Shown here: positions 1-64,000 of the stretch, in pieces | How positions within the stretch are numbered: position 1 is the stretch's first letter | Layout: every line of letters starts with the position of its first letter | Assembly: GCF_000730165.1 (NCBI RefSeq) | Contig: NZ_CP022110.1 | Span: 1,557,501 to 1,621,500 of the forward strand | Reading direction: 5' to 3' | Source of the DNA: Nitrospirillum viridazoti CBAmc | GTDB taxonomy: Bacteria > Pseudomonadota > Alphaproteobacteria > Azospirillales > Azospirillaceae | DNA length: 64,000 nt | Translations under genes and position numbers: made by a program | The notes under the pieces: model-generated | Databases searched by the model: none | What the model saw: only the letters and a program-made list of their open reading frames with translations | Told to the model about the DNA's origin: nothing

Positions 1-900
<900 letters not shown>

Positions 901-924
901 CGCGCACCATTCGAGTCCCAAACA

Positions 925-958
925 AAAACCCCGGGGCGAACGCTCCGGGGTTTTCCTT
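925..958. terminator. Bidirectional intrinsic terminator between hppA and bamE
   Basis: Arms AAAACCCCGG (925-934) and CCGGGGTTTT (945-954) pair perfectly around a short loop, with T-rich sequence on the plus side and A-rich sequence on the other. It lies between two convergent genes and can serve both. Confidence 0.85.
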
Positions 959-978
959 ATTCCATATCGGGGGGCGCT

Positions 979-1461
979 TTAGCCGCCACCCTTCTTCTTC
1001 TTGTCATCCTTCTTCTTCTCGCGGTTGAGGTTGCCCATCAACTGCTCCAGGAAGGTGACCTCGTGGCCGGCCGTCGGGGTCTCGCGGTCCTCGGGGCTGA
1101 TGTCCTGCTGCTGGGCCAGGTCGACGTCACCGACGGTGCTGACCACACCCTGGTCGTTGAAGCTGACCTGCAACACCCGCTGCTGCACGACATCGGGATC
1201 GAAGAAGGCTTCGTTCTCGGTGATGGCGCCGATGTAGTACCAGACGTTGGCGTCCAGCGTGCTGGTGGTGCTGGGCGACCCCAGCGCCTTCTGCACATCT
1301 TCCTTGGTGCTGGTCCCCGGATGGACGTCGGCCAAGCGGCGGTCTTCCACCAGATTGCCGCGGTTGTTCACCGTGGGGGTGCAGGCCGTCAGCCCGATCC
1401 CGAGCAGGCCCACGCCAATCAGGCCGGCGGGAGACAGCAACTTAAGGGTCTTGTTCGGCAT
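979..1461 (-). CDS. bamE: BamE-like outer membrane assembly lipoprotein (SmpA/OmlA family)
   Basis: A 160-residue lipoprotein. The N-terminus is a hydrophobic signal ending in the lipobox LTAC with Cys27 as the predicted lipidated residue. It is followed by the SmpA/OmlA fold: VHPGTSTKEDVQKALGSPS, then a WYYIG strand typical of BamE. BamE is an accessory lipoprotein of the BAM complex that inserts beta-barrel proteins in the outer membrane. The C-terminus is a Lys/Gly-rich tail (KKKDDKKKKGGG) not needed by the fold. The gene converges on hppA and diverges from the cytochrome chaperone gene. No strong ribosome site was seen upstream of the ATG at 1461. Confidence 0.85.
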   Translation of the reverse strand: MPNKTLKLLSPAGLIGVGLLGIGLTACTPTVNNRGNLVEDRRLADVHPGTSTKEDVQKALGSPSTTSTLDANVWYYIGAITENEAFFDPDVVQQRVLQVSFNDQGVVSTVGDVDLAQQQDISPEDRETPTAGHEVTFLEQLMGNLNREKKKDDKKKKGGG

Positions 1462-1708
1462 GGTCTAAGACGTTAATCCCAAGAACGTTGATCGCGGGTC
1501 GGCCCCGTTCCACGATTGAGGCACCGCCCGTCCGTCGCGGGGGATGCGATAATCCGGAGATTGAGGACCAACCGGCCCGGGTTCCAGGCCATCCCCGTCC
1601 GGCGTGACGTCCCTCGTCACGCTTGACCGGTGGACGACCACCCCCCATCTGGCCGGTGACAATCGCACCAGCCGCTTTGTCCTGTCAACGAAAGCCGGGT
1701 TCCGCGCC

Positions 1709-2269
1709 GTGATCGCCTTGCTGAAGTCCCTGTTCAGCCGCAACCGCCACCAGGCGGCCGTGTTGCGTCTCTATGCCGGCATCGTCGACCAGGCGCGCCG
1801 GCCGGAATTCTATACGGCGGCGGCGGGCCACGCCCGGGGGGTGCCCGACACGGTGGAGGGCCGGTTCGAGGTGGTGGCCTTGCACGCTTGGCTGGTGATG
1901 CGCCGGCTGGCGGCCGAGGGGCCGGATCTGGCGGCCCTCAACCAGGCCCTGTTCGATCATATGTTCACCGACCTGGACTTCAGCCTGCGGGAGCTGGGCG
2001 CCAGCGAGATGGTGGTGGGCAAGAAGGTCAAGGATCTGGGCACGCACTTCTATGGCCGGGCCGACGCCTACGAATCGGGCTTGAAGGGCGGGGCGGGGAA
2101 GCTGGAAGCGGCGCTGGACCGCAACCTCTTCGGCTCCACCCTGCCGGACGGGCCGGAGGTGGCGGCCGTGGCGGCATATGTCCGAACCTGTGCCGACCGG
2201 TTGGGCGCCCTGCCGGCGGCCGACCTGCTGGCGCGCGGGCCCACCTTCGCCCCCGCGCCCGTGTTTTGA
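1709..2269 (+). CDS. Ubiquinol-cytochrome c chaperone family protein (CBP3-like)
   Basis: The protein matches the alphaproteobacterial CBP3/UQCC1-like family (ubiquinol-cytochrome c chaperone), which assists biogenesis of cytochrome b of the bc1 complex. Recognisable features are the block HAWLVMRRL, the downstream LFDHMFTDLDFSLRELG motif and VGKKVKDLGTHFYGR. The open frame extends back to a GTG at 1604, but those 35 residues look non-coding. I chose GTG 1709, with TTG 1718 as alternative, because family members begin close to the LKSLF segment. No clear Shine-Dalgarno sequence supports any start. The DUF177 gene follows 27 bases downstream, suggesting one transcript. Confidence 0.75.
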   Translation: MIALLKSLFSRNRHQAAVLRLYAGIVDQARRPEFYTAAAGHARGVPDTVEGRFEVVALHAWLVMRRLAAEGPDLAALNQALFDHMFTDLDFSLRELGASEMVVGKKVKDLGTHFYGRADAYESGLKGGAGKLEAALDRNLFGSTLPDGPEVAAVAAYVRTCADRLGALPAADLLARGPTFAPAPVF

Positions 2270-2296
2270 CTTCTTAAGAGTGTGGAGTTGCGCGTC

Positions 2297-2947
2297 ATGG
2301 CCGACATGGCCCCTGAATTTTCCCGACCCGTTATCGCCGACAAGGTGTCCGCCCGCGAGAGCGTGGAGAAGATCACGGCCACCCCGGCGGAGCGCGCCGC
2401 GCTGGCCAAGCGCCTGGATCTCGTGACGCTGGACAGCCTGACGGCTCTGGTGCGCCTGCGCCGTATCCGGGGCGGCCAGATGGTGCGTGTCACCGGCGAG
2501 TTGGAGGCCGAGGTGGTGCAGAGCTGCGTGGTGACGCTTGAGCCGCTGCCGGCCCATGTGCGCGACACCTTCCAGGCCCTGTTCGCCCCGGCCCATCTGG
2601 TGCCCAAGGACGAGGACGAGCTGGATAACTTGGGCCTGGACGATGAGGCCGACCCGCCCGAGCCCATCGAGAACGGCCGCATCGACATCGGCGAGCTGGT
2701 CGCCCAGCACCTGTCGCTGGCCCTCGACCCCTATCCCCGCAAGGCGGATGCCGAGCGCTTCGTGCATGTGGAGGATTGGGAAGGCGAGGGCGAATTCCCC
2801 GACGCGCCCAATGAACCGCCCCCGGATATGGAAGGTGCGGATGAAGTGGAGTCGCCAGCCGACGACGCGGCGGCTCCGGCCCGGGACGCCGGTGAGGAGA
2901 AGCCGAATCCCTTTGCCGCCCTTGCGAAGCTGCGGCCCAAGACTTAA
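2297..2947 (+). CDS. DUF177 family protein (YceD-like, 23S rRNA accumulation)
   Basis: The 216-residue protein shows the DUF177 core: LVRLRRIRGGQMVRVTGELE, then VVQSCVVTLEPLP, and the later acidic region with IDIGELVAQHLSLALDPYP. Bacterial YceD proteins affect 23S rRNA accumulation, and their genes almost always precede rpmF, as here. The tail from about residue 170 is acidic and Pro/Ala-rich, probably disordered. An upstream GTG at 2282 is in frame, but the purine-rich GTGGAG overlapping it sits correctly as ribosome site for ATG 2297, so I use the latter. Confidence 0.85.
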   Translation: MADMAPEFSRPVIADKVSARESVEKITATPAERAALAKRLDLVTLDSLTALVRLRRIRGGQMVRVTGELEAEVVQSCVVTLEPLPAHVRDTFQALFAPAHLVPKDEDELDNLGLDDEADPPEPIENGRIDIGELVAQHLSLALDPYPRKADAERFVHVEDWEGEGEFPDAPNEPPPDMEGADEVESPADDAAAPARDAGEEKPNPFAALAKLRPKT

Positions 2948-3185
2948 TTTGGTCTTTGGCGCTTGCCCTTGCCGGGGATTTCGAGTACTTAAAGCGCCCT
3001 GTTTGATCCGGTCCAGGGTTGGGCCGGGTTCGTTGTCGTTTGACCCCATATCGTTTTCCGCAAGCCCGTCCCCAGTAAATTGGGGGTGGGAAAAGGATGA
3101 CGGTTTCGCTAAAGCATGGGGCCTGACGATGGTTAGCAAGACGGCACATGAGTGGTCGTCTTAATCGAGTAGAGAGTAGACGATC

Positions 3186-3377
3186 ATGGCCGTTCCTAAG
3201 AAAAAGACCTCCCAGTCTCGCCGCAACATGCGCCGTTCGCACCACGCCATCAGCGCCGGTGCGCACCACGAGTGCAGCAACTGCGGTGAGCTGACCCGCC
3301 CGCATCACGTCTGTGGCTCCTGCGGCCACTACGACGGCCGTGAGGTCGTCGTCGATACTGCTACCGCTGCCGCCTGA
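3186..3377 (+). CDS. rpmF: 50S ribosomal protein L32
   Basis: A 63-residue ribosomal protein starting [20 protein letters not shown], the standard L32 N-terminus. A zinc-ribbon-like CSNC...CGSC pair follows. The 238-base gap after the DUF177 gene probably carries a separate promoter for the rpmF-plsX-fabH group. The purine-rich AGAGAGTAGA upstream acts as ribosome site. The order DUF177-rpmF-plsX-fabH couples ribosome and membrane lipid synthesis in many proteobacteria. Confidence 0.97.
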
Positions 3378-3413
3378 TCCGGTTCGCACGGTGCTTGAGG
3401 AGGTCGCCGTCCG

Positions 3414-4487
3414 GTGAGCACACGCCTGCGAATCGCCCTGGATGCGATGGGCGGCGATCATGCCCCGGACATGGTGGTGGACGGCGCGGATATCGCGCGC
3501 GAACGCTGCCCGAATGTCGACTTCCTGTTCGTTGGTGACGAGCAGCGCATCAACGCGCTGCTTGACGCCCGGCCGGCACTGAAGGCGATCTCCCAGGTTC
3601 GCCATACAGCTGACGTTGTGGCCATGGACGCGAAACCGTCCGTGGCCCTTCGTTCTGGGCGCGGCTCCAGCATGCGCCTGGCGATCGACGCCGTGGCGTC
3701 GGGGGAGGCGGCCAGCGTCGTTTCCGCCGGCAACACCGGCGCGCTGATGGCCATGGCCAAGTTCGTGCTGAAGACTCTGCCGGGGATCGACCGGCCGGCC
3801 ATCGCGTCCATGCTGCCCACCATGCGGGGCGACTGCGTGATGCTGGATCTGGGCGCCAACCTGGAATGCGACGCCGACAACCTGGTGCAGTTCGCGGTGC
3901 TGGGCACCGTGTTCGCCCAGACGGTGCTGGGCCTGCTGGAACCCACCATCGGCCTGCTTAATGTGGGATCGGAGGAGCAGAAGGGCCATGAGGCCATTCG
4001 CACCGCCGCCTCCGCCCTGCGCGCCACGCCGCTGGCCCGCAACTTCCACGGCTTCGTGGAAGGCACCGACATCGCCGCCGGCACGGTGGACGTGGTCGTG
4101 ACCGATGGGTTCACCGGCAACGTCGCCCTGAAGACGGCCGAGGGCACCGGCAAGCTGTTCGGCGAATTCCTGCGCCGTACCTTCCAATCCTCCCTGCTGG
4201 CCAAGCTGGGCTATCTGCTGGCCCGCACCGCCTTCAACAAGCTGCGCCAGCGCATGGATCCCCGCCGGTACAACGGCGCGATGTTCCTGGGTCTGCAAGG
4301 CGTGTGCGTGAAAAGCCACGGCGGCACCGACGGGCTGGGCTTCGCCAACGCCATCTGCGTGGCGGTGGACCTGGTCCAGCACGGCTTCAACGAGAAAATC
4401 CGCAAGGAACTGGCCTTGCTGCAGGAAAGCCTGCAGGCGGCGTCCGCCGCCGCTTCCGGTTCCGACCCCCAGGCCGTTGCCCAGTGA
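3414..4487 (+). CDS. plsX: Phosphate acyltransferase PlsX
   Basis: A 357-residue enzyme converting acyl-ACP and phosphate to acyl-phosphate for phospholipid synthesis by PlsY. Family features are the N-terminal RIALDAMGGDHAPDMVVDGA, the segment SVVSAGNTGALMA, the block LLNVGSEEQKGHE and the C-terminal GGTDGLGFANAI. It starts with GTG at 3414, supported by a near-perfect GAGGAGG ribosome site at 3397-3403. Only 36 bases separate it from rpmF and 29 from fabH, so the three are probably co-transcribed. Confidence 0.96.
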   Translation: MSTRLRIALDAMGGDHAPDMVVDGADIARERCPNVDFLFVGDEQRINALLDARPALKAISQVRHTADVVAMDAKPSVALRSGRGSSMRLAIDAVASGEAASVVSAGNTGALMAMAKFVLKTLPGIDRPAIASMLPTMRGDCVMLDLGANLECDADNLVQFAVLGTVFAQTVLGLLEPTIGLLNVGSEEQKGHEAIRTAASALRATPLARNFHGFVEGTDIAAGTVDVVVTDGFTGNVALKTAEGTGKLFGEFLRRTFQSSLLAKLGYLLARTAFNKLRQRMDPRRYNGAMFLGLQGVCVKSHGGTDGLGFANAICVAVDLVQHGFNEKIRKELALLQESLQAASAAASGSDPQAVAQ

Positions 4488-4516
4488 CGGCTTATCCCCT
4501 GACGGCTGGTTGAACG

Positions 4517-5491
4517 ATGGTAATGCGCTCCGTGATCGTGGGCTGCGGCTCTTACCTGCCCGCCCGCGTCTTGACCAACGACGACCTCGCCAAGATGGTC
4601 GACACCTCGGACGAGTGGATCACCCAGCGCACCGGCATCCGCAGCCGCCACATCGCCGCCGAGGGCGAGATGACCTCCGACCTGGCGCTGGCCGCCGCCA
4701 AGGCCGCCTTGGCCCATGGCAACGTCGCGGTGGATGAGCTGGACCTGATCGTCCTGGCCACCGCCACCCCCGACCAGACCTTCCCCGCCACCGCCGCCAA
4801 GGTGCAGGCGGCCTTGGGCATGACCCGGGGCGCCGCCTTCGACGTGCAGGCCGTCTGCTCCGGCTTCATCTACGCCCTGTCGGTGGCCGACAACTTCATC
4901 AAGGCCGGCCAGGCGCGCACGGTGCTGGTGATCGGCGCCGAGACCTTCTCCCGCATCCTGGACTGGAACGACCGCGCCACCTGCGTGCTGTTCGGCGACG
5001 GCGCCGGCGCCGTGGTGCTGCGCGCCGAGGAAGGCGAGGGCACGGCCGCCGACCGCGGCATCCTGTCCACCCACCTGCATTCCGATGGCCGCCATCACGA
5101 CCTGCTGTATGTCGACGGCGGTCCGTCCTCCACCCAGACCGTGGGCCATGTGCGCATGGCGGGGCAGGAGGTGTTCAAGCACGCCGTGGTCAACCTGGCC
5201 GAGGTGGTGGGTGAGGCGCTGGAGGCCAACGGCCTGACACCCGCCGACCTGAACTGGCTGGTGCCCCACCAGGCCAACCGCCGCATCATCGAGAACACCG
5301 GCCGCAAGCTGAAGATGGATCCCGCCCAGGTGGTGATGACCGTGGACCACCACGGCAACACCTCGGCCGCGTCCATTCCCTTGGCTCTGTGCGAGGCCGT
5401 GGCCGATGGTCGCATCCAGCGGGGCGAGCTTGTCCTGCTGGAGGCCATGGGCGGCGGTTTCACCTGGGGCGCCGCGCTGGTTCGCTTCTAG
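4517..5491 (+). CDS. fabH: 3-oxoacyl-ACP synthase III (KAS III)
   Basis: A 324-residue condensing enzyme that starts fatty acid synthesis from acetyl-CoA and malonyl-ACP. The catalytic triad is visible: Cys114 in VQAVCSGF, His251 in VPHQANRR and Asn281 in DHHGNTSAA. The glycine-rich C-terminus [13 protein letters not shown] is typical. A second in-frame ATG at 4523 could also be used. A stable hairpin with a short T run follows the stop and should end the rpmF-plsX-fabH transcript. Confidence 0.97.
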
Positions 5492-5549
5492 GCCGGGCCA
5501 CTCATCCGCGGACTCACGCCGGCCGGCAAATCCGATTACCGATGTATTC

Positions 5550-5579
5550 AAGGGGCGTCCCGCCGGGGCGCCCCTTTGC
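5550..5579 (+). terminator. Intrinsic terminator after fabH
   Basis: Arms AAGGGGCGTCCC (5550-5561) and GGGGCGCCCCTT (5565-5576) form a 12-bp stem with one G-U pair, a three-base loop and a short T run. It lies about 60 bases after the fabH stop. Confidence 0.75.
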
Positions 5580-5770
5580 CATTGCGGTGACAGCCCTTCC
5601 GCTTTCGCGGCGCACCATTCTTGGGTGCTCTGCAACAGCCGTTTCGCCCTGACGGATGGTCTAGCCGAATCTGACAAAACTTTGGCAAACCTTTGGAATT
5701 GACGGCTTTCCCGCCTGGCATTACCGTTCCCGCAGTTGGCGAAGGGGCCACTGGTTGAGGGAGGGCACCC

Positions 5771-6082
5771 ATGGGAGATCACACCGTCACGCGCGCTCAG
5801 TTGAGCGAGGCCGTCTACCAAGAGGTAGGGCTGTCGCGGAATGAGTCCGCCGATTTGGTGGAAAGCGTGCTGGATGAGATCGCTTCCGCCTTGGGGCGGG
5901 GGGAAATGGTCAAGATTTCCTCCTTCGGGAGCTTCTCCGTGCGGTCCAAGGGCGAGCGCATCGGCCGCAACCCCAAGACGGGTGAAGAGGTGCCGATCCT
6001 GCCCCGCCGCGTCCTGGTGTTCCGCGCCAGCCACGTGCTGAAGAACCGCATCAACGAAGTCCTGTCGGCCAACGAGCACTAA
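5771..6082 (+). CDS. ihfA: Integration host factor alpha subunit
   Basis: A 103-residue DNA-bending protein of the HU/IHF family. The signature [12 protein letters not shown] lies in the DNA-inserting arm, and the N-terminal [19 protein letters not shown] is typical of the alpha subunit. IHF works as a heterodimer with IhfB (not in the window) in replication, recombination and promoter architecture. GAGGGAGGGC immediately upstream provides the ribosome site. The MerR-type regulator starts three bases after its stop, so both are probably translated from one message. Confidence 0.96.
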
Positions 6083-6085
6083 GTC

Positions 6086-6898
6086 ATGTCCGGCATGCCC
6101 GCGCCTGAGCCCCGGATACCGGCTGAAGACATGTCGGCTGATGGTGTCGAAACCGGGGACGACCTCGTCGCGCCCGACATGACGGACGCGGCCGATGGGG
6201 TGGTGGCGGACACGGACATCGAATCCGACCTCCCGGATGAGATGGGTCCGGATGAGGCGGGAAACGAGATGCCGGTGGCTGATCGCGGCCGCGCGGGGAC
6301 CAAGTCGCCCACCGCCTTCCGCACCATCAGCGAGGTGTCGGCGGAGTTGGACGTACCGCAGCATGTGCTGCGCTTCTGGGAAACCAAGTTCCCCCACATC
6401 CGCCCCCTGAAGCGCGGCGGCGGCCGGCGCTATTACCGCCCGGACGATGTGGAGCTGCTGCGCCGAATCCAGGTGCTGCTCTATAAGGAAGGGTACACCA
6501 TCAAGGGCGTGCAGCGTCTGCTGCGCACCGGCGGTGGTCGCACGTTGCCCCCTAATGCCCCCATCAGCGAGTCCGCCGGCGGCGCTGAAGAGGCCGCCGA
6601 GGCTGCGGATGAGAGCTGGGTCGAACCGGCACCGCCATCCCCGCCGCCCGCGCCCCGTGCGCAGCCGGAGGAGAAGCTGCGCATCATCGGTCTGTTCGAC
6701 CACGATCCCGAGGCGGATCCCGAATGGTCGCGCACGCCGCCATCCGCGCCGGAGCCTGCGGCCCCCCGCGCCCATGAGCTGCGCCGGGCCCCCACGGAAA
6801 AGGTGGAGAAGGGCCTGTCAGCCCCGAAGCGTGAGGCGCTGGGCCAGGTGCTGGCGGACCTGGAAGAGATTCGCGACCTGCTGCGCCGCGTGGTGTAA
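6086..6898 (+). CDS. MerR family transcriptional regulator downstream of ihfA
   Basis: A 270-residue protein with a MerR-type winged helix-turn-helix at about residues 79-148 ([26 protein letters not shown], then [35 protein letters not shown]). The first 75 residues are acidic, and residues 150-240 are Pro/Ala/Glu-rich; both look disordered. No effector domain or metal-binding cysteines are visible, so the signal is unknown. The ihfA-merR-tRNA-Pro order is widespread in alphaproteobacteria. Three bases separate it from ihfA. The first 20 codons could be trimmed by later in-frame ATGs. Confidence 0.85.
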
Positions 6899-7172
6899 GC
6901 AGCGCTCCCCCACCGCTATATGCGCCCCCGTATTAATCCCGTCTTGGCGGTGTCGCCCGCGCGGCTGTTCCTGCCCGTCGTCCGGTGCCTGGCGCGAGCG
7001 GGGTAACGAACAGCGTCGTCAAGCCGCCCGGGAAAGGTGATCCGATAAGCCTCCCGAGCCCGCTTTGGTGGTCCAATGCTTTTGGATCGCGCCAAAACGG
7101 GTCGGTAACTCGTTGATATAAAAATAGAAAATAAGAAAATTCATTTTTTTGACGTTTAGGCGTCCAACGCCG

Positions 7173-7201
7173 TTGCATCTGGTGAATCTCGTGGCTATAG
7201 T
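7173..7201 (+). promoter_or_regulatory. Sigma-70 promoter for tRNA-Pro
   Basis: A -35 box TTGCAT (7173-7178) and -10 box TATAGT (7196-7201) are separated by exactly 17 bases, about 40 bases upstream of the tRNA. An A/T-rich tract at 7118-7150, rare in this GC-rich DNA, may act as an UP element. The whole 6899-7242 gap carries no gene that I can support. Confidence 0.7.
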
Positions 7202-7242
7202 CCGCGCCCGAACCGCAGCCTACCGCGGTTCACTCGAGAGGT

Positions 7243-7319
7243 CGGAGCGTAGCGCAGCCTGGTAGCGCATCAGACTGGGGGTCTGGGGGTCGCAGGTTCG
7301 AATCCTGTCGCTCCGACCA
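7243..7319 (+). tRNA. tRNA-Pro (anticodon GGG)
   Basis: A 77-base cloverleaf with encoded CCA end. The acceptor arms CGGAGCG and CGCTCCG pair, the D arm is GCGCAGCCTGGTAGCGC, and the T arm carries GGTTCGAATCC. The anticodon loop CTGGGGG places GGG at 7277-7279, reading Pro codons CCC/CCU. It is preceded by its own sigma-70 promoter and followed by a terminator hairpin. No integrase or duplicated 3' end is nearby, so it does not look like a used attachment site. Confidence 0.97.
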
Positions 7320-7337
7320 TCTCTCGAAACCATGAAG

Positions 7338-7374
7338 ACGGCGCCGGTCCCGTGAAGGACCAGGCGCCGTTTCC
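7338..7374. terminator. Terminator after tRNA-Pro
   Basis: Nested arms ACGGCGCC/GGCGCCGT and GGTCC/GGACC form a long hairpin (7338-7370) with one bulge, ending at a short T-rich stretch. It lies between the tRNA and a convergent small gene and can serve both. Confidence 0.7.
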
Positions 7375-7377
7375 ATT

Positions 7378-7710
7378 TCAGGCACTTGTTTCCCCTGTGA
7401 CCACCCTCCCGTCCGCCTTCCTGCGCGCCGGGGCCCGGCCGCACACGGCGCGGCCGGCATCCGTCAGGCGGCAGACCAGCCAATCGGGCTTCAGCGGGTT
7501 GCTGAACCACGGGGTGGCCCAGCCGGCCTCCAGGCAAGATTTCACCGTGGCGGCGGTGACCTTGCTGCCATCCGCCCAGAACAGGGGCAGCTTGCCGCCG
7601 GCCTGGTCCAGGCCGCGCCGCAGCCAGCGTTTCTGCACGGGCGTGGGAAGAAGTGGGGGCGGGGCCTCGTGCATGGGTGTTTCAGGAACAGCTGCCTTGC
7701 CGCGCGCCAT
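7378..7710 (-). CDS. Conserved hypothetical protein, 110 residues
   Basis: I recognise no named domain. The conserved-looking core is VQKRWLRRGLDQAGGKLPLFWADG, then KVTAATVKSCLEAGWATPWF and LVCRLTDAGRAV, which together suggest a small helical winged-helix-like fold. The frame is open further upstream to 7839, but the ATG at 7710 is preceded by GGGGAG at good spacing, and the upstream part looks non-coding. It converges on tRNA-Pro and diverges from cutA. Confidence 0.6.
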   Translation of the reverse strand: MARGKAAVPETPMHEAPPPLLPTPVQKRWLRRGLDQAGGKLPLFWADGSKVTAATVKSCLEAGWATPWFSNPLKPDWLVCRLTDAGRAVCGRAPARRKADGRVVTGETSA

Positions 7711-7893
7711 GCCCAGTCTCCCCGTCAATCGGCCCATTCGGAACCGCCACGCCCTTTGGGCATGGCGCGGGGCCCGCCGGTATCTTACGCTGACGGGACC
7801 GGGCGTCAAACGGCCCCCTGCGCCAGGTGCTTGCGGCACCGGACGGCTGGCGGCGGCATCCGGGCGGAATATCTTCGAACCGAGAGGTGGGTG

Positions 7894-8226
7894 ATGGCGG
7901 CGTTCCTGGTCTATATGACGGCGGCCTCGCGGGAGGAGGCGGAGACCATCGGCCGGGCGCTGGTGGAGGAGCGGTTGGCCGCCTGCGTCAACATCCTAGG
8001 CGCCAGCCAGTCCATCTATCGCTGGAAGGATGGGGTGGAAACGGCGGCGGAGGTGGCCTTCATCGCCAAGACCCGCGCCGACCGGTTCGAGGCGCTGACC
8101 AAGCGGGTCAAGGCGCTGCACAGCTACGACACGCCTTGCATCGTCGCCCTGCCGGTGGTGTCGGGCAATCCGGGCTTCCTGGAGTGGATCGCCGCCTCGG
8201 CGGCACCCGACGCCACCCACGACTAG
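7894..8226 (+). CDS. cutA: CutA-like divalent cation tolerance protein
   Basis: A 110-residue protein with the CutA trimer signature: the N-terminal strand FLVYMTAASREEAETIGRALVEERLAACVNI, then YRWKDGVETAAEVAFIAKT and the helix before LHSYDTPCIVALPV. CutA proteins form very stable trimers and have been linked to copper tolerance, though the exact role is unsettled. The purine-rich GAGAGGTGG lies just before the start; GTG at 7891 immediately before the ATG is an alternative. It converges on the CoA-binding protein gene. Confidence 0.92.
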   Translation: MAAFLVYMTAASREEAETIGRALVEERLAACVNILGASQSIYRWKDGVETAAEVAFIAKTRADRFEALTKRVKALHSYDTPCIVALPVVSGNPGFLEWIAASAAPDATHD

Positions 8227-8228
8227 GG

Positions 8229-8684
8229 TCAATCGCGCGCCTGTTCCCTGTTGGGCAGACCACCGGGGAACAGGCGGGGCAGGTCGATCTTGGGGCAGCG
8301 GTCCTGGATGACCGTGGCGCCCAATGCCCGCGCCTGGGCGGCCGATTCCTCATGGCTCACCCCCAGCGGCATCCAGATATAGGGAATGCCGCGCTGCGCC
8401 GCCTCCACCACGAAGGGGGCTATGGCCGGGGCGGCGCGGAAGATCTCCACGAAGTCCACGCCGTTGGGCAGGTCGGCCAGGGTGGCCACCACCGGTTCCC
8501 CCAGGATGGTGGTGCCGACATGGGCCGGGTGCACCGGGATGATCTTGTAGCCGTATTCCCGCTGCATGAAGGCCGGCACATAGTGCGAGGGCTTGGCCGG
8601 GTCGGGCGATATGCCGACGATGGCCACCGTCTTCGTTTTCAGGAAGACGTCGCGCAGGATGTCATCGGTGATCTTCTCGCTCAT
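8229..8684 (-). CDS. CoA-binding protein (YccU family)
   Basis: A 151-residue Rossmann-like CoA_binding domain. The nucleotide-binding turn is TVAIVGISPDPAKPSHYVP, followed by GYKIIPVHPAH and the motif YIWMPLGVSHEESA. The last section holds the conserved DRCPKI cysteine motif. Its physiological role is unknown in most bacteria. The stop lies two bases from the convergent cutA stop, a tight arrangement with no room for a separate terminator. Confidence 0.88.
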   Translation of the reverse strand: MSEKITDDILRDVFLKTKTVAIVGISPDPAKPSHYVPAFMQREYGYKIIPVHPAHVGTTILGEPVVATLADLPNGVDFVEIFRAAPAIAPFVVEAAQRGIPYIWMPLGVSHEESAAQARALGATVIQDRCPKIDLPRLFPGGLPNREQARD

Positions 8685-8789
8685 GGCTCACGGGATCCTT
8701 GTACGATAGGCAGCCACGGCAGGGTGTGCAGGGCGCCTGGGGACGGGTATACCGGACACCATAAATGGGATGAGGGGAGGGGTTTTGGA

Positions 8790-9287
8790 ATGACGGACGA
8801 CATGGACACGGGCCCCGATGCGTTGGCGCCCGACGCCAAGGCGGACGACAGGCTGGCGGCCATGGGCAAGGCGCCCGTCTTCACGCCGGTGGATTTCGAC
8901 CGCTTGCTGGAAAAGGGATTGCCCCAGGCCCATCGCGCCGGCATCCGGACGAAGGAGATGGGGCACGGCACCATCACCCTGACCATGCCGGTGTCGGAGG
9001 ACTTCCTGCGGCCGGGCGGCACCGTCTCCGGCCCGACCATGTTCGCGCTGGCCGACGTGGCGCTCTATGGCGCGGTGCTCAGCATGGCGGGGCACATCGT
9101 GCTGGCCGTCACCAGCAACATGAACATCACCTTCCTGCGCCGGCCGCCGGCCAAGCCGCTGCTGGCCTACGCCCGCATCGTGCGCATGGGCCGCAGCCTG
9201 GCCTATGGCGAGGTCACCATCCATTCCGAGGGCGAGGACGATCCCGTAGCGCACGCGACGGGCACCTATGCGATTCCGCGGGGCTGA
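8790..9287 (+). CDS. PaaI-type hotdog thioesterase
   Basis: A 165-residue single-domain hotdog protein. The segment LRPGGTVSGPTMFALADVALYGAVLS is the long central helix with the usual G-x-SGP-x5-AD pattern, and SNMNITFLRRPPAKPLLA is the following strand. Such proteins hydrolyse acyl- or aryl-CoA thioesters; the substrate is not predictable. The N-terminal 30 residues are extra and acidic. A long purine run (GAGGGGAGGGG) precedes ATG 8790 and decides the start. Confidence 0.85.
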   Translation: MTDDMDTGPDALAPDAKADDRLAAMGKAPVFTPVDFDRLLEKGLPQAHRAGIRTKEMGHGTITLTMPVSEDFLRPGGTVSGPTMFALADVALYGAVLSMAGHIVLAVTSNMNITFLRRPPAKPLLAYARIVRMGRSLAYGEVTIHSEGEDDPVAHATGTYAIPRG

Positions 9288-9411
9288 GAGGCACACCGGG
9301 CGGGCCGCCTGGGATGGTTCCGCCAATGTCCTGGATTTATTGGGGAAAACGGAAACGGCGCCGTTTCGACGGTCTTAAAAATGTCAATAAAATCAATAGG
9401 TTTGAGCTATG

Positions 9412-9492
9412 GGTATTATGATACCGCAGTGGTAAGCATTTGATGGACGGTGTCTTTTTCCCGTTGACACCCGACCGTCACCGACATAAAAA
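9412..9492 (+). promoter_or_regulatory. Promoter region of rplM-rpsI
   Basis: TTGACA (9464-9469) is followed after 16 bases by ATAAAA (9486-9491), a good sigma-70 promoter about 80 bases before the rplM start. Just upstream, GGTAT-TATG-ATACC (9412-9425) is a perfect short inverted repeat whose role is unknown. The rest of the 9288-9573 gap holds no gene. Confidence 0.65.
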
Positions 9493-9573
9493 CCGCCCAC
9501 TTCGGTGCCGGTCCCAGGAGCGGTGCCCCTGGGGCCCCTTTGGGCCCGGACCTCATTTTGAGTGAGTGCGCGG

Positions 9574-10035
9574 ATGAAAACCTTGTCTCTCAAGCCGTCT
9601 GAGATCGAGAAGAAGTGGCTTCTCATCGACGCCGACGGCCTCGTGCTCGGCCGCCTGGCCAGCATCATCTCCATGCGCCTGCGCGGCAAGCACAAGCCGA
9701 CCTACACCCCCCACATGGATTGCGGTGACAACGTCATCGTCATCAATGCGGAGAAGGTGAAGCTGACCGGCAACAAGCGCAGCGACGAAATCTTCTACTG
9801 GCACACCGGTTATGCCGGCGGCATCAAGCAGCGCAGCCTGGGCCAGATCCTGGACGGCAAGTACCCGGAGCGGGTCATCGAGAAGGCCGTCGAGCGCATG
9901 ATCACCCGCGGCCCGCTGGGCCGTCGCCAGATGGGTAACCTGCGCGTTTACAAGGGTCCGACGCATCCTCACGAAGCGCAGAACCCCGAGGTGCTGGACG
10001 TCGGCGCCCTGAATCCCAAGAACAAGGGGGCCTAA
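9574..10035 (+). CDS. rplM: 50S ribosomal protein L13
   Basis: A 153-residue ribosomal protein beginning [22 protein letters not shown]. It contains the L13 core [27 protein letters not shown] and the C-terminal [14 protein letters not shown]. The frame opens at a GTG at 9562, but the family N-terminus starts at ATG 9574. It is followed three bases later by rpsI, the universal L13-S9 pair. Confidence 0.97.
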
Positions 10036-10038
10036 TCC

Positions 10039-10521
10039 ATGGCTCAGACCATCAACAGCCTGGCCGACCTGAAGCAGGGCGCCGCCGTCGTGACGACCGA
10101 GGCCGCCGAGCCGGCTCAGCCGAAGATCGACGCCCAGGGCCGTTCCTACGCCACCGGCAAGCGCAAGGACGCGGTCGCCCGCGTCTGGATTAAGCCGGGC
10201 AAGGGCCAGGTCACGGTCAACGGCCGTGACATCACCGTCTACTTCGCCCGCCCCGTGCTGCGCATGATGATCAACCAGCCGTTCCAGATCGTCGGCCGCG
10301 TTGAGCAGTACGACGTGGTGTGCACCGTGTCCGGCGGCGGCCTGTCCGGCCAGGCCGGCGCCCTGCGCCACGGCATCTCCAAGGCCCTGACCTACTTCGA
10401 GCCGGCCCTGCGCCCGCCGCTGAAGGTCGCCGGCCTGCTGACCCGCGACCCGCGCGTGGTCGAGCGTAAGAAGTACGGTAAGGCCAAGGCCCGTCGTAGC
10501 TTCCAGTTCTCCAAGCGCTGA
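10039..10521 (+). CDS. rpsI: 30S ribosomal protein S9
   Basis: A 160-residue protein with an extra N-terminal segment of about 30 residues, normal in alphaproteobacteria. The S9 core begins at [21 protein letters not shown]. The C-terminus ends [11 protein letters not shown], the basic tail that reaches the ribosomal P site. It is co-transcribed with rplM and ends at a strong terminator. Confidence 0.97.
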
Positions 10522-10563
10522 TCCTTCAGCCGTTTGGCCCCAGTTGTTTCGACTGGCGACGGA

Positions 10564-10600
10564 AAGGCGTCTTCCCCCCGGGGAAGGCGCCTTTTCCTTT
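10564..10600 (+). terminator. Intrinsic terminator of rplM-rpsI
   Basis: Arms AAGGCGTCTTCCC (10564-10576) and GGGAAGGCGCCTT (10581-10593) form a 13-bp stem with one G-U pair and a four-base loop. The T-rich run TTCCTTTT follows immediately. Confidence 0.88.
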
Positions 10601-10760
10601 TGGTGTTTCGCGCATTCGTGCGAGAAGGCTCTACAAAAATGCCACCAAGTGGACCTTGCGCATCTGGTGGGCTCCGGCCACCGTCGCGGGGTCATGGGTC
10701 CATTTCAGGCCCAGGGAAGGCCGGGCCTAGGGAAGGCCAGGCCCAGAGAAGGATACACGG

Positions 10761-11375
10761 ATGCCGGATCAGAAGCCGCACGGCCGCGTGCGCCGCGCCT
10801 TGGGCTGGCGGCCCAGCCCGCAGGCCCGCCTGTGGCTGCGACGGTTGCTGACCCCGCTGGCGGTGGCCGCGGCCTTGGCGTACGTGCTGGTCGACGTCTG
10901 TTTCCTGCCCCTGGTGCGACCATTCGCCAACCGCATGGGGCGGTGGGCGCCCTTCCAGGCACTGGGCCGCTTCATCGATCGCCTGGGGCCACGGACCACC
11001 CTGGTGCTGTTCCTGGTGCCGCTGGTGGTGCTGGAACCGGCGAAGCCGCTGGGCGCCTTCCTGATCGCCCAAGGCAAGACGCGCCTGGGCATCCTGCTGA
11101 TCGTGGCGGCGGAGGTGCTGAAGCTGCTGACGGTCGAACGCCTGTTCCAGCGCAGCCGGCATAAACTGCTGACCATCCGCTGGTTCGCGCGGGTGCATGG
11201 CTGGATCGTCGGATGGATAAACCGGCTGAAGGCGCTGCCTGCCTGGCGGGCTGTCGTGGCCTTGGCCAAAGGGATACGGGCGATCCTGGTGCCGGCATTG
11301 TCCGCCGCCTGGCGGCAGGCGGCGCGGTCGGCGGCCTTGGCCCGCGAACGCCGCCGTTATCGTCGCGGCGGATAG
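10761..11375 (+). CDS. Hypothetical inner membrane protein, 204 residues
   Basis: No named family is certain. Basic residues at the N-terminus lead into a hydrophobic helix (LLTPLAVAAALAYVLVDVCFLPL). Further hydrophobic stretches lie at TTLVLFLVPLVVLEPAKPLGAFLIA and LGILLIVAAEVLKLL. The C-terminal 70 residues are strongly basic (RERRRYRRGG at the end), probably cytoplasmic. The motif EPAKPLG inside the second membrane segment is a good search anchor, as it recurs in small uncharacterised proteobacterial membrane proteins. The neighbours give no functional hint. Confidence 0.7.
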   Translation: MPDQKPHGRVRRALGWRPSPQARLWLRRLLTPLAVAAALAYVLVDVCFLPLVRPFANRMGRWAPFQALGRFIDRLGPRTTLVLFLVPLVVLEPAKPLGAFLIAQGKTRLGILLIVAAEVLKLLTVERLFQRSRHKLLTIRWFARVHGWIVGWINRLKALPAWRAVVALAKGIRAILVPALSAAWRQAARSAALARERRRYRRGG

Positions 11376-11379
11376 GATA

Positions 11380-11394
11380 TTGGAACGTTTCCAA
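11380..11394. promoter_or_regulatory. Palindrome TTGGAA-CGT-TTCCAA upstream of the cNMP-domain gene
   Basis: Perfect six-base arms separated by three bases, just after the stop of the membrane protein gene and about 130 bases before the cNMP-domain regulator. This placement suggests an operator. Similar TTCCAA half-sites recur at 36613-36674, but in the opposite order. Confidence 0.4.
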
Positions 11395-11480
11395 ACGGTG
11401 CGTATCCAAAAGACCTAAGGCAAAGGCTCGACTGTTGGGGGTCTGCCGTAGGGCATAAGGTGGCCGCCCGCCTGCGGCCC

Positions 11481-11516
11481 CCCGACAGGCAAGATGGGCC
11501 CGACAGGCAAGATGGG
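11481..11516 (+). repeat. Perfect tandem duplication of an 18-base unit
   Basis: CCCGACAGGCAAGATGGG occurs twice head to tail (11481-11498 and 11499-11516), ending 9 bases before the chosen start of the next gene. It may lie in the leader, or encode a repeated GPDRQD-type extension if an upstream start is used. Confidence 0.9.
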
Positions 11517-11525
11517 GTTGGGTGG

Positions 11526-12293
11526 ATGACTGTGGACGTGACAAAGGGCAGTGCCGTGGGTGGTGCGGCGGCCCGGGGGATCGTGAATGAACTGGCGTCG
11601 GTGCCGGCCTTCGCCCGCCTGGCGCCCGACATGCTGTCCGCCTTGGCGGCGGCGTGCCACATCCAGGATCTGGGGACGGGCGACCTGGCCGTCCGGCAGG
11701 GAAGTCGCCTCACCGATATCCACGTCCTGCTGTCCGGCACAATGATGCTGGTCGCCGGCAATGCCGAGGTCGGGCAGCGCCGGGGACCGGAAACCACCTT
11801 CCTGCTGGCGGAGGCCCTGACCGGTGCGGCCGCCCCCGTCACCCTGCGTGCGGCGGGTGCGGTCCGCCTGCTGGTCCTGCCGCTGGCGGCGTTGCGCGCG
11901 CGCCTGGGTGATGGGGCTGACCTGGCCCTGTCGCTGATGGCGGGGCAGGCGGCACGGGAACGGGTTCTGGTGGAAACCGTGGCCGCCTTGCAGGACCTGT
12001 CGCTGCCCCAGCGCCTCGCTGCTCATTTGCTGAAGGAACACAACGACCGCCGCGCCGGCGGCCGGCTGGATTTGGACATGGGGGCCGTCGCCGCCGCCCT
12101 GGCCGCCACGCCGGAGGATGTGGCCTGGACCTTCACCGACCTGCGCCGCCACGGCGTGGCGCTGGAGGGTACGACGGCCGTGCTCAAGGATTTCGACGCC
12201 CTGCGCGCGCTTGCCACCCCCGGCCCGCTGCGTCGCCGCCAGGCGGAAGAATGGCCCGTGGCCATGTGGGACGTGGACGCCCCCATTCCCTGA
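11526..12293 (+). CDS. Crp/Fnr-like cyclic-nucleotide-domain protein with degenerate HTH
   Basis: A 255-residue protein. Residues 20-130 resemble a cNMP-binding beta-roll (FARLAPDMLSALAAACHIQDLGTGDLAVRQGSRLTDIHVLLSGTMMLVA). A long dimerisation-like helix and then a DNA-binding-domain-like region follow (LPQRLAAHLLKE and AAALAATPEDVAWTFTDLRRHGVALEG). The segment aligning with the Crp recognition helix fits only weakly and keeps no phosphate-binding RxSA-type signature. It may therefore bind another ligand or none. ATG 11526 was chosen because the upstream extension is only a tandem repeat. Confidence 0.65.
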   Translation: MTVDVTKGSAVGGAAARGIVNELASVPAFARLAPDMLSALAAACHIQDLGTGDLAVRQGSRLTDIHVLLSGTMMLVAGNAEVGQRRGPETTFLLAEALTGAAAPVTLRAAGAVRLLVLPLAALRARLGDGADLALSLMAGQAARERVLVETVAALQDLSLPQRLAAHLLKEHNDRRAGGRLDLDMGAVAAALAATPEDVAWTFTDLRRHGVALEGTTAVLKDFDALRALATPGPLRRRQAEEWPVAMWDVDAPIP

Positions 12294-12419
12294 CGACGGC
12301 CCCTGACGGCACGTGACGGTGGCAATACGGCGCCTCAGCCATACGGGGCCGCCGTTAGACAAGCGGGGCAGGGCCGTTTAGGATCGCGAGCCTTCATTCC
12401 CTTGCTTTCGTTCCGTTCC

Positions 12420-12878
12420 ATGTTGCCACCGTCCTCCCCGCCGCGATTCCAGGGCCCGACCGTGCTGGTCGCGCCGGGGATACGCCTGGCCGAGACGGAG
12501 TTGCAGGAAAGCTTTCTGCGGGCCGGCGGCCCCGGCGGGCAAAACGTGAACAAGGTGGAAACGGCGGTGCAGTTGCGCTTCGACGCGGCCGCCTCGCCCA
12601 ATCTGCCGCAATGGGTGAAGGACAAGCTGAAGACCCTGGCCGGCCGCCGGTGGACGGGGGACGGCGTCATCGTCATCACCGCCCAGCGCCACCGCACCCA
12701 GGAGCGCAACCGTGAGGACGCGCGCGAGCGGCTGTTCGAGCTGATACGCGAGGCCACGGTGCGCCAGGCTGTGCGCCGCGCCACCCGGCCCACCCTGGGC
12801 TCACAGAAGCGGCGGCTGGACGCCAAGGCCACCCGCAGCGGCGTGAAGCGCCTGCGCGGTTCCGTCGACATCGATTAA
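12420..12878 (+). CDS. arfB: Alternative ribosome-rescue factor, peptidyl-tRNA hydrolase ArfB
   Basis: A 152-residue RF1-like single-domain protein. The GGQ motif is at residues 39-41 within RAGGPGGQNVNKVETAVQL, the catalytic loop that hydrolyses peptidyl-tRNA. The C-terminal basic tail (SQKRRLDAKATRSGVKRLRG) is the segment that enters the empty mRNA channel of stalled ribosomes. No stop-codon-recognition domain is present, which separates it from RF1/RF2. A TTG at 12402 is in frame upstream; ATG 12420 is preferred. The BaiN-like gene follows nine bases later. Confidence 0.92.
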   Translation: MLPPSSPPRFQGPTVLVAPGIRLAETELQESFLRAGGPGGQNVNKVETAVQLRFDAAASPNLPQWVKDKLKTLAGRRWTGDGVIVITAQRHRTQERNREDARERLFELIREATVRQAVRRATRPTLGSQKRRLDAKATRSGVKRLRGSVDID

Positions 12879-12887
12879 GAAACCCGC

Positions 12888-14093
12888 ATGACCGTTTCCA
12901 GCAACCCCGACGTCATCGTCATCGGCGCCGGCGCCGCCGGCCTGTTCACCGCCATCGCCGCCGGCAAGCGCGGCCGCCGGGTGGTGGTGGTCGACCACGC
13001 CCCCGAGGCTGGCGCCAAGATCCTGATCTCCGGCGGCGGACGCTGCAACTTCACCAACGTGGATGCGCAGCCGGCGCGTTACCTGTCGGCCAATCCACAC
13101 TTCTGCATCTCGGCGCTGCGCCGCTACACGCCGCGCGACTTCCTGGACCTGGTGGAGCGCCACGGCATCGCCTGGCATGAGAAGAAGCTGGGCCAGCTGT
13201 TCTGCGACAACTCCGCCCGGGACATCCTGGGCATGCTGCTGACCGAGGCGGCGGACGCCGGCGTGGACCTGCGGCTGGACTGCGCGGTGCGGGATGTCCA
13301 GGGCACGGAAGGCGGCTTCGTTCTGGACACGGCGCGGGGGCGGATGACAGCGCCCAAGCTGGTGGTGGCCACGGGCGGCCTGTCCATTCCCAAGATGGGC
13401 GCCACCGATTTCGCCTATCGCCTGGCAAAGCAATTCGGCCTGAACGTCGTGACCCCGCGCCCCGGCCTGGTGCCCTTCACCTTCACCCCCCAGGATCTGG
13501 CGCGGACCCAGGGCCTGTCCGGCGTGGCGCTGGATGCTGTCGTCAAAGCCGGCAAATCGGCGTTCCGCGAAGCCTTGCTGATCACCCATCGCGGCCTGTC
13601 CGGCCCCAGCATCCTGCAGGCGTCCAGCTATTGGCAGCCGGGGCAGCCCGTCACCGTCGACCTCACGCCCGACCTGGATTTGGCCGAGCATCTGAAGGCG
13701 ACCAAGCGGGCCCGTCCCAATGCGGAGCTGAAGACCATCCTGGGCGACGTCCTGCCCCGCCGCTTCGCCGAGCGGCTGTGCGGGGAGGGCGGCGCCAGCG
13801 GGGGAGAGGTGGAGAGCCGCCCCTTGCGCGACCTGTCGGACAAGGCCCTGGCGGCGGTGGGGGAGCAGCTGCGGCGCTGGACCGTGGTGCCGGCCGGTAC
13901 CGAGGGCTATCGCACGGCGGAGGTGACGGTGGGCGGCGTCGACACCAACGACCTGTCGTCCAAGACGCTGGAGGCCAAGGCCGTACCCGGCCTGCACTTC
14001 GTGGGCGAGGCTGTGGACGTCACCGGCTGGCTGGGCGGCTATAATTTCCAGTGGGCCTGGTCCTCAGGCTGGGTCGCCGGACAGGCTCTTTAG
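12888..14093 (+). CDS. BaiN/HI0933-family FAD-dependent oxidoreductase
   Basis: A 401-residue flavoprotein. The N-terminal dinucleotide fold is DVIVIGAGAAGLFTAIAAGKRGRRVVVVD, followed by the family motif AKILISGGGRCNFTN. The middle includes LVVATGGLSIPKMGATDFAYRLA, and the C-terminus is FVGEAVDVTGWLGGYNFQWAWSSGWVAGQ, diagnostic of the HI0933 family. Members reduce unsaturated substrates (BaiN) or have unknown roles. It is close enough to arfB for co-transcription. Confidence 0.9.
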   Translation: MTVSSNPDVIVIGAGAAGLFTAIAAGKRGRRVVVVDHAPEAGAKILISGGGRCNFTNVDAQPARYLSANPHFCISALRRYTPRDFLDLVERHGIAWHEKKLGQLFCDNSARDILGMLLTEAADAGVDLRLDCAVRDVQGTEGGFVLDTARGRMTAPKLVVATGGLSIPKMGATDFAYRLAKQFGLNVVTPRPGLVPFTFTPQDLARTQGLSGVALDAVVKAGKSAFREALLITHRGLSGPSILQASSYWQPGQPVTVDLTPDLDLAEHLKATKRARPNAELKTILGDVLPRRFAERLCGEGGASGGEVESRPLRDLSDKALAAVGEQLRRWTVVPAGTEGYRTAEVTVGGVDTNDLSSKTLEAKAVPGLHFVGEAVDVTGWLGGYNFQWAWSSGWVAGQAL

Positions 14094-14138
14094 CATCCTT
14101 CAGGTGGCGGGCGGCAGCCTAAGCGCGCATCAGACTGT

Positions 14139-15047
14139 TCAGTCTCCACCCGCCTCCGCCCGCGCTTCCATCACCACCGGCGCCTCCAGGATGGGGGCGG
14201 CCCTAGGGCGGCGGAAGGGGAAGGCCAGCTGGCCCAGGAAGGTCAGCGGCACGGCGTCGGCGGTGCCGATATCAACCGGCGGGCGGCGGTCCGACGGCAG
14301 GTAGCGGGTGCGGAAGATCACGTCCCACAGCAGCAGGTTTTCACCATAGTTGGTGTTGCCCTCGGCCGGGATGCGGCTGTGGTGCCAGCGGTGCAGGTCT
14401 GGCGTGTTGAACAGCCAGTTCAGGCCGCGGCAATCCATGTCCACGTTGCAGTGGGTGAGGAAGCCGATATAGGTGGTGATGACCAGCACCCAGACGATGA
14501 CCTCCTTGGGCGCGCCCACCAGCATGCCCAGCGCCAGGGCGAACCCGCTGCTGAGCAGGCTGTCCACGAAATGGAACCGGCCGGTGTTCACCACCCACAG
14601 GCGGGTGACGCTGTGGTGCACGGCATGATAGGGCCACAGCCACGACACCTCATGGCAGAGGCGATGCGCCCAATAGAGGCCGAACTCCGCCACCACCAGG
14701 CCCAGAACCACCTGGGCGGCCATGGGCCAGTGGGCGGGCCAGAGTCCCCCGGCGGCGGCCGGCGCCACCTCATTGGCGCCAATCACGGCGGCGAGGCTGG
14801 CCAGGAACTGACCGATACCCTTGTTCAGGGCGGTGTGGCTGATGTCCTGACGCATCTGGCCATCGCTCTTGGCCCATGCCGCCTCATAGGGCATCAGGCG
14901 TTCAAGCAGCAGCAGGGCGGCGGCCATGCCGAAATAGGTGATGTTGTAGGTCAGGATGGGATGGCCCAGCGCGTTCCCATAGGCATAACCGGCAATGCAC
15001 AGGGCCAACAGCCCCGGCCACGCGATCCAAGAAAACACCCGGCGCAT
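14139..15047 (-). CDS. Sterol desaturase / fatty acid hydroxylase family membrane protein
   Basis: A 302-residue membrane enzyme with at least four hydrophobic segments. The di-iron histidine boxes are visible: HRLCHE, HAVHHS and the later DLHRWHHS. Family members hydroxylate or desaturate sterols, lipids or carotenoids; the substrate is not predictable. An internal segment LLLLERLMPYEAAW lies in the expected place before the first box. The gene converges on the BaiN-like gene. Confidence 0.88.
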   Translation of the reverse strand: MRRVFSWIAWPGLLALCIAGYAYGNALGHPILTYNITYFGMAAALLLLERLMPYEAAWAKSDGQMRQDISHTALNKGIGQFLASLAAVIGANEVAPAAAGGLWPAHWPMAAQVVLGLVVAEFGLYWAHRLCHEVSWLWPYHAVHHSVTRLWVVNTGRFHFVDSLLSSGFALALGMLVGAPKEVIVWVLVITTYIGFLTHCNVDMDCRGLNWLFNTPDLHRWHHSRIPAEGNTNYGENLLLWDVIFRTRYLPSDRRPPVDIGTADAVPLTFLGQLAFPFRRPRAAPILEAPVVMEARAEAGGD

Positions 15048-15231
15048 TCGTCACCCATCGCAAGGCGCCCCGATGGTCATCGAGGACGCGGAACGGCAGC
15101 GGGGCCTGGCGAAACCAGCCTCTGGTGTGATCCAGTTTAAGACCGATCCCCCATACGACCAGGACCGCCCCGCTATCGTTTTGCGCTCAGACCGGCCCCC
15201 GGCGCAAGGGTCTGCGTCACAGCGGAAACGG

Positions 15232-16230
15232 CTAAACCGCTGATGTTTCGGGCGCCAAATAAATCCAGGTCAACTCATGCTTGTTATGCGACAGATGCAG
15301 CAGGCGCGAACCGGGAATGGCGGCGAAGGCGCGGGCGCTGGCGTGATCCGTCTCGCCCTGGAACTTCAGGGTGCAGATGAAATTGCGGGCGTGGCCCCCG
15401 TCCTTCCACTGATGGACCAGGCGCAGCAATCGTTCCGGATAGCAAATGACATCGCTGCACAGCCAGTCGACCGGCCCTATCGTGACCGGATCCAGACCAA
15501 AGGCGCTCTCTCGCCGCACGGTGACGCGGGGCAGGCTGGCGATGCGCGGATCCAGCGGCGCCTTGTCGATGGCGGTGACGTCCGCGCCCAGCGACTGCAG
15601 CACCCAGGTCCAGCCGCCGGGGCAGGCGCCCAAATCCAGGCAGCGGTCGCCCGGGCCCGGCATGCGGCCGGCCAGCGTCAGCGCTTCCCACAGCTTGAGG
15701 TAGGCGCGGTTGGGCGGCGTCGCCTTGTCCTCCACGAACGCCACCTCGCCGTTGGCGAAGGCGCTGCTGCACACCGGGCTGGCCAGGATGGTGCCCTCAT
15801 CCAGCAGCGTCCAGGCGCCCAGCGGGGCGGTGGGCGCGGGGGCGGGGAAGACCAGCGGCTTGGCCGAGACGTGCGGCAGCTGTTCCTGGATCAGCTTGGC
15901 TCGGCGATGGTGGCCATGCTCATACACCGCCCAATTGCGCTGGATGGCCCGCAGGCTGCGGGCGCCGTCCTTGATGGACGCGATGGCGATGCGGCGGGGC
16001 TGCAGCCAGGTGTTGATGGACCAGGCGGCCGGCCGCGGCGGCGCCTGGGTGATCACCAGGCGGCCATGCACCGTGGCCGTCGAATCGGCCAGTTCCTCCA
16101 GCAAGGGCTCAAGGAAGCCGTCGGCGGCGAGGTAGGCGGCGCCGGGAGCGGGCGACTCGCCGCCGTCAAAAGACGGCGCCCCGGGAGCTGCGCTCGCCGG
16201 GGCGTTGGTTCCATCCGGATGACCGGTCAT
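15232..16230 (-). CDS. FtsJ/RlmM-like SAM-dependent methyltransferase
   Basis: A 332-residue protein. The C-terminal half is an FtsJ-type Rossmann domain with the SAM loop CLDLGACPGGWTWVLQSLGA, the acidic residue in VTAIDKAPLD, and a catalytic-region lysine in FICTLKFQGE. The N-terminal half (about 30-170) corresponds to the THUMP-like/RNA-binding part of RlmM, which methylates C2498 of 23S rRNA. The protein is shorter than enterobacterial RlmM, so the exact target is inferred. The first 30 residues are Pro/Ala-rich and likely disordered. Confidence 0.8.
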   Translation of the reverse strand: MTGHPDGTNAPASAAPGAPSFDGGESPAPGAAYLAADGFLEPLLEELADSTATVHGRLVITQAPPRPAAWSINTWLQPRRIAIASIKDGARSLRAIQRNWAVYEHGHHRRAKLIQEQLPHVSAKPLVFPAPAPTAPLGAWTLLDEGTILASPVCSSAFANGEVAFVEDKATPPNRAYLKLWEALTLAGRMPGPGDRCLDLGACPGGWTWVLQSLGADVTAIDKAPLDPRIASLPRVTVRRESAFGLDPVTIGPVDWLCSDVICYPERLLRLVHQWKDGGHARNFICTLKFQGETDHASARAFAAIPGSRLLHLSHNKHELTWIYLAPETSAV

Positions 16231-16269
16231 GTCGGTACTTCTGAAAGGTCGGAAAGCGATACCCTGCCT

Positions 16270-16920
16270 TTAGGGCAGAATGTCGGCCGACGCAATAACC
16301 GCCTGGGTGCGGTTGCGCACGCCCAGGGAGCGCATGACGGCGGTCACGTGGATCTTCACGGTGCCTTCCGACAGGCCCAGTTCATAAGCGATCTGCTTGT
16401 TGGACTTGCCCTCGCGCAGGCAGCGCAGAACGTCCCGCTGGCGCTGGGTCAGGGAGGGGCTGTTGCCGCCACCACCGCCGCCACTGGACGCGCCGCCACC
16501 GCCGCCGGCCGGGGCCGTGCTCTCACCGTGGATGGCGGCCGGGGGCACGTAGATGCCGCCGGAGAACACCAGGTTCAGGGCGCTCAGCATGATCTTCACG
16601 CTGGAGGACTTGGGGATGTAACCGGACGCGCCGGCGTCCAGCGCCGCGCGCACATCCGCCTGGCTTTCGGAGGCGGAGACGATCACCACCGGCGTGCCGG
16701 CCTGGATTTCGCAGATTTCCTGGATGCCGGAGAAGCCCGGCCAGTTGGGCATTTGCAGGTCCAGAAGGATCAGATCGAATTCCTGCTCGCCCTGCGCGAA
16801 CTCCAGTGCCTCGTTGAACGTGCCCGCCTCGGTAAAGGTGGCATCAGCGCTGAGTTGGGTCAGCAGCCGGCAAAGGCCTTCGCGGAACAGCAGGTGGTCG
16901 TCACCGATCAGGATGTTCAT
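16270..16920 (-). CDS. LuxR/NarL-family response regulator
   Basis: A 216-residue two-domain regulator. The receiver has the acidic pocket IGDDH and phospho-acceptor Asp54 in ILLDLQMPN. A Ser/Gly-rich linker of about 25 residues (SSGGGGGG) precedes a LuxR helix-turn-helix, LTQRQRDVLRCLREGKSNKQIAYELGLSEGTVKIHV. The partner kinase is not adjacent. Two tandem 19-base repeats lie 62 bases upstream of the start and may be its operator. RlmM-like methyltransferase ends the same strand group 39 bases downstream. Confidence 0.92.
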   Translation of the reverse strand: MNILIGDDHLLFREGLCRLLTQLSADATFTEAGTFNEALEFAQGEQEFDLILLDLQMPNWPGFSGIQEICEIQAGTPVVIVSASESQADVRAALDAGASGYIPKSSSVKIMLSALNLVFSGGIYVPPAAIHGESTAPAGGGGGASSGGGGGGNSPSLTQRQRDVLRCLREGKSNKQIAYELGLSEGTVKIHVTAVMRSLGVRNRTQAVIASADILP

Positions 16921-16981
16921 GTCCGACTCTCGTTCAGAGGTAGTAGGGAACCAAGGTTGCCAGCGAACCCAGACGACTATG

Positions 16982-17019
16982 TTGTTTACGTGCGGTAGGG
17001 TTGTTTACCTGCGGTAGGC
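16982..17019. repeat. Tandem 19-base repeats in the regulator promoter region
   Basis: TTGTTTACGTGCGGTAGGG (16982-17000) is directly followed by TTGTTTACCTGCGGTAGGC (17001-17019), identical at 17 of 19 positions. The unit length puts both copies on nearly the same DNA face every two turns. They sit in the 16921-17474 gap, which holds no gene. Confidence 0.75.
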
Positions 17020-17435
17020 ACGTCTGCGACGGCTTTAGCGTCTGCCTGGTGACAGAAACCAGCCGCCGTATGGATGAACAGACCCGGTTCGGGAATATTG
17101 AGGCACCAAACTTTAAGCTAAACTACTACAAATTCCGCCCGGCCCTGTCACGCTGATTTGACTTGGGTTGGTTAATTTAAGCAACGGATTTAGGTGTGAT
17201 TGAGGCGAAAGTTATCGTTTGGAGGGGAGATTCATCCAACCAACGGGCGCCGACCCCGACCATGGATATAGACACCGGCATAGGCCATGATGGGCTGGAA
17301 TGGCGCTTTTTCTTGCCACGAAAGCGTCAGAAAGTCTCGTCAGCTTGATTGCGTGTCTGGATGTCGATGTGGCAGAAGGGCCGAACGGACGGGGCTGTCC
17401 GGAATCGGGCGTCCCACCCACCAATTCCAATAATC

Positions 17436-17452
17436 CCCCGGATAATCCGGGG
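17436..17452. promoter_or_regulatory. Palindrome upstream of galU
   Basis: CCCCGGAT-A-ATCCGGGG is a perfect 17-base palindrome 22 bases before the galU start. It may be an operator or a leader hairpin that could occlude translation. Confidence 0.5.
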
Positions 17453-17474
17453 CTTGAACTCCAGGGGTCGGTCT

Positions 17475-18344
17475 ATGGTCAAGCGCGTACGCAAAGCGGT
17501 GTTTCCGGTTGCTGGTCTGGGCACGCGATTCCTGCCGGCGACCAAGGCCATACCGAAGGAAATGCTGCCGCTGGCCGACAAGCCGCTGATCCAGCACGCG
17601 GTGGATGAGGCGAAGGCGGCCGGCATCGAAATGTTCTGCTTCGTCACCAGCCGCGGCAAGACCCCGCTGGAGGACCATTTCGACCTGAACTATGAGTTGA
17701 ACCAGACGCTGAAGAATCGCGGTAAGCTCGACCTCCTGAAGGTGGTCGAGGACATCCAGATCGACAGCGGCAAGATCGCCTACGTCCGCCAGTCCGAACC
17801 GCTGGGCCTGGGCCATGCCGTATGGTGCGCCCGCGAATTCATCGGCGACGAGCCCTTCGCCGTGCTGCTGCCCGATGAGCAGGTGCTGGGCGACCGTCCC
17901 TGCCTGGCGCAGATGATGGACGCCTACAGCCAGGTTGGCGGCAACCTGCTGTCGGTGTTCGAGGTCCCGCGCGAGCAGACCAACAAGTACGGCATCCTGG
18001 ACATCGGCAAGGACGATGGTCGCCTGGCCGAGGTGAAGGGCCTGGTGGAAAAGCCGGATCCGGCCGCCGCCCCGTCCACCCTGTCCATCCAGGGCCGCTA
18101 CATCCTGCAGCCGGAAATCTTCCATCACCTGGAACGGTTCGAGACCGGCGCCGGCGGCGAAATCCAGCTGACCGACGCCATGGCCAAGCTGATCGGCACG
18201 CAGCCCTTCCACGGCTTCCGCTTCGAGGGCAAGCGCTTCGACTGCGGCGACAAGCTGGGCTTCGTCCTCGCCAACGTGGCCTATGCCCTGGAACGCCCCG
18301 ACATGGCGGCCAAGGTGCGCGCCGCCCTCAAGGAAATGCTCTGA
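17475..18344 (+). CDS. galU: UTP-glucose-1-phosphate uridylyltransferase
   Basis: A 289-residue nucleotidyltransferase making UDP-glucose for surface polysaccharides. The signature is GLGTRFLPATKAIPKEMLP near the N-terminus. Further family blocks are LGLGHAVWCAREFIGDEPFAVLLPD, KYGILDI and VEKPDP, and the C-terminal GKRFDCGDKLGF. The frame is open from 17349, but ATG 17475 has AGGGG at the proper distance and matches the family N-terminus. The next two genes convert or supply related sugar nucleotides. Confidence 0.96.
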   Translation: MVKRVRKAVFPVAGLGTRFLPATKAIPKEMLPLADKPLIQHAVDEAKAAGIEMFCFVTSRGKTPLEDHFDLNYELNQTLKNRGKLDLLKVVEDIQIDSGKIAYVRQSEPLGLGHAVWCAREFIGDEPFAVLLPDEQVLGDRPCLAQMMDAYSQVGGNLLSVFEVPREQTNKYGILDIGKDDGRLAEVKGLVEKPDPAAAPSTLSIQGRYILQPEIFHHLERFETGAGGEIQLTDAMAKLIGTQPFHGFRFEGKRFDCGDKLGFVLANVAYALERPDMAAKVRAALKEML

Positions 18345-18353
18345 GCGGGGGCT

Positions 18354-18376
18354 GGCCCGGGTTAATTGCCCGGGCC
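18354..18376 (+). terminator. GC-rich hairpin after galU, without T tract
   Basis: GGCCCGGG (18354-18361) and CCCGGGCC (18369-18376) pair around TTAATTG. No T run follows, so it may only attenuate transcription or protect the message end. Confidence 0.4.
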
Positions 18377-18459
18377 GCCGATTCACGCGCCCCGACAGAA
18401 ATTTAGGGGCTGTCCCGGGGCTTTAATTCAAATCGGAAAGACCCTAAAAGGTCACATGC

Positions 18460-18477
18460 GCGACACAGCCATGTCGC
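18460..18477. promoter_or_regulatory. Inverted repeat GCGACA-N6-TGTCGC upstream of ugd
   Basis: Perfect six-base arms (18460-18465 and 18472-18477) lie about 130 bases before ugd, in the 260-base gap after galU. A regulator binding site is possible; nothing else supports it. Confidence 0.35.
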
Positions 18478-18605
18478 CTTAAATAAGGGCGCGGTCCGGC
18501 CCAGTCGCCGGCGCCGCCCCTGATCCCGATGCCCCTGCCTGTGGCACGCCCACACGGCCTATACTGGGCGCGGGAAACGGGACTACGTGACGATAGGGGA
18601 TCGGT

Positions 18606-19925
18606 ATGCGCATTGCGGTGATCGGAACAGGCTACGTCGGCTTGGTCTCGGGCGCCTGTTTTTCCGAGTTCGGCGTGACCACGGTCTGCGTCGACAAGGA
18701 CGCCAGCAAGATCGAGCGCCTGAACCGGGGCGAGATCCCGATCTTCGAGCCGGGGCTGGACGATCTGGTGGCCAAGAACGCCAAGGCGGGCCGCCTCAGC
18801 TTCACCACGGATCTGGCCGCCGCCGTCAAGGGCGTGGACGCCGTGTTCATCGCCGTGGGCACGCCGTCGCGCCGGGGCGACGGCCACGCCGACCTGTCCT
18901 ATGTCTATGCCGCCGCCCAGGAAGTGGCGCTGGCGCTGGATCCCGACCGCTACACGGTCATCGTGACCAAGTCGACGGTGCCCGTGGGCACCGGCCGCGA
19001 GGTGGCGCGCATCATCGGGGAGACGCGGTCCGGCCTGGACTTCGACGTCTGTTCCAACCCCGAGTTCCTGCGCGAGGGTGCTGCCATCGCCGACTTCATG
19101 CGCCCCGATCGCGTGGTAATCGGCGCTGAATCGGATCGTGCCCGGGCGGTGATGAAGGCCCTGTACCGGCCGCTCTACCTCATCGAGACGCCCATCGTCA
19201 TGACCAGCCTGGAAACGTCCGAGCTGATCAAGTACGCGGCCAACACCTTCCTTGCCACCAAGATCACCTTCATCAACGAGGTGGCGGATCTGTGCGAGAA
19301 GGTGGGCGCCAACGTCCACGACGTGGCCAAGGGCATCGGCCTGGACGGCCGCATCGGCCGCAAGTTCCTGCACGCCGGCGCCGGCTACGGCGGCTCGTGC
19401 TTCCCCAAGGACACGCTGGCGCTGGCCCGCACGGCGGCCGACGTGGGATCGCCCCTGCGCATCGTCGAGACGGTCATCGACATCAACGACAAGCGCAAGA
19501 AGTCCATGGCCGGCCGCATCGTGGCCGCCGCCAACGGCACCGTGGAGGGCAAGCGCATCGGCATCCTGGGCGTGACCTTCAAGCCGAACACCGACGACAT
19601 GCGCGACGCGCCGTCGCTGGACATCATCCCGGAACTGCAGCGTCTGGGCGCCACGGTCCAGGCCTACGACCCCGCCGGCATGCAGGAGGCGGAGCATCTG
19701 CTGCCAGGGGTGGTGTGGTGCGCCGACGCCTATGCCGCCATCCAGGACACCGACGTCCTGGCCATCATCACCGAATGGAACGAATTCCGCGCGCTGGATC
19801 TGGACCGGGTTCGCCGGTCCATGAAGGCGCCGGTCCTGGTCGACCTACGCAACATCTACAATCCTGACGATATGAGCGCCGCCGGTTTCACCTACACGTC
19901 CATCGGCCGTCCGGCGCGTCGATAA
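18606..19925 (+). CDS. ugd: UDP-glucose 6-dehydrogenase
   Basis: A 439-residue enzyme oxidising UDP-glucose to UDP-glucuronate. The N-terminal NAD fold is IAVIGTGYVGLVSGACFSEFG. The catalytic Cys265 lies in GYGGSCFPKD, and the helix ETSELIKYAANTFLATKITFINE is the central family segment. It stands directly downstream of galU, which makes its substrate, and 30 bases upstream of the mutase gene. AGGGGAT precedes the ATG. Glucuronate-containing exopolysaccharide is a likely end product, inferred from the gene order. Confidence 0.96.
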   Translation: MRIAVIGTGYVGLVSGACFSEFGVTTVCVDKDASKIERLNRGEIPIFEPGLDDLVAKNAKAGRLSFTTDLAAAVKGVDAVFIAVGTPSRRGDGHADLSYVYAAAQEVALALDPDRYTVIVTKSTVPVGTGREVARIIGETRSGLDFDVCSNPEFLREGAAIADFMRPDRVVIGAESDRARAVMKALYRPLYLIETPIVMTSLETSELIKYAANTFLATKITFINEVADLCEKVGANVHDVAKGIGLDGRIGRKFLHAGAGYGGSCFPKDTLALARTAADVGSPLRIVETVIDINDKRKKSMAGRIVAAANGTVEGKRIGILGVTFKPNTDDMRDAPSLDIIPELQRLGATVQAYDPAGMQEAEHLLPGVVWCADAYAAIQDTDVLAIITEWNEFRALDLDRVRRSMKAPVLVDLRNIYNPDDMSAAGFTYTSIGRPARR

Positions 19926-19955
19926 GTCAAAGCAGCAAGGGAGCAGGTGCAAGTC

Positions 19956-21347
19956 ATGACCGCTAATCATCGGTTCCACCCCACGGTGCTGCGCGAGTAC
20001 GACATCCGCGGCGTCATCGGCAAGACCCTGGGCCCGGACGACGCCCGCGCCATCGGGCAAGGCTTCGGCACCCTGGTGGTGCGCGCCGGCGGCACCCGCG
20101 TGGCCATCGGCTATGACGGCCGCCTGTCCTCGCCGGAGCTGGAGCAGGCCTGCGTCGAGGGCCTGATGTCCACCGGCCTGGAGGTCATCCGCATTGGGCT
20201 CGGCCCCACGCCCATGCTGTACTTCACCGTGCGGCACTTGGAACTGGACGCCGGCGTGATGATCACCGGCTCGCACAACCCGCCGGACTACAACGGCTTC
20301 AAGATGATGCTGGGCAAGGGCCCGGTGTATGGCGAGCAGATCCAGGAGATCGGGCGCCTGGTCCACGGCCAGGATCTGGCGACGGGCGCCGGCTCCTCCC
20401 GCAAGCTGGACGTCAGCGAGGATTACATCAACCGCCTGGCAGCCGACTATGACGGCACCCGCGACCTGACCATCGTGTGGGACGCCGGCAACGGCGCCGT
20501 GGGCCATGTCCTGCGCCGCCTGACCGACAAGCTTCCCGGCAAGCACATCCTGCTGTTCGAGGAGGTGGACGGCAATTTCCCCAACCACCACCCCGACCCG
20601 ACCGTGCCGGAGAACCTTGAAGACCTGATCCACGCCGTCCACACCCATAAGGCGGACATCGGCATCGGCTTCGACGGCGACGGCGACCGCATCGGCGCCG
20701 TGGATGAGCATGGCGACATCATCTGGGGTGATCAGCTGCTGGCCATCTACGCCGCCGACGTGCTGAAAAGCCACCCGGGCGCCACCATCATCGCCGACGT
20801 CAAGTCCAGCCAGACGCTGTACGACGACATCGCCAAGAACGGCGGCAAGCCCCTGATGTGGAAGACCGGCCATAGCCTGCTGAAGGCCAAGATGGCCGAG
20901 ACGGGCTCCCCCCTGGCCGGTGAGATGAGCGGCCACATCTTCTTCGCCGACAAGTACTACGGCTTCGACGACGCGCCCTACTGCGGCGTGCGCCTGGCCG
21001 GCCTCGTCAGCCGCGAGGGCAGCCTGGCCAAGCTGAAGTCCGTCCTGCCGCCCGTGTTCAATACCCCGGAAGTCCGCTTCCAGGTGGATGAGGAACGCAA
21101 GTTCAAGGCGGTGGAGGAGATCGTGGCCCGCGCCAAGGCCCTGGCGGGCAAGGGTATCGAGGTCAACGACATCGACGGCGTCCGCGTGAAGACCGAGGAC
21201 GGCTGGTGGCTGCTGCGCGCCTCCAACACCCAGGACGTGCTGGTGGCCCGCGCCGAGGCCTTCAGCGAAGCCGGCCTGGAACGCCTGAAGGGCAGCATCC
21301 GCGACCAGCTGAGCCAGAGCGGCATCCAGGCGCCGGAAGGTTTCTGA
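19956..21347 (+). CDS. Phosphomannomutase/phosphoglucomutase
   Basis: A 463-residue alpha-phosphohexomutase. The phosphoserine is Ser106 in [14 protein letters not shown], the metal loop is D240-G-D-G-D in FDGDGDRIG, and the sugar-binding loop is GEMSGHIFF. The C-terminal phosphate-binding segment is [16 protein letters not shown]. It interconverts hexose 1- and 6-phosphates and so feeds galU or GDP-mannose synthesis. A GTG at 19947 is also in frame; GGGAG upstream fits ATG 19956 better. Confidence 0.93.
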
Positions 21348-21369
21348 TCCCAAGCATGCGCGTTTAGGG

Positions 21370-21412
21370 AAGGGCTGCGATCCTGACGGGTCGCGGCCCT
21401 TTTGTTTATTTC
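21370..21412. terminator. Terminator between the mutase and the CPBP gene
   Basis: AAGGGCTGCGA (21370-21380) and TCGCGGCCCTT (21391-21401) form an 11-bp stem with one G-U pair, followed on the plus side by TTGTTTATTT. The region lies between convergent genes and overlaps the 3' end of the CPBP gene. Confidence 0.8.
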
Positions 21413-22347
21413 CGCACCACCCAGCCCCGGCGCACGCCCAGATACCAGTAAAGGCCCGCCAGCGCGCCCATGGTCATCAGGACGCCGGCCACGTCTTCCA
21501 GGCCCGCCGGTTTGCTCTCCGGCGCGCCCACGCCCAACAGGGAAGGGAAGGGTGGGCCCAGCACGCCCATGACGTAAATGGCCGTCAGGTTCTGGCCCAG
21601 GTGGATGCCGATGGCGGCCTCCAGCCGGCCGGCGCGGGCCGTCACCGCCGACAGCAGCAGCGAGATGGTGAAATACAGCGCGCGCTGGTCCCACACGGCG
21701 TTGCCCCAGGATTGGGTGTGCAGGCCGGCGAACAACAGGGCGACGGGCAGGGCGGTAACCCAAGCGCTGCCGGTCACGGCGTACAGGCCCTGGCTGATGT
21801 AGCCGCGGAACAGCGCCTCCTCCGCCGTGACCTGCAGCACGACCATCCAGCCGGTGGCGGCCGCGAAGGCCAGCACCTGGGGCCAGGGCTGGCCGCCAGG
21901 GGCGAAGGGCTCCCCGTTCCAGACATCGATCAGGCCGCTGGTCACGACCGCCAGCAGCACCAGCCCGCCCCACAGCAGGGCAGAGCGCAGGGCCAGGCCC
22001 ACATCCAGGCCGGGCAGGGGCGACAGCAGGCTGCGCAGCGGGCGCCCGTGCAACCAGCGCACCGCCAGGGCCAAGGGGAGCAGAGCAGCGGCAACGCTGC
22101 CCAGCATCGTCAGCAGTTCGACGACGGCGCGCAGCCCCTCATCACGCTTCATCGCCCGGTCCAGGTGGGCCCACTGCGGCACCTTCACCAGCACCACGGC
22201 GATGAGGATGGCGCCCAAGGCCACGATGACCAGGCCACCGAGGAAAGCCCACCACGGCTCGCGCCGCTGGCGGGCCAGGGCCAGAAGGGAGGGGGCCAAG
22301 GGGGACGGGGCGGCGTCACCGCCCGCCGCAAGAGGGGCCTGCGACAC
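21406..22347 (-). CDS. CPBP family intramembrane glutamic endopeptidase
   Basis: A 313-residue multi-spanning membrane protein with about eight hydrophobic segments. The CPBP (Rce1/abi) active-site motifs are EEALFRGYI, then FAGLHTQ and the later GIHLGQNL, which together supply the Glu/Glu/Arg and His residues. Targets in bacteria are mostly unknown. No ATG exists before the first helix. GTG 22347 is the best start, only 12 bases after the stop of the upstream carboxypeptidase, so translational coupling is likely. CTG 22362 overlapping that stop is an alternative. Confidence 0.85.
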   Translation of the reverse strand: MSQAPLAAGGDAAPSPLAPSLLALARQRREPWWAFLGGLVIVALGAILIAVVLVKVPQWAHLDRAMKRDEGLRAVVELLTMLGSVAAALLPLALAVRWLHGRPLRSLLSPLPGLDVGLALRSALLWGGLVLLAVVTSGLIDVWNGEPFAPGGQPWPQVLAFAAATGWMVVLQVTAEEALFRGYISQGLYAVTGSAWVTALPVALLFAGLHTQSWGNAVWDQRALYFTISLLLSAVTARAGRLEAAIGIHLGQNLTAIYVMGVLGPPFPSLLGVGAPESKPAGLEDVAGVLMTMGALAGLYWYLGVRRGWVVRK

Positions 22348-22358
22348 CGGGGAAGGGA

Positions 22359-23762
22359 TCAGCTGGCGCCGGGGGCGATGGTGATGCAGCCCTGGCCCTG
22401 GCGACGCAGCTGGACGCAGGCGGCCCGGGCGTTCTTCTCGCTCAGGCCCGCCAGGCGGGCGCGGTACAGCGTGGACTTGGCGGACGATACCTCCACCACA
22501 TTGGGCACGGCGGCGTTCAGCAGGCCCTTGCCCTTCTGCGTGGCGCGCGCGATGGCGGCCTGGGTGGCGGCACGGTCGTTGTAGGCGCCCACCTGGATGC
22601 TCCATCCCGCCGGGATGGTCTTGCCCTTGGCGCCGGTGGCCACGGCGGGCGCCGCCTCGGCCGGTGCTGCCAGCAGCGTGTGGTCGGCGACGCTTTCGGC
22701 CGCCTTGCCGACGGCCTTGGCAGCCTTGCCGGCGGCGCTGGCCAGCCGGACACCCGTGGTCGCCTTCATGGCCTTGGGCGCCGGGGCCTCATCGGCCTCA
22801 TCCTCGTCGCCTTCGGAGGTGGCGCTGTCCTGGCTATCAGCCGTATCGGCGCTGGCCATCTGCACAGCGTCGCGGCCGCGCGGGGCGCGGATGGGCGCCT
22901 CGGCCGTCAGCACCTCGCCGGACTTGGTGGCGAAGCCCTCGTCCAGAAGGTCGGCCATGCGGTTGTCGCGCCACACAGCGCTGCTGCCGCCCATGACCAC
23001 GGCGATCAGGCGGCGGCCGTCATGCACGGCGGAGCCGACGAGGTTGAAGCCGGAGGCGTTGATGAACCCCGTCTTGATGCCGTCCATGCCCGGGTAGCGG
23101 GACATCAGGTGGTTATGGTTGGCCATGGTCTCACCGTTGTAGGTGAAGCTGGCCGTCTTGAAATAGGTGTACTGCTTGGCGTGGTCGTGGATCAGCGCCT
23201 GGGCCAGGCGGGCCAGATCGCGGGCCGTGGTGACCTGGCCGGTGTTGGGCAGGCCGGAGGCGTTGCGGAAGGTGGTGCGGCTCATGCCCAGGGCGCGGGC
23301 CTTGGCCGTCATCATCTGGGCGAAGCGCGGCTCGCTGCCGCCCAGGTTCTCGCCCACCGTCACCGCCACGTCGTTCGCGGACTTGGTGACCAGCGCCAGG
23401 ATGGCGTCGCGCACGCGGATGGTGTCGCCCGCGTCCAGGCCCAGCTTGCTGGGCGCCTGGGCGGCCGCGTGGGCGGATACCTTGAAGGGCGTATCCAAGG
23501 TGACGCGGCCGGCGTCCAGCGCGTCGAACAGTAAATACAGCGTCATCATCTTGGTCAGGGACGCCGGATAATTCTGGGTGTCGGCACCGGCGGCGTGCAG
23601 GACCTGGCCGGTCTCCGCATCCACGACAATGGCGGCGTACTTGGCGAAAGCGCTCACCGGCGCCAGGGCCCAGCAGGCCAGGAGGGCCAGGGCGGCCCAG
23701 CGCAAGCGCCGGGCGGCAAAACCCGGGCGTCGTGCCAGGTTCGAGCGATTCCAATGGGTCAC
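22359..23762 (-). CDS. Serine-type D-Ala-D-Ala carboxypeptidase with SPOR domain
   Basis: A 467-residue periplasmic peptidoglycan enzyme. A signal peptide ends at SAFA, about residue 40. The active-site motifs are S68-L-T-K71, then SAND, and KTGF in MDGIKTGF. The middle (about 300-380) is Ala-rich and acidic. The last 80 residues form a SPOR domain ([18 protein letters not shown]...), which binds denuded glycan at the division septum. The start is GTG 23762 with GGAAGGGG upstream; the frame remains open to 23951 but no earlier ribosome site was seen. It is coupled to the CPBP protease gene. Confidence 0.92.
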
Positions 23763-23959
23763 GGTGAACTGCCCCTTCCGCCGATGCCATGTCGTTGGTG
23801 GCGATAAAAGTAAAGGCACGATGATTCGCTGTCCAGTATTGAAAATACGGTTAAGGACGAAGGATGCACGGTTCTTGATTGCCGCCTTTACATGACACGC
23901 TGCGACTCCGGGCTGCGCACTACCCCGGGCGAGGAAGGCCCGCCCATTCATATGATATA

Positions 23960-24159
23960 TTGCAGCGCAACATGAACATGCCTTCCGGCGCGGCGGTGAC
24001 TAGCCGGTTTGGCCTATGAAGGTCGATTTCACGCTTGAAAGCCACGCATTACCCCCGTATGCGAAGCACCAATCCCGTGTGACGAAATTTTTGCGGTGCA
24101 CAAAAACGGGTTGACAAACTCCTTTTCCGGGTCCAGATAAGGCATCGTGCTGCGACGCA
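23960..24159 (+). promoter_or_regulatory. Phasin promoter region with three TGC-N3-GCA palindromes
   Basis: TTGCAGCGCAA (23960-23970), TTGCGGTGCA (24091-24100) and TGCGACGCA (24151-24159) share the TGC-N3-GCA pattern. The first and third are both followed by ACATGA. A -35 TTGACA (24111-24116) with an 18-base spacer leads to AGATAA (24135-24140). The layout fits repression by a PhaR-type sensor of polyhydroxyalkanoate, which binds TGC-rich sites in other species. The 23763-24290 gap has no gene. Confidence 0.55.
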
Positions 24160-24290
24160 ACATGACGGTGCCGCGAAATGGGCTGTCCGCCGCAGGCACG
24201 CCACCCGGCCGATGCCGGTTTGCCTGACCCGGGTACGGGCCGCATCGGGCGGCCGATGGATCATTAGCGATCATTGGAAGGAGCACTGAT

Positions 24291-24851
24291 ATGACCACCG
24301 CGAATACTACCGCCCCCACCGCTACCGTCGCGCGTGCCAAGAAGGTCGTCACCGACGCCGCCGTGGACACCGCTGCCGCCACGAAGCAGACGGCCGAGAC
24401 CACCGTGGCCGCCGCGCAGGACACCGTAACCAAGAATTACGAGCAGGCCGTCGCCCTCACCAAGGAGCAGGTCGAGAAGGCCAGCAAGAAGGCCTTCGAG
24501 GCGTATGAGGAACTGACCGCCTTCAACAAGGAGACGGTCGACGCCCTGGTGCTGTCCTCCACCGTCCTGGCCAAGGGCCTGGAAAGCCTGTCCAAGTCCT
24601 TCGTCGCCTACGCCCAGTCCTCGCTGGAGAGCAGCGTGTCGGCCACCAAGGCTCTGCTGGCCGTGAAGACCCTGCGCGAGGCCGTGGACCTGCAGTCCGA
24701 ATTCGCCAAGACCAGCTTCGACACCCTGGTCAGCGAGGCCACCAAGACCTCCGAGCTGTCGGTGAAGCTGGCCAACGAGGCGATCGAGCCCATCTCCGCC
24801 CGCGTCAACGCGGTCGTGACCAAGTTCGGCAAGCCGCGCCTGGCGGCCTGA
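24291..24851 (+). CDS. Phasin family protein
   Basis: A 186-residue, almost entirely helical protein of the phasin_2 type, without cysteine or aromatic-rich motifs. It carries the sequence YEELTAFNKETVDALVLSSTVLAKGLESLSKSFVAYAQSSLESSVSATKALLAVKTLREAVDLQSEFAKTSFD in overlapping helices. Phasins coat polyhydroxyalkanoate granules and control granule size. The N-terminal 50 residues are Ala/Thr-rich. GGAAGGAG precedes the ATG, and a textbook terminator follows. Expression is probably strong and PHA-dependent, judging from the upstream repeats. Confidence 0.9.
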   Translation: MTTANTTAPTATVARAKKVVTDAAVDTAAATKQTAETTVAAAQDTVTKNYEQAVALTKEQVEKASKKAFEAYEELTAFNKETVDALVLSSTVLAKGLESLSKSFVAYAQSSLESSVSATKALLAVKTLREAVDLQSEFAKTSFDTLVSEATKTSELSVKLANEAIEPISARVNAVVTKFGKPRLAA

Positions 24852-24905
24852 GTGACGGCCCGGGCCGCGCCCGTGCGGCCCGGCGACATCGCCGATGCTG
24901 ACGAA

Positions 24906-24938
24906 CCCGGTGGGCCCGCGCCCACCGGGTTTTATTTT
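24906..24938 (+). terminator. Intrinsic terminator after the phasin gene
   Basis: Arms CCCGGTGGGC (24906-24915) and GCCCACCGGG (24920-24929) pair perfectly around CCGC, followed by TTTTATTTT. Confidence 0.92.
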
Positions 24939-25112
24939 GCCCGCTGTGACCACCGCCGTTGCGGGGCACACGGTTCGCTTGCGTCCGGGTGATTTCCGTG
25001 CGGCAATCGCACCCCAGGCATGAATAAGGTTACCAGGGGTCTTCCAACGGCCCGCCGCGATCTCATATTATTCCTGGGATGACCACCCCGAGAGACACGT
25101 ACCTGGAAGGCC

Positions 25113-25457
25113 ATGACGGAGTTCGATAGTCAGGGAAATGAGGGCGGCACTGGCGGCGACGGCACCAACACCGGTGTCGTGGTCAAGGCCAAGCCCAAGA
25201 CCAAGAAGCCCTCCATGTACAAGGTCCTGATGTTGAATGACGACTACACTCCCATGGAGTTCGTCGTTCACATCCTGGAGCGTTTCTTCTCGAAGAATCG
25301 GGAGGAAGCGACGCGGATCATGCTGCATGTCCATCGCCGCGGCGTCGGCGTGTGCGGCGTGTTCACCTACGAGGTGGCGGAAACGAAAGTGACCCAGGTG
25401 ATGGATTTCGCGCGCCAGAACCAGCATCCCCTGCAATGCACCTTGGAGAAGGATTAG
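25113..25457 (+). CDS. clpS: ATP-dependent Clp protease adaptor ClpS
   Basis: A 114-residue adaptor that delivers N-degron substrates to ClpAP. The core [24 protein letters not shown] holds the Asn-Asp pocket for N-terminal residues, and [26 protein letters not shown] is the ClpA-contact half. The 30-residue N-terminal extension is Gly-rich and flexible, as needed for substrate transfer. clpA starts five bases after the stop. Confidence 0.96.
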
Positions 25458-25462
25458 TAGGC

Positions 25463-27778
25463 ATGCTCTCGCGTAATCTCGAGCAGACGCTGCACCGGGC
25501 CCTAGCTTACGCCAATGAGCGTCGGCACGAGTACGCGACCCTGGAACACCTGCTGCTGGCTCTCACCGAAGACCAGGACGCCTTGGCCGTGCTGCGCGCC
25601 TGCGGCGTGACCGTGGAGAAGCTGCGCGTCGAACTGGGCGAGTACCTGGACAACGAGCTCAGCAACCTGATCTCCAGCCGGTCCGAGGACGCCAAGCCCA
25701 CGGCCGGCTTCCAGCGGGTGCTGCAGCGCGCCGCCATCCACGTCCAGAGCTCCGGCCGGGAGGAGGTGACCGGCGCCAACGTGCTGGTCGCCCTGTTCTC
25801 CGAACGGGAGAGCCACGCCGTCTATTTCCTGCAGGAGCAGGAGATGACGCGGTTCGACGCGGTCAACTACATCTCCCACGGCATCGCCAAGTCGCCCGGC
25901 CGGTCGGAGACCAAGCGCGTCAGTGGATCGGAGGAGGAGCCGCCCGCCGGTGAAAAGGCGCCCAAGAAGGGCACCGAGGCGCTGGAGGCCTATTGCGTCA
26001 ACCTCAACAAGAAGGCGCTCAGCGGCAAGATCGATCCCCTGATCGGCCGCGGGCAGGAGGTTGACCGCACCATCCAGATCCTCTGCCGTCGCTCCAAGAA
26101 CAACCCGCTGTACGTCGGCGACCCGGGTGTGGGCAAGACCGCCATCGCCGAGGGCCTGGCCCGCCGCATCGTCCACGGCGAGGTGCCGGAGGTGCTGCAG
26201 AACGCCACCATCTTCGCGCTGGATATGGGCGCGCTGCTGGCCGGCACCCGCTATCGCGGCGATTTCGAGGAACGGCTGAAGTCCGTGCTGTCGGAGCTGG
26301 AGGCGGTCGAGGGCTCCGTCCTGTTCATCGACGAGATCCACACGGTGATCGGCGCCGGCGCCACCTCGGGCGGCGCCATGGACGCCAGCAACCTGCTGAA
26401 GCCGGCCCTGGCCAGCGGCGCGCTGCGCTGCATCGGCTCCACCACCTACAAGGAATACCGCAGCTACTTCGAGAAGGACCGCGCCCTGGTCCGCCGCTTC
26501 CAGAAAATCGACGTCAACGAGCCCTCGCTGGATGACGCTGTGAAGATCCTGGAAGGGATCAAGAGCTACTACGAGAAGCACCACAACGTCCGCTACACCC
26601 GTGAGGCCATCCGCTCGGCGGTGGAGCTGTCGGCCAAGTACATCGGCGACCGCAAGCTGCCGGACAAGGCCATCGATATCATCGACGAGGTGGGTGCCGC
26701 CCAGATGCTGCTGCCGCCGGGAAAGCGCAAGAAGACCATCCAGGTCAAGGACGTGGAGGCGGTGGTCGCCAAGATCGCCCGCATCCCGCCGAAGAGCGTC
26801 AGCCGCGACGACCGCGAGGTGTTGCTGAACCTGGAGCGCGACCTGAAGACCATGGTGTTCGGCCAGGACAAGGCCATCGACACCCTGGTCAGCGCCATCA
26901 AGCTGGCGCGCGCCGGCCTGCGCGACCCGGAAAAGCCCATCGGCAACTACCTGTTCTCCGGCCCCACCGGCGTGGGCAAGACCGAGGTGGCGCGCCAGCT
27001 GTCGCGCACCTTGGGCATCGAGCTCACCCGCTTCGACATGTCGGAGTACATGGAGCGGCACACGGTGAGCCGCCTGATCGGCGCCCCCCCGGGCTATGTC
27101 GGCTTCGACCAGGGTGGTCTGCTGACCGACGCCATCGACCAGCATCCGCACTGCGTGCTGCTGCTGGACGAGATCGAGAAGGCGCACCCGGATCTGTACA
27201 ACATCCTGCTGCAGGTGATGGACCACGGCAAGCTGACCGACCACAACGGCAAGACGGTCGACTTCCGCAACGTCATCCTGATCATGACCACCAATGCCGG
27301 TGCCGCCGATTTGGCCAAGCCCGCCTTCGGCTTCGGCCGGGAGCAGCGGCTGGGCGAGGATGAGGAGGCGATCAACCGCCTATTCACACCCGAGTTCCGC
27401 AACCGCCTGGACGCCATCATCGCTTTCTCCGGCCTGTCGCCGGAAATCATCGGCCGGGTGGTGGACAAGTTCGTCATGGAGCTGGAGGCGCAGCTGAGCG
27501 ATCGCGGCGTCACTATCGAACTGACGGACGAGGCCCGCGAGTGGCTGGCGAAGAAGGGTTACGACCCGCTGTACGGCGCGCGCCCCCTGGGCCGCACCAT
27601 CCAGGAGTACATCAAGAAGCCCCTGGCGGAGGAACTGCTGTTCGGCAAGCTGGTGAAGGGCGGCGCCGTCCGCGTCACCGTGAAGGACGACGCCTTGTCC
27701 TTCGACTACGTCGCTGGCGGCACCCGTCCGCCGCAGTCGGAAAAGCCGGAAGAGAAGGTGCCTGAACTGGTCAACTGA
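25463..27778 (+). CDS. clpA: ATP-dependent Clp protease ATP-binding subunit ClpA
   Basis: A 771-residue AAA+ unfoldase. The N domain ([33 protein letters not shown]) binds ClpS. The first ATPase module has Walker A GDPGVGKT and Walker B LFIDEIH; the second has GPTGVGKT and [11 protein letters not shown]. The ClpP-docking loop typical of ClpA lies in the second module. The correct start is ATG 25463, preceded by GGAGAAGG inside the clpS end, so translation is coupled. A long hairpin with a T run follows the stop. Confidence 0.97.
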
Positions 27779-27800
27779 ACCAGCACCTCCAACCCGCTGG

Positions 27801-27845
27801 AAACGGGCGGGCCTCCAGGACATTCCTGGGGGCCCGTGCCGTTTT
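27801..27845 (+). terminator. Intrinsic terminator after clpA
   Basis: An extended hairpin: AAACGG with CCGTTT, CGGGCC with GGCCCG and CCAGG with CCTGG, around ACATT, with small internal loops and a terminal TTTT (27842-27845). Confidence 0.75.
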
Positions 27846-27925
27846 GGAACGGTTGCACAGAGGGTTGGTGAAATTGGAGGTCTGGTGAAAAGAGACGGAG
27901 GCGCCCCGGCACTTGAGGGAGCGCC

Positions 27926-28345
27926 TCAGGACAACGCCACCAACCGCTTGATCAGGGCGTCCAGGTCGTTCCAGGCCAGGGGCTTGGCGACGTAGCCTGA
28001 GAACAGGCCGGTGGTCAGGTGGTCGATGACGTCGGTCTCGGCCGTCATCAGCACCAGGGGCACGGGCCGATCGCGACCGGCGGGGATGGGGCGGCCGTGC
28101 AGTTCCCGGGCGGCCTCGGCCCCGCCGACGCCGGGCATGTTGAGATCCAGCAGCACCAGGTCGAAGGGTGTTTCGGCGGCGTCGAACAGGGCGATGGCCT
28201 CCGCCCCATCGGCGGCGCCCGTCGCCTGGTACCCCAGGCGGCGCAGGACAGCCAGGATCAACTCCCGATTCACTCGATTGTCTTCCGCCACCAGGACGCG
28301 AAGGCCGGGGATGGCGTCTGCGGCGCCGGTATTTTGGATACTCAT
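27926..28345 (-). CDS. Stand-alone receiver-domain response regulator
   Basis: A 139-residue single REC domain: acidic pocket VAEDN, phospho-acceptor Asp67 in LVLLDLNMPG, switch residue in LVLMTAETD and Lys in VAKPL. There is no output domain, so it acts by protein contact or phosphotransfer. The start is ATG 28345 with GAGGGG upstream, although the frame is open to 28459. It is divergent from the large propeller kinase, whose ATG lies 232 bases away, and could receive phosphate from it. Confidence 0.85.
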   Translation of the reverse strand: MSIQNTGAADAIPGLRVLVAEDNRVNRELILAVLRRLGYQATGAADGAEAIALFDAAETPFDLVLLDLNMPGVGGAEAARELHGRPIPAGRDRPVPLVLMTAETDVIDHLTTGLFSGYVAKPLAWNDLDALIKRLVALS

Positions 28346-28576
28346 TACGGTCGGCCCCTCGGCTCCTCGCAGTAGGCGCGCCCTGGGGCGCAAGCCTGTG
28401 TTGCCGCCACAATAGGCCTGTTCCCCACCCTCGCACAGTCCCTTTGCCGCAGGACCCATTGGAACCGGTATCGTTGATTTTGTGGCGCGGCGCCGCCTTT
28501 CCTATAAAATCCAGGATTGTTCGGGCCACCCGTATCGGTGACTCCGGCGATTGCCGTCACCCTGGTGGTTGTGCTG

Positions 28577-31500
28577 ATGCGCGTAGTGTCCTTGTTCGTT
28601 GTGGTGTGGCTGGCCGCCCTGGGGGCCGCCTGCGTCCCATGGGGCGCGGCGCGGGCGGAGCCTGGACCATGGCAGGCGCTGGGACAGACGGCATTCGAGC
28701 ATATCGACCGCAGCCGCGGTTTACCCAGCGATACCATCTTCTCCCTGGCGCAGGACCAGCGCGGCTTCATCTGGATCGGCACCACCAACGGCCTGGCCCG
28801 CTTCGACGGCTATCACATGCGGGTGTTCCAGCCGGATCCTGAGGTGCCGGGCTCGCTGCCGGACGGCGTCATCCGCGCGCTGCACGTCGATCCCGCCGGC
28901 CGGCTGTGGATCGGCACCCACGTGGGCGGCTTGGCCCTCTATGACCCGGTGACGGAACGCTTCCGCACCATCGCCCCCGGCCCTGCGGGCGTCAGCGCCG
29001 CCACCATCTATGACATCAGCGACGACGGCGACGGCGGCGTCTGGGTCGCCACCCGCGGCGGCATGGATCACCTGAACGGCGACGGTCGGGTGCTGGAGCG
29101 CTTCCGCCATGCCGACAGGGGCGTGAAGGGCGGAGGCCCCGGCGATGGGGCATCTGGAAGCAAGGCACCTGGCGACGACGCGCTGCCCCACAGCACCGTC
29201 TTCACCGTGCATCAGGACCGCACCGGCGCCCTGTGGGCCGGGACCGCCAAGGGGCTGGTGGTGCGCGCGGCCGGCGGCGACCGCTTTGCCCCGCCGCCGG
29301 TGGTGACACCATCCCCCGCCGCCGGCGCCCTGCTGGCCGACAGCATCTGGCAGATCGAGGAGGGGGCGGACGGCCGCCTGTGGCTGGGCGGCGACCGCAG
29401 CGGCCTGGGCGTCTACGACCCGCACGACCATGCTCTGACCGTCATCCGCCCGCAAGGCGAGGGGGAGCCGCCGCTGGCGGCCGTCACCATGCGGGGTGCC
29501 GTGGAGGTGCGGCCGGGCGTGCTCTGGGTGGCGACACTGGGCAACGGCATCGCCGAAGTGGATGTCGCCAAGGGCGTCTATCACACCATCCGGCATGAGC
29601 CGGACATCCCCGCCACCCTGTCCAGCAACGCCCTACGCGCCATCCTCAAGGACCGCTCCGGCCTGATCTGGACGGGCGGCGACTCCGGCCTGGACATACA
29701 CAACCCCACCAACGCCGCCCTGGTGACGCTGTTCACCGGCAACGGCCGGCCGCCGCTGGGCGACCTGCCCACCATCAAGAGCGTGGCCGTGGCTCCCCAG
29801 GGCACGCTGTGGCTGGGCGGCGATGGCGCCGTGCTGGTGTTCGATCCCGCGACCCGCCAGGTGCGCCGCATCCTGGCCGGCGGCGCGCAAGCCGATCCGG
29901 AACACAGCCTGCCGCAACTGGACGTGCTGGCCATGGCCCGGCACGCGGGCGGGGACGGCGCCGCGCCAGGGTACATCTGGGCGGGCACGCCGCGCGGCCT
30001 CTACCGCGTGGGCGAGGTGACGGGGACGGTGGATCGGGAGGCGCTGCCCACCGCCAACCCCTATCCCTACATCTCCCGCGTGGTGACGGCGGGTGGGGTC
30101 ACCTGGGTGGGCACCTTCTCCGGCCTGGTACGCGTCGATGCCGATGGCATCAAGACGCTGTACCGGCGCGACCCGGCCAATCCCGCCAGCCTGGTGGACG
30201 ACCGCATCATCGCCTTGACGGTCGACCATACCGGGGCGGTGTGGGCCGGCACGGAACACGGGCTGAACCGCCTGGATCCGGCCACCGGCACGGTGGAGCG
30301 TCTGGCCCATGACAAGAACGACCTGGGCTCCCTGCCGCATGACTATATCAACAGCCTGGCCGAGGATGGGCGGGGCCGGCTGTGGGTGGGTACCGCCCAA
30401 GGCGGCATCGCCATCCTGGAGGGACGTGATGACGGCGGAAAGCCGCGTTTCCGTACCCTGGACCGGGAAAACGGCCTGCCCAGCCTGCGCGTCAACAACC
30501 TGACCTATGACGGCCACGGCCATGTCTGGGCCACCACCGCGGATGAGCTGGTGAGCATCGACGTGGGCAGCTTGGCGGTGCGCGTGCTGGGCCCGGCGGA
30601 AAACGCCCTGATCCGTCGATATTGGGAAAACGCCTCGGCCGTGACGCCGGACGGAAAGCTGTTGTTCGCCGGCGATGGCGGCATGACCATCGTGTCGCCC
30701 GACGCCATCGCCGACTGGCGCTTCGCCCCGCCCCTGGCGGTGACCGACGTGCGGGTGGGAGCACAGAGCGTGCCGCCCGCCGCCATCGAGGGGTTGCCCC
30801 TGATCCTGCATCCCGGCGATCGGGGGTTCGAGGTGGAGTTCACGGCGCTGGACTTCTCCGCCCCCGACCGCAACCGCTATGCCGTCATGCTGGAAGGCTT
30901 CGACAGCGGCTGGCTGGACAAGGACGCGCAGCGGCGCCGCGCCGTCTACACCAACCTGGCCCCGGGCCACTACCGCCTGCTGGTGCGGGGCAGCAACAAG
31001 GACGGGCAGTGGAACCCGCAGACCCTGTCGCTGCCCGTGACGGTGCTGCCCGCCTGGTACCAGACTTGGTGGTTCCGCATCCTGGCGGGGGCCAGCGTCA
31101 TCGGCGCCGTGGCCCTGGCGGTCTGGGCCCGCCTGGCCTGGCACCGCCGCCGCCAGCGCGAGCTGGAGGAACTGGTGGACGCGCGCACGGCCGATCTGGC
31201 GGCCTCCGCCGCCACCCTGCGCCGCGTGGGCGACGCCGGCCGCGACCTGTCCGCCTCGCTGGAGCGCGAGGCCATCTGCCGCGCCCTGCACGCCCATGTC
31301 GCGGAGCTGATGCCGGCCGCGGCCCTGCGCGTGGCCCTGTTCACCGAGCCTGAGGCCTCCAGCCTATCCCTGGTCTACGCCGCCGGCACGCCCGATACGG
31401 ACTTGGGGCCGCTGTCGCCGGAGGATCCGCTGTACCAGCGGGCGGCCGAGGGCGCCTCCACCAGCAGTGGCCCCGACGATACCGCGCTCTATGCCCCCTT

Positions 31501-32488
31501 GCGCGTTGGCGGCCGCCGCCTGGGCGTGGTGGAGGTGCGTATCAGCCGGCCGGAGGCGGCGCTGCCCCGCCATGTCGAGGCCTTGCGCTCCATGGCCGCC
31601 TTCGCCGCCGTGGCCATCACCAACGCCGCCGCCTTCCGCGAGGTGGAGCGGGCGCGGGAAGAAACGGCGCAGACACTGGCCAACCTGGAGAACGCCCTGA
31701 CCCGACTGGTGCAGCAGGAAAAGCTGGCCTCGCTGGGCAACCTGGTGGCGGTGGTGGCGCATGAGATCAACACGCCGCTGGGCGTCTCCGTCACCCTGGG
31801 TTCGCAGCTGCAGGGGGAAGTCGAATCCCTTGCCGACGCCGTGGCGGAGAAACGCCTGCGCCGCGGCGACCTGGACGAGTTCCTGTCCCAGGCCCGGGAT
31901 GAGTGCGAGATCCTGAACCGCAACCTGCGCCGCGCCGCCGACCTGGTGCAGAGCTTCAAGCAGCTGTCGGTGGACCAGACCAGTGAGCGGGCGCGCGCCA
32001 TTCCCCTGACGGAATACCTGCGTGAGACGCTGGTCAGCCTGGATCCCTTGCTGAAGGGCCACGGGGTGACAGCCACGGTGGAGGGGCCAGCCGGCCTTAT
32101 CGTGCCCACCCGGCCGGGGCAGTTGGCCCAGGTGCTGACCAACCTGGTGCAGAACGCCGTGGTCCATGCCTTCGACGGGGTGGACCAACCGGCCATCCAT
32201 ATCCAGGTGGCGGGTACGCCGGGCGGCCAAGCCACCGTCACCGTGTCCGACAACGGGCGGGGCATGACTGCCGACCTGGCGGCCCAGGCGTTCGAGCCCT
32301 TCTTCACCACCAAGCAGGGGGCGGGCGGGTCCGGCCTGGGCCTGCACATCGTGCATAACCTGGTGACCGGCCCCCTGCGCGGGGAACTGACCCTGGACAG
32401 CCTGCCGGGCGAGGGGACGCGCATTCACATCGCGCTGGGCAGCTTCCAGCCCAGCGAGGCGCCGCCGGTGCTGGAACCCAGCCTGTAA
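28577..32488 (+). CDS. Two-component sensor histidine kinase with beta-propeller sensor (reg_prop/Y_Y_Y)
   Basis: A 1303-residue membrane kinase. A signal peptide ends at ARA. About 700 periplasmic residues follow, with repeated reg_prop strands of the type GRLWIGT, GLIWTGG and GAVWAGTEHGLNRL forming two seven-bladed propellers as in related proteins. Next come a Y_Y_Y domain, one membrane helix (WWFRILAGASVIGAVALAVWARL), a GAF-like domain and a kinase core. His1062 lies in VAHEINTPL, followed by N-box NAVVHAF, G1 DNGRGM and G2 GSGLGLHIV. No receiver is fused, unlike Bacteroides hybrids. The sensor type suggests detection of a carbohydrate or other periplasmic ligand. Confidence 0.9.
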   Translation: MRVVSLFVVVWLAALGAACVPWGAARAEPGPWQALGQTAFEHIDRSRGLPSDTIFSLAQDQRGFIWIGTTNGLARFDGYHMRVFQPDPEVPGSLPDGVIRALHVDPAGRLWIGTHVGGLALYDPVTERFRTIAPGPAGVSAATIYDISDDGDGGVWVATRGGMDHLNGDGRVLERFRHADRGVKGGGPGDGASGSKAPGDDALPHSTVFTVHQDRTGALWAGTAKGLVVRAAGGDRFAPPPVVTPSPAAGALLADSIWQIEEGADGRLWLGGDRSGLGVYDPHDHALTVIRPQGEGEPPLAAVTMRGAVEVRPGVLWVATLGNGIAEVDVAKGVYHTIRHEPDIPATLSSNALRAILKDRSGLIWTGGDSGLDIHNPTNAALVTLFTGNGRPPLGDLPTIKSVAVAPQGTLWLGGDGAVLVFDPATRQVRRILAGGAQADPEHSLPQLDVLAMARHAGGDGAAPGYIWAGTPRGLYRVGEVTGTVDREALPTANPYPYISRVVTAGGVTWVGTFSGLVRVDADGIKTLYRRDPANPASLVDDRIIALTVDHTGAVWAGTEHGLNRLDPATGTVERLAHDKNDLGSLPHDYINSLAEDGRGRLWVGTAQGGIAILEGRDDGGKPRFRTLDRENGLPSLRVNNLTYDGHGHVWATTADELVSIDVGSLAVRVLGPAENALIRRYWENASAVTPDGKLLFAGDGGMTIVSPDAIADWRFAPPLAVTDVRVGAQSVPPAAIEGLPLILHPGDRGFEVEFTALDFSAPDRNRYAVMLEGFDSGWLDKDAQRRRAVYTNLAPGHYRLLVRGSNKDGQWNPQTLSLPVTVLPAWYQTWWFRILAGASVIGAVALAVWARLAWHRRRQRELEELVDARTADLAASAATLRRVGDAGRDLSASLEREAICRALHAHVAELMPAAALRVALFTEPEASSLSLVYAAGTPDTDLGPLSPEDPLYQRAAEGASTSSGPDDTALYAPLRVGGRRLGVVEVRISRPEAALPRHVEALRSMAAFAAVAITNAAAFREVERAREETAQTLANLENALTRLVQQEKLASLGNLVAVVAHEINTPLGVSVTLGSQLQGEVESLADAVAEKRLRRGDLDEFLSQARDECEILNRNLRRAADLVQSFKQLSVDQTSERARAIPLTEYLRETLVSLDPLLKGHGVTATVEGPAGLIVPTRPGQLAQVLTNLVQNAVVHAFDGVDQPAIHIQVAGTPGGQATVTVSDNGRGMTADLAAQAFEPFFTTKQGAGGSGLGLHIVHNLVTGPLRGELTLDSLPGEGTRIHIALGSFQPSEAPPVLEPSL

Positions 32489-32619
32489 AAACACATGTCA
32501 TCGTGACAACTGGGTGGTGGCCTTTCGGGCTCACGCCGTGGCAGTTTCCTATCCAATGATGGACCGGGACGATGGCGGGGGCCGCGCCCGGGACAGTGCG
32601 ATGGATGGGAGACAAGGGC

Positions 32620-34047
32620 GTGTTGGGATTGAAGAACAAGGCCTTGAGCACGGGCGTTGCCCTGGGCGTTATCGCGGGCCTTCTGGCCACCGCGGCGTGG
32701 GCCGACGCGGGGCCGGCCACCATTCCCGCCTCGGCGCTCAGCAGCGTGAAGGAATTGCAGAAGCGCGCGCTAGCCGGCAGCGGCGCCTATGAGGTAGTGG
32801 AATCGCTGACCACCCAGGTGGGCCCGCGCCTGCCCGGCACGCCCAACGACGCCGCCGCCGTGGCCTGGGCGGTCAAGGCCATGAAGGACATGGGCCTGCA
32901 GGACGTCCACACCGAGGCCGTGCCCATGCCCGGCTGGCGGCGCGGCCTGGAACGCGCCAGCATCATCGCCCCCATGCCGCAGCCGGTGGCCGTAGCGGCG
33001 CTGGGCGCCAGTGTGGGCACCGGGCCGGAGGGCATCGAGGCCGAGGTGGTGCGCTTCGCCAGCCTGGCGGACCTGAAGGCCGCGCCCGCCGGCTCGCTGA
33101 CCGGCAAGATCGCCTACATCGCCCTGCCCATGGCCCGCACTCAGGACGGCAGCGGCTATGGCGAGGCCGTGGCCATGCGCATCGCCGGCCCGGCGGCGGC
33201 GGCCAAGAAGGGTGCGGCGGCGGTCATCATCCGCTCCGTCGGCACCGACGCCCACCGCACGCCCCACACCGGCATGACGCGGTATGAGGACGGCGTGGCC
33301 AAGATCCCGGCTGGCGCCATCTCCACCATCGACGCCGGCCAGCTCGACCGCCTGCTCGAGCGTGGACCGGTGAAGATGAAGCTGGTGCTGGATGTGGGCC
33401 TGCTGGATCCCATCACCACCTACAGCGTCGTGGGTGACCTGAAGGGCGCGGACAAGCCGGATGAGATCGTGGTGATGGGCGCGCACCTGGACAGCTGGGA
33501 CCTGGGCACGGGCGCCATCGACGACGGTGCCGGCGTGGCCATCGCCCTGGCCTCCGCCAAGCTGATCAAGGGCCTGCCGGAAAAGCCCAAGCGCACCCTG
33601 CGCATCGTGCTGTTCGCGGCGGAGGAAGAGGGCACCTACGGCGCCGCCGCCTATGGCAAGGCCCACGCGGCCGACGCCGCGCATTATGTTCTGGGCACCG
33701 AGGCCGACCTGGGCATCGGCCCCGTCTGGCAGTTCAAGCTGAAGTCCAACGCCAATGCCGAGGGCGCCATCGCCACCATGGCCGCGGCGCTGAAGCCCCT
33801 GCGCGTCATCCAGGGTGCCGATGGGGAGGGCGAAAGCTCCGACCTGGGCCCTATGGCCGAGGCCGGCATGCCGGTGGCGGAGCTGTCGCTGGACGCCACC
33901 ACCTACTTCGACATCCACCACACCGCCGACGACACGCTGGACCGGATCGACCGTCCCACCATCGACCAGTCCACGGCCGCCTACGCCAGCGTGCTGTGGC
34001 TGGCCATGCAGGCCGGCGGTACCTTCCGCGCCCCGGGTACCAAGTAA
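32620..34047 (+). CDS. Secreted M28-family zinc peptidase with PA domain
   Basis: A 475-residue exported aminopeptidase-like protein. The signal peptide ends at AWA. A PA-like insert spans about residues 110-240, including AAAAKKGAAAVIIRSVGTD. The zinc ligands are His289 in GAHLDSWD, Asp301 or Asp302 in AIDDGAG, Glu in AAEEEGTYGA, Asp in GTEADLG and a His in FDIHHTADD. Several starts are in frame (32572, 32605); GTG 32620 has GGGAG at the right distance and gives the shortest complete signal peptide. The neighbour encodes another exported hydrolase. Confidence 0.85.
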   Translation: MLGLKNKALSTGVALGVIAGLLATAAWADAGPATIPASALSSVKELQKRALAGSGAYEVVESLTTQVGPRLPGTPNDAAAVAWAVKAMKDMGLQDVHTEAVPMPGWRRGLERASIIAPMPQPVAVAALGASVGTGPEGIEAEVVRFASLADLKAAPAGSLTGKIAYIALPMARTQDGSGYGEAVAMRIAGPAAAAKKGAAAVIIRSVGTDAHRTPHTGMTRYEDGVAKIPAGAISTIDAGQLDRLLERGPVKMKLVLDVGLLDPITTYSVVGDLKGADKPDEIVVMGAHLDSWDLGTGAIDDGAGVAIALASAKLIKGLPEKPKRTLRIVLFAAEEEGTYGAAAYGKAHAADAAHYVLGTEADLGIGPVWQFKLKSNANAEGAIATMAAALKPLRVIQGADGEGESSDLGPMAEAGMPVAELSLDATTYFDIHHTADDTLDRIDRPTIDQSTAAYASVLWLAMQAGGTFRAPGTK

Positions 34048-34177
34048 AAGGGGGAGGGCGCCTTCACCTTCCCCCAATTACCTTCAAATGACGATATTGC
34101 CGGAATATCCGGTGCCGTGGGCCGCGCGCGCTCCACTACGGTTGCCCGACCATCAAGGGCATCCGGGAGGGAAGGGC

Positions 34178-35176
34178 ATGGGGTTGGGACATTTCTCGCG
34201 GCGCGCGGCTCAGGCGTTGTCCATCCTCCTGGCGCTGGCAGCCGGGGCGGCGCAGGCGGCTGACGCCCGTCTGGGCTTCGCCCCCTATGTCGATCTCACC
34301 CACGACCCCGACTTGGCCGCCTGGGCCAAGGCCACCGGCCAGAAGGGCCTGACGCTGGCCTTCTTCAACGCCCAAGGCGCCTGCCAGGGCGGCTGGCCCA
34401 TTCCCGAGGCGCGGCTGATGGAACGGGTGGCCGCCTTTCGCGCCGCCGGGGGCGCGGTGATCCTGTCCAGTGGCGGCTGGAACGCCGACGACCTGGCGGA
34501 GCGCTGCGCCGACACGGACGCCATCGCCAACCAGTATGACGCGGCACTGACCCGCCTGGGCATCGACCATCTGGACATCGATGCCGAGGATGGCGACGTG
34601 CATGACAATCTGCGTCCCGCCATCGTCGCGGCACGCACTCAAGGATTACGCCGCCTGCAGGACCGTTGGGACGCGGCGGGCAAGGTGCTGCACCTGTCCT
34701 TCACACTGGCGGTGCGCCCGGACCTGGGCATGCGCCCCATCGATCTGGCGGTGCTGCGATCGGCGGTGGCGGCCGGTGTGCGCTTCGACGTCGTCAACCT
34801 GATGACCATGGACTACCGCGACGGCAAGTCCGCCGGCCGCATGGGGCCCCAGTCCGTGGGGGGGCTGCTTCACGTCCGCCAGCAATTGGCAACCCTGCTG
34901 CCCGGCCGCACGGACGCCCAATACTGGGCCATGATCGCCGCCACGCCCATGATCGGCCAGAACGACGCGGGGGATGAGGTCTTTACCCTGGCCGACGCCG
35001 CCCTGCTGCGCACCTTCGCCAACCAGCATGGCCTTGCCGGCCTGTCGTTCTGGCAGACCGGCCGGGACAGCGGCGCCTGCCCCGGCGACGGCAAGGCGCG
35101 CAACGACTGCAGCGGCCAGGATCAGGCGCCGAACGCCTACGCGAAGGTATTCTCAGGGTTCGCCGGGCGGCGTTAA
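34178..35176 (+). CDS. Secreted GH18-family chitinase-like protein
   Basis: A 332-residue exported hydrolase. The signal peptide ends at AQA, around residue 27. The GH18 motif DxxDxDxE is present as D130-H-L-D133-I-D135-A-E137, so the catalytic acid Glu137 is retained. Further conserved blocks are LSSGGWN, VNLMTMDY and the last strand LSFWQTGRD. No chitin-binding module is attached. GGGAGGGAAGGGC upstream fixes the start. It could act on chitin, chito-oligosaccharides or peptidoglycan-like glycans. Confidence 0.85.
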   Translation: MGLGHFSRRAAQALSILLALAAGAAQAADARLGFAPYVDLTHDPDLAAWAKATGQKGLTLAFFNAQGACQGGWPIPEARLMERVAAFRAAGGAVILSSGGWNADDLAERCADTDAIANQYDAALTRLGIDHLDIDAEDGDVHDNLRPAIVAARTQGLRRLQDRWDAAGKVLHLSFTLAVRPDLGMRPIDLAVLRSAVAAGVRFDVVNLMTMDYRDGKSAGRMGPQSVGGLLHVRQQLATLLPGRTDAQYWAMIAATPMIGQNDAGDEVFTLADAALLRTFANQHGLAGLSFWQTGRDSGACPGDGKARNDCSGQDQAPNAYAKVFSGFAGRR

Positions 35177-35178
35177 AT

Positions 35179-35246
35179 CCCTTAAGGAAAATGCCGACTT
35201 CCTTTAGGGAGGTAGGTTTGACTCCCCCTACTCCTAGGCATAGAAT
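35179..35246 (+). promoter_or_regulatory. Promoter and inverted repeat of the vapBC-like pair
   Basis: TTGACT (35218-35223) and TAGAAT (35241-35246) are separated by exactly 17 bases. Just upstream, CCCTTAAGGAA (35179-35189) and TTCCTTTAGGG (35199-35209) form an inverted repeat with one mismatch. It can serve as terminator for the chitinase gene, as operator for the antitoxin, or both. Confidence 0.6.
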
Positions 35247-35274
35247 CCCCATACCATGTTATTCAGAGGTTGCG

Positions 35275-35556
35275 ATGGCGAAAGGAACCGGCATGAAGCG
35301 GGTGATGGAGGGCGTCACGGTACGAACCTTCCCTCAGGTCGCACGTGCCGCCGGGCTGGCGCCCGATCAGCCTTTCACCATCGTGCTGACGGAATCGGTT
35401 GAGCCGGCATCCTCTTCCTCGGCCACTTCATCCATTGACGAGAGGGAGCGGACAGCTCGCTTCCTGGCTCTTGCCGGGTTGGGAGTGCGAACGGCCGGTG
35501 CACGGACACAGGCTGACATTGATGCGTGCGTGCGGAACTTCCGGGACGATCGCTGA
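35275..35556 (+). CDS. Putative antitoxin of a VapBC-type module
   Basis: A 93-residue protein immediately upstream of a PIN-domain toxin. It has a short N-terminal beta strand (GMKRVMEGVTVRTFPQVARAAGL) that may be a MazE/AbrB-like or related DNA-binding segment, and a Ser-rich linker. The C-terminal helix (ERTARFLALAGLG... DIDACVRNFRDDR) is the likely toxin-binding part. I cannot assign the antitoxin family firmly. Only three bases separate it from the toxin gene. AGAGG precedes the ATG; ATG 35293 is an alternative. Confidence 0.65.
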   Translation: MAKGTGMKRVMEGVTVRTFPQVARAAGLAPDQPFTIVLTESVEPASSSSATSSIDERERTARFLALAGLGVRTAGARTQADIDACVRNFRDDR

Positions 35557-35559
35557 TCC

Positions 35560-35982
35560 ATGCTGACAGCGCAGCGCCTCTACGTCGACGCCAATATCAT
35601 TATCTATTTCGTGGAGGCTGGCGGAACCCTTCAGCAGAAGGCCATCGAAGTTTTCTCTCATGCACGTGCCAACCATATTTCATTGATCACCAGCGAAATC
35701 ATGGTGGGTGAGTGCCTGGTCGGCGCGCATAAAACCGAAAACCAATCCCTCGTCGATGGATATAGGCAGCTTTTCCATGAGCTGGATGTATTCCAACTTA
35801 TGCCGGTGAAACTTCAGACAATCGAAATCGCAGCCCGCATGGGGGCTGGATATCAGATGAAGTTGATGGATGCGCTGCACGTCGCAACCGCCATTGAGGC
35901 GGCATGCGATGTGTTCTTGACCAATGACCTGAAGATTCGCAGTGGTGGTGAATTGAAGGTTATTCAATTCAGCAGCCTGTAG
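35560..35982 (+). CDS. vapC: PIN-domain toxin (VapC-like ribonuclease)
   Basis: A 140-residue PIN domain. The acidic metal-binding residues are Asp10 in LYVDANIIIY, Glu51 (or Glu46) after ITSEIMVGE, Asp104 in KLMDALHVATA and Asp123 in FLTNDL. VapC toxins cleave RNA, often initiator tRNA or 23S rRNA, when the antitoxin is degraded. Its DNA is noticeably richer in A/T than the surrounding genes, hinting at horizontal acquisition. Confidence 0.85.
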   Translation: MLTAQRLYVDANIIIYFVEAGGTLQQKAIEVFSHARANHISLITSEIMVGECLVGAHKTENQSLVDGYRQLFHELDVFQLMPVKLQTIEIAARMGAGYQMKLMDALHVATAIEAACDVFLTNDLKIRSGGELKVIQFSSL

Positions 35983-35984
35983 GC

Positions 35985-36611
35985 TTAACTTCCCACGACG
36001 CGGTACGCGCATCGCCGTGCGCCGTTCGGGATGTGTTCCGTCCGCTCCACCTGGGCGCCCAGCACGGCACGGAACGTCTCCAGTTCCGACCGGCAGAAGC
36101 CGGCGCAGGCCGTGGCGGCGGCGCAGATGGGGCAGTGGTTCTCCACCAGCAGCCAGCTGCCGTCACCCAGCATCCAGCTGTCGGCCATATAGCCTTCCGC
36201 CGAGCGGATGGCGGCCAGGCGGCGGACGCGCTCGGCCAGGTCTGGGGCGCCCGCCAGCTCGGCGCGATAGCGGGCGAGGGTCTCCGCCTCCCGTGCGGCG
36301 ATGACGGCATCCAGGGCGCCGGCGCCCAGCTGCGCCACCAGGGTCGACAGCAGGGTGGTGGTCAGCGCGGCATGGCCATCCGGAAACTGGTTATGACCCG
36401 CCGCCGTCAGGTGCCATAGCTGGCGCGGACGGCCCCGGCCAGCCGCCCCTTCGCCGACGCTGACCACCAGGCCATCCTCGGCCATGCGCGACAGTTGCTG
36501 GCGCGCCGCCTCGCCGGTGATGCCCAGCGCAGCGGCCAAGGTCGCGGTGGCCTGGGGCCCCTCCGTCTTCAACAGCAGCAGGATGCGGTTCACGGGTGAC
36601 TGGCGGGTCAT
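35985..36611 (-). CDS. Winged-helix regulator with C-terminal four-cysteine motif (SufR-like/COG2345)
   Basis: A 208-residue regulator. Residues 5-75 form a DeoR/ArsR-like winged helix (ILLLLKTEGPQATATLAAALGITGEAARQQLSRMAEDGLV). The C-terminal region ends in C160-P-I-C163-AAATA-C169-AGF-C173, which can bind an iron-sulphur cluster, as in SufR-type repressors. The start is ATG 36611. It is divergent from an MFS transporter gene, with strong palindromes in the 108-base gap. It stops two bases after the vapC stop, arriving from the other strand. Its likely role is repression of itself and the transporter. Confidence 0.82.
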   Translation of the reverse strand: MTRQSPVNRILLLLKTEGPQATATLAAALGITGEAARQQLSRMAEDGLVVSVGEGAAGRGRPRQLWHLTAAGHNQFPDGHAALTTTLLSTLVAQLGAGALDAVIAAREAETLARYRAELAGAPDLAERVRRLAAIRSAEGYMADSWMLGDGSWLLVENHCPICAAATACAGFCRSELETFRAVLGAQVERTEHIPNGARRCAYRVVGS

Positions 36612-36612
36612 A

Positions 36613-36674
36613 TTCCAAGTTTCAGCTTGCTTAAATCCGGGCCGGGCATATTTTCCAATTAATAACTTGGAAAA
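36613..36674. promoter_or_regulatory. Divergent operator with TTCCAA/TTGGAA half-sites
   Basis: TTCCAAGTT (36613-36621) and AACTTGGAA (36664-36672) are perfect complements. TTTTCCAA (36651-36658) and TTGGAAAA (36667-36674) also pair with an eight-base spacer. The sites lie between the divergent regulator and MFS genes. Confidence 0.65.
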
Positions 36675-36719
36675 AATCATCCGGCAGGTCAAGGATAAGC
36701 CCGCGAGGAAAGCCACCCC

Positions 36720-38165
36720 ATGTCCGTGAATCCCCGACCCGACCCCGCCGAGACGCCCCAGCCCCCGGCCCAGCCCCCGGCCGTCTCGGTCTTCCAGCTG
36801 TTCTCCCCCAGGCTGTTGCCCGGCACCCTCATGCTGGGCGGCGGCGTCACCCTGTTCGCGGTGGAGACCTATGTCACCGCCACGGTGGCGCCGTCCGTCG
36901 TGCGCGACATCGGTGGGCTGGAACTGTTCGCCTGGGTCACCACGCTGTATGTCGCGGCGGCGGTGCTGGGTTCCTTGTTCGTGGCCTTGCGGCCCCGGAC
37001 GTTGGGCCTGCGCGGCGTCTATACCGTGGGCGCATTGGTGTTCAGCGCCGGCAGCCTGGTCTGCGGCCTGGCGCCGTCCATGCCCGTGGTGCTGCTGGGG
37101 CGCACGGTGCAGGGCCTGGGGGCCGGCATGCTGTCCGGACTCGCCTACGCCTTCATCCGGCATGTCTATCCTGAGCCGCTGTGGCGCAAGGCCTCGACCC
37201 TCTATGCCGCCATCTGGGGGGTGGCCACCTTCCTGGGCCCCACCGCCGGCGGCCTGTTCGCCGATGGATCCGCCTGGCGCTGGGGCTTTTTCATCCTGCT
37301 ACCGCCAGCCTTGATCATGGCGGTTTCCGCCCCGCGCCTGCTGCCCCGGGTGGCGGATGAGCGAGCCGACGCCCGCGCACCCCTGGTGCAAATCGGCCTG
37401 CTGCTGGCGGCGGTGCTGCTGGTCAGCACAGCGGGAACGGAAGAGCGCGGCGACCTGAAGGCGGGGCTGCTGGGGGGGGCGCTGGCGCTGTTCGCTGCCA
37501 TGCTGGTGGTGGAACGCCGTGCCCCCCTCCGCCTGCTGCCCCAGGGGGCGGTGCTGCTGGGCCAGCCTATCGCCCGGCTGTACCTCATCATGTTCGGCCT
37601 GATCGTCACCGTCTCCAGCGATGTCTACATCCCCTATTTCCTACAGACCCTGCACGGCGTGGCACCGCTGGCCTCGGGCTATCTGGTGGCGCTGGTGGCG
37701 CTGGGCTGGACGCTGACCGCCTTTTTCACCGGCACGCTCAGCGGTGGGCGGGCGGTGCTGGCCATCAGCGCCGGCTGCGCGCTGGAAGTGGGCGCGACGC
37801 TGGCCCTGGCCCCCGTGCTGGGAGCTTCCGAGGCCTGGGACGGCCCGGTGGCCCTGCTGCCCGCGATCCTGGCCATGCTGGCCATGGGCGGCGGCGTGGG
37901 CCTGTGCTGGGCCCATTTGGTGGCGGGCGTCCTGAAGCGGGCGGGGGAGGCGGAGCAGGACAAGGCATCGGCCGCCATCGCCACCATGCAGTCCCTGGGT
38001 GGGGCCCTTGGCGCCGCCTTGTCCGGCGTCATCGCCAACAGCGCCGGCCTGGTCGACCCGGGCGGCATCATCGGCGGCCAGTCGGCCGCCCACTGGCTGT
38101 TCCTGTTGATGGCGGTGCCCGGCGCCGTCGCCTGCCTGGTGTCGCTGGTGCCCAACCGCGCCTAG
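36720..38165 (+). CDS. MFS transporter, DHA2-like multidrug efflux type
   Basis: A 481-residue membrane protein with about 14 hydrophobic helices, as expected of the DHA2 family of drug:proton antiporters. Features include the N-terminal LFAVETYVTATVAPSVVRDIGGLELFAWVTTLYVAAAVLG (motif D1-like) and GRTVQGLGAGMLSGLAYAFI (motif C-like). The first 30 residues are Pro-rich and cytoplasmic. The substrate is unknown; control by the adjacent cysteine-containing repressor suggests an oxidant- or metal-linked toxic compound. Confidence 0.88.
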   Translation: MSVNPRPDPAETPQPPAQPPAVSVFQLFSPRLLPGTLMLGGGVTLFAVETYVTATVAPSVVRDIGGLELFAWVTTLYVAAAVLGSLFVALRPRTLGLRGVYTVGALVFSAGSLVCGLAPSMPVVLLGRTVQGLGAGMLSGLAYAFIRHVYPEPLWRKASTLYAAIWGVATFLGPTAGGLFADGSAWRWGFFILLPPALIMAVSAPRLLPRVADERADARAPLVQIGLLLAAVLLVSTAGTEERGDLKAGLLGGALALFAAMLVVERRAPLRLLPQGAVLLGQPIARLYLIMFGLIVTVSSDVYIPYFLQTLHGVAPLASGYLVALVALGWTLTAFFTGTLSGGRAVLAISAGCALEVGATLALAPVLGASEAWDGPVALLPAILAMLAMGGGVGLCWAHLVAGVLKRAGEAEQDKASAAIATMQSLGGALGAALSGVIANSAGLVDPGGIIGGQSAAHWLFLLMAVPGAVACLVSLVPNRA

Positions 38166-38186
38166 ATGCCCCACACACAAATCAAA

Positions 38187-38219
38187 ACGGCGGCGGATCC
38201 CAACGATCCGCCACCGTCT
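38187..38219. terminator. Terminator between the MFS and Spy-like genes
   Basis: ACGG pairs with CCGT, and GGCGGATC (38192-38199) pairs with GATCCGCC (38205-38212), around CCAAC. The hairpin lies between two convergent genes. Confidence 0.65.
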
Positions 38220-38251
38220 TCATTCACATGGTCCCAACCGTTCGGTCAGGA

Positions 38252-38944
38252 TCAGTTGGCATCGTCGGGCAGATCCGGCGGGGGCGGCATGTCGCCGTCG
38301 TCATCACCGTCCGGGCCCGGACGGCCGGGGCCGCCGTGCATGCCCTGATCACCGGGACCGGGGCCACCGAAACGGCCGCCGCCGAAGCCGTGATGACCGC
38401 CGAAACCATGCGGACCATGATGCGGTCCGATGGCCCGCACCAGCATGGTGTCGGCCTTTTCCTTCTGTTCCGGCGTGAAGCTGGCGTACAGCGGCGCCAG
38501 CACGGCCTTCATCTCGCTGATGTGCTTGGCGTGTTCGGCCGCCATCTTCTCGGCGCGGTCCAGGCGTTCAGTCAGCGAGGGCGGGGCGGGGCGCTCGACC
38601 GGCTGGCCAGCCTTCCGGGCGGCCTCGATCTGCTCCCACCGCGCCTTGTGCTCGGCCTCGAACTTCTCGGCCTTCTGTTTCATTTCCTCGGCGTCGGCGC
38701 GAACGACGGCCTCGAATTTCTTCCACTGCCCTTCCTGGGCGGCAGTGATTTTCAGTTCGGCCTTCAAGAAGGCCAGTCGGCCATCCACATGTTCCCACGG
38801 ACCGCCGCGATGGTGCTGATGCGCCATCGCCATCGGGGGCGGAGCCGGATGGGACGTGTCCTGGGCGAAAGCGCCTGCCGCCACGCCGACGGCAAAGACA
38901 CCGACCGCCAAGGTCGAAAGGAGTTGGGTACGGAAGCGGGACAT
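38252..38944 (-). CDS. Spy/CpxP-like periplasmic LTxxQ-type protein
   Basis: A 230-residue exported protein; the signal peptide ends at AFA. Two helical LTxxQ-like repeats follow: LKITAAQEGQWKKFEAVVRADAEEM and the later LYASFTPEQKEKADTML. The family includes Spy (chaperone) and CpxP (envelope stress modulator). The mature N-terminus has a His-rich HQHHRGG, and residues 170-230 are His/Gly-rich, then acidic (GDDDGDMPPPPDLPDD). Those tails could bind metal. The gene is divergent from the hybrid kinase. Confidence 0.8.
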   Translation of the reverse strand: MSRFRTQLLSTLAVGVFAVGVAAGAFAQDTSHPAPPPMAMAHQHHRGGPWEHVDGRLAFLKAELKITAAQEGQWKKFEAVVRADAEEMKQKAEKFEAEHKARWEQIEAARKAGQPVERPAPPSLTERLDRAEKMAAEHAKHISEMKAVLAPLYASFTPEQKEKADTMLVRAIGPHHGPHGFGGHHGFGGGRFGGPGPGDQGMHGGPGRPGPDGDDDGDMPPPPDLPDDAN

Positions 38945-39172
38945 GGATCTACAAGCCTCGTCAGGTTCGTCTTCGCCGTTCTAGAACCGGCTAAGCGGAT
39001 ATACGGGCCAACGTGGAAAAACTGTCGCCGAACGCTGATGAAACCTTAAGAGGAATGTCCCGATTGGGGTATCTGCGTTAGTCTGATGTGACAAGCCGCT
39101 TCGCAATACAGGGGTGGCGCATAGGGGGAACAGCCGGCAGAAAGGCGTGTTTCCCCAAGAGGAAGAGGGGCG

Positions 39173-41890
39173 ATGCAGGGTATGGACGAGGAGCCCATGT
39201 GGCGGGACGAAGATGACGGCGGAGCCAACCCACGGCGGCCGGACGTCTTGCCCCCCTGGAAGATCCTTGTCATCGACGACGACGCCGAAGTCCACGCCCT
39301 GACCCGCATGGTCCTGAACCGCCTGCGCTTCCGCGACCGCAAGGTGGAGATCCTGTCCGCCCATTCCGGGGCGGAAGGGTTCCGGATACTGGCGGAGATG
39401 CCCGACATCGCCGTCGTGCTGCTGGACGTGGTGATGGAAACCGACGACGCCGGCCTGGTGCTGGCCCGCCGCATCCGCCGCGACCTGGGCAATGAAGCGA
39501 CGCGCATCATCCTGCGCACCGGTCAGCCGGGCATGGCGCCGGAGGAACAGGTCATCGTCGACTACGACATTGACGATTACCGCCCCAAGGCGGACCTCAG
39601 CGCCGCCCGCCTTACCACCACCATCATCACCGCCCTGCGGTCCTACGGCCACATCATGGCGCTGGAGGAGAACAAGCGCGGGCTGGAACGCATCATCGAC
39701 AGCGCCGCCACCCTGTTCCAAATCCGGTCCATGCGTGACTTCGCTACCGGTGTCCTGACCCAGGTGGGCAGCTTTCTCAGTTGCAGTCCCCTGGGCGTGG
39801 TCTGCGTGCACGCGCTGGAGGGACAGCCCCTGGGCGTGCTGGCCGCCAGCGGCGTCTACGCCTACCTGAACGATCAGGCGACCGCGCCGATACCCGGCGC
39901 CGACCTGATCGAGCGGGCGCTCAGCACCAAACGGTCCCTGTTCGTGAACGACCTCAGCGTGCTGCACATCTCCAGCCGCGAGGTGGGACGCACGGTGGTG
40001 TTGATCAAGGCGCAGGACCCTCCCTCCAACATGGACCAGCGCCTGCTGGAGCTGTTCGCCACCAAGATCCCGGCCGGCTTCGACAATGTCAGCCTGCTGG
40101 AAGGGCTGGAGGGCGACGTGGCCCGCCGCACGCGAGACCTGAAGGCCACCAACGCCATGCTGACGGAGAAGCAGGAGCGACTGGAGCGCCAGGCCCATGA
40201 TCTGGCGGTGCTGGCCCGCGACCTGGACCGCGCGCGGGTCCAGGCCCAAGCCGCCAGCCAGAGCAAATCGGAATTCCTGGCCAACATGAGCCATGAGATC
40301 CGCACCCCCATGAACGGTGTCATGGGCATGGTGCAACTGCTGCTGGACACGCCGCTGAACGAAGAGCAGCGGGGCTTCACCCAGGCCATCCGTGAAAGCG
40401 CCGAAGCCCTGCTGGGGGTCATCGACGACATCCTGGACATCTCCAAGCTGGAAGCGGGCAAGGTCGACCTGGACATTGTCGACTTCTCCTTGGGCGGCCT
40501 GCTGGACGGTGTCGCCACCATCCTGGCACCCCGGGCGCGGGAAAAGGGCCTGGCCTTCCGCACGGAACTGCTGGGGGGCGATGATCAGGGCGGCGATCTG
40601 GACGCCGGCGGCCGGCTGGTGCTGGTGCGGGGCGATCCCACCCGCCTGCGCCAGATCCTGGTCAACCTGGTGGGCAACGCCATCAAGTTCACCCTGCGCG
40701 GCGAGGTCAACGTCAGCCTGGCGCTGACGCCGCAGGCGCGCGCCAACGGCCGTACCGGCCTCAGCCTGCGGGGGGAGGTGAGGGACACCGGCATTGGCGT
40801 CGATGCCGAGCAGGCGGCCCGCCTGTTCGAAAGCTTCAGCCAGGCCGACACCTCCATCACCCGGCGCTTCGGTGGCACAGGCCTGGGGCTGGCCATTTGC
40901 CGCCAGCTGGTGGAACTGATGGGCGGCACCATCGGCGTGTCCAGCCAGCCCGGCACCGGCAGCACCTTCTGGTTCACGGTACCGCTGGAACCGGCGGAAC
41001 AGCCCTTCCAGGAGGGGTTCACGGCGCCCTTGCCCGCCAGCCGCCCGTCCCCCGCGGTCTGGGGCGGCAGCGGCGCGCCGCCCATGCCGGCGGAAGGCCG
41101 CGGCGTGGGGCGCTGTGTCCTGCTGGTGGAGGACAATCCCGTGAACCAGGAGGTGGCCAGCCTGATGCTGGCCAAGGAGGGGTTCGAGGCGGTCCTGGTG
41201 CAGGACGGGGTCGACGCGCTGGAGGCTGTGCGCTGCCGCCGCTTCGACCTGGTGCTGATGGACATCCAGATGCCGCGCATGGACGGCATCGAGGCCACGC
41301 GGCGCATGCGCGCCATGGGCGCCCGCATGCCTATCATCGCCATCACCGCCAATGCCATGGCGGGCATGCGCGAGGAATACCTGGCCGCCGGCATGGACGA
41401 TTATGTCGCCAAGCCCTTCGACCGGGGCCATTTCATCGGCAAGGTGGTGCACTGGGCCTGCGGCCAGGCCGCCGAACCGGAGACTCCGCCGGAACCCGTG
41501 GCCTCGGTGCCGCCCTTGTTCGGCATCCTGGCGGAGGACAGGCTGGGTGAATTGGCCGCCATGGCGGCACGCCCGGACTTCATCCGCATCGTGAGCGGCT
41601 TCCTCACCCTGGGCAAGCAGCGGGTGGAAACGCTGGCGGAAGCGGCGCGCAACCGCGACCTGAAGGCCCTGCGCGCGGAGTCGCACGACCTGATGGCCAC
41701 CGCCGGCACCTGCGGCCTGATCCGCCTGCAGGATCTGGCCATGGCCCTGCATGAGGCCTGCGTGGCGGCGGACCTGGACCGTGCGGTGGCTGTCGCCCAG
41801 TCAGCGGTGGAGTTCGGGCGGCAGGATTGGGAGTTGCTGCGCGAACGCTTCCTCTCCGACGCCGAGGAACCTCCTGCACCGCCCACCTGA
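39173..41890 (+). CDS. Hybrid histidine kinase: REC-DUF3369-HisKA-HATPase-REC-Hpt
   Basis: A 905-residue cytoplasmic phosphorelay protein without membrane segments. The N-terminal receiver has Asp85 in [13 protein letters not shown]3369 (GAF-like) domain follows at about 165-330, then a coiled coil, and the kinase with His374 in [13 protein letters not shown]1 and G2 boxes follow ([21 protein letters not shown]). The second receiver carries Asp697 in [11 protein letters not shown]. The C-terminal helical domain has His838 in [14 protein letters not shown], a probable Hpt site. GAGGGG precedes the ATG. The final DNA-binding partner is not in the neighbourhood. Confidence 0.9.
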
Positions 41891-41967
41891 TAATAGGGCC
41901 GGGGCTTTGTTCGCTGAGCCTTTCTTTAGCGAGCGGCTCCACGCTCCAGGAGCAAGGCACAGACAAG

Positions 41968-41998
41968 AACGGCCTCCCCGGTGGTCGGGGAGGCCGTT
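41968..41998. terminator. Terminator between the hybrid kinase and proQ-like genes
   Basis: AACGGCCTCCCCG (41968-41980) and CGGGGAGGCCGTT (41986-41998) are a perfect 13-bp inverted repeat with a five-base loop, between two convergent genes. Confidence 0.75.
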
Positions 41999-42029
41999 CA
42001 TGAGGCCGGGATGCCTTAAAGAACGATGC

Positions 42030-42857
42030 TTACTGGAACGTGGTGTCCAGGGCGCGCAGGGTCCACAGGGCCTGCTCACGCTCCTCGGGCTCGATGCGTT
42101 CCGCCCGGCCGCCATCCAGGGTGACACGTCGGGTGTTGCGCACCACAGCGGCCAGATAGGCCGGATGGGCGCGATAGACGAACAGGAAGGACTCGGCGGC
42201 GGCGATCAACTCGGCGTCGCCGAGGGCGCGGGCCAATTCCTTTTCCACCGTCAGGCTCAGCGGCACCGGATCCTCGGGGAAGGCCTCGGGGAAGCGGCGG
42301 CTCAGCTGGGTATGGACGTTCGCCAGGTCTTCCGGCAGTTCCAGCGCCGTGCCCGCCACACGGGGCAGGGAGATGGTGGCGCCATCGAAATCGTTCACCA
42401 CCACGCGCGGCGGCCACAGGACGTGCGGCCGGTCGCTGGCGTCGTCCTCACGGCCGCGGCCGCCGTGGGCGGGGCGTCCGCCAGGACGGCCGCGCGGCTC
42501 ACCGCCGTGGGGGCGGCTGTCGCGGTTGTCCTGGTAACGGTTTTCCAGGGCCCGGTAGTTGGGGCGGAAATCGCTGTCCGGACGCTCATAATCGTGATGC
42601 GCCGGACGGTAGGGCGCGTCACCGCGGGACTGGCGGCGCTCACCGAACTCCTGGTCCGGCTGGCGGTCGCCCCGGTCGAAGCGACCGGTGTCACGATCGG
42701 CGTGGCCGCCGCTGCGGCTGCGTACCGGCGTAGGGGCCCGTTCCAGGACGACGACGCGTTTTGTTGCGCCGCGGTCACCGACGGTACCGCGCTGCGCGGC
42801 GTCGAGAGTCAGTTTAGTTTCAAAGCCCAACGGCTTCTTGAGAGATAAAGTTGTCAT
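42030..42857 (-). CDS. ProQ/FinO-domain RNA-binding protein with IF2-like N-terminus
   Basis: A 275-residue protein in three parts. Residues 1-40 (LSLKKPLGFETKLTLDAAQRGTVGDRGATKRVVVLE) resemble the basic N-terminal segment of alphaproteobacterial IF2. Residues 45-145 are a disordered, highly charged linker rich in Arg, Asp and Gly (GRPGGRPAHGGRGRED). The C-terminal part (LSRRFPEAFPEDPVPLSLTVEKEL, FVYRAHPAYLAAVV, RRVTLDGG, IEPEEREQAL) fits a ProQ/FinO RNA chaperone domain. ProQ proteins stabilise sRNAs and mRNA 3' ends. An alternative start is ATG 42866. Confidence 0.75.
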   Translation of the reverse strand: MTTLSLKKPLGFETKLTLDAAQRGTVGDRGATKRVVVLERAPTPVRSRSGGHADRDTGRFDRGDRQPDQEFGERRQSRGDAPYRPAHHDYERPDSDFRPNYRALENRYQDNRDSRPHGGEPRGRPGGRPAHGGRGREDDASDRPHVLWPPRVVVNDFDGATISLPRVAGTALELPEDLANVHTQLSRRFPEAFPEDPVPLSLTVEKELARALGDAELIAAAESFLFVYRAHPAYLAAVVRNTRRVTLDGGRAERIEPEEREQALWTLRALDTTFQ

Positions 42858-43322
42858 GGCATCCATCCCGGCTCAAGGCAACGATACCAGCTTTTTGCTG
42901 CGGTGCCGCAACCAGAAAGTCAGTTCCAAGCCCTCGTTTGATGCAGCCTTGATTTAACCAGCGTGCATGACCCGAGCCTTCGCGTGCCAAGGCCGTGCCA
43001 ACCGGTCAAATTCCGCCCTCACCGCAAGGGCGGTGGCGAACGAAAACGTTAAAGAAACCGGAGGCGAAACGAGTAATGGCATGGAAGCGACTGGTGGCGA
43101 CCCCTGTTCGGTATCGTCTTGCCCCATGAGCATCACTATCTGCCCCAGCGGTTAAGGAAAGTTTTACAAGGCTCACGTGTAACGGCAGGCCCCCACAGTC
43201 TTCCCATTTTCTGCCTGCATGTCCGCTGCGCGCGTGTTGCAGGGCAGACAATGATCGCTGGCCTTGATCAGCCCTTTGCGCAAGCCGGGCGAAGACATGC
43301 AGCCAGGACGGCGACTCCAAAC

Positions 43323-43364
43323 AAAAAGCCGGACGATGACGGTCATGTCATCGTCCGGCTTTTT
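43323..43364. terminator. Strong bidirectional terminator downstream of the Xre gene
   Basis: An 18-bp perfect inverted repeat (43323-43340 and 43347-43364) with a six-base loop, flanked by five A on the left and five T on the right. It ends the Xre transcript from the right and could end an unknown plus-strand transcript from the 42858-43322 stretch, in which I see no gene. Confidence 0.9.
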
Positions 43365-43450
43365 CAATCCATCCGCGCCGTGGTTGGTTCCGAACCATGC
43401 CGCAGCGCAAAACGGATAGGCTTAACGGCCTTTGAAGGCCGCCTTTGGCC

Positions 43451-43915
43451 TCAGCCGTTATGGTTGGCCAGCGACTTGGCCAAGGCCATGATGCTGTCGC
43501 GCACCGAGCTTTCGCTGATACGGGAATAGGCCCGCACCAGTTCCAGGGTCTCGCGCCGCTCACTGGGCGGGCGGCCACCTTCCACCGCCGCCTCGATGGC
43601 CGGCGCCGGAATTTGGCCCTGGGGGCCCAGGCCGTCGAAGAAGAAGCTGATGGGAACGTCCAACACCTGGGCGATCTTGTGCAGCATGGAGGCGGAGATA
43701 CGGTTGGCGCCGCGCTCGTACTTCTGCACCTGCTGGAAGGTCAGACCGATGGCCTCGCCCAGCTTCTCCTGGCTCATGCCGATGAGGGTGCGGCGCAGGC
43801 GCACGCGCCCGCCGACATAACTGTCCACGCTGGTGCCGGTCTCTTCCTCGGCCGCCAGCATGGTGCGCTTGCGGGTCTTGCCCCGGCCGGTATTCGGCTT
43901 GTCCGTCGTCGTCAT
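43451..43915 (-). CDS. Xre-family (Cro/CI-type) helix-turn-helix regulator
   Basis: A 154-residue regulator widespread in alphaproteobacteria. The HTH_3 domain lies at about residues 33-90: GGRVRLRRTLIGMSQEKLGEAIGLTFQQVQKYERGANRISASMLHKIAQVLDVPISFFF. A C-terminal helical part (ETLELVRAYSRISESSVRDSIMALAKSLA) follows and is conserved in this group. The first 30 residues are basic and disordered. No target is evident. Palindromes at 44172-44213 lie about 260 bases upstream. Confidence 0.92.
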   Translation of the reverse strand: MTTTDKPNTGRGKTRKRTMLAAEEETGTSVDSYVGGRVRLRRTLIGMSQEKLGEAIGLTFQQVQKYERGANRISASMLHKIAQVLDVPISFFFDGLGPQGQIPAPAIEAAVEGGRPPSERRETLELVRAYSRISESSVRDSIMALAKSLANHNG

Positions 43916-44171
43916 TTCCTAAATCCTATCGCTCGTGAGGGGGCGAGGCAGTCTCCCCAGGATATCCACGCGAATTGTGGCCATCTTGGGGACTTGGCCT
44001 CTCTGACCACCGCCATCAAGGGCCGATACACGGCACCCCCAGCACGGGATCGTCGCCAATTCCGCCGCCCGGGTCCGCCACCCGCCTCTGGTATCCGCGC
44101 TCAGCCATCAGGGATGGCGACGCCGCGAATAAAGAAAGGGGCCGAACCGGGGCAGTCCATATAAGGACATC

Positions 44172-44213
44172 GTAAACAAGTTTACATACGGTAAATAAGG
44201 GAATTCCCTTATT
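44172..44213. promoter_or_regulatory. Cluster of palindromes upstream of the Xre gene
   Basis: GTAAAC-AA-GTTTAC (44172-44185) and the uninterrupted 20-base palindrome AATAAGGGAATTCCCTTATT (44194-44213) lie 8 bases apart in an A/T-rich island. Regulator binding or a transcript end are the likely roles. No gene was found in the 43916-44482 gap. Confidence 0.55.
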
Positions 44214-44405
44214 CCTGATAGACTACAAAGTAGGGGATAGGGGCGCTGCCGGCATCCCTGTCCTGCAGAGGTAGTTCTTTCCCCGCCGGCTGCGGGTCCC
44301 ATGATCCCGCCCCCGCCAAAAAGGTGCAGCACATCGCCGCGCGTGCGCGGGCAAAGGGTATAGGCCCCACCGAACGCGCCGGGCGCCGAATGGTCCCCAA
44401 ACGCC

Positions 44406-44435
44406 GACGGGGCGCGACATTGGTCGCGCCCCGTC
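44406..44435 (-). terminator. Hairpin after the chemoreceptor gene
   Basis: GACGGGGCGCGAC and GTCGCGCCCCGTC form a perfect 13-bp stem with loop ATTG, about 50 bases beyond the stop of the minus-strand chemoreceptor gene. The T tract is weak. Confidence 0.65.
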
Positions 44436-44482
44436 CCGACTCGCAAGATATGAGGTGATGCCGCCCCGGGGGCGGCTGTGGC

Positions 44483-46378
44483 TCAAGCCGCGGCGATAGC
44501 CGACAGGAAGTCGGATACGGCGCGCTGCAGTTCCTTGGCCTGCACCGACAGGTCGCTGCTGGCTGTGAACACCTGGTTGGTGGCGAGGCCCGTGTCGTTC
44601 GCGGCGCGGGCCACGGTACCGATATCGCCGCCGACACGGGTGACGCCTTGTGCCGCATCCGTCATGGTGACGGCGATGGCCTGGGTGGCACGCGCCTGGT
44701 CGGTGATGGTGCGGGCGATGCCGTCGTTCACCTGGTCGATACGCATCACCGCCGCCACGATCTCACGGAAAGCCTGAACCGCCTGGGCGATGGCGGCCTG
44801 CATGGCGGCGATTTCCTGCTGGATGTCCTGCGTGGCCTGGGCCGTCTGGCCGGCCAGGCCCTTGACCTCGCTGGCTACCACGGCGAAGCCGCGGCCGGCC
44901 TCGCCGGCACGCGCCGCCTCGATGGTGGCGTTCAGCGCCAGCAGGTTGGTCTGCCCGGCGATGGTCTGGATCAGGGCCACGACGTCGGTGATGCGGCGCG
45001 AGGCCACGGTCAGCCGCTCGATCAGCTCGCTGGTGCCCTTGGTGCTGTCGGCGGTGGTACGGGCCAACTTCGCGGCCTCGGCCACGCTTTCCAGCACGTC
45101 GGCCGTGGTGGCGCGCAGTTGCTCGGCCGCGCTCACGGCCCCCTGAATGGTGCCGTTGGCCGATTGGGCGGCCGTCTCGGCGGCGCTGGCGGCGGTGGAG
45201 GCACCGGCGGCGGTGCGCGACACGGCCCGCGCCGTTTCCACCAGGCCGTGGGCAGCCTCTGTGACCGAGCCCAGGATGCGGCCGGCCTTGGTCTCGAAGC
45301 TATGGGCCGTATCCTCCAGGGCGCGGCGGCGCATTTCCTCGGCCCGCGCGCGCTCCTGGTCCCGCTCCACGTTCAGGCGCTCCACGGCGCGGGCGTTGTC
45401 GCGGAAGACGGACAGGCTGTCCACCATCTCCCCGATTTCATCCTTGCGGGCCGCAGGCAGGGCCACGTCCAGCCGACCGCCGGCCAGGTCCCGGGTGGCG
45501 CCAGCCACGGCCAGCAGGGGGGAAAGCACGCCGCGCATCAGGAACAGGGCCGCCAGGCTACACAGGACCAAGCCCAGCGCCGTGCTGGCCTGGATGCCGT
45601 GGTTCAGGTCGTCGATGACGCCCAGGGCCGTCTGGTTGCCCGCGCGCACCTGGGCCTGGTCGCCCTTGGCCACCAGCTTCATCGCCTCCGCCATGCGGTC
45701 CAGATGGTCGTTCAGCCCGTCGACCTGGGCCGACAGCTTCAGTAGCTGGTCCGCCGGGGCGGCGCTTTTGCCCGCCAGCGGCTTCAGCGCCATGGCGGTT
45801 TCCTGAAGGGCGTCGAACTGGGTCTTGGCCATTTGCACCTTGGTGGCCACGTCCCCCAGCGGGCTGTTCTCGCCGGTACCGCCCGCGCGCTCCCGCGCGG
45901 CGACGCGGCGCACCTCTTCCAGGCCGGCAGCGTAGGTGGTGGCGATGGCCCGCAGGGAGTTGTTCAGCTCCGCCGGTTCCGCCACGGACAAGGTACCCAT
46001 CAGCGTCTGGGTCAGCAGCACCTGCACCTGCATGTTCTTCAGGGTGGCCGCCAGCCCCAGGTCGGCCATGGCGCCGTCGGTCTGGGCGGTGGTGCCTTCC
46101 AGGATGGCGCGGGACTGGCGGGCGATGCCGATGCCGATGGCGCTTTGCAGCAGGACCAGGAACAGCAGCGTGCCGCCCACGGCCATGAACTTGGACCGCA
46201 GCCGCGTGGGGCGCGGCACCAGGCGGCCCAGCACGCGCCCGAGGCGCGCCAGGAACCGCCCCGCGGCGGCGGCGGCACGGCTGTTCAGCGTGGGGGACAG
46301 GCGGGTGCGCAGGACGGTCCGGAGGGCCGAGAGGCGGGCGACGGGGAGGGCAAGGCGGGCGGGGGGCGTCTGGCGCAT
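44483..46378 (-). CDS. Methyl-accepting chemotaxis protein
   Basis: A 631-residue chemoreceptor. A first membrane helix ([23 protein letters not shown]) is followed by a periplasmic four-helix-type sensor of about 190 residues, a second helix ([23 protein letters not shown]) and a HAMP domain. The signalling tip is conserved: [34 protein letters not shown]. The basic N-terminal 60 residues before the first helix are unusually long and Arg-rich. The ligand cannot be predicted. The start is ATG 46378 with AGGATGG upstream; the frame is open to 46465. Confidence 0.92.
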
Positions 46379-46566
46379 GGGGGGCGGCCATCCTGGCAGG
46401 GGCGGAGAACCCCTAAGGCCGGTGGGCGGCCGGGGCGGACCCACCTTACAAACCGCCCCGGCCACCGAATAATCACAGCCGTGTTAAATTTGGGTTTAAA
46501 CTTTGCGACAGCACCCAACAGCTTCCATAAAATGCAATCCTATCTTCAGGATAGGTTATCCAATGC

Positions 46567-47796
46567 TCACGCCTGCGCCGGTTGCGTCTGGCTTTGCGGC
46601 TGCACCGCCTCTGTCTTCACCGGCGGGGCGAGACGCTTGAGACCGAACCAAGGCCGCAAGAAATTCACCCGCCGGACTATCTCGTAAGTGGCAAAACAGC
46701 CGGCGAAGGTGATGACGACCAGGATGGCCGCCTCCAGGCCCTGGGGTAGGCCCAGGGGCGCCAGGTTATGCCCTGCCACCACGGTGATGGTCTGGTGGAC
46801 CAGGTAGAAGGGGAAGACCGCCTGCACCAGGTACCGCAGCACGGGGCCGTCACGGTTCAGGTGGCGGGCGCCAAAGCCCAGCGCGGCGACGATGGCGCCC
46901 CACTGCTGGGCGGCATAGACGAGGCGCATCGCGGCGCGGATGCCCAGCGGGGCGGGTGGCGCGCCGAAGGGGTAGGCCCAGGTGTAATAGGCCACCACGG
47001 CGTAGGCGGGCACGGCCAGGGCCAGCCCCCACCAGCGCCAGCGGATGAAACCATCCCGCAGGGGCAGGGACTTGGCGATCAGGAAGCCGAAGAGGAAGAC
47101 GGTGAACGACAGGACATGATTGTACCAGTCGTGCAGCATCCAGTGGGTGATGGGGAAGCGCAGCTGCAGCATGTCCAGGGCGCACAGTGCCAGAAAGGGC
47201 AGGGCCATCAGGCGCCAGCCCACCAGCCGCGCCTCCAGCTGGGTCCCCGCCGCCCGCAGCCGCTCCCCCGCCAGCCCCAGCAGTACCGACAGCCCCAGGC
47301 TGTAGGCCAGCAGGTAGGACACGAACCACATATGGTTATAGGTGGGGGTCGTCAGGCAATCATTGACCCGGCACCAGTGGCCCGTGCCGCTGAGGTACTT
47401 CAGGTAAAAGGCCGGATAGTAGGTCTCAACCGGCGTCACCGCCTGCTCGATCACCTGGTAGTAGGTCTGCGGCGGCACCAGGACCAGCACGGCGAACACC
47501 AAGGGCGGCACGAGGCGGGCCAGCCGCGCCTTGGTCAGGGCGGCCACCGTCATCTTGTCGGCCATGAAACGGGTCGCGGCCCCCGACACGAGGAACAACA
47601 GGCTGAGACGCCAGGGGCTGGTCGCCATCAGCACCGGCGCCATGGCCGCTACCTCGTGCGGGCTTTTCACATGCCATTCCCAAGGCCCGTAGAACATGCC
47701 CACGTGGAACACGATCAAAGTGAAGAACGCCAGAACCCGGATCCAGTCCAAGTCGGGACGGCGGGTGACGGCTGGCGCAGGACGGGAAGGCATCAT
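46567..47796 (-). CDS. Acyltransferase-3/OpgC-like membrane protein, copy A
   Basis: A 409-residue integral membrane protein with about ten hydrophobic helices, of the acyltransferase 3 family. The catalytic-region His of family members is in LDWIRVLAFFTLIVFHVGMFY, followed by WHVKSP and FLVSGAATRFMADK. The conserved block GHWCRVNDCLTTPTYNHMWFVSYLLAY and the late FPFYLVHQTITVV complete the pattern. Such proteins transfer acyl groups, for example succinyl or acetyl, from the cytoplasm to periplasmic glycans. It is strongly similar to copy B (50115-51338) and is divergent from a LytTR gene. Confidence 0.85.
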   Translation of the reverse strand: MMPSRPAPAVTRRPDLDWIRVLAFFTLIVFHVGMFYGPWEWHVKSPHEVAAMAPVLMATSPWRLSLLFLVSGAATRFMADKMTVAALTKARLARLVPPLVFAVLVLVPPQTYYQVIEQAVTPVETYYPAFYLKYLSGTGHWCRVNDCLTTPTYNHMWFVSYLLAYSLGLSVLLGLAGERLRAAGTQLEARLVGWRLMALPFLALCALDMLQLRFPITHWMLHDWYNHVLSFTVFLFGFLIAKSLPLRDGFIRWRWWGLALAVPAYAVVAYYTWAYPFGAPPAPLGIRAAMRLVYAAQQWGAIVAALGFGARHLNRDGPVLRYLVQAVFPFYLVHQTITVVAGHNLAPLGLPQGLEAAILVVITFAGCFATYEIVRRVNFLRPWFGLKRLAPPVKTEAVQPQSQTQPAQA

Positions 47797-47957
47797 GTTC
47801 TTTCGGCCCCTGGTCGTAAGACATGTGGCGGCTGCCCGCGCCACTGCCCTAGGCTGACCTTAAGGAGGAAAGCTGGCCATTTCCCTGACGCGAGCGGCGG
47901 GTTTTCCGAGGCCGATGGGGACGGATGGTTGGCCGGCAGGGTCAAACGGATGAAAAA

Positions 47958-48839
47958 ATGAGACCGGCGGTGGATCGTTTGTCAGTCTTCTGGAGTACGC
48001 CCAGCCTGAAGGCCTGGGCCCTTGTGTGGCTGGGTTTCGCCTTTCTCCCCACCACCATCAACGCCTTCGCGCTGTTGACGGAATATCAGCGGACCAACCA
48101 GGACATCCCGGCCTGGGAGCCCTTCCTGCGGGAGTATTCCAGCGGCGTGGCCCTGCTGTTGGTGCTGCCCCTGGTGCGCTGGTCCATCAACCACACGCCG
48201 GGCTGGTCGGAGGCGCCGCTGCGCTGCGCCGTCCAGTTCCTGGGCACGGCCCTGGTCTTCAGCACCCTGCACCTGGCGGCGATGACCGTGCTGCGCATGG
48301 CCGCCTATGGCGCGCTGGGGCAAAGCTACGCCGTGGACGACCTGCGGGACGACCTGCCGTATGAGTTCCGCAAGGATTTGCTGACCTACCTGCTGATCGT
48401 GCTGGTGGTGGTGGGTGTGCGACACCTGATCCGCCTGTCGCGGTCGCTCGCCCTGGTCGAGGCGGCGGCGGCAAGCGCGGCGGCTCACGCCTCAGAGGGA
48501 CAGGCCCCACCGGCAGTGGCGGCGGAACCGACACGCATAGAACTGAAGGTGGGATCGCGCCGGGTCTACCTGGCGCCGGCGGACATCCTGCTGGTGCGCT
48601 CCGCCGGCAATTACATCGAGGTGGTGACCGCCGGGGCCGTCCACCTGGTGCGCCGCACGCTGGCGGATTTCCAGGCGGAATTGCCGCCGCCAAGCTTCGC
48701 GCGGGTCCATCGCTCGCACGTGGTGAACCGGGGCGCCATCGTCCGTATCGATAACCGGCCTTCCGGCGACATGGACTTGACGTTGACCAACGGCGCCACC
48801 ATCCCGGCCAGCCGCCGCTATAAATCAGAGCTATTCTAG
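47958..48839 (+). CDS. Membrane-anchored LytTR-family DNA-binding regulator, copy A
   Basis: A 293-residue protein. Four hydrophobic helices span about residues 17-165 (ALVWLGFAFLPTTINAFALL; GVALLLVLPLVRW; FLGTALVFSTLHLAAM; LTYLLIVLVVVGV). A linker and a LytTR domain follow (RIELKVGSRRVYLAPADILLVRSAGNYIEVVT, HLVRRTLADFQAELP, FARVHRSHVVNRGAI). It is thus a one-component membrane-bound regulator. ATG 47925 is an alternative start. It is homologous to copy B (51472-52374) and is divergently paired with the acyltransferase gene. Confidence 0.85.
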   Translation: MRPAVDRLSVFWSTPSLKAWALVWLGFAFLPTTINAFALLTEYQRTNQDIPAWEPFLREYSSGVALLLVLPLVRWSINHTPGWSEAPLRCAVQFLGTALVFSTLHLAAMTVLRMAAYGALGQSYAVDDLRDDLPYEFRKDLLTYLLIVLVVVGVRHLIRLSRSLALVEAAAASAAAHASEGQAPPAVAAEPTRIELKVGSRRVYLAPADILLVRSAGNYIEVVTAGAVHLVRRTLADFQAELPPPSFARVHRSHVVNRGAIVRIDNRPSGDMDLTLTNGATIPASRRYKSELF

Positions 48840-49085
48840 AATAGACGTATGCCCAAGCGATTATCTGCCGCGGCACCGCACCAGCCGGGGGTATAGGTCT
48901 AAGGTCCGTTTGAAGTGCGGGCATGCATTGGGCCAGACTGGCGACGTCGACGGGGACCTCACTTTTCTAGCGGGTTTCACACCTTTCTCCAAAGTGTCCA
49001 CGGCGACGGGCGCCCGAAATCCGGCCCAGCCGGCGTTGGTCGGCGTTAACCTTGTTTTTGGGTTGGTTGGAGGCACTGCCGACCG

Positions 49086-50045
49086 ATGGAAGCCTTGTCC
49101 CCGCACGCCATTCTGGCCGCGATTGTCGACTCGTCGGACGACGCCATCATCAGCAAGTCGCTGGATGGCACCGTCACCAGTTGGAACGCGGCGGCGGAGC
49201 GTCTGTTCGGCTACACCGCCGATGAAATGATCGGCCGCAACATTGCGGTACTGGCCCCCCCTGGGCGCGAGGCGGAGATGCCCAGCATCCTCGCCCGCCT
49301 GAAACAGGGGGAGCGCGTCAGCCACTTTGAGACGCTGCGCCGTCACAAGGATGGCCACACGCTGGAAATCTCACTGACCGTCTCGCCCGTGCGCGACGCT
49401 GACGGCAACCTGATCGGCGCGTCCAAGATCGCCCGCGACATCTCGCAGCATCGCCGCTCAGAACGCCAGATCTCCTTCCTGATGCAGGAGGTCGACCACC
49501 GCGCCAAGAACGCGCTGGCGGTGGTGCAATCCATCCTGCGCCTGACGCGGGCGGACTCGGTGGACGACTTCGTCGCCTTGGTGGAGGGACGCATCTCCGC
49601 GCTCGCCGCCATCCACAGCCAGGTGGCCAGCCGCCAATGGGTGGGCACCGACATGGACAGCCTGGCCCACATCTCCTTCGATCCCTTCGACCCCAGCGGC
49701 GCCCGTGTCACCCGCAGCGGGCCGCAGACGGTGCTGGGCCCCCAGGCCTCGCAGGCGCTGGGCCTGGCGCTGTATGAGCTGGCGGGCAACGCCGCCCGCT
49801 ATGGCGCCCTGAACCATCCGGACGGCCATGTCGACCTGTCGTGGCAGAGCGACGACAGCGCCCTGTCGGTCAACTGGCGCGAATGGGGCCTGCACGACAT
49901 CCGTCCGCCGATGCGCAAGGGCTTCGGCCTGACCGTGTGCCAGCTGCTGCTGGCGGGGCAGTTGGGCGGGCATCTGGACTTCGACTGGCAGGAGGGCGGT
50001 CTGGCCCTGGGCATCAGCCTGCCGCGCGCCAACCTGATGAACTGA
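49086..50045 (+). CDS. PAS-domain HWE-family sensor histidine kinase (orphan)
   Basis: A 319-residue soluble kinase. An N-terminal PAS domain (ILAAIVDSSDDAIISKSLDGTVTSWNAAAERLFGYTADEMIGRNI) with PAC tail is followed by the HWE/HisKA2-type dimerisation box around His138 in DHRAKNALAVVQSI. The ATPase part has the N-box YELAGNAARYGAL, the WREWG tryptophan/glutamate motif and GFGLTVCQLL. No response regulator is adjacent. HWE kinases in alphaproteobacteria often feed PhyR of the general stress response. It sits between the two duplicated acyltransferase/LytTR pairs. Confidence 0.9.
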   Translation: MEALSPHAILAAIVDSSDDAIISKSLDGTVTSWNAAAERLFGYTADEMIGRNIAVLAPPGREAEMPSILARLKQGERVSHFETLRRHKDGHTLEISLTVSPVRDADGNLIGASKIARDISQHRRSERQISFLMQEVDHRAKNALAVVQSILRLTRADSVDDFVALVEGRISALAAIHSQVASRQWVGTDMDSLAHISFDPFDPSGARVTRSGPQTVLGPQASQALGLALYELAGNAARYGALNHPDGHVDLSWQSDDSALSVNWREWGLHDIRPPMRKGFGLTVCQLLLAGQLGGHLDFDWQEGGLALGISLPRANLMN

Positions 50046-50114
50046 CGCCCGCCGGTCATGCCAGCGGCATGAGCATCTGCTCATGCCGCTGCACTTGCGG
50101 GAAATCTGATAAAT

Positions 50115-51338
50115 TCACGCCGGTTGCGCTTGTGTCTCCAAGCGCACCGCCGGCCGGGGCTTCAGCCCGAACCAGGGCCGCAACGGGTTCACCCGGCGCA
50201 CCGCCTCATAGACGGTGAGGCAGGTGGCGAAGGTTCCCAGGATCAGCAGCGGCGCCTCCAGCCCCTGGGGCAGGCCCGCCTTGGCCAGGTAATGCCCCAG
50301 GACGACGGTCGCCGTCTGGTGCACCAGGTAGAAGGGGAACACGGCCGGCACCAGATAGCGCAGGGCGGCGCTGTCGCGGGTCAGATGGCGGGCGCCGAAA
50401 CCCAGCACGGCGGCGATGGCGGCCCATTGGTCGGCCGCATAGACGAAGCGCATGACGGCGCGCAAGGCCTCGGGCGGCACCGCATCGTCCGCGCGGTAGG
50501 CCCAGGCATAGGTGGCGAAGACGGCGTAGGCGGGCAGGGCCACCAGCAGCGCCGGCCAGCGCAGGCGCAGGAAGCCCTGGCGCAGCGTTTCCGACTTCGC
50601 CATCAAGAAGCCGAACAGGAAGGCGCTGAACGACAGGGCGTGGTCGTACCAGTCGTTGACGATCCAATGCGTCATGGGAAAGCGGTCCAACAGGGCGTAG
50701 CGGATCAGGCCCAGGAACAGGAGGGGCAGCACCAGCAGGCGCCAGCCGCTCAAGGCCCGTTCCATGCCGCGCTCCAGCCGCGTCAGCAAAGATCCCGCGA
50801 CCGCCAGCAGGCCGCACAGCACCAGGGTGTAGGCCAGCAGATACGCCACGAACCACATGTGGTTGTAGGTCGGGGTCGCCAGGCAGTCTGTCCCCCGGCA
50901 CCAGTGGCCGCTGCCGGTGACGTATTTCAGGTAAAAGGCCGCATAGGGCAGGGCCTGATCCGGCACCTTCTCCACGATCTCGAAAAAGCTCTGCGGCGGT
51001 ACGATGACGAAGATGGCCAGCAGCAGGGGCGGCAGCAGGCGGGCCACCCGGGCCCGGGTCAGCGCCCCCACCGCCATCTTGTCGGCCATGACCATCTTGT
51101 CCGCCAGGAAACGCGTCGCGGCGCCCGAGACCAGGAACAGCAGCGTCAACCGCCATGGGCTGGTCAGCATCATGATGGGTTCCAGCGCCGGAACCGTATG
51201 CGGGCTTTTCACGTGCCAGTCCCACGGCACGTAGAACATTCCCACGTGATAGAGGATCAGCAGGAAGAAGGCGATGACGCGGATCCAGTCCAGGTCATGC
51301 CGGCGTGTCGAAAGGGGGAAAGGGGCGGAAACGGACAT
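50115..51338 (-). CDS. Acyltransferase-3/OpgC-like membrane protein, copy B
   Basis: A 407-residue homologue of copy A with the same landmarks: LDWIRVIAFFLLILYHVGMFY, DWHVKSP, FLVSGAATRF, GHWCRGTDCLATPTYNHMWFV and FPFYLVHQTATVVLGH. It differs by a short internal duplication (ADKMVMADKM where copy A has only ADKM). The C-terminus RRVNPLRPWFGLKPR also matches copy A, with Pro/Gln-rich tails in both. Divergent from LytTR copy B. The acyl donor and acceptor glycan are unknown. Confidence 0.85.
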   Translation of the reverse strand: MSVSAPFPLSTRRHDLDWIRVIAFFLLILYHVGMFYVPWDWHVKSPHTVPALEPIMMLTSPWRLTLLFLVSGAATRFLADKMVMADKMAVGALTRARVARLLPPLLLAIFVIVPPQSFFEIVEKVPDQALPYAAFYLKYVTGSGHWCRGTDCLATPTYNHMWFVAYLLAYTLVLCGLLAVAGSLLTRLERGMERALSGWRLLVLPLLFLGLIRYALLDRFPMTHWIVNDWYDHALSFSAFLFGFLMAKSETLRQGFLRLRWPALLVALPAYAVFATYAWAYRADDAVPPEALRAVMRFVYAADQWAAIAAVLGFGARHLTRDSAALRYLVPAVFPFYLVHQTATVVLGHYLAKAGLPQGLEAPLLILGTFATCLTVYEAVRRVNPLRPWFGLKPRPAVRLETQAQPA

Positions 51339-51471
51339 CGGCGTCGCATCCTCATGATCAGGCTGGCCGGGACACCGGCGATGGCGCTACGCTGGCATCC
51401 GGCCGCCGGCGCCCCCAAGAGGCGAGGGCGCGGGCGGCGGGATAAAGGGCGCGGATGGGGATTGAGCGGCG

Positions 51472-52374
51472 ATGTCCACGGCACCAGCGGCGGAGGGGAC
51501 GGCGCAGGCGGTGATGCTGCCGGGATGGCGGCTGTCGGCGCGCGCCACCTGGGCCTTGGTGTGGCTGGTTTTCTATTTCCTGCCCACCACCATCAACGTG
51601 CTGTCGGTCCTGTCGGAGCATAAGCGCGACGGCCGCCCCATCGCCGCGTGGGAGCCGATGTGTTGGGAATATTCCAGCGCCCTGGGGGGCTTGGCGGCGC
51701 TGCCGCTGGTCTATCTGGCGATCAGGCGGGCGCCGGGCTGGGCACGGGCACCGCTGCGCACCTTGGGCCTGCATCTGCTGCTGATGATCGCCTATGGCGT
51801 GGTGCACATCAGCCTGATGATGGGCCTTCGTGTCATCGTGTATGCCCTGGTGGGCGGCCACTACCATAGCGCCGGCAGTTGGGCCGACATCTTCCTCTAC
51901 GAGGTCCGCAAGGACGCGCTGACGTACCTGATCGCCGCCGCCATCCTGACCATGGGCCGGCAGTTGGTGCGGCTGTCGCGCGTGGTGGCGCTGGTGGAGG
52001 CGCAGCAGGCCGCGGCGGTTTCAGCACCAGCGGCTGCGCCGGCCGCTGTAGAACCTCCGGCCCGCCTGGAATTGAAGGTCGGCACCCGCCGCGTGTTCGT
52101 GGCACCGGAGGAGATCATCCAGGTCAGCGCCGCCGGCAAGTATGTGGAGATCATGACGGCGGAGCGGGTGCACCTGGTCCGCCGTTCCCTGGCCGACATC
52201 CAGTCCGACCTGCCGCCCCACCTGTTCGTGCGCGTCCACCGCTCCCGCCTGCTGAACCGCGCCACCATCCAGCGCGTGGACAGCCGCCCCTCCGGCGACC
52301 TGGACATCACCCTGACCACCGGCCTGACGGTGACCGCCAGCCGGCGCTACAAGACGGACCTGCTGCAGGTTTGA
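51472..52374 (+). CDS. Membrane-anchored LytTR-family DNA-binding regulator, copy B
   Basis: A 300-residue homologue of copy A: four hydrophobic helices (ALVWLVFYFLPTTINVLSVL at the start, then ALGGLAALPLVYLAI, LHLLLMIAYGVVHISLMM and LIAAAILTMG), an Ala-rich linker and a LytTR domain (LELKVGTRRVFVAPEEIIQVSAAGKYVEIMT; FVRVHRSRLLNRATI). Both copies share LPTTIN in the first helix and the end SRRYK. Likely autoregulatory and acting on the divergent acyltransferase gene. The hydrolase gene converges on it with only one base between stops. Confidence 0.85.
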   Translation: MSTAPAAEGTAQAVMLPGWRLSARATWALVWLVFYFLPTTINVLSVLSEHKRDGRPIAAWEPMCWEYSSALGGLAALPLVYLAIRRAPGWARAPLRTLGLHLLLMIAYGVVHISLMMGLRVIVYALVGGHYHSAGSWADIFLYEVRKDALTYLIAAAILTMGRQLVRLSRVVALVEAQQAAAVSAPAAAPAAVEPPARLELKVGTRRVFVAPEEIIQVSAAGKYVEIMTAERVHLVRRSLADIQSDLPPHLFVRVHRSRLLNRATIQRVDSRPSGDLDITLTTGLTVTASRRYKTDLLQV

Positions 52375-52375
52375 C

Positions 52376-53344
52376 CTACTGCCCATTCCCCCGCACGAAG
52401 CGGACGATGGCGCTGGTGATTCCGGGGTTGATGGCCAGGCCGGGGTCGGTGTAGGTGGCCAGGTTGCCGGCGCGGTCGTTCAAGGGCGCGTTCTTCATCA
52501 TGTGGTTCACACCCTCCAACCGCTCCAGCCGCACGCCCTGGCGGGCCTGGGACAGGCGGACGGCGTCCGACATGTCGATCTGGATGTCGTTGGTTCCCTG
52601 CAATACCAGCACGGGCTGGCTGGTGCGGGCCAGTTCCGCCGCCGGATCGATGGTCAGTTCCGAAATCAAATAGGGCTGGATGCTGGGGCGGAACAGGCTC
52701 ATCAACGGCGGCGGCACCTTGGCCACCGGCCGGCCCTGCTCCAGCTGGGCGATGGCGTCCAACGCCGCCCGCTGTACGTCCAGGGCCAAGTCCGTACGCG
52801 GCAACTGCTGGCGCATCATGTCGCCGTACGTGCGGCCGGGGGTGGCCACCAGGATCAGGCCCGCCACCGGCGCCTGTTCGGCCAGCAGGATGGCGGTCAG
52901 CCCGCCCTCGCTATGGCCCAGCAGGAAGACGGGACCGATGCCCGGCTGGGCGCGCAGGAAGGCCAGCCACTGGCCGGTGTCCTGCACATAGGTGTTCAGC
53001 CGCAGGTCCTCCTCCCGCGTCAGGGCGGCCTTGCTGGCGCTCACGCCGCGCTTGTCGATACGCAGGCTGGCGATGCCCTTCAGGGCCAGGGACTGGGCCA
53101 ACTGGCGCAGGGCGTCGGTGCGCAGCGAGGGGCCGTTGCCGTTGCGGTCCACCGGACCGGAGGCGGGCACCATCAGCACGGCGGGGACGGGCCCCGGCGG
53201 GGCCATGTCCGGCATCTGCAGCGTACCGGCCAGAAGACCGGGGCCGCCGTTGATCGTGACCTCCTGCTCCATGGCGCCGGCCCGGCCCGTGGCGAGCAGG
53301 GCGGCCAGCAGCAGAACCCGTTTCCAATGCCGTGCGCGCATCAT
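52376..53344 (-). CDS. Secreted alpha/beta-hydrolase
   Basis: A 322-residue hydrolase. A signal peptide ends at about residue 24 (GRAGA). The nucleophile elbow is GHSEGG with Ser145; the acid and histidine are probably in VLQGTNDIQID and EGVNHMM. The N-terminal PAVLMVPASGPVDRNGNG oxyanion region is typical of prolyl-oligopeptidase-like/BAAT-type esterases. GGAG precedes the tandem ATG pair at 53344. It begins 12 bases after the glycosyltransferase stop, so the two genes form an operon. Confidence 0.85.
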   Translation of the reverse strand: MMRARHWKRVLLLAALLATGRAGAMEQEVTINGGPGLLAGTLQMPDMAPPGPVPAVLMVPASGPVDRNGNGPSLRTDALRQLAQSLALKGIASLRIDKRGVSASKAALTREEDLRLNTYVQDTGQWLAFLRAQPGIGPVFLLGHSEGGLTAILLAEQAPVAGLILVATPGRTYGDMMRQQLPRTDLALDVQRAALDAIAQLEQGRPVAKVPPPLMSLFRPSIQPYLISELTIDPAAELARTSQPVLVLQGTNDIQIDMSDAVRLSQARQGVRLERLEGVNHMMKNAPLNDRAGNLATYTDPGLAINPGITSAIVRFVRGNGQ

Positions 53345-53355
53345 CCGTTCTCCGC

Positions 53356-54552
53356 TTACAGTCCGCCATCCCGGTGCGGGATCGGCACCGGGGTCACCAG
53401 GCCCAGGTAGAGGTCGCGCATGCGCCGGCCCACCTCGGCCTCGCCGAACTCCGGATCCACCACCCCGCGGCTGGCCAGGCCCAACCGGCGGCGCAGGGCC
53501 GCATCCTGCGCCAGGCGGGCCAGAACGACCGCCAGCGCCACCGGATCGCGGGGCGGGGCCAACAGGGCGTTGCGCCCCTCCACCGCCACCTCGCGGCTGC
53601 CCGGCACGTCGGTCGCCACGATGGCACGGCCGCAGGCCGCCGCCTCCAGCAGGCTCTTTGGCACGCCTTCGCCACCGCGGGAGGCCAGCACGGCGATGCC
53701 GGCGCGGGCCCAGACGGTGCGCACGTCGCTGACGGCCCCCAACCATTCGATGCCGGGCTCCGCCGCCCAGGCGTTCAGGGTCGCCTGGGGGATGGCGGCC
53801 GGGCTGTCGGTGTCGGGCGCACCCGCCAGGATCAGACGCAGGTCGGTGCCTTGGGCGCGCACGAGACGCACGGCGGCCACCAGATCCTCCACGCCTTTCA
53901 GGGTCAGCATGCGCGAAACCTGGGCGCAGGTGACGGGTCCCAGGGGCTCCGCCAGTTCCTCATAGTGGGTGAGATCCACGCCGGAGCCGCGGATCAGGCG
54001 CGACGCCGGCGGCCGGGGCCAGCCGGCGGCCAGCAGGGCGGCGTCGTCGCCGTTCTGCACCACCAGGGCCTGGCCCCGGCGCCAACCGGCGGCGTTCAGC
54101 GCCAGGCGCAGGAGCACCCGGCCCAGGGCCGCCTTGGTTCCCGTGCCCGACAGGCCCAGGCCCAGACCGGCCAGGGTGGCGACCACCCGGCTGTCGCGCA
54201 GGCCGGCCAGGAACAGGGCGAAGCCGCCCAGCACCGTGGGCTTCACCGCGATGTGGTGGATGATGGTGGGCCGTTCCCGGCGGTAGAGCCGCGCCAGGCG
54301 GCGGATGTCGCCCAGGGCGCTCAAGGGGTTGAAGCTGCCGCGCCGCCACGGCAGGGGAATGACGCGGAACCCCTCCGCCGCGATGGCCGGCCCGTCCTTG
54401 GCCACCCGGCAGGCCACGGCGACGTCGAACCCGGCGTCGCGGGCCGCCCGCGCCGTGGGCAGGCGGTGGGACCGGAAATACCAGTCCTCCGTCACGACGA
54501 ACAGCAAGGTGGGGCGGGGGGCGTCAGGCATGATGACCAAAGCGGCGTCCAC
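53356..54552 (-). CDS. Glycosyltransferase family 4 (GT-B fold)
   Basis: A 398-residue glycosyltransferase. The N-terminal half begins TLLFVVTEDWYFRSHRLPTARAARDAGFDVAVAC and includes IIHHIAVKPTVLGG. The C-terminal half holds the donor-binding blocks VSRMLTLKGVEDLVAA and RGGEGVPKSLLEAAACGRAIVATDVPG, with the GT4 EX7E-type acidic motif. It resembles enzymes that add the second sugar to lipid-linked saccharides (PglA-like), which is only an inference. ATG 54531 is an alternative start. It is upstream of the secreted hydrolase gene in one operon. Confidence 0.88.
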   Translation of the reverse strand: MDAALVIMPDAPRPTLLFVVTEDWYFRSHRLPTARAARDAGFDVAVACRVAKDGPAIAAEGFRVIPLPWRRGSFNPLSALGDIRRLARLYRRERPTIIHHIAVKPTVLGGFALFLAGLRDSRVVATLAGLGLGLSGTGTKAALGRVLLRLALNAAGWRRGQALVVQNGDDAALLAAGWPRPPASRLIRGSGVDLTHYEELAEPLGPVTCAQVSRMLTLKGVEDLVAAVRLVRAQGTDLRLILAGAPDTDSPAAIPQATLNAWAAEPGIEWLGAVSDVRTVWARAGIAVLASRGGEGVPKSLLEAAACGRAIVATDVPGSREVAVEGRNALLAPPRDPVALAVVLARLAQDAALRRRLGLASRGVVDPEFGEAEVGRRMRDLYLGLVTPVPIPHRDGGL

Positions 54553-54669
54553 TCAGGTAATGGCAGGGAACAGGGGGCGAGTTCTACCGGTTTTCCGACT
54601 GCCTGTCGTATACGTCCTATCGGATAAGTGAACCCGTTCCTGGCAGGGCACAGTATCGAGGGGTTGCGG

Positions 54670-55815
54670 ATGCGCCATCTGACCTTGTACCGGCACGACC
54701 GCTACTATGCCTCCTTCCCGGCGGCCGCCACCCTCGCCGACGGCACCGTGGCCGTCGTGTTCCGCCGGGCCCGCGACCAGCGCTGGTTCGCCCGCGCCTT
54801 GGGCCTGACCGACCAGACCGGGCTGATGAGCGTGGATCATGTCGACAGCCGGTCGCAGCACGTGCTGCTGCGCCTGGACGGCCGCACGCTGGAACCGTTG
54901 GCCGAGCCGGTGGTGCTGCCCCCTGATGGCGAGGCGGCGGACCAGGATGCCAACCTGCTGACCTTGCCCGATGGCCGCCTTCTGCTGACCGGCTTTTCCT
55001 GGTACCCGCTGGCGCCGCGCCTGGCCGAGGCGGTGCGTGCCGCCGGTGGCCCCCTGGTGGGCACGGCGGACGACAGCGGCCTGTTCCTGTTCTGGGGCGG
55101 CTATGCCCGGCTGGGCGATCCGCAGGCGCGGACGTGGACGCCGCACACCTTCCTGCCGCCCCTGCCTGGCCAGTCCGACCTGCTGGCCGGAGTGCGCCCC
55201 CACCATGGCGGGGCGCTGCGGGGCCGCGGCGTCCTGCTGCCCGATGGCGGCGTGCTGCAGGCCGTCTATGCCGGCGGCACCCACGGCAAGCGCGGCAGCC
55301 ACCTGTTCCGCGCCGATCCCGATGGCGCGGACGGTTACGCCTGGCGGGTCGTGGGACCCATCGCGCATGACGCGGCCGGCATGGGCTGCCTGGTGGAACC
55401 AGCGCTGTTGCGTACCCGGAACGGCCGGCTGCTGGCCTTCCACCGCACCGCCGGCATGGGCGACCAGATGGCGCTCAGCGCTTCGCCGGACGACGGCCGG
55501 ACGTGGGCGCCGTGGCGCCTGACCACCGTCGTCGGCCATCCCTTCGATCCGCTGCCCCTGCCGGACGGGCGGGTGTTCCTGGCTTACGGCTACCGCCATG
55601 CCCCCTACGGCATCCGCGCCCGCATCTACGATCCGGACACCCAGCAGCCGGAGGACGGGAAGGAGATCGTGCTGCGCGACGATGGGCCGGGGCCGGATCT
55701 GGGCTATCCCTGGGCGACGGTGCTGGCGGACGGGCGGGTGCTGGTGGTGTACTATTTCGCCGGTGAGGATGGCATCCGCCGCATCGACGCCACGGTGATG
55801 GATGCGCCAATCTAA
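54670..55815 (+). CDS. Sialidase/BNR-repeat family protein
   Basis: A 381-residue beta-propeller. It has Asp-box-like repeats such as SPDDGRTW and a series of exposed strand motifs: [48 protein letters not shown] and [16 protein letters not shown]. No signal peptide was seen, so it may be cytoplasmic. Exo-sialidase activity is not assured because the catalytic Arg triad is not evident to me. GAGGGG at the correct distance supports ATG 54670; the frame extends to GTG 54628. Divergent from the GT4 gene. Confidence 0.75.
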
Positions 55816-55894
55816 TGTGAGTTCTCACCTGAGACTGATCGGCCAATTCACTGGTTTATCTTTAAAATATCCGATCTTAAGAAAGTGGATGAAG

Positions 55895-56323
55895 ATGACG
55901 CAACGCCCGCGTTTCCACCTGGCCTTCCCGGTTCACGACCTGGCCGCCGCCCGCGCCTTTTATGGGGAGCTGCTGGGCTGCCCGGAGGGGCGCAATTCGC
56001 CGGAATGGGTGGATTTCGACTTCTATGGCCATCAGATCGTGGCCCATCTGGTGCCGGGCAAGGCGCCGGCGCCCAGCGACGATCATAACCCGGTGGACGG
56101 CCACGAGGTGCCGGTGCCCCACTTCGGCCTGATCCTGGCCTGGGACGACTGGGCCGCGCTGGCCGACCGCCTGCGCAACGGCGGGCAGGCCTTCGTCATC
56201 GAACCCTATGTCCGCTTCAAGGGCCAGGTGGGGGAGCAAGGCACCATGTTCCTGTACGATCCCAGCGGCAACGCCCTGGAATTCAAAGCGTTTCGTGATG
56301 AGTCCCTGATCTTCGCCAAGTAA
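55895..56323 (+). CDS. VOC-family (glyoxalase-like) protein
   Basis: A 142-residue single-domain vicinal oxygen chelate protein. The first beta-alpha unit is [26 protein letters not shown], with the potential metal ligand His; the last strand is [15 protein letters not shown] with the Glu ligand. His/Glu metal-binding spacing is kept. It could be a dioxygenase, lyase or resistance protein. The frame is open from 55802, but the family N-terminus and the purine-rich GTGGATGA favour ATG 55895. Confidence 0.85.
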
Positions 56324-56484
56324 CCGCCCGTAACAAGTAACCGCCCGTAACCGGCGGCGGCCTTTGTTGCAGGGCCAGGGAAAATTGCTACGGTATTGCA
56401 ACGCTTGCGTTTCTTGGGCTTCCCGGTCCCGCCGCCCCATGGTGTCTTGTCCTCACAAGACTTTTCTCAAGGTGGGGAGTGACC

Positions 56485-57570
56485 ATGAGACGGACGATGT
56501 GGGGAGTGCCGGTGATGGCCGTCGCTCTGGCTCTGGACGGCGGCGCCCTGGCGGCAGAGCCCAAGGAGGTTCGGGCGGCGCTGGACCAGGCGGTTCCCGG
56601 CTTGTTGGCCGGCGCCAAGGTGCCCAGCGTTTCCATCGCCGAGATTGAGGATGGCAAGGTCGCGCTGACCGCCGCCTATGGCGAGCAGAGTCCCGGCGTG
56701 CGCGCCACACCGGCCACGCTGTACAACATCGCCTCGCTGACCAAGCCCATAACGGCGGAGGTGGTGCTGCGCCTAGCCGCGCGGAAGACGGTGTCGCTGG
56801 ACGCGCCCATGGCCGACTACTGGACCGATCCCGACATCGCCAATGACGACCGCCGTCAGCTGCTGACCCCGCGCCTGGCGCTCAGCCACCAGACGGGATT
56901 CCCCAACTGGCGCGGGCCGGGAAAGCCGCTGGCCTTCCAGTTCACGCCGGGCACCTCCTACGGCTACTCGGGGGAGGGCTACCAGTACGTCGCCCGCTAT
57001 GTGGAGAAGAAGACGGGGCAGGATTTCGAGAGCCTGGCCCAGGCCGTGCTGTTCAAGCCGGCAGGCATGAACGACACCGCCAGCGGGCACAAGCCGTGGT
57101 TCGATGGCCGCGTCGCCGTGCCCACGGACGCGTCCGGCAAAGCGCTGCAGCCGGGCTACGCCACCACGTACAATGCCGCCGACCTGATCTACACCACGGC
57201 CGGCGACTACGCCCGCTTCATCACCAGCGTGATGAGGGACCAGGATTTGACCGCAAGCCTGGCCGCCGACCGCCGCCACATCCAGGTCAGCCAGAGGACG
57301 GAGATGTGCGCCGGCGCCAAGGCCGCCACCTGCCCGACCAATGCCGGCTTCGGCCTGGGCTGGCAGGTGCTGGAGTTCAACGGCGAGACCGTGATGATGC
57401 ACACCGGCCGGGACGAGGGGGTGGCCACCTTCGCGTGGTACAGCCCGACCACCCGCAAGGGGGCGGTGTTCCTGACCAACAGCGACAACGGTTTCCAACT
57501 GGTGCTACCGGTGTTCGAGACGCTGGGCGCCAGCCCCACCTTCCTGGCCTACCTGCGCGGGCAGTCTTAA
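56485..57570 (+). CDS. Class C beta-lactamase-like serine hydrolase
   Basis: A 361-residue exported hydrolase; the signal peptide ends at ALAA. The S-x-x-K box is S84-L-T-K87, the second motif is Tyr161-Ser-Gly (YSG in place of the usual YxN), and HTG in MMHTGRDEG replaces KTG. This pattern is common in esterases and D-aminopeptidase-like proteins. True beta-lactamase activity is not predicted. GGGGAG before ATG 56485 decides the start over GTG 56479. No partner genes are nearby. Confidence 0.85.
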   Translation: MRRTMWGVPVMAVALALDGGALAAEPKEVRAALDQAVPGLLAGAKVPSVSIAEIEDGKVALTAAYGEQSPGVRATPATLYNIASLTKPITAEVVLRLAARKTVSLDAPMADYWTDPDIANDDRRQLLTPRLALSHQTGFPNWRGPGKPLAFQFTPGTSYGYSGEGYQYVARYVEKKTGQDFESLAQAVLFKPAGMNDTASGHKPWFDGRVAVPTDASGKALQPGYATTYNAADLIYTTAGDYARFITSVMRDQDLTASLAADRRHIQVSQRTEMCAGAKAATCPTNAGFGLGWQVLEFNGETVMMHTGRDEGVATFAWYSPTTRKGAVFLTNSDNGFQLVLPVFETLGASPTFLAYLRGQS

Positions 57571-57683
57571 GATCGGAATTACACCGAAGATTTTTCCGGC
57601 GGCGGCGTCGGATCCGGGCATACTCGGCCGTCCTGGGGAAGAACCGGTTTCAAACCGGCCGTCCCGCCGCTGGAGGATCACCC

Positions 57684-58067
57684 ATGCTGTACGCCATCCT
57701 GTGCTATCACCGCGAAGACGTCGTCGGTTCCTGGACCAAGGAGGAAGATGACGCCGTCATGGCCAAGCTGTCGGTGGTGCATGAGAAGCTGGCGCGCGAG
57801 GGCCGCCTTGGCCCCGTGGCCCGGCTGCTGCCCACCACGGCCGCCACCACGCTACGCAAGGACAGCGACCCGCCGCTGGTGATCGACGGCCCCTTCGCCG
57901 AGACCAAGGAGCAGCTGCTGGGCTTCTATCTGGTGGAGGGCGAGACGCTGGGGCAAATCCTGGACACCGCCCGCGAGCTGGGCCGCGCCAACCCGGGCGG
58001 CAGCTACGAGATCCGCCCGGTGGGCCTCTACCACCCGGCGCCTGCCCCCGTTGCCGCCGGGGCGTGA
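57684..58067 (+). CDS. YCII/DGPF-domain protein, ECF42-associated
   Basis: A 127-residue YCII-related protein: N-terminal MLYAILCYHRED and the hallmark DGPFAETKEQLLGFYLVEG. DGPF proteins are the conserved companions of ECF42-type sigma factors, and here the sigma gene begins four bases later. Its role, perhaps an enzyme or sensor of the regulon, is not known. TGGAGGATCACCC supplies an excellent ribosome site. Confidence 0.9.
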   Translation: MLYAILCYHREDVVGSWTKEEDDAVMAKLSVVHEKLAREGRLGPVARLLPTTAATTLRKDSDPPLVIDGPFAETKEQLLGFYLVEGETLGQILDTARELGRANPGGSYEIRPVGLYHPAPAPVAAGA

Positions 58068-58071
58068 GATC

Positions 58072-59346
58072 ATGGCCGAGGGCGCGGACATGGCCTGGAT
58101 CAACACCGCCCTCACGGCCGCCCGGCCCCAGGCGATGGGGGCCTTGCTGCGCTATTTCCGCGACCTGGACACGGCGGAGGAGGCGTTCCAGGAAGCATCC
58201 CTGCGGGCGTTGAAGGCATGGCCGCGCAATGGTCCGCCGCGCGATCCCGCCGCCTGGCTGATCTTCGTCGGACGGAACGCCACCCTGGACACGGTGCGCC
58301 GCCTGGCGCGCCAGCAGCCCCTGCCGGACGAGGATACGCTGGCCGACAGCGACGGCGGCGAGGGGGATGCCGAGGCCGAACTGGCGGAACGCCTGGACGG
58401 CGCCGGCTACCGCGACGACATCCTGCGCCTGCTGTTCATCTGCTGCCCGCTGGATCTGCCGGCCACACAACAGATCGCCGTGGCCCTGCGCATCGTTTCC
58501 GGCCTCAGCGTGGCGGAGATCGCGCGCGCCTTCCTGGTCAGCGACGGCGCCATGGAACAGCGCATCACCCGGGCCAAGGCACGCATCACGCGATCGGGCG
58601 TGCCGTTCGAGGCGCCGGGCGCGCCGGAACGGGCGGAACGGCTGGGTGCCGTCGCCGCCATGCTGTACCTGTTGTTCAACGAGGGCTATTCCGCCGGCGG
58701 CGACACGGTGGAGCGGCGCGGGCCCCTGGCGCATGAAGCCATCCGCCTGGCACGCCTGCTGCTGCGCCTGTTCCCGTCGGAACCGGAGATCATGGGCCTG
58801 CTGGCGCTGATGCTGCTGCAGCAGGCCCGCGCCGGCGCCCGGTTCGATGCCGAGGGCAACGTGGTGTTGCTCGAGGACCAGGATCGCGGCCGCTGGAGCG
58901 GCCCCATGATCGCCGAGGGCCTGGCCCTGATCGACAAGGCCATGCGCCACGGCCGGCCCACGCCCTACCTGGTGCAGGCCGCCATCTCCGCCCTGCATGC
59001 CCGCGCGGCCACGGCGGCCGAAACCGACTGGACGCAGATCGACCTGCTGTACGCCACGCTGGAACATATCCAGCCCTCGCCGGTGGTGACGCTGAACCGC
59101 TCCGTCGCCACGGCCAAGGTGCGGGGGCCGGCCGCGGCGCTGGCCATGATCGAGCCGCTGGGTGAGCGCTTGGCCGGCTACTTCCACTTCTTCGGGGTGA
59201 AGGGCGCCTATCTGACCCAGCTCGGCCGCACGGCGGAGGCGCGCGTGGCCTTCGACCGCGCCATCGCCCTGGCCCACACCCCGGCGGAGGCGGCGCACAT
59301 CCGCCAGCACCTGGACCGGCTGGCGCGGGACGTGGCCCCGCCCTGA
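58072..59346 (+). CDS. ECF42-type RNA polymerase sigma factor with long C-terminal extension
   Basis: A 424-residue sigma factor. The region-2 part (GALLRYFRDLDTAEEAFQEASLRALKAWPRNGPPRDPAAWLIFVGRNATLDTVRR) and region-4 part (IVSGLSVAEIARAFLVSDGAMEQRITRAKARI) cover about 185 residues. The remaining 240 residues are a TPR-like extension (DUF6596 type: LYLLFNEGYSAGG, RLARLLLRLFPSEPEIMGLLALMLLQQARAGARF, LNRSVA). In ECF42 proteins this extension is required for activity, and no anti-sigma gene is present here either. Usual targets are the linked DGPF genes. Confidence 0.9.
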   Translation: MAEGADMAWINTALTAARPQAMGALLRYFRDLDTAEEAFQEASLRALKAWPRNGPPRDPAAWLIFVGRNATLDTVRRLARQQPLPDEDTLADSDGGEGDAEAELAERLDGAGYRDDILRLLFICCPLDLPATQQIAVALRIVSGLSVAEIARAFLVSDGAMEQRITRAKARITRSGVPFEAPGAPERAERLGAVAAMLYLLFNEGYSAGGDTVERRGPLAHEAIRLARLLLRLFPSEPEIMGLLALMLLQQARAGARFDAEGNVVLLEDQDRGRWSGPMIAEGLALIDKAMRHGRPTPYLVQAAISALHARAATAAETDWTQIDLLYATLEHIQPSPVVTLNRSVATAKVRGPAAALAMIEPLGERLAGYFHFFGVKGAYLTQLGRTAEARVAFDRAIALAHTPAEAAHIRQHLDRLARDVAPP

Positions 59347-59445
59347 AAAAAAGCCGCAAGCCCTGTCGGAAGGGCACGGCGTCCATCGTCCTTGGACCAG
59401 GCTCCGGAAAGAAAAACGGGCCCAACCAAACGGGAGAGCACAACC

Positions 59446-59916
59446 ATGTCCGATACCGTTCAGCCCATTCAGCAGGGCGTCATCCCCCATCTGATGGTCG
59501 GCGACGCCAAGGCGGCGCTGGCCTTCTATGTCCAGGGCCTGGACGCGGAGGAGGTGTTCCGCATGCCGGCCCAGGACGGCGACCGCCTGCTGCACGCGGA
59601 GATCCGTGTGAACGGCGCCCGCCTGTTCCTGCGCGACGACTTTCCCGAATACCGGGCGGAGCACGGCGGCACCAGCGCCCCGCCGGATCTGCTGAAGGGC
59701 ACCAGCGCGGTCCTGCACCTGGAGGTGCCCAACTGCGACGCCGCCATGGAACGGGCGGTGGCCGCCGGCGCCACGGTCACCATGCCGGCCATGGACGCCT
59801 TCTGGGGCGCCCGCTACGGCCAGGTGGCCGACCCCTTCGGCCATCTGTGGAGCTTCGCCCATCCGTTGGCGGCACCCGGTGAGCCGTGCCCGCTGGCCGC
59901 CGGCCAAGCCGGCTGA
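59446..59916 (+). CDS. VOC-family protein, PhnB-like
   Basis: A 156-residue VOC protein with IPHLMVGDAKAALAFYVQGLDAEEVFRMPAQDGDRLLHAEIRVNGARLFLRDDFPE, which matches the PhnB-like subfamily. The late WGARYGQVADPFGHLWSFAHP is also typical. GGGAGAGC lies upstream of ATG 59446, and the frame extends to 59392. Third gene of the ECF42 cluster, 99 bases from the sigma gene. Confidence 0.88.
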   Translation: MSDTVQPIQQGVIPHLMVGDAKAALAFYVQGLDAEEVFRMPAQDGDRLLHAEIRVNGARLFLRDDFPEYRAEHGGTSAPPDLLKGTSAVLHLEVPNCDAAMERAVAAGATVTMPAMDAFWGARYGQVADPFGHLWSFAHPLAAPGEPCPLAAGQAG

Positions 59917-59950
59917 TACCCGACACACGACAGCAGAAGGACCCGGCACC

Positions 59951-60484
59951 ATGACCGAGACCCCCGAATTCCGCCTGTCCCGCCGCTTCGCCGCCAGCCC
60001 CTGCCTGCTGTGGTCAGCCTATACCGAGCCGGAGCGGCTGCGCCTGTGGTGGGGGCCCAAGGGTTTCACCTGGGTGCGCGGCGATCTGGACCTGCGGCCC
60101 GGCGGGACCTTCTTCTACGGCATGAAGCCGCCGGCGGGGGCCGGCGATTTCACCATGTGGGGCAAGTGGACCTTCCGCGACATCACGGCGCCCACACCAT
60201 CGACGCCAGGCTTGATGTCCTTCCTCGTCTCCTTCACCGACGCCGATGGCACGCCGGTGCGCCATCCCATGAGCCCCACCTGGCCCCTGGAGATGCTGAG
60301 TACCACGGCCTTCATCGCGGACGAGGGCGGCACCCGCCTGGACTGTACCGCCGTGCCGGTCAACGCGACGGCGGAGGAGGAGGCGACCTTCGCCGCCGGG
60401 GCCGAGAGCATGCGCCAGGGCTGGGGCGGCACGCTGGACCAGTTGGACGATTATCTGGCGCGGGCGCAGGCGATGCCCCAATAG
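59951..60484 (+). CDS. SRPBCC/AHSA1-domain protein
   Basis: A 177-residue START-like hydrophobic-pocket domain. It has LSRRFAASPCLLWSAYTEPERLRLWWGPKGFT and the later block PGGTFFYGMKPPAG...MWGKWTFRDI, with the helical C-terminus EESMRQGW-like GAESMRQGWGGTLDQLDDYL. AHSA1-type proteins bind lipophilic ligands; several are linked to ECF sigma operons. Start ATG 59951. Fourth gene of the cluster, 34 bases after the VOC gene. Confidence 0.88.
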   Translation: MTETPEFRLSRRFAASPCLLWSAYTEPERLRLWWGPKGFTWVRGDLDLRPGGTFFYGMKPPAGAGDFTMWGKWTFRDITAPTPSTPGLMSFLVSFTDADGTPVRHPMSPTWPLEMLSTTAFIADEGGTRLDCTAVPVNATAEEEATFAAGAESMRQGWGGTLDQLDDYLARAQAMPQ

Positions 60485-60552
60485 GCGGGGAACCGGTGGA
60501 GACGGGCAGGGGTTGTTCGGGCGATCCCCCCTCGGCAAAAGGAACGCCGGTT

Positions 60553-61104
60553 ATGGCCGACATCCACGACGCCCGCATCCTGATCCTGGCCGCCAACGGC
60601 TTTGAGCAATCCGAACTGACCGTCCCCCGGGATGAGCTGCGCAAAGCCGGCGCCAAGGTCAACGTGGCCACCCCGGACGGCAAGCCCATCCGCGGCTGGA
60701 ACCACACCGACTGGGGCGAGACGGTGGAGGCGGACCTGCGCATCGCCGACACCAAGGTGGAGGATTACCAGGCCATGGTTTTGCCCGGCGGCCAGATCAA
60801 CCCCGATCTGCTGCGGGTGAACCCGGATGCCATGCGCCGCGTCACGGGCTTTCTGAATAGCGGCAAGGTGGTGGCCGCCATTTGTCACGGCCCTTGGCTG
60901 CTGGTGGAGGCCGACGCCCTGCGCGGCCGCCGTGTTACCTCTTACAAATCCATACGCAAGGACGTTGAGAACGCGGGCGGCGATTGGGTGGACGAAGAGG
61001 TGGTGGTAGACAACGGCGTCATCACCAGCCGTTCCCCGGACGACCTGCCGGCCTTCGTCGCCAAGATTATCGAGGAGGTGCGCGAGGGCCGGCACACGCG
61101 CTAA
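60553..61104 (+). CDS. DJ-1/PfpI-family protein
   Basis: A 183-residue DJ-1/PfpI-like protein: ILILAANGFEQSELTVPRDELRKAGAKVNVATPDG, the nucleophile Cys111 in AAICHGPW and the late VVDNGVITSRSPDDLPAF. Family members act as glyoxalase III or deglycase-type stress proteins, or as cysteine peptidases; the exact activity is unresolved. Last gene of the ECF42-linked group. AAGGAA precedes the start, and a terminator follows. Confidence 0.9.
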   Translation: MADIHDARILILAANGFEQSELTVPRDELRKAGAKVNVATPDGKPIRGWNHTDWGETVEADLRIADTKVEDYQAMVLPGGQINPDLLRVNPDAMRRVTGFLNSGKVVAAICHGPWLLVEADALRGRRVTSYKSIRKDVENAGGDWVDEEVVVDNGVITSRSPDDLPAFVAKIIEEVREGRHTR

Positions 61105-61129
61105 ACTCCGCCCGGCATCCCAATTATGA

Positions 61130-61167
61130 AAAGGCCGGCCCCCGCGACGGGACCGGCCTTTCGATTT
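61130..61167 (+). terminator. Terminator after the DJ-1 gene
   Basis: AAAGGCCGG (61130-61138) and CCGGCCTTT (61153-61161) pair, with a further inner CCCG/CGGG stem, and TTCGATTTT follows. Confidence 0.75.
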
Positions 61168-61217
61168 TCAGGCGCCGCCGGGGCGACGGCCACTGGGCCG
61201 CCGGAGCCACGGACGGC

Positions 61218-61445
61218 TTAATTCAGCAGGGTTTTCCCCTGCAAGTGGGCCAGCAGGGCATGGATCTCGGGCGGCAGGGGCTCGGCAACGGCGTCACAGA
61301 ACATCTCCCGGATCCGTACATCCACCGCGTCTTGGACGATGTCGAAGGGGGTGGCATAGGCCGCCGCCGTGGAATATCCCGCCGCCACAACGGGCGTCAG
61401 AGCCGGAGTGCGCTGAAACTCAATGCTTTTCTGCCGCTTGGTCAT
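61218..61445 (-). CDS. nepR: NepR-like anti-sigma factor candidate
   Basis: A 75-residue protein divergent from an EcfG-type sigma gene. The C-terminal half, DAVDVRIREMFCDAVAEPLPPEIHALLAHLQGK, resembles the two helices of NepR (pattern LRxxYxxxxxEPxPxxxxxLLxxL) that bind EcfG. The N-terminal half is Ala/Thr-rich and lacks similarity I can name. In the general stress response NepR blocks EcfG until PhyR~P removes it. The assignment rests on a short motif plus genomic position. GGAAGGA precedes the ATG. Confidence 0.55.
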   Translation of the reverse strand: MTKRQKSIEFQRTPALTPVVAAGYSTAAAYATPFDIVQDAVDVRIREMFCDAVAEPLPPEIHALLAHLQGKTLLN

Positions 61446-61840
61446 GACATCCTTCCCAAAAGCCCGGGCCTATGCCCTTCGCACCATGACTAAAGCAGCC
61501 AGCGGCGGCTTTGTTCCACCGCGGCAACGGGATAGCCGCCCTTCCCGTGTAAGCCGGCCGGCAGGACACCGGGGCGATGGGTGTAGGGCAGGGGCCGGCC
61601 GGTACCGCAAAATTTCCCTTCCCCTCCTTTAAATATACTATCCCAGCGTTCATCAAAGCGGCATGCCGGATAATCGGATGGTCATAGTCCATCCGTTAAA
61701 TAGACCGAATAAATACAGCGATAAACCTAGCGTTCTTCCCGAAATACGGAGAGACGCTGGCGGCGACGTTTGCTTATAGTAACCGTAGAAGACAGACGAA
61801 TTCGGAGACTTACCGAACCCATTATCGCCTGCATCCACAT

Positions 61841-61868
61841 GCGATTTCTTTAAGAAGAATAAAATCGC
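61841..61868 (+). promoter_or_regulatory. Leader inverted repeat before ecfG
   Basis: GCGATTT (61841-61847) and AAATCGC (61862-61868) pair, with a nested TTCTT/AAGAA, 28 bases before the ecfG ATG. It could fold in the leader. The remaining 61446-61896 gap is A/T-rich with no gene and no exact GGAAC-N16/17-GTT promoter. Confidence 0.4.
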
Positions 61869-61896
61869 AGCGGGCTTTCACAAAAAGGTGTGACCC

Positions 61897-62475
61897 ATGC
61901 CATCCGCTGAGACATCGCCCACCTTTCGTGACGAACTGGTCAAGCTGATCCCCGCCATGCGGGCCTTCGCACGGTCGCTGACCAACAACGCCGCCGACAC
62001 CGACGACTTGGTGCAGGATGCCATCGTTCGCGCCTGGTCCCATGCGGGCCAGTTCACCCCAGGCACCAATTTACGCGCCTGGCTCTTCACCATCCTGCGC
62101 AACCGGTACTACTCCGTCGCCAAGCACCAGCAGCGCGAGGTGGGCGACCCGGACGGTGTTCATACCGCGCGGCTGACCATCAGCCCCGCGCAGGAATGGG
62201 GCATTGCCGGCCGCGAGCTGAAGGCGGCGCTGATGAAGCTGCCCGTGGAACAGCGCGAGGCGCTGGTCCTGGTGGGCGGTGCCGGCGCCAGCTATGAGGA
62301 GGCGGCCGAGATTTGCGGCTGCGCCCTGGGCACCATCAAAAGCCGCGTGAACCGTGGCCGGGCGCGGCTGGCCGACATCATGGGCATGGACCCAGGTGAC
62401 ACCGGCCTCGGCGCCCCCACCGGCATGGGCACCTCCAGCGCCTGGGATGCCAGCCATCCGGTGAGCAGCCACTGA
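61897..62475 (+). CDS. ecfG: EcfG-type (ECF15) general stress sigma factor
   Basis: A 192-residue ECF sigma factor. Region 2 begins FRDELVKLIPAMRAFARSLTNNAADTDDLVQDAIVRAWSHAGQF, matching EcfG (FR-x-ELVxLIPxLRAFA). Region 4 is LPVEQREALVLVGGAGASYEEAAEICGCALGTIKSRVNRGRARL. EcfG drives the alphaproteobacterial general stress response. The C-terminal 35 residues are Gly/Ser-rich. AAGGTG precedes the ATG. The divergent small gene is a NepR-like candidate; phyR is not in the window. Confidence 0.85.
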   Translation: MPSAETSPTFRDELVKLIPAMRAFARSLTNNAADTDDLVQDAIVRAWSHAGQFTPGTNLRAWLFTILRNRYYSVAKHQQREVGDPDGVHTARLTISPAQEWGIAGRELKAALMKLPVEQREALVLVGGAGASYEEAAEICGCALGTIKSRVNRGRARLADIMGMDPGDTGLGAPTGMGTSSAWDASHPVSSH

Positions 62476-62567
62476 CGTAACGAAGCGAATCAATCACTTG
62501 GCATAAGGATTTAGGTGAAGTGCCTGACAGGAAACCTTGGTCACGGGACGCCAACCAGTGGAGACGC

Positions 62568-62765
62568 ATGTCCACCCAATGGCTGGCGGCCCAGCGACAC
62601 GCCCCCATCCGTCTGGCCGAGCGCCATGCGCATGCTGAACCGGTTGGGGACGGGGCCGGGGAGGGCGGTTGGACGCCCTCGCCGCGTCCAGCGCTTTCCC
62701 TAGAGGCCCTTTCCCTGGACGCCTTGGGGCCCCATCAAGCCCCGGCCCCCTCTATCGCCGCCTGA
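62568..62765 (+). CDS. Possible small protein after ecfG (65 residues)
   Basis: An open frame starting at ATG 62568 with GTGGAG six bases upstream. It encodes a His/Ala-rich N-terminal half (LAAQRHAPIRLAERHAHAEPV) and a Pro/Leu-rich tail. No family is recognised. It could instead be non-coding leader for the DUF3309 gene; codon choice is unremarkable. Confidence 0.35.
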   Translation: MSTQWLAAQRHAPIRLAERHAHAEPVGDGAGEGGWTPSPRPALSLEALSLDALGPHQAPAPSIAA

Positions 62766-62823
62766 CGGACCTGCCCACGGCAAGAAGGGCAAAAACAGTC
62801 CGTCCTTAACGGAGGATCACCCC

Positions 62824-62979
62824 ATGCTCGGCACCATCCTGCTTGTTGTCCTGGTCCTGTTGCTGCTGGGGGCCATTCCCAGCTGGCCCTACAGCCGTGG
62901 CTGGGGCTATGGCCCCAGCGGCTTGTTGAGCATCGTGCTCATCGTCGTCCTGGTGCTGGTTCTGACAGGCAGGGTGTAG
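62824..62979 (+). CDS. DUF3309 small membrane protein (51 residues)
   Basis: Two short hydrophobic helices (LGTILLVVLVLLLLGAIP and LLSIVLIVVLVLVLTGRV) flank the loop SWPYSRGWGYGPSG, the signature of DUF3309. Such peptides are abundant in alphaproteobacteria, often near stress-response genes, and have unknown function. CGGAGGATCACCC gives a near-ideal ribosome site. Confidence 0.85.
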   Translation: MLGTILLVVLVLLLLGAIPSWPYSRGWGYGPSGLLSIVLIVVLVLVLTGRV

Positions 62980-63019
62980 CCAGCCGGAGCTATCCTTAGG
63001 CCTTGAAAGGAGATGCATC

Positions 63020-63310
63020 ATGACCGCTGTACATGAGGCCCTTCCGGACATCGACACGCTGCTGGGTGACGTGTCCCGGTATTTCGAGACGCCGCATGAC
63101 CTGGTCGTCACCGACCGCCTGAACCGGGCGGAAAAGATCCTGCTGCTGCGCCATTGGGAACATGACCTGCAGTTGCTCATGGTGGCGAGCGAGGAGAACA
63201 TGACCACCGACCTGCCACCGACGACGGCCCACCAATTGTCCGAGGTCAAGTCGGCCCTGGTGGCGCTGGGCGACGTATCCGAGCCGTCTGGGCCGGCCAA
63301 GGTCGGCTGA
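63020..63310 (+). CDS. Conserved small protein, possibly stress-related (96 residues)
   Basis: A helical, acidic protein with IDTLLGDVSRYFETPHDLVVTDRLNRAEKILLLRHWEHDLQLLMVASEENM. The same type of protein, with an RAEKxxLLxxWExDxxxL core, occurs near stress genes in alphaproteobacteria, but no function is assigned. AAAGGAGATG precedes the start. It lies 40 bases after the DUF3309 gene and probably shares its transcript. Confidence 0.7.
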   Translation: MTAVHEALPDIDTLLGDVSRYFETPHDLVVTDRLNRAEKILLLRHWEHDLQLLMVASEENMTTDLPPTTAHQLSEVKSALVALGDVSEPSGPAKVG

Positions 63311-63350
63311 CGCCGCCTTATCAAGGGCCTCATCAGGGAAGGATCATCCC

Positions 63351-63587
63351 ATGGCCAACCGCAATGAAGGCGAGGGCAACCGCACCGCGACCCGCGCCTA
63401 CGACAAACACGCCCGCGATTTCGTGGCAACGGGCCAGGTGGCGGAAAAGGCCCGCGAGGCGGCCGACGCCGTCGACGGCCCGGAAGGCCGCGACCTGGAA
63501 CGGGCCGAGGCCCGCGGCAAAGCCCACGCCCGGGAAGAAGACAGGCTGCTGCGCCCCAGCGCTTCCAAGGACGCCGGCAGACACTGA
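63351..63587 (+). CDS. Small hydrophilic protein (78 residues)
   Basis: A very charged, Ala/Glu/Arg-rich helical protein (DKHARDFVATGQVAEKAREAADAVDGPEGRDLERAEARGKAHAREEDRLL) without hydrophobic core, reminiscent of stress-induced hydrophilins. No family is certain. GGGAAGGATC precedes the ATG. Likely the last gene of the post-ecfG group, as a hairpin follows. Confidence 0.65.
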   Translation: MANRNEGEGNRTATRAYDKHARDFVATGQVAEKAREAADAVDGPEGRDLERAEARGKAHAREEDRLLRPSASKDAGRH

Positions 63588-63610
63588 CAGCACCAGTCCC
63601 GAAAGCGAAG

Positions 63611-63641
63611 AAGGGCGCCGGTCATGCGGGCCGGCGCCCTT
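63611..63641 (+). terminator. Hairpin after the small hydrophilic protein gene
   Basis: AAGGGCGCCGG (63611-63621) and CCGGCGCCCTT (63631-63641) pair perfectly around a nine-base loop. No T run follows, so termination strength is uncertain. Confidence 0.55.
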
Positions 63642-63656
63642 GGCCAACCGGAAGAC

Positions 63657-63769
63657 TGACACTTCTACTTTGCACAGGCCTGACATTTTAACTTTGCGCC
63701 TACACCGCCTACATACGAATGTTTCAACCGGATAGAAGTGTCAGGGTGTCCCGCAAAGTAGAACTGTCA
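63657..63769. mobile_element. Probable insertion-sequence terminal region
   Basis: TGACACTTCTACTTTGC (63657-63673) and TGACATTTTAACTTTGC (63681-63697) are direct repeats 24 bases apart. GCAAAGTAGAACTGTCA (63753-63769) is the inverted copy with one mismatch to the first, preceded by GATAGAAGTGTCA (63731-63743). Repeated motifs of this kind mark transposase-binding ends of some insertion sequences. A minus-strand frame at the edge may be the transposase 3' end. Confidence 0.55.
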
Positions 63770-64000
63770 GTGCTGGGGGTGGGCGGGGAGCGGAGCCGAA
63801 GGCGCAGTGGACCGGCCACCCCCAGCACACAGTGACGTCGAGCCCCTCTTGCGACCCGGCTTTCCCCCCGTCTTGGCATAACCGATGCGCTCGCTATTGG
63901 TCTGCACCTGGGGCGCAAGCCTGGTGTCCTGCATCGTCCTGATCTCTGCCAGAACCGCCGACAGCCGCTTGTTCTCAACCACCGCCCCCGGGCTCACCCG
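63767..64000 (-). CDS. Possible 3' end of a transposase (partial)
   Basis: A frame open from the right edge and ending at 63767, inside the repeat array. The residues SPGAVVENKRLSAVLAEIRTMQD, then TNSERIGYAKTGGKPGRKRG, resemble C-terminal tails of integrase-type transposases in related alphaproteobacteria, though I cannot name the family. Position next to terminal repeats supports this. The catalytic part would be outside the window. Confidence 0.4.
   Translation of the reverse strand, partial: RVSPGAVVENKRLSAVLAEIRTMQDTRLAPQVQTNSERIGYAKTGGKPGRKRGSTSLCAGGGRSTAPSAPLPAHPQH

Follow-up and report, generated by a model that had tools for sequence, protein, structure and literature searches.

Divergent acyltransferase-3/LytTR gene pairs duplicated around a kinase in Nitrospirillum carry predicted tandem operators in their spacers

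Regulators with four membrane helices and a LytTR DNA-binding domain (4TM-LytTR) are known as a class through HigX, a transmembrane LytTR factor of Caulobacter crescentus (PMC13384398); here and below, comparisons with described systems follow the accessible portions of the sources cited. Like the proteins described in this study, HigX is alphaproteobacterial, acts as a one-component regulator without an apparent periplasmic domain and, compared by description, has envelope-related targets (PMC13384398). HigX is encoded divergently to a COG4188 hydrolase, whereas the divergent neighbour here is an acyltransferase-3 (AT3). ChIP of HigX gave an inverted-repeat motif of 8 bp with no spacer, whereas the predicted sites here are direct repeats of another sequence, placed every 20–21 bp (PMC13384398). 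The main text of the HigX paper contains no occurrence of the word acyltransferase (PMC13384398), and an AT3-linked 4TM-LytTR regulator was not found in the literature searched. A first-pass annotation of this DNA had suggested that no system of this form was described, which, in the literature searched, holds for the link to AT3 but not for the regulator class, already in print with HigX (PMC13384398).

Two further systems join LytTR control to the membrane. CoxC is a repressor in which a membrane sensor, the MHYT domain, is fused to LytTR, with three direct repeats near the target promoter; its MHYT domain has seven helices and senses CO, whereas the proteins here have four helices and no MHYT match (PMC11347149). 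In the LytTR Regulatory Systems HdrRM and BrsRM, LytTR control is tied to a small membrane protein, a membrane link also seen here, and the 9-bp direct repeats lie about 21 bp apart with a similar half-site, that of BrsR, ACCGCTTAT, resembling GCCGCTCAT here in the same orientation (PMC6193735). Their membrane inhibitor, however, is a separate protein in the operon, while the membrane domain here is fused (PMC6193735), and the facing gene and probable target here is a separate AT3 enzyme gene on the other strand. More broadly, the accessible text of PMC10269533, from which we take the definition of a transmembrane one-component transcription regulator, poses two open questions: how a membrane-fixed transcription factor finds and controls its promoter, and whether such factors originated from two-component systems.

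We analysed a 64-kb stretch of DNA (the window) in which two divergent AT3/LytTR pairs lie on either side of a PAS-HWE histidine kinase. AT1, a stand-alone AT3 membrane enzyme, occupies 46567..47796 on the minus strand; its open frame extends to 47844, and the probable start at 47796 is the point where its alignment to AT2 begins. Facing it is LytTR1 (47925..48839, plus strand), a membrane domain fused to a LytTR DNA-binding domain, with a full-length match to the family profile. The kinase (49086..50045, plus strand) is followed by the second stand-alone AT3 membrane enzyme, AT2 (50115..51338, minus strand), and by LytTR2 (51472..52374, plus strand). All five genes were found, with Pfam support, where the first-pass annotation had placed them, and every identical protein block that it listed occurs in both copies. 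The 7.38-Mb genome has three LytTR and three Acyl_transf_3 matches, two of each at this locus and the third of each elsewhere on different contigs, so that the clustering exceeds chance. Beyond LytTR2 lies a convergent alpha/beta-hydrolase gene.

AT1 and AT2, which share 61% identity over 414 columns (coding DNA 73.2%), belong to the AT3 family both by their domain (PF01757; 85.9 and 89.9 bits, Pfam cut-off 31) and by the presence of R-X10-H (R20, H31) and RXXR (R97, R100), described as AT3 motifs in the accessible text of PMC9833829. These four residues do not vary among the 12 sequences of alignment A1, and AT alignment A8, which has 79 rows and excludes locus L148, shows them conserved at 90% or more. 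Searching with the AT2 structure model (mean pLDDT 94.2) gave weak fold matches throughout, the top one being HGSNAT (E 0.22), and the AT profile had zero matches among the sequences of solved structures. OpgC/MdoC, the succinyltransferase of periplasmic glucans, is likewise a stand-alone AT3, and MdoC is the sole NCBIfam match of AT1 and AT2, but at 90.2 and 99.9 bits they miss its equivalog cut-off of 338. The glucan backbone enzyme OpgG (PF04349) has no match in this genome; it is absent from 29 of the 42 module-bearing genomes and present in 8 of 24 genera. Acylation of periplasmic glucan, one of the candidates first named, is therefore disfavoured here, and glucan is rejected as a general substrate.

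The regulators match LytTR (PF04397) at 79.6 bits (LytTR1) and 70.2 bits (LytTR2; Pfam cut-off 22.6) and share 47% identity over 283 columns (coding DNA 63.8%). Our AlphaFold model of LytTR2 (mean pLDDT 90.6, pTM 0.63) contains four long helices (residues 23–53, 60–86, 94–126 and 137–184) and a LytTR fold, bearing out the proposed fusion to a four-helix membrane anchor, and its Foldseek matches are 3d6w (E 3.4e-8) as well as ComE and AgrA. The membrane domain (helices, residues 23–184; 51538..52023, plus strand) holds residues that are invariant (S69, R120, Y131, E144, K147, D148) or nearly so (E66, H112). No Pfam model matched this domain of LytTR2 at or above cut-off, and Pfam gave neither regulator a receiver-domain match, nor an MHYT match up to E 0.1. 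Having a membrane region and a DNA-binding domain within one protein, both are transmembrane one-component regulators as defined above.

The order pair–kinase–pair is complete in six of seven Nitrospirillum genomes; in the seventh (G001) the contig ends inside AT2. Trees were built from 45 of 90 pairs and include five of these seven genomes. In the AT tree and in the LytTR tree alike, the copies from Nitrospirillum group as a single clade (support 99 each) and do not fall into unrelated clades, in agreement with the suggested duplication of a whole unit. Judged from their sequences, the two pairs are old copies of one two-gene unit, whose duplication would have preceded the split of the sampled species and produced two parallel regulator–enzyme channels. 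The nearest relatives differ between the trees, with the AT inside Caulobacteraceae and the LytTR not (AU p 5e-6, for clades named after the trees were seen), and co-inheritance of both partners throughout is not supported for Nitrospirillum. The two spacers, of 128 and 133 bp, align no better than shuffled sequence (63.7% against a mean of 58.9% and a maximum of 69.1% in 50 shuffles), and no homologous spacer was found between the two pairs outside the operator described below.

The pairing seen at this locus recurs elsewhere, as anticipated. Across 398 genomes of the phylum, this AT lies no more than 2 kb from 30 of 35 full-length 4TM-LytTR matches, a fraction biased towards linkage because the LytTR profile (A4; 17 rows, three with other targets) was built mostly from AT-linked proteins, with matches spanning only the DNA-binding half not counted as full-length. 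All 30 pairs are divergent, with distances between paired matches of 171–289 bp in 29 and 1378 bp in one. Of the 44 ATs that match at E 1e-80 or better, 11 lack a full-length 4TM-LytTR in their neighbourhood. Among the best 80 named loci of at least 575 relatives, 66 have a divergent 4TM-LytTR, 12 a membrane-domain frame without the LytTR half, one a truncated LytTR and one no LytTR. Gene pairing, like the duplication, the domain make-up and the shared membrane domain, is a direct outcome of computation.

The AT/LytTR spacers hold two to five direct repeats of GCCG[CT]TC[GA]TC[CA]C with a period of 20–21 bp. A 21-bp spacing occurs in 52 of 86 spacers, which are related sequences, against 4.0 in shuffles, with echoes at 41–42 bp; L105 and L106, the same strains as G004 and G006, were removed before counting. 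In the window, predicted operator 1 (47918..47972, minus strand) consists of three repeats at 47960–47972, 47939–47951 and 47918–47930 (period 21/21) and reads towards AT1, overlapping the LytTR1 5' end if LytTR1 starts at 47925. Predicted operator 2 (51439..51492, minus strand), with repeats at 51480–51492, 51459–51471 and 51439–51451 (period 21/20), reads towards AT2 and overlaps the LytTR2 5' end if LytTR2 starts at 51472. Scored with a motif built without Nitrospirillum sites, operator 2 (22.5 bits) and operator 1 (19.0 bits) are the best and second-best triple arrays of the 64-kb window, and the background maximum for such triples, taken over 400 kb elsewhere in the genome, is 10.2 bits; the scan of this genome also took in a 13-kb region around the third LytTR. 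Scored as pairs, the window arrays (14.8 and 14.1 bits) are unexceptional, with 15.5 and 14.4 bits occurring in the same 400 kb, so only the triple arrays stand out from the genome background, and they are weaker than those in other genera.

When whole loci were scanned, the highest-scoring tandem pair fell within the AT/LytTR spacer, on the strand of the AT, in 80 of 80 (0.78 expected). Here each lineage was scored with a motif omitting its own sites, although such leave-out tests are not fully blind: a single EM run on all 86 spacers, those of the window among them, had set the positions of the repeat copies. In loci unused for the motif, the operator lies before the AT in both tandem loci (L094 and L096), the top match lies before the AT in 11 of 12 two-component loci, and five of nine LytTR loci facing a non-AT gene have the operator before that gene, examples being a PQQ dehydrogenase and a BBE-type FAD enzyme. 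Wherever it was found in these loci, it was on the target-gene strand. It was not found in four LytTR loci without an AT neighbour (L090, L103, L185 and L187), and among 15 scanned AT loci without LytTR (L100 and L204 being left out) none had its best array before the AT on the AT strand, where L199 has its second-best, at 9.4 bits. From array end to AT model start, the median distance is 69–151 bp in six tabulated groups, and no conserved -35/-10 boxes are evident in the lineage consensus strings. The geometry agrees with published LytTR sites, in which 9-bp repeats separated by 11–13 bp lie immediately upstream of the -35 element in promoters that are activated (accessible text of PMC6193735). 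Computation shows both the tandem array, a predicted operator, and its association with the target gene; it supports the first-pass suggestion of a link between the LytTR and the AT, by way of an operator that had gone unseen in that annotation.

Together, these observations make it likely that each pair is a self-contained unit, in which a membrane-bound one-component LytTR regulator activates the facing AT3 gene. The LytTR protein would reside in the inner membrane through its four-helix domain, with no evident extracellular domain, and its cytoplasmic LytTR domain would bind tandem GCCGYTCRT half-sites that follow one another every two DNA turns in the spacer common to both divergent genes. 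Binding there would most likely switch on the AT3 gene opposite and, because the array in this genome extends over the 5' end of the LytTR gene, may at the same time hold down expression of the regulator itself. The AT3 enzyme would move acyl groups across the inner membrane onto an envelope molecule, with the membrane domain as the presumed switch; a homologous domain is the histidine kinase input beside the same enzyme, mostly in Burkholderiales. It is inferred that this LytTR is the protein bound to the operator, that it activates and does not repress, that a membrane-borne signal is sensed by the membrane domain, and what kind of molecule is acylated.

Activation is open to doubt because CoxC, another membrane LytTR, represses from three direct repeats (accessible text of PMC11347149). 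By analogy, the LytTR could hold down the AT gene together with its own until a signal makes it let go, in the way that carbon monoxide acts on CoxC, and the overlap of the array with the LytTR gene start in the window is consistent with this. The array, however, reads towards the target, follows the target and not the regulator in tandem loci L094 and L096, and ends far enough before the AT model start (the medians given above) to leave room for an upstream activator site. Repression is therefore possible but unlikely in our judgement.

The kinase between the pairs matches HWE_HK (PF07536; 71.9 bits, cut-off 22.8) as well as PF00989, and it lies between the pairs in all six other Nitrospirillum genomes. 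This conserved gene order would suit an arrangement in which the kinase, and not the membrane domain, gives the input, the kinase and both units forming one circuit. Yet no HWE kinase was found beside any of the 18 other loci compared, same-family single pairs included, and the LytTR proteins here lack a receiver-domain match. We consider such a circuit very improbable; the kinase is probably a passenger, conserved in the genus.

Instead of an operator, the repeats could also encode a heptad repeat at the N-terminus of the LytTR protein or act at the RNA level, given that 21 bp equal seven codons and that they fall inside a possible LytTR frame in Bradyrhizobium (7 of 7) and many Caulobacterales. 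This is very improbable, and a coding repeat is rejected: 38 of 154 spacings are 20 bp and break frame, the phase to the LytTR frame varies by lineage, 13 of 17 Lysobacterales arrays lie outside that frame, and tandem as well as two-component loci have their arrays in front of the AT and at a distance from where LytTR begins. Least credible of all is common inheritance without regulation: adjacent genes are often inherited together, and tree evidence suggests that the unit may have been transferred, but the flanking genes change by lineage while the pair and its spacer repeats persist, and the operator also occurs where a PQQ dehydrogenase or BBE-type FAD enzyme is the facing gene.

Returning to the self-contained activating unit, its membrane domain has a homologue (hhalign E 1.1e-22) in the LytS-type kinases encoded next to AT3 in betaproteobacteria. 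In these loci, mostly from Burkholderiales, the domain stands at the head of the kinase, and LytTR is a protein of its own instead of being fused to the domain. A separate LytTR frame is present in 11 of the 12 loci with a membrane-domain frame lacking the LytTR half; six of these 12 frames were scanned against Pfam and all six are PF06580 kinases, and both of two scanned LytTR proteins have a receiver domain. Compared with these LytS/LytR-type systems, which share the homologous membrane domain and the same AT3, the window version lacks both a kinase and a receiver domain, and the DNA-binding domains of the two versions do not group together. In a 98-column tree, nine response-regulator domains (two of the 11 separate frames did not pass the filter) group apart, next to generic LytTRs (support 81–83), so common descent of the one- and two-component DNA-binding domains is not supported. 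In one genome, G590, a kinase/LytTR pair with the same membrane domain occurs where the AT subfamily has no member at E 1e-20, and no array near that pair scores above 7.3 bits. Kinases with this membrane domain may be missed, as at most nine first-look candidates were scored per genome.

These comparisons raise a wider reading, which we regard as evenly balanced: that one membrane sensor domain serves the same AT through two wiring plans, with like tandem operators before the enzyme, and that the regulator swaps targets, as with the PQQ dehydrogenase and the BBE-type FAD enzyme, while keeping its operator. The one-protein plan would then belong to Alpha- and Gammaproteobacteria and some Burkholderiales, and the plan with kinase and response regulator to other Burkholderiales. 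If true, nature would here have put a one-component membrane factor and a two-component system in each other's place at a single promoter. Both questions raised at the outset, how a membrane-fixed factor finds and controls its promoter and whether such factors arose from two-component systems, become directly testable here: the module offers a predicted operator with just one target gene next to it, and named species carry matched versions of the one-component and the two-component kind. For the enzyme family, the module allows a prediction of which stand-alone AT3 enzymes in this subfamily are under the control of a signal.

Five genes lie at the positions given by the first-pass annotation, and Pfam confirmed their families: the acyltransferase-3 gene AT1 (PF01757; 46567–47796, minus strand), LytTR1 (47925–48839, plus), a PAS-HWE kinase (plus), AT2 (50115–51338, minus) and LytTR2 (51472–52374, plus). 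Both LytTR proteins fuse a four-helix membrane domain to a LytTR DNA-binding domain (PF04397; 4TM-LytTR). The enzymes share 61% of residues and the regulators 47%, with coding DNA identities of 73.2% and 63.8%, respectively. In the 7.38-Mb genome, LytTR and Acyl_transf_3 each match just three times, the third of each lying outside these pairs. Two pairs are present in six of seven Nitrospirillum genomes searched, this one included; in G001, the remaining genome, a contig end falls within AT2, the order AT1, LytTR1, kinase being unchanged. An HWE kinase separates LytTR1 from AT2 in all six other genomes.

The proposed duplication of the whole unit was borne out by trees of 45 AT and 45 LytTR proteins representing five Nitrospirillum genomes, since the Nitrospirillum copies form one clade in each (support 99 in both). 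Within this clade, the LytTR tree divides pair 1 (96) from pair 2 (98), and the AT tree recovers pair 1 (100) and a group of four pair 2 copies (98), the fifth being unresolved. Duplication of the unit thus most likely preceded divergence of the sampled Nitrospirillum species. Further out, the two trees disagree. Nitrospirillum ATs fall inside Caulobacteraceae in the AT tree (100), and the AU test disfavours their grouping with the Niveispirillum-like pairs from the same family (p 0.010); for the LytTRs, joining Caulobacteraceae is rejected (AU p 5e-6). This pattern fits a transfer and partners whose histories differ in part, a claim limited by long branches and by AU groups that were named once the trees had been viewed.

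The pairing also holds elsewhere. A full-length 4TM-LytTR profile detected 35 loci among 398 genomes of the phylum, 30 of which have an AT of the same subfamily within 2 kb, always divergent, with 171–289 bp between matches in 29 and 1378 bp in one. Conversely, a full-length 4TM-LytTR lies no more than 2.5 kb from 33 of the 44 ATs that reach E 1e-80 or better. Of 575 related AT loci listed from a named collection, the best 80 were retained; 66 of these have a divergent 4TM-LytTR, 12 a frame with this membrane domain and no LytTR half, one a truncated LytTR and one nothing; the genera include Caulobacter, Brevundimonas, Phenylobacterium, Hyphomonas, Bradyrhizobium, Pseudoxanthomonas, Lysobacter, Stenotrophomonas, Duganella and Massilia. 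Flanking genes vary (MutS, sigma-70, sugar transporter, epimerase, ion channel and others), and no third gene was kept beside the pair across lineages in the neighbourhoods compared. The two genes are in tandem at two loci of the class sample (genomes G218 and G311). Just the membrane half (177 aa) is left of the LytTR frame adjoining AT in Bradyrhizobium manausense SZCCT0118 (locus L183, 4423–4956). Several ATs surround one LytTR at loci L201, L202 and L092 (three in genome G521, two in G539 and two in tandem in G048), and in four genomes of one family, related ATs without LytTR are divergent to gcpE (ispG; loci L190, L191, L193 and L194).

Each of 86 AT/LytTR spacers was compared with itself at offsets of 12–59, taking as a unit an 11-base stretch with at least nine matches. 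Repeats recurred at 21 bp in 52 spacers (4.0 in shuffles) and at 20 bp in 22 (3.6), with echoes at 41 bp in 25 (3.2) and 42 bp in 19 (3.8); offsets 19 and 22 were at background, and the remaining offsets never exceeded nine spacers. Expectation maximisation returned GCCG[CT]TC[GA]TC[CA]C in 2–5 copies per spacer, the 154 spacings between copies being 21 bp (114), 20 bp (38) or 22 bp (2). GCCGTTCRT agrees with the LytTR family consensus, [TA][AC][CA]GTTN[AG][TG], except at the first position. The arrays share their layout with published LytTR sites, described as direct repeats of 9 bp, mostly separated by 12 bp, just upstream of -35 boxes (PMC6193735) and as three repeats spaced by 12–13 bp (PMC11347149).

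When both strands of the 64 kb were scored with a motif built from 202 non-Nitrospirillum sites, predicted operator 2 (51439–51492, 22.5 bits) and predicted operator 1 (47918–47972, 19.0 bits) ranked as the top triple arrays, the next non-overlapping one reaching 10.0 bits. In 400 kb of the remaining genome, no triple array scores above 10.2 bits. As pairs the two operators are unexceptional (14.8 and 14.1 bits, against 15.5 and 14.4 in that 400 kb). At all 80 loci, the locus-wide best tandem pair fell within the AT/LytTR spacer and on the strand of AT with own-lineage sites omitted from the motif (expected 0.78). As copy positions were fitted jointly over all spacers, these leave-out tests are not fully blind. 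A third LytTR gene of this genome (298 aa; locus L104, 5824–6720) lies away from any AT; in the tree, its DNA-binding domain is placed far from the paired LytTRs, and the 13-kb region around it holds no array above 5.0 bits.

Because of array orientation and position, we prefer activation of AT by LytTR over the main rival, in which LytTR would act as a CoxC-like repressor of AT. That the repeats are instead a coding feature of the LytTR frame, whose possible 5' end they overlap in several lineages, is rejected, since 38 of the 154 spacings shift the reading frame, the phase of the repeats relative to it varies by lineage, 13 of the 17 arrays in Lysobacterales are not within the LytTR frame, and arrays precede AT even where LytTR does not face it.

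The predicted operator stays with the target gene. At both tandem loci the array precedes AT rather than LytTR (28.9 and 28.4 bits). At the 12 two-component loci, where AT is accompanied by a kinase-type frame that carries the 4TM membrane domain, the top array lies ~60–110 bp before AT in 11 cases and ranks second in the other, these arrays being weaker (5.5–19.9 bits). For AT loci without LytTR, the best array preceded AT on its strand in 0 of 15, the second-best (9.4 bits) doing so at L199. Among nine 4TM-LytTR loci without an AT neighbour, five carry an array of 24.6–35.0 bits before the facing gene: a PQQ-dependent dehydrogenase at L101 (4650–7506; 29.7 bits) and L102 (4362–7231; 35.0 bits), and a BBE-type FAD enzyme at L186, L188 and L189 (FAD_binding_4 and BBE by Pfam in the first two, by position only in L189). 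No array was found before the facing gene at L090 (a TonB receptor), L103, L185 or L187. Since L101, L102 and L186 nest within AT-linked groups in the DNA-binding-domain tree, the LytTR target was likely replaced and the operator retained.

In the model of LytTR2 (mean pLDDT 90.6), four long helices are joined to a LytTR fold; across these helices, no Pfam model scores above its cut-off. Ser69, Arg120, Tyr131, Glu144, Lys147 and Asp148 are invariant in 66 sequences, and His112 nearly so. A homologous domain forms the membrane part in the 12 kinase-type frames (hhalign probability 99.5, E 1.1e-22, 146 columns); the six of these frames scanned with Pfam all contain PF06580. A separate LytTR frame precedes AT at 11 of the 12 loci, with a receiver domain in both of those scanned. 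Kinase-type loci are mostly Burkholderiales, an order in which L166 and L169 have the one-protein form. In the DNA-binding-domain tree, the one-protein and two-component versions do not cluster with each other. In the 398 genomes, the membrane domain occurs 36 times, at the same 35 4TM-LytTR loci and in one kinase without an AT of the subfamily. That kinase, in genome G590 (L275, 6360–8332), lies together with a LytTR protein.

The first-pass annotation knew of no described system of this form, which stands for the AT3-linked pair and operator: our search of literature on LytTR with acyltransferase, one-component, membrane-bound, Caulobacter and Nitrospirillum, covering few subscription papers, found no account of either, and the available portions of an AT3 review (PMC9558356) and of the LytTR Regulatory Systems paper (PMC6193735) mention no LytTR and no acyltransferase, respectively. 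It does not stand for the protein architecture, as the 4TM-LytTR HigX of Caulobacter, which differs in neighbour and motif, is already published (PMC13384398); a hydrolase gene also adjoins HigX, but divergently, whereas the alpha/beta-hydrolase gene here (52376–53746) is convergent, its end 1 bp past LytTR2. Transmembrane one-component regulators were likewise known (PMC10269533).

AT1 and AT2 contain both motifs reported for AT3 enzymes, R-X10-H and RXXR (PMC9833829). They resemble MdoC, yet score far under its cut-off, and OpgG has no match in this genome and is absent from 29 of 42 module-bearing genomes, which argues against periplasmic glucan as substrate; we infer an envelope glycan or lipid instead. 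Under the activation model, a signal would reach LytTR from within the membrane, and LytTR, bound to the tandem operator of its pair, would activate the facing AT gene, whose product may then acylate an envelope molecule.
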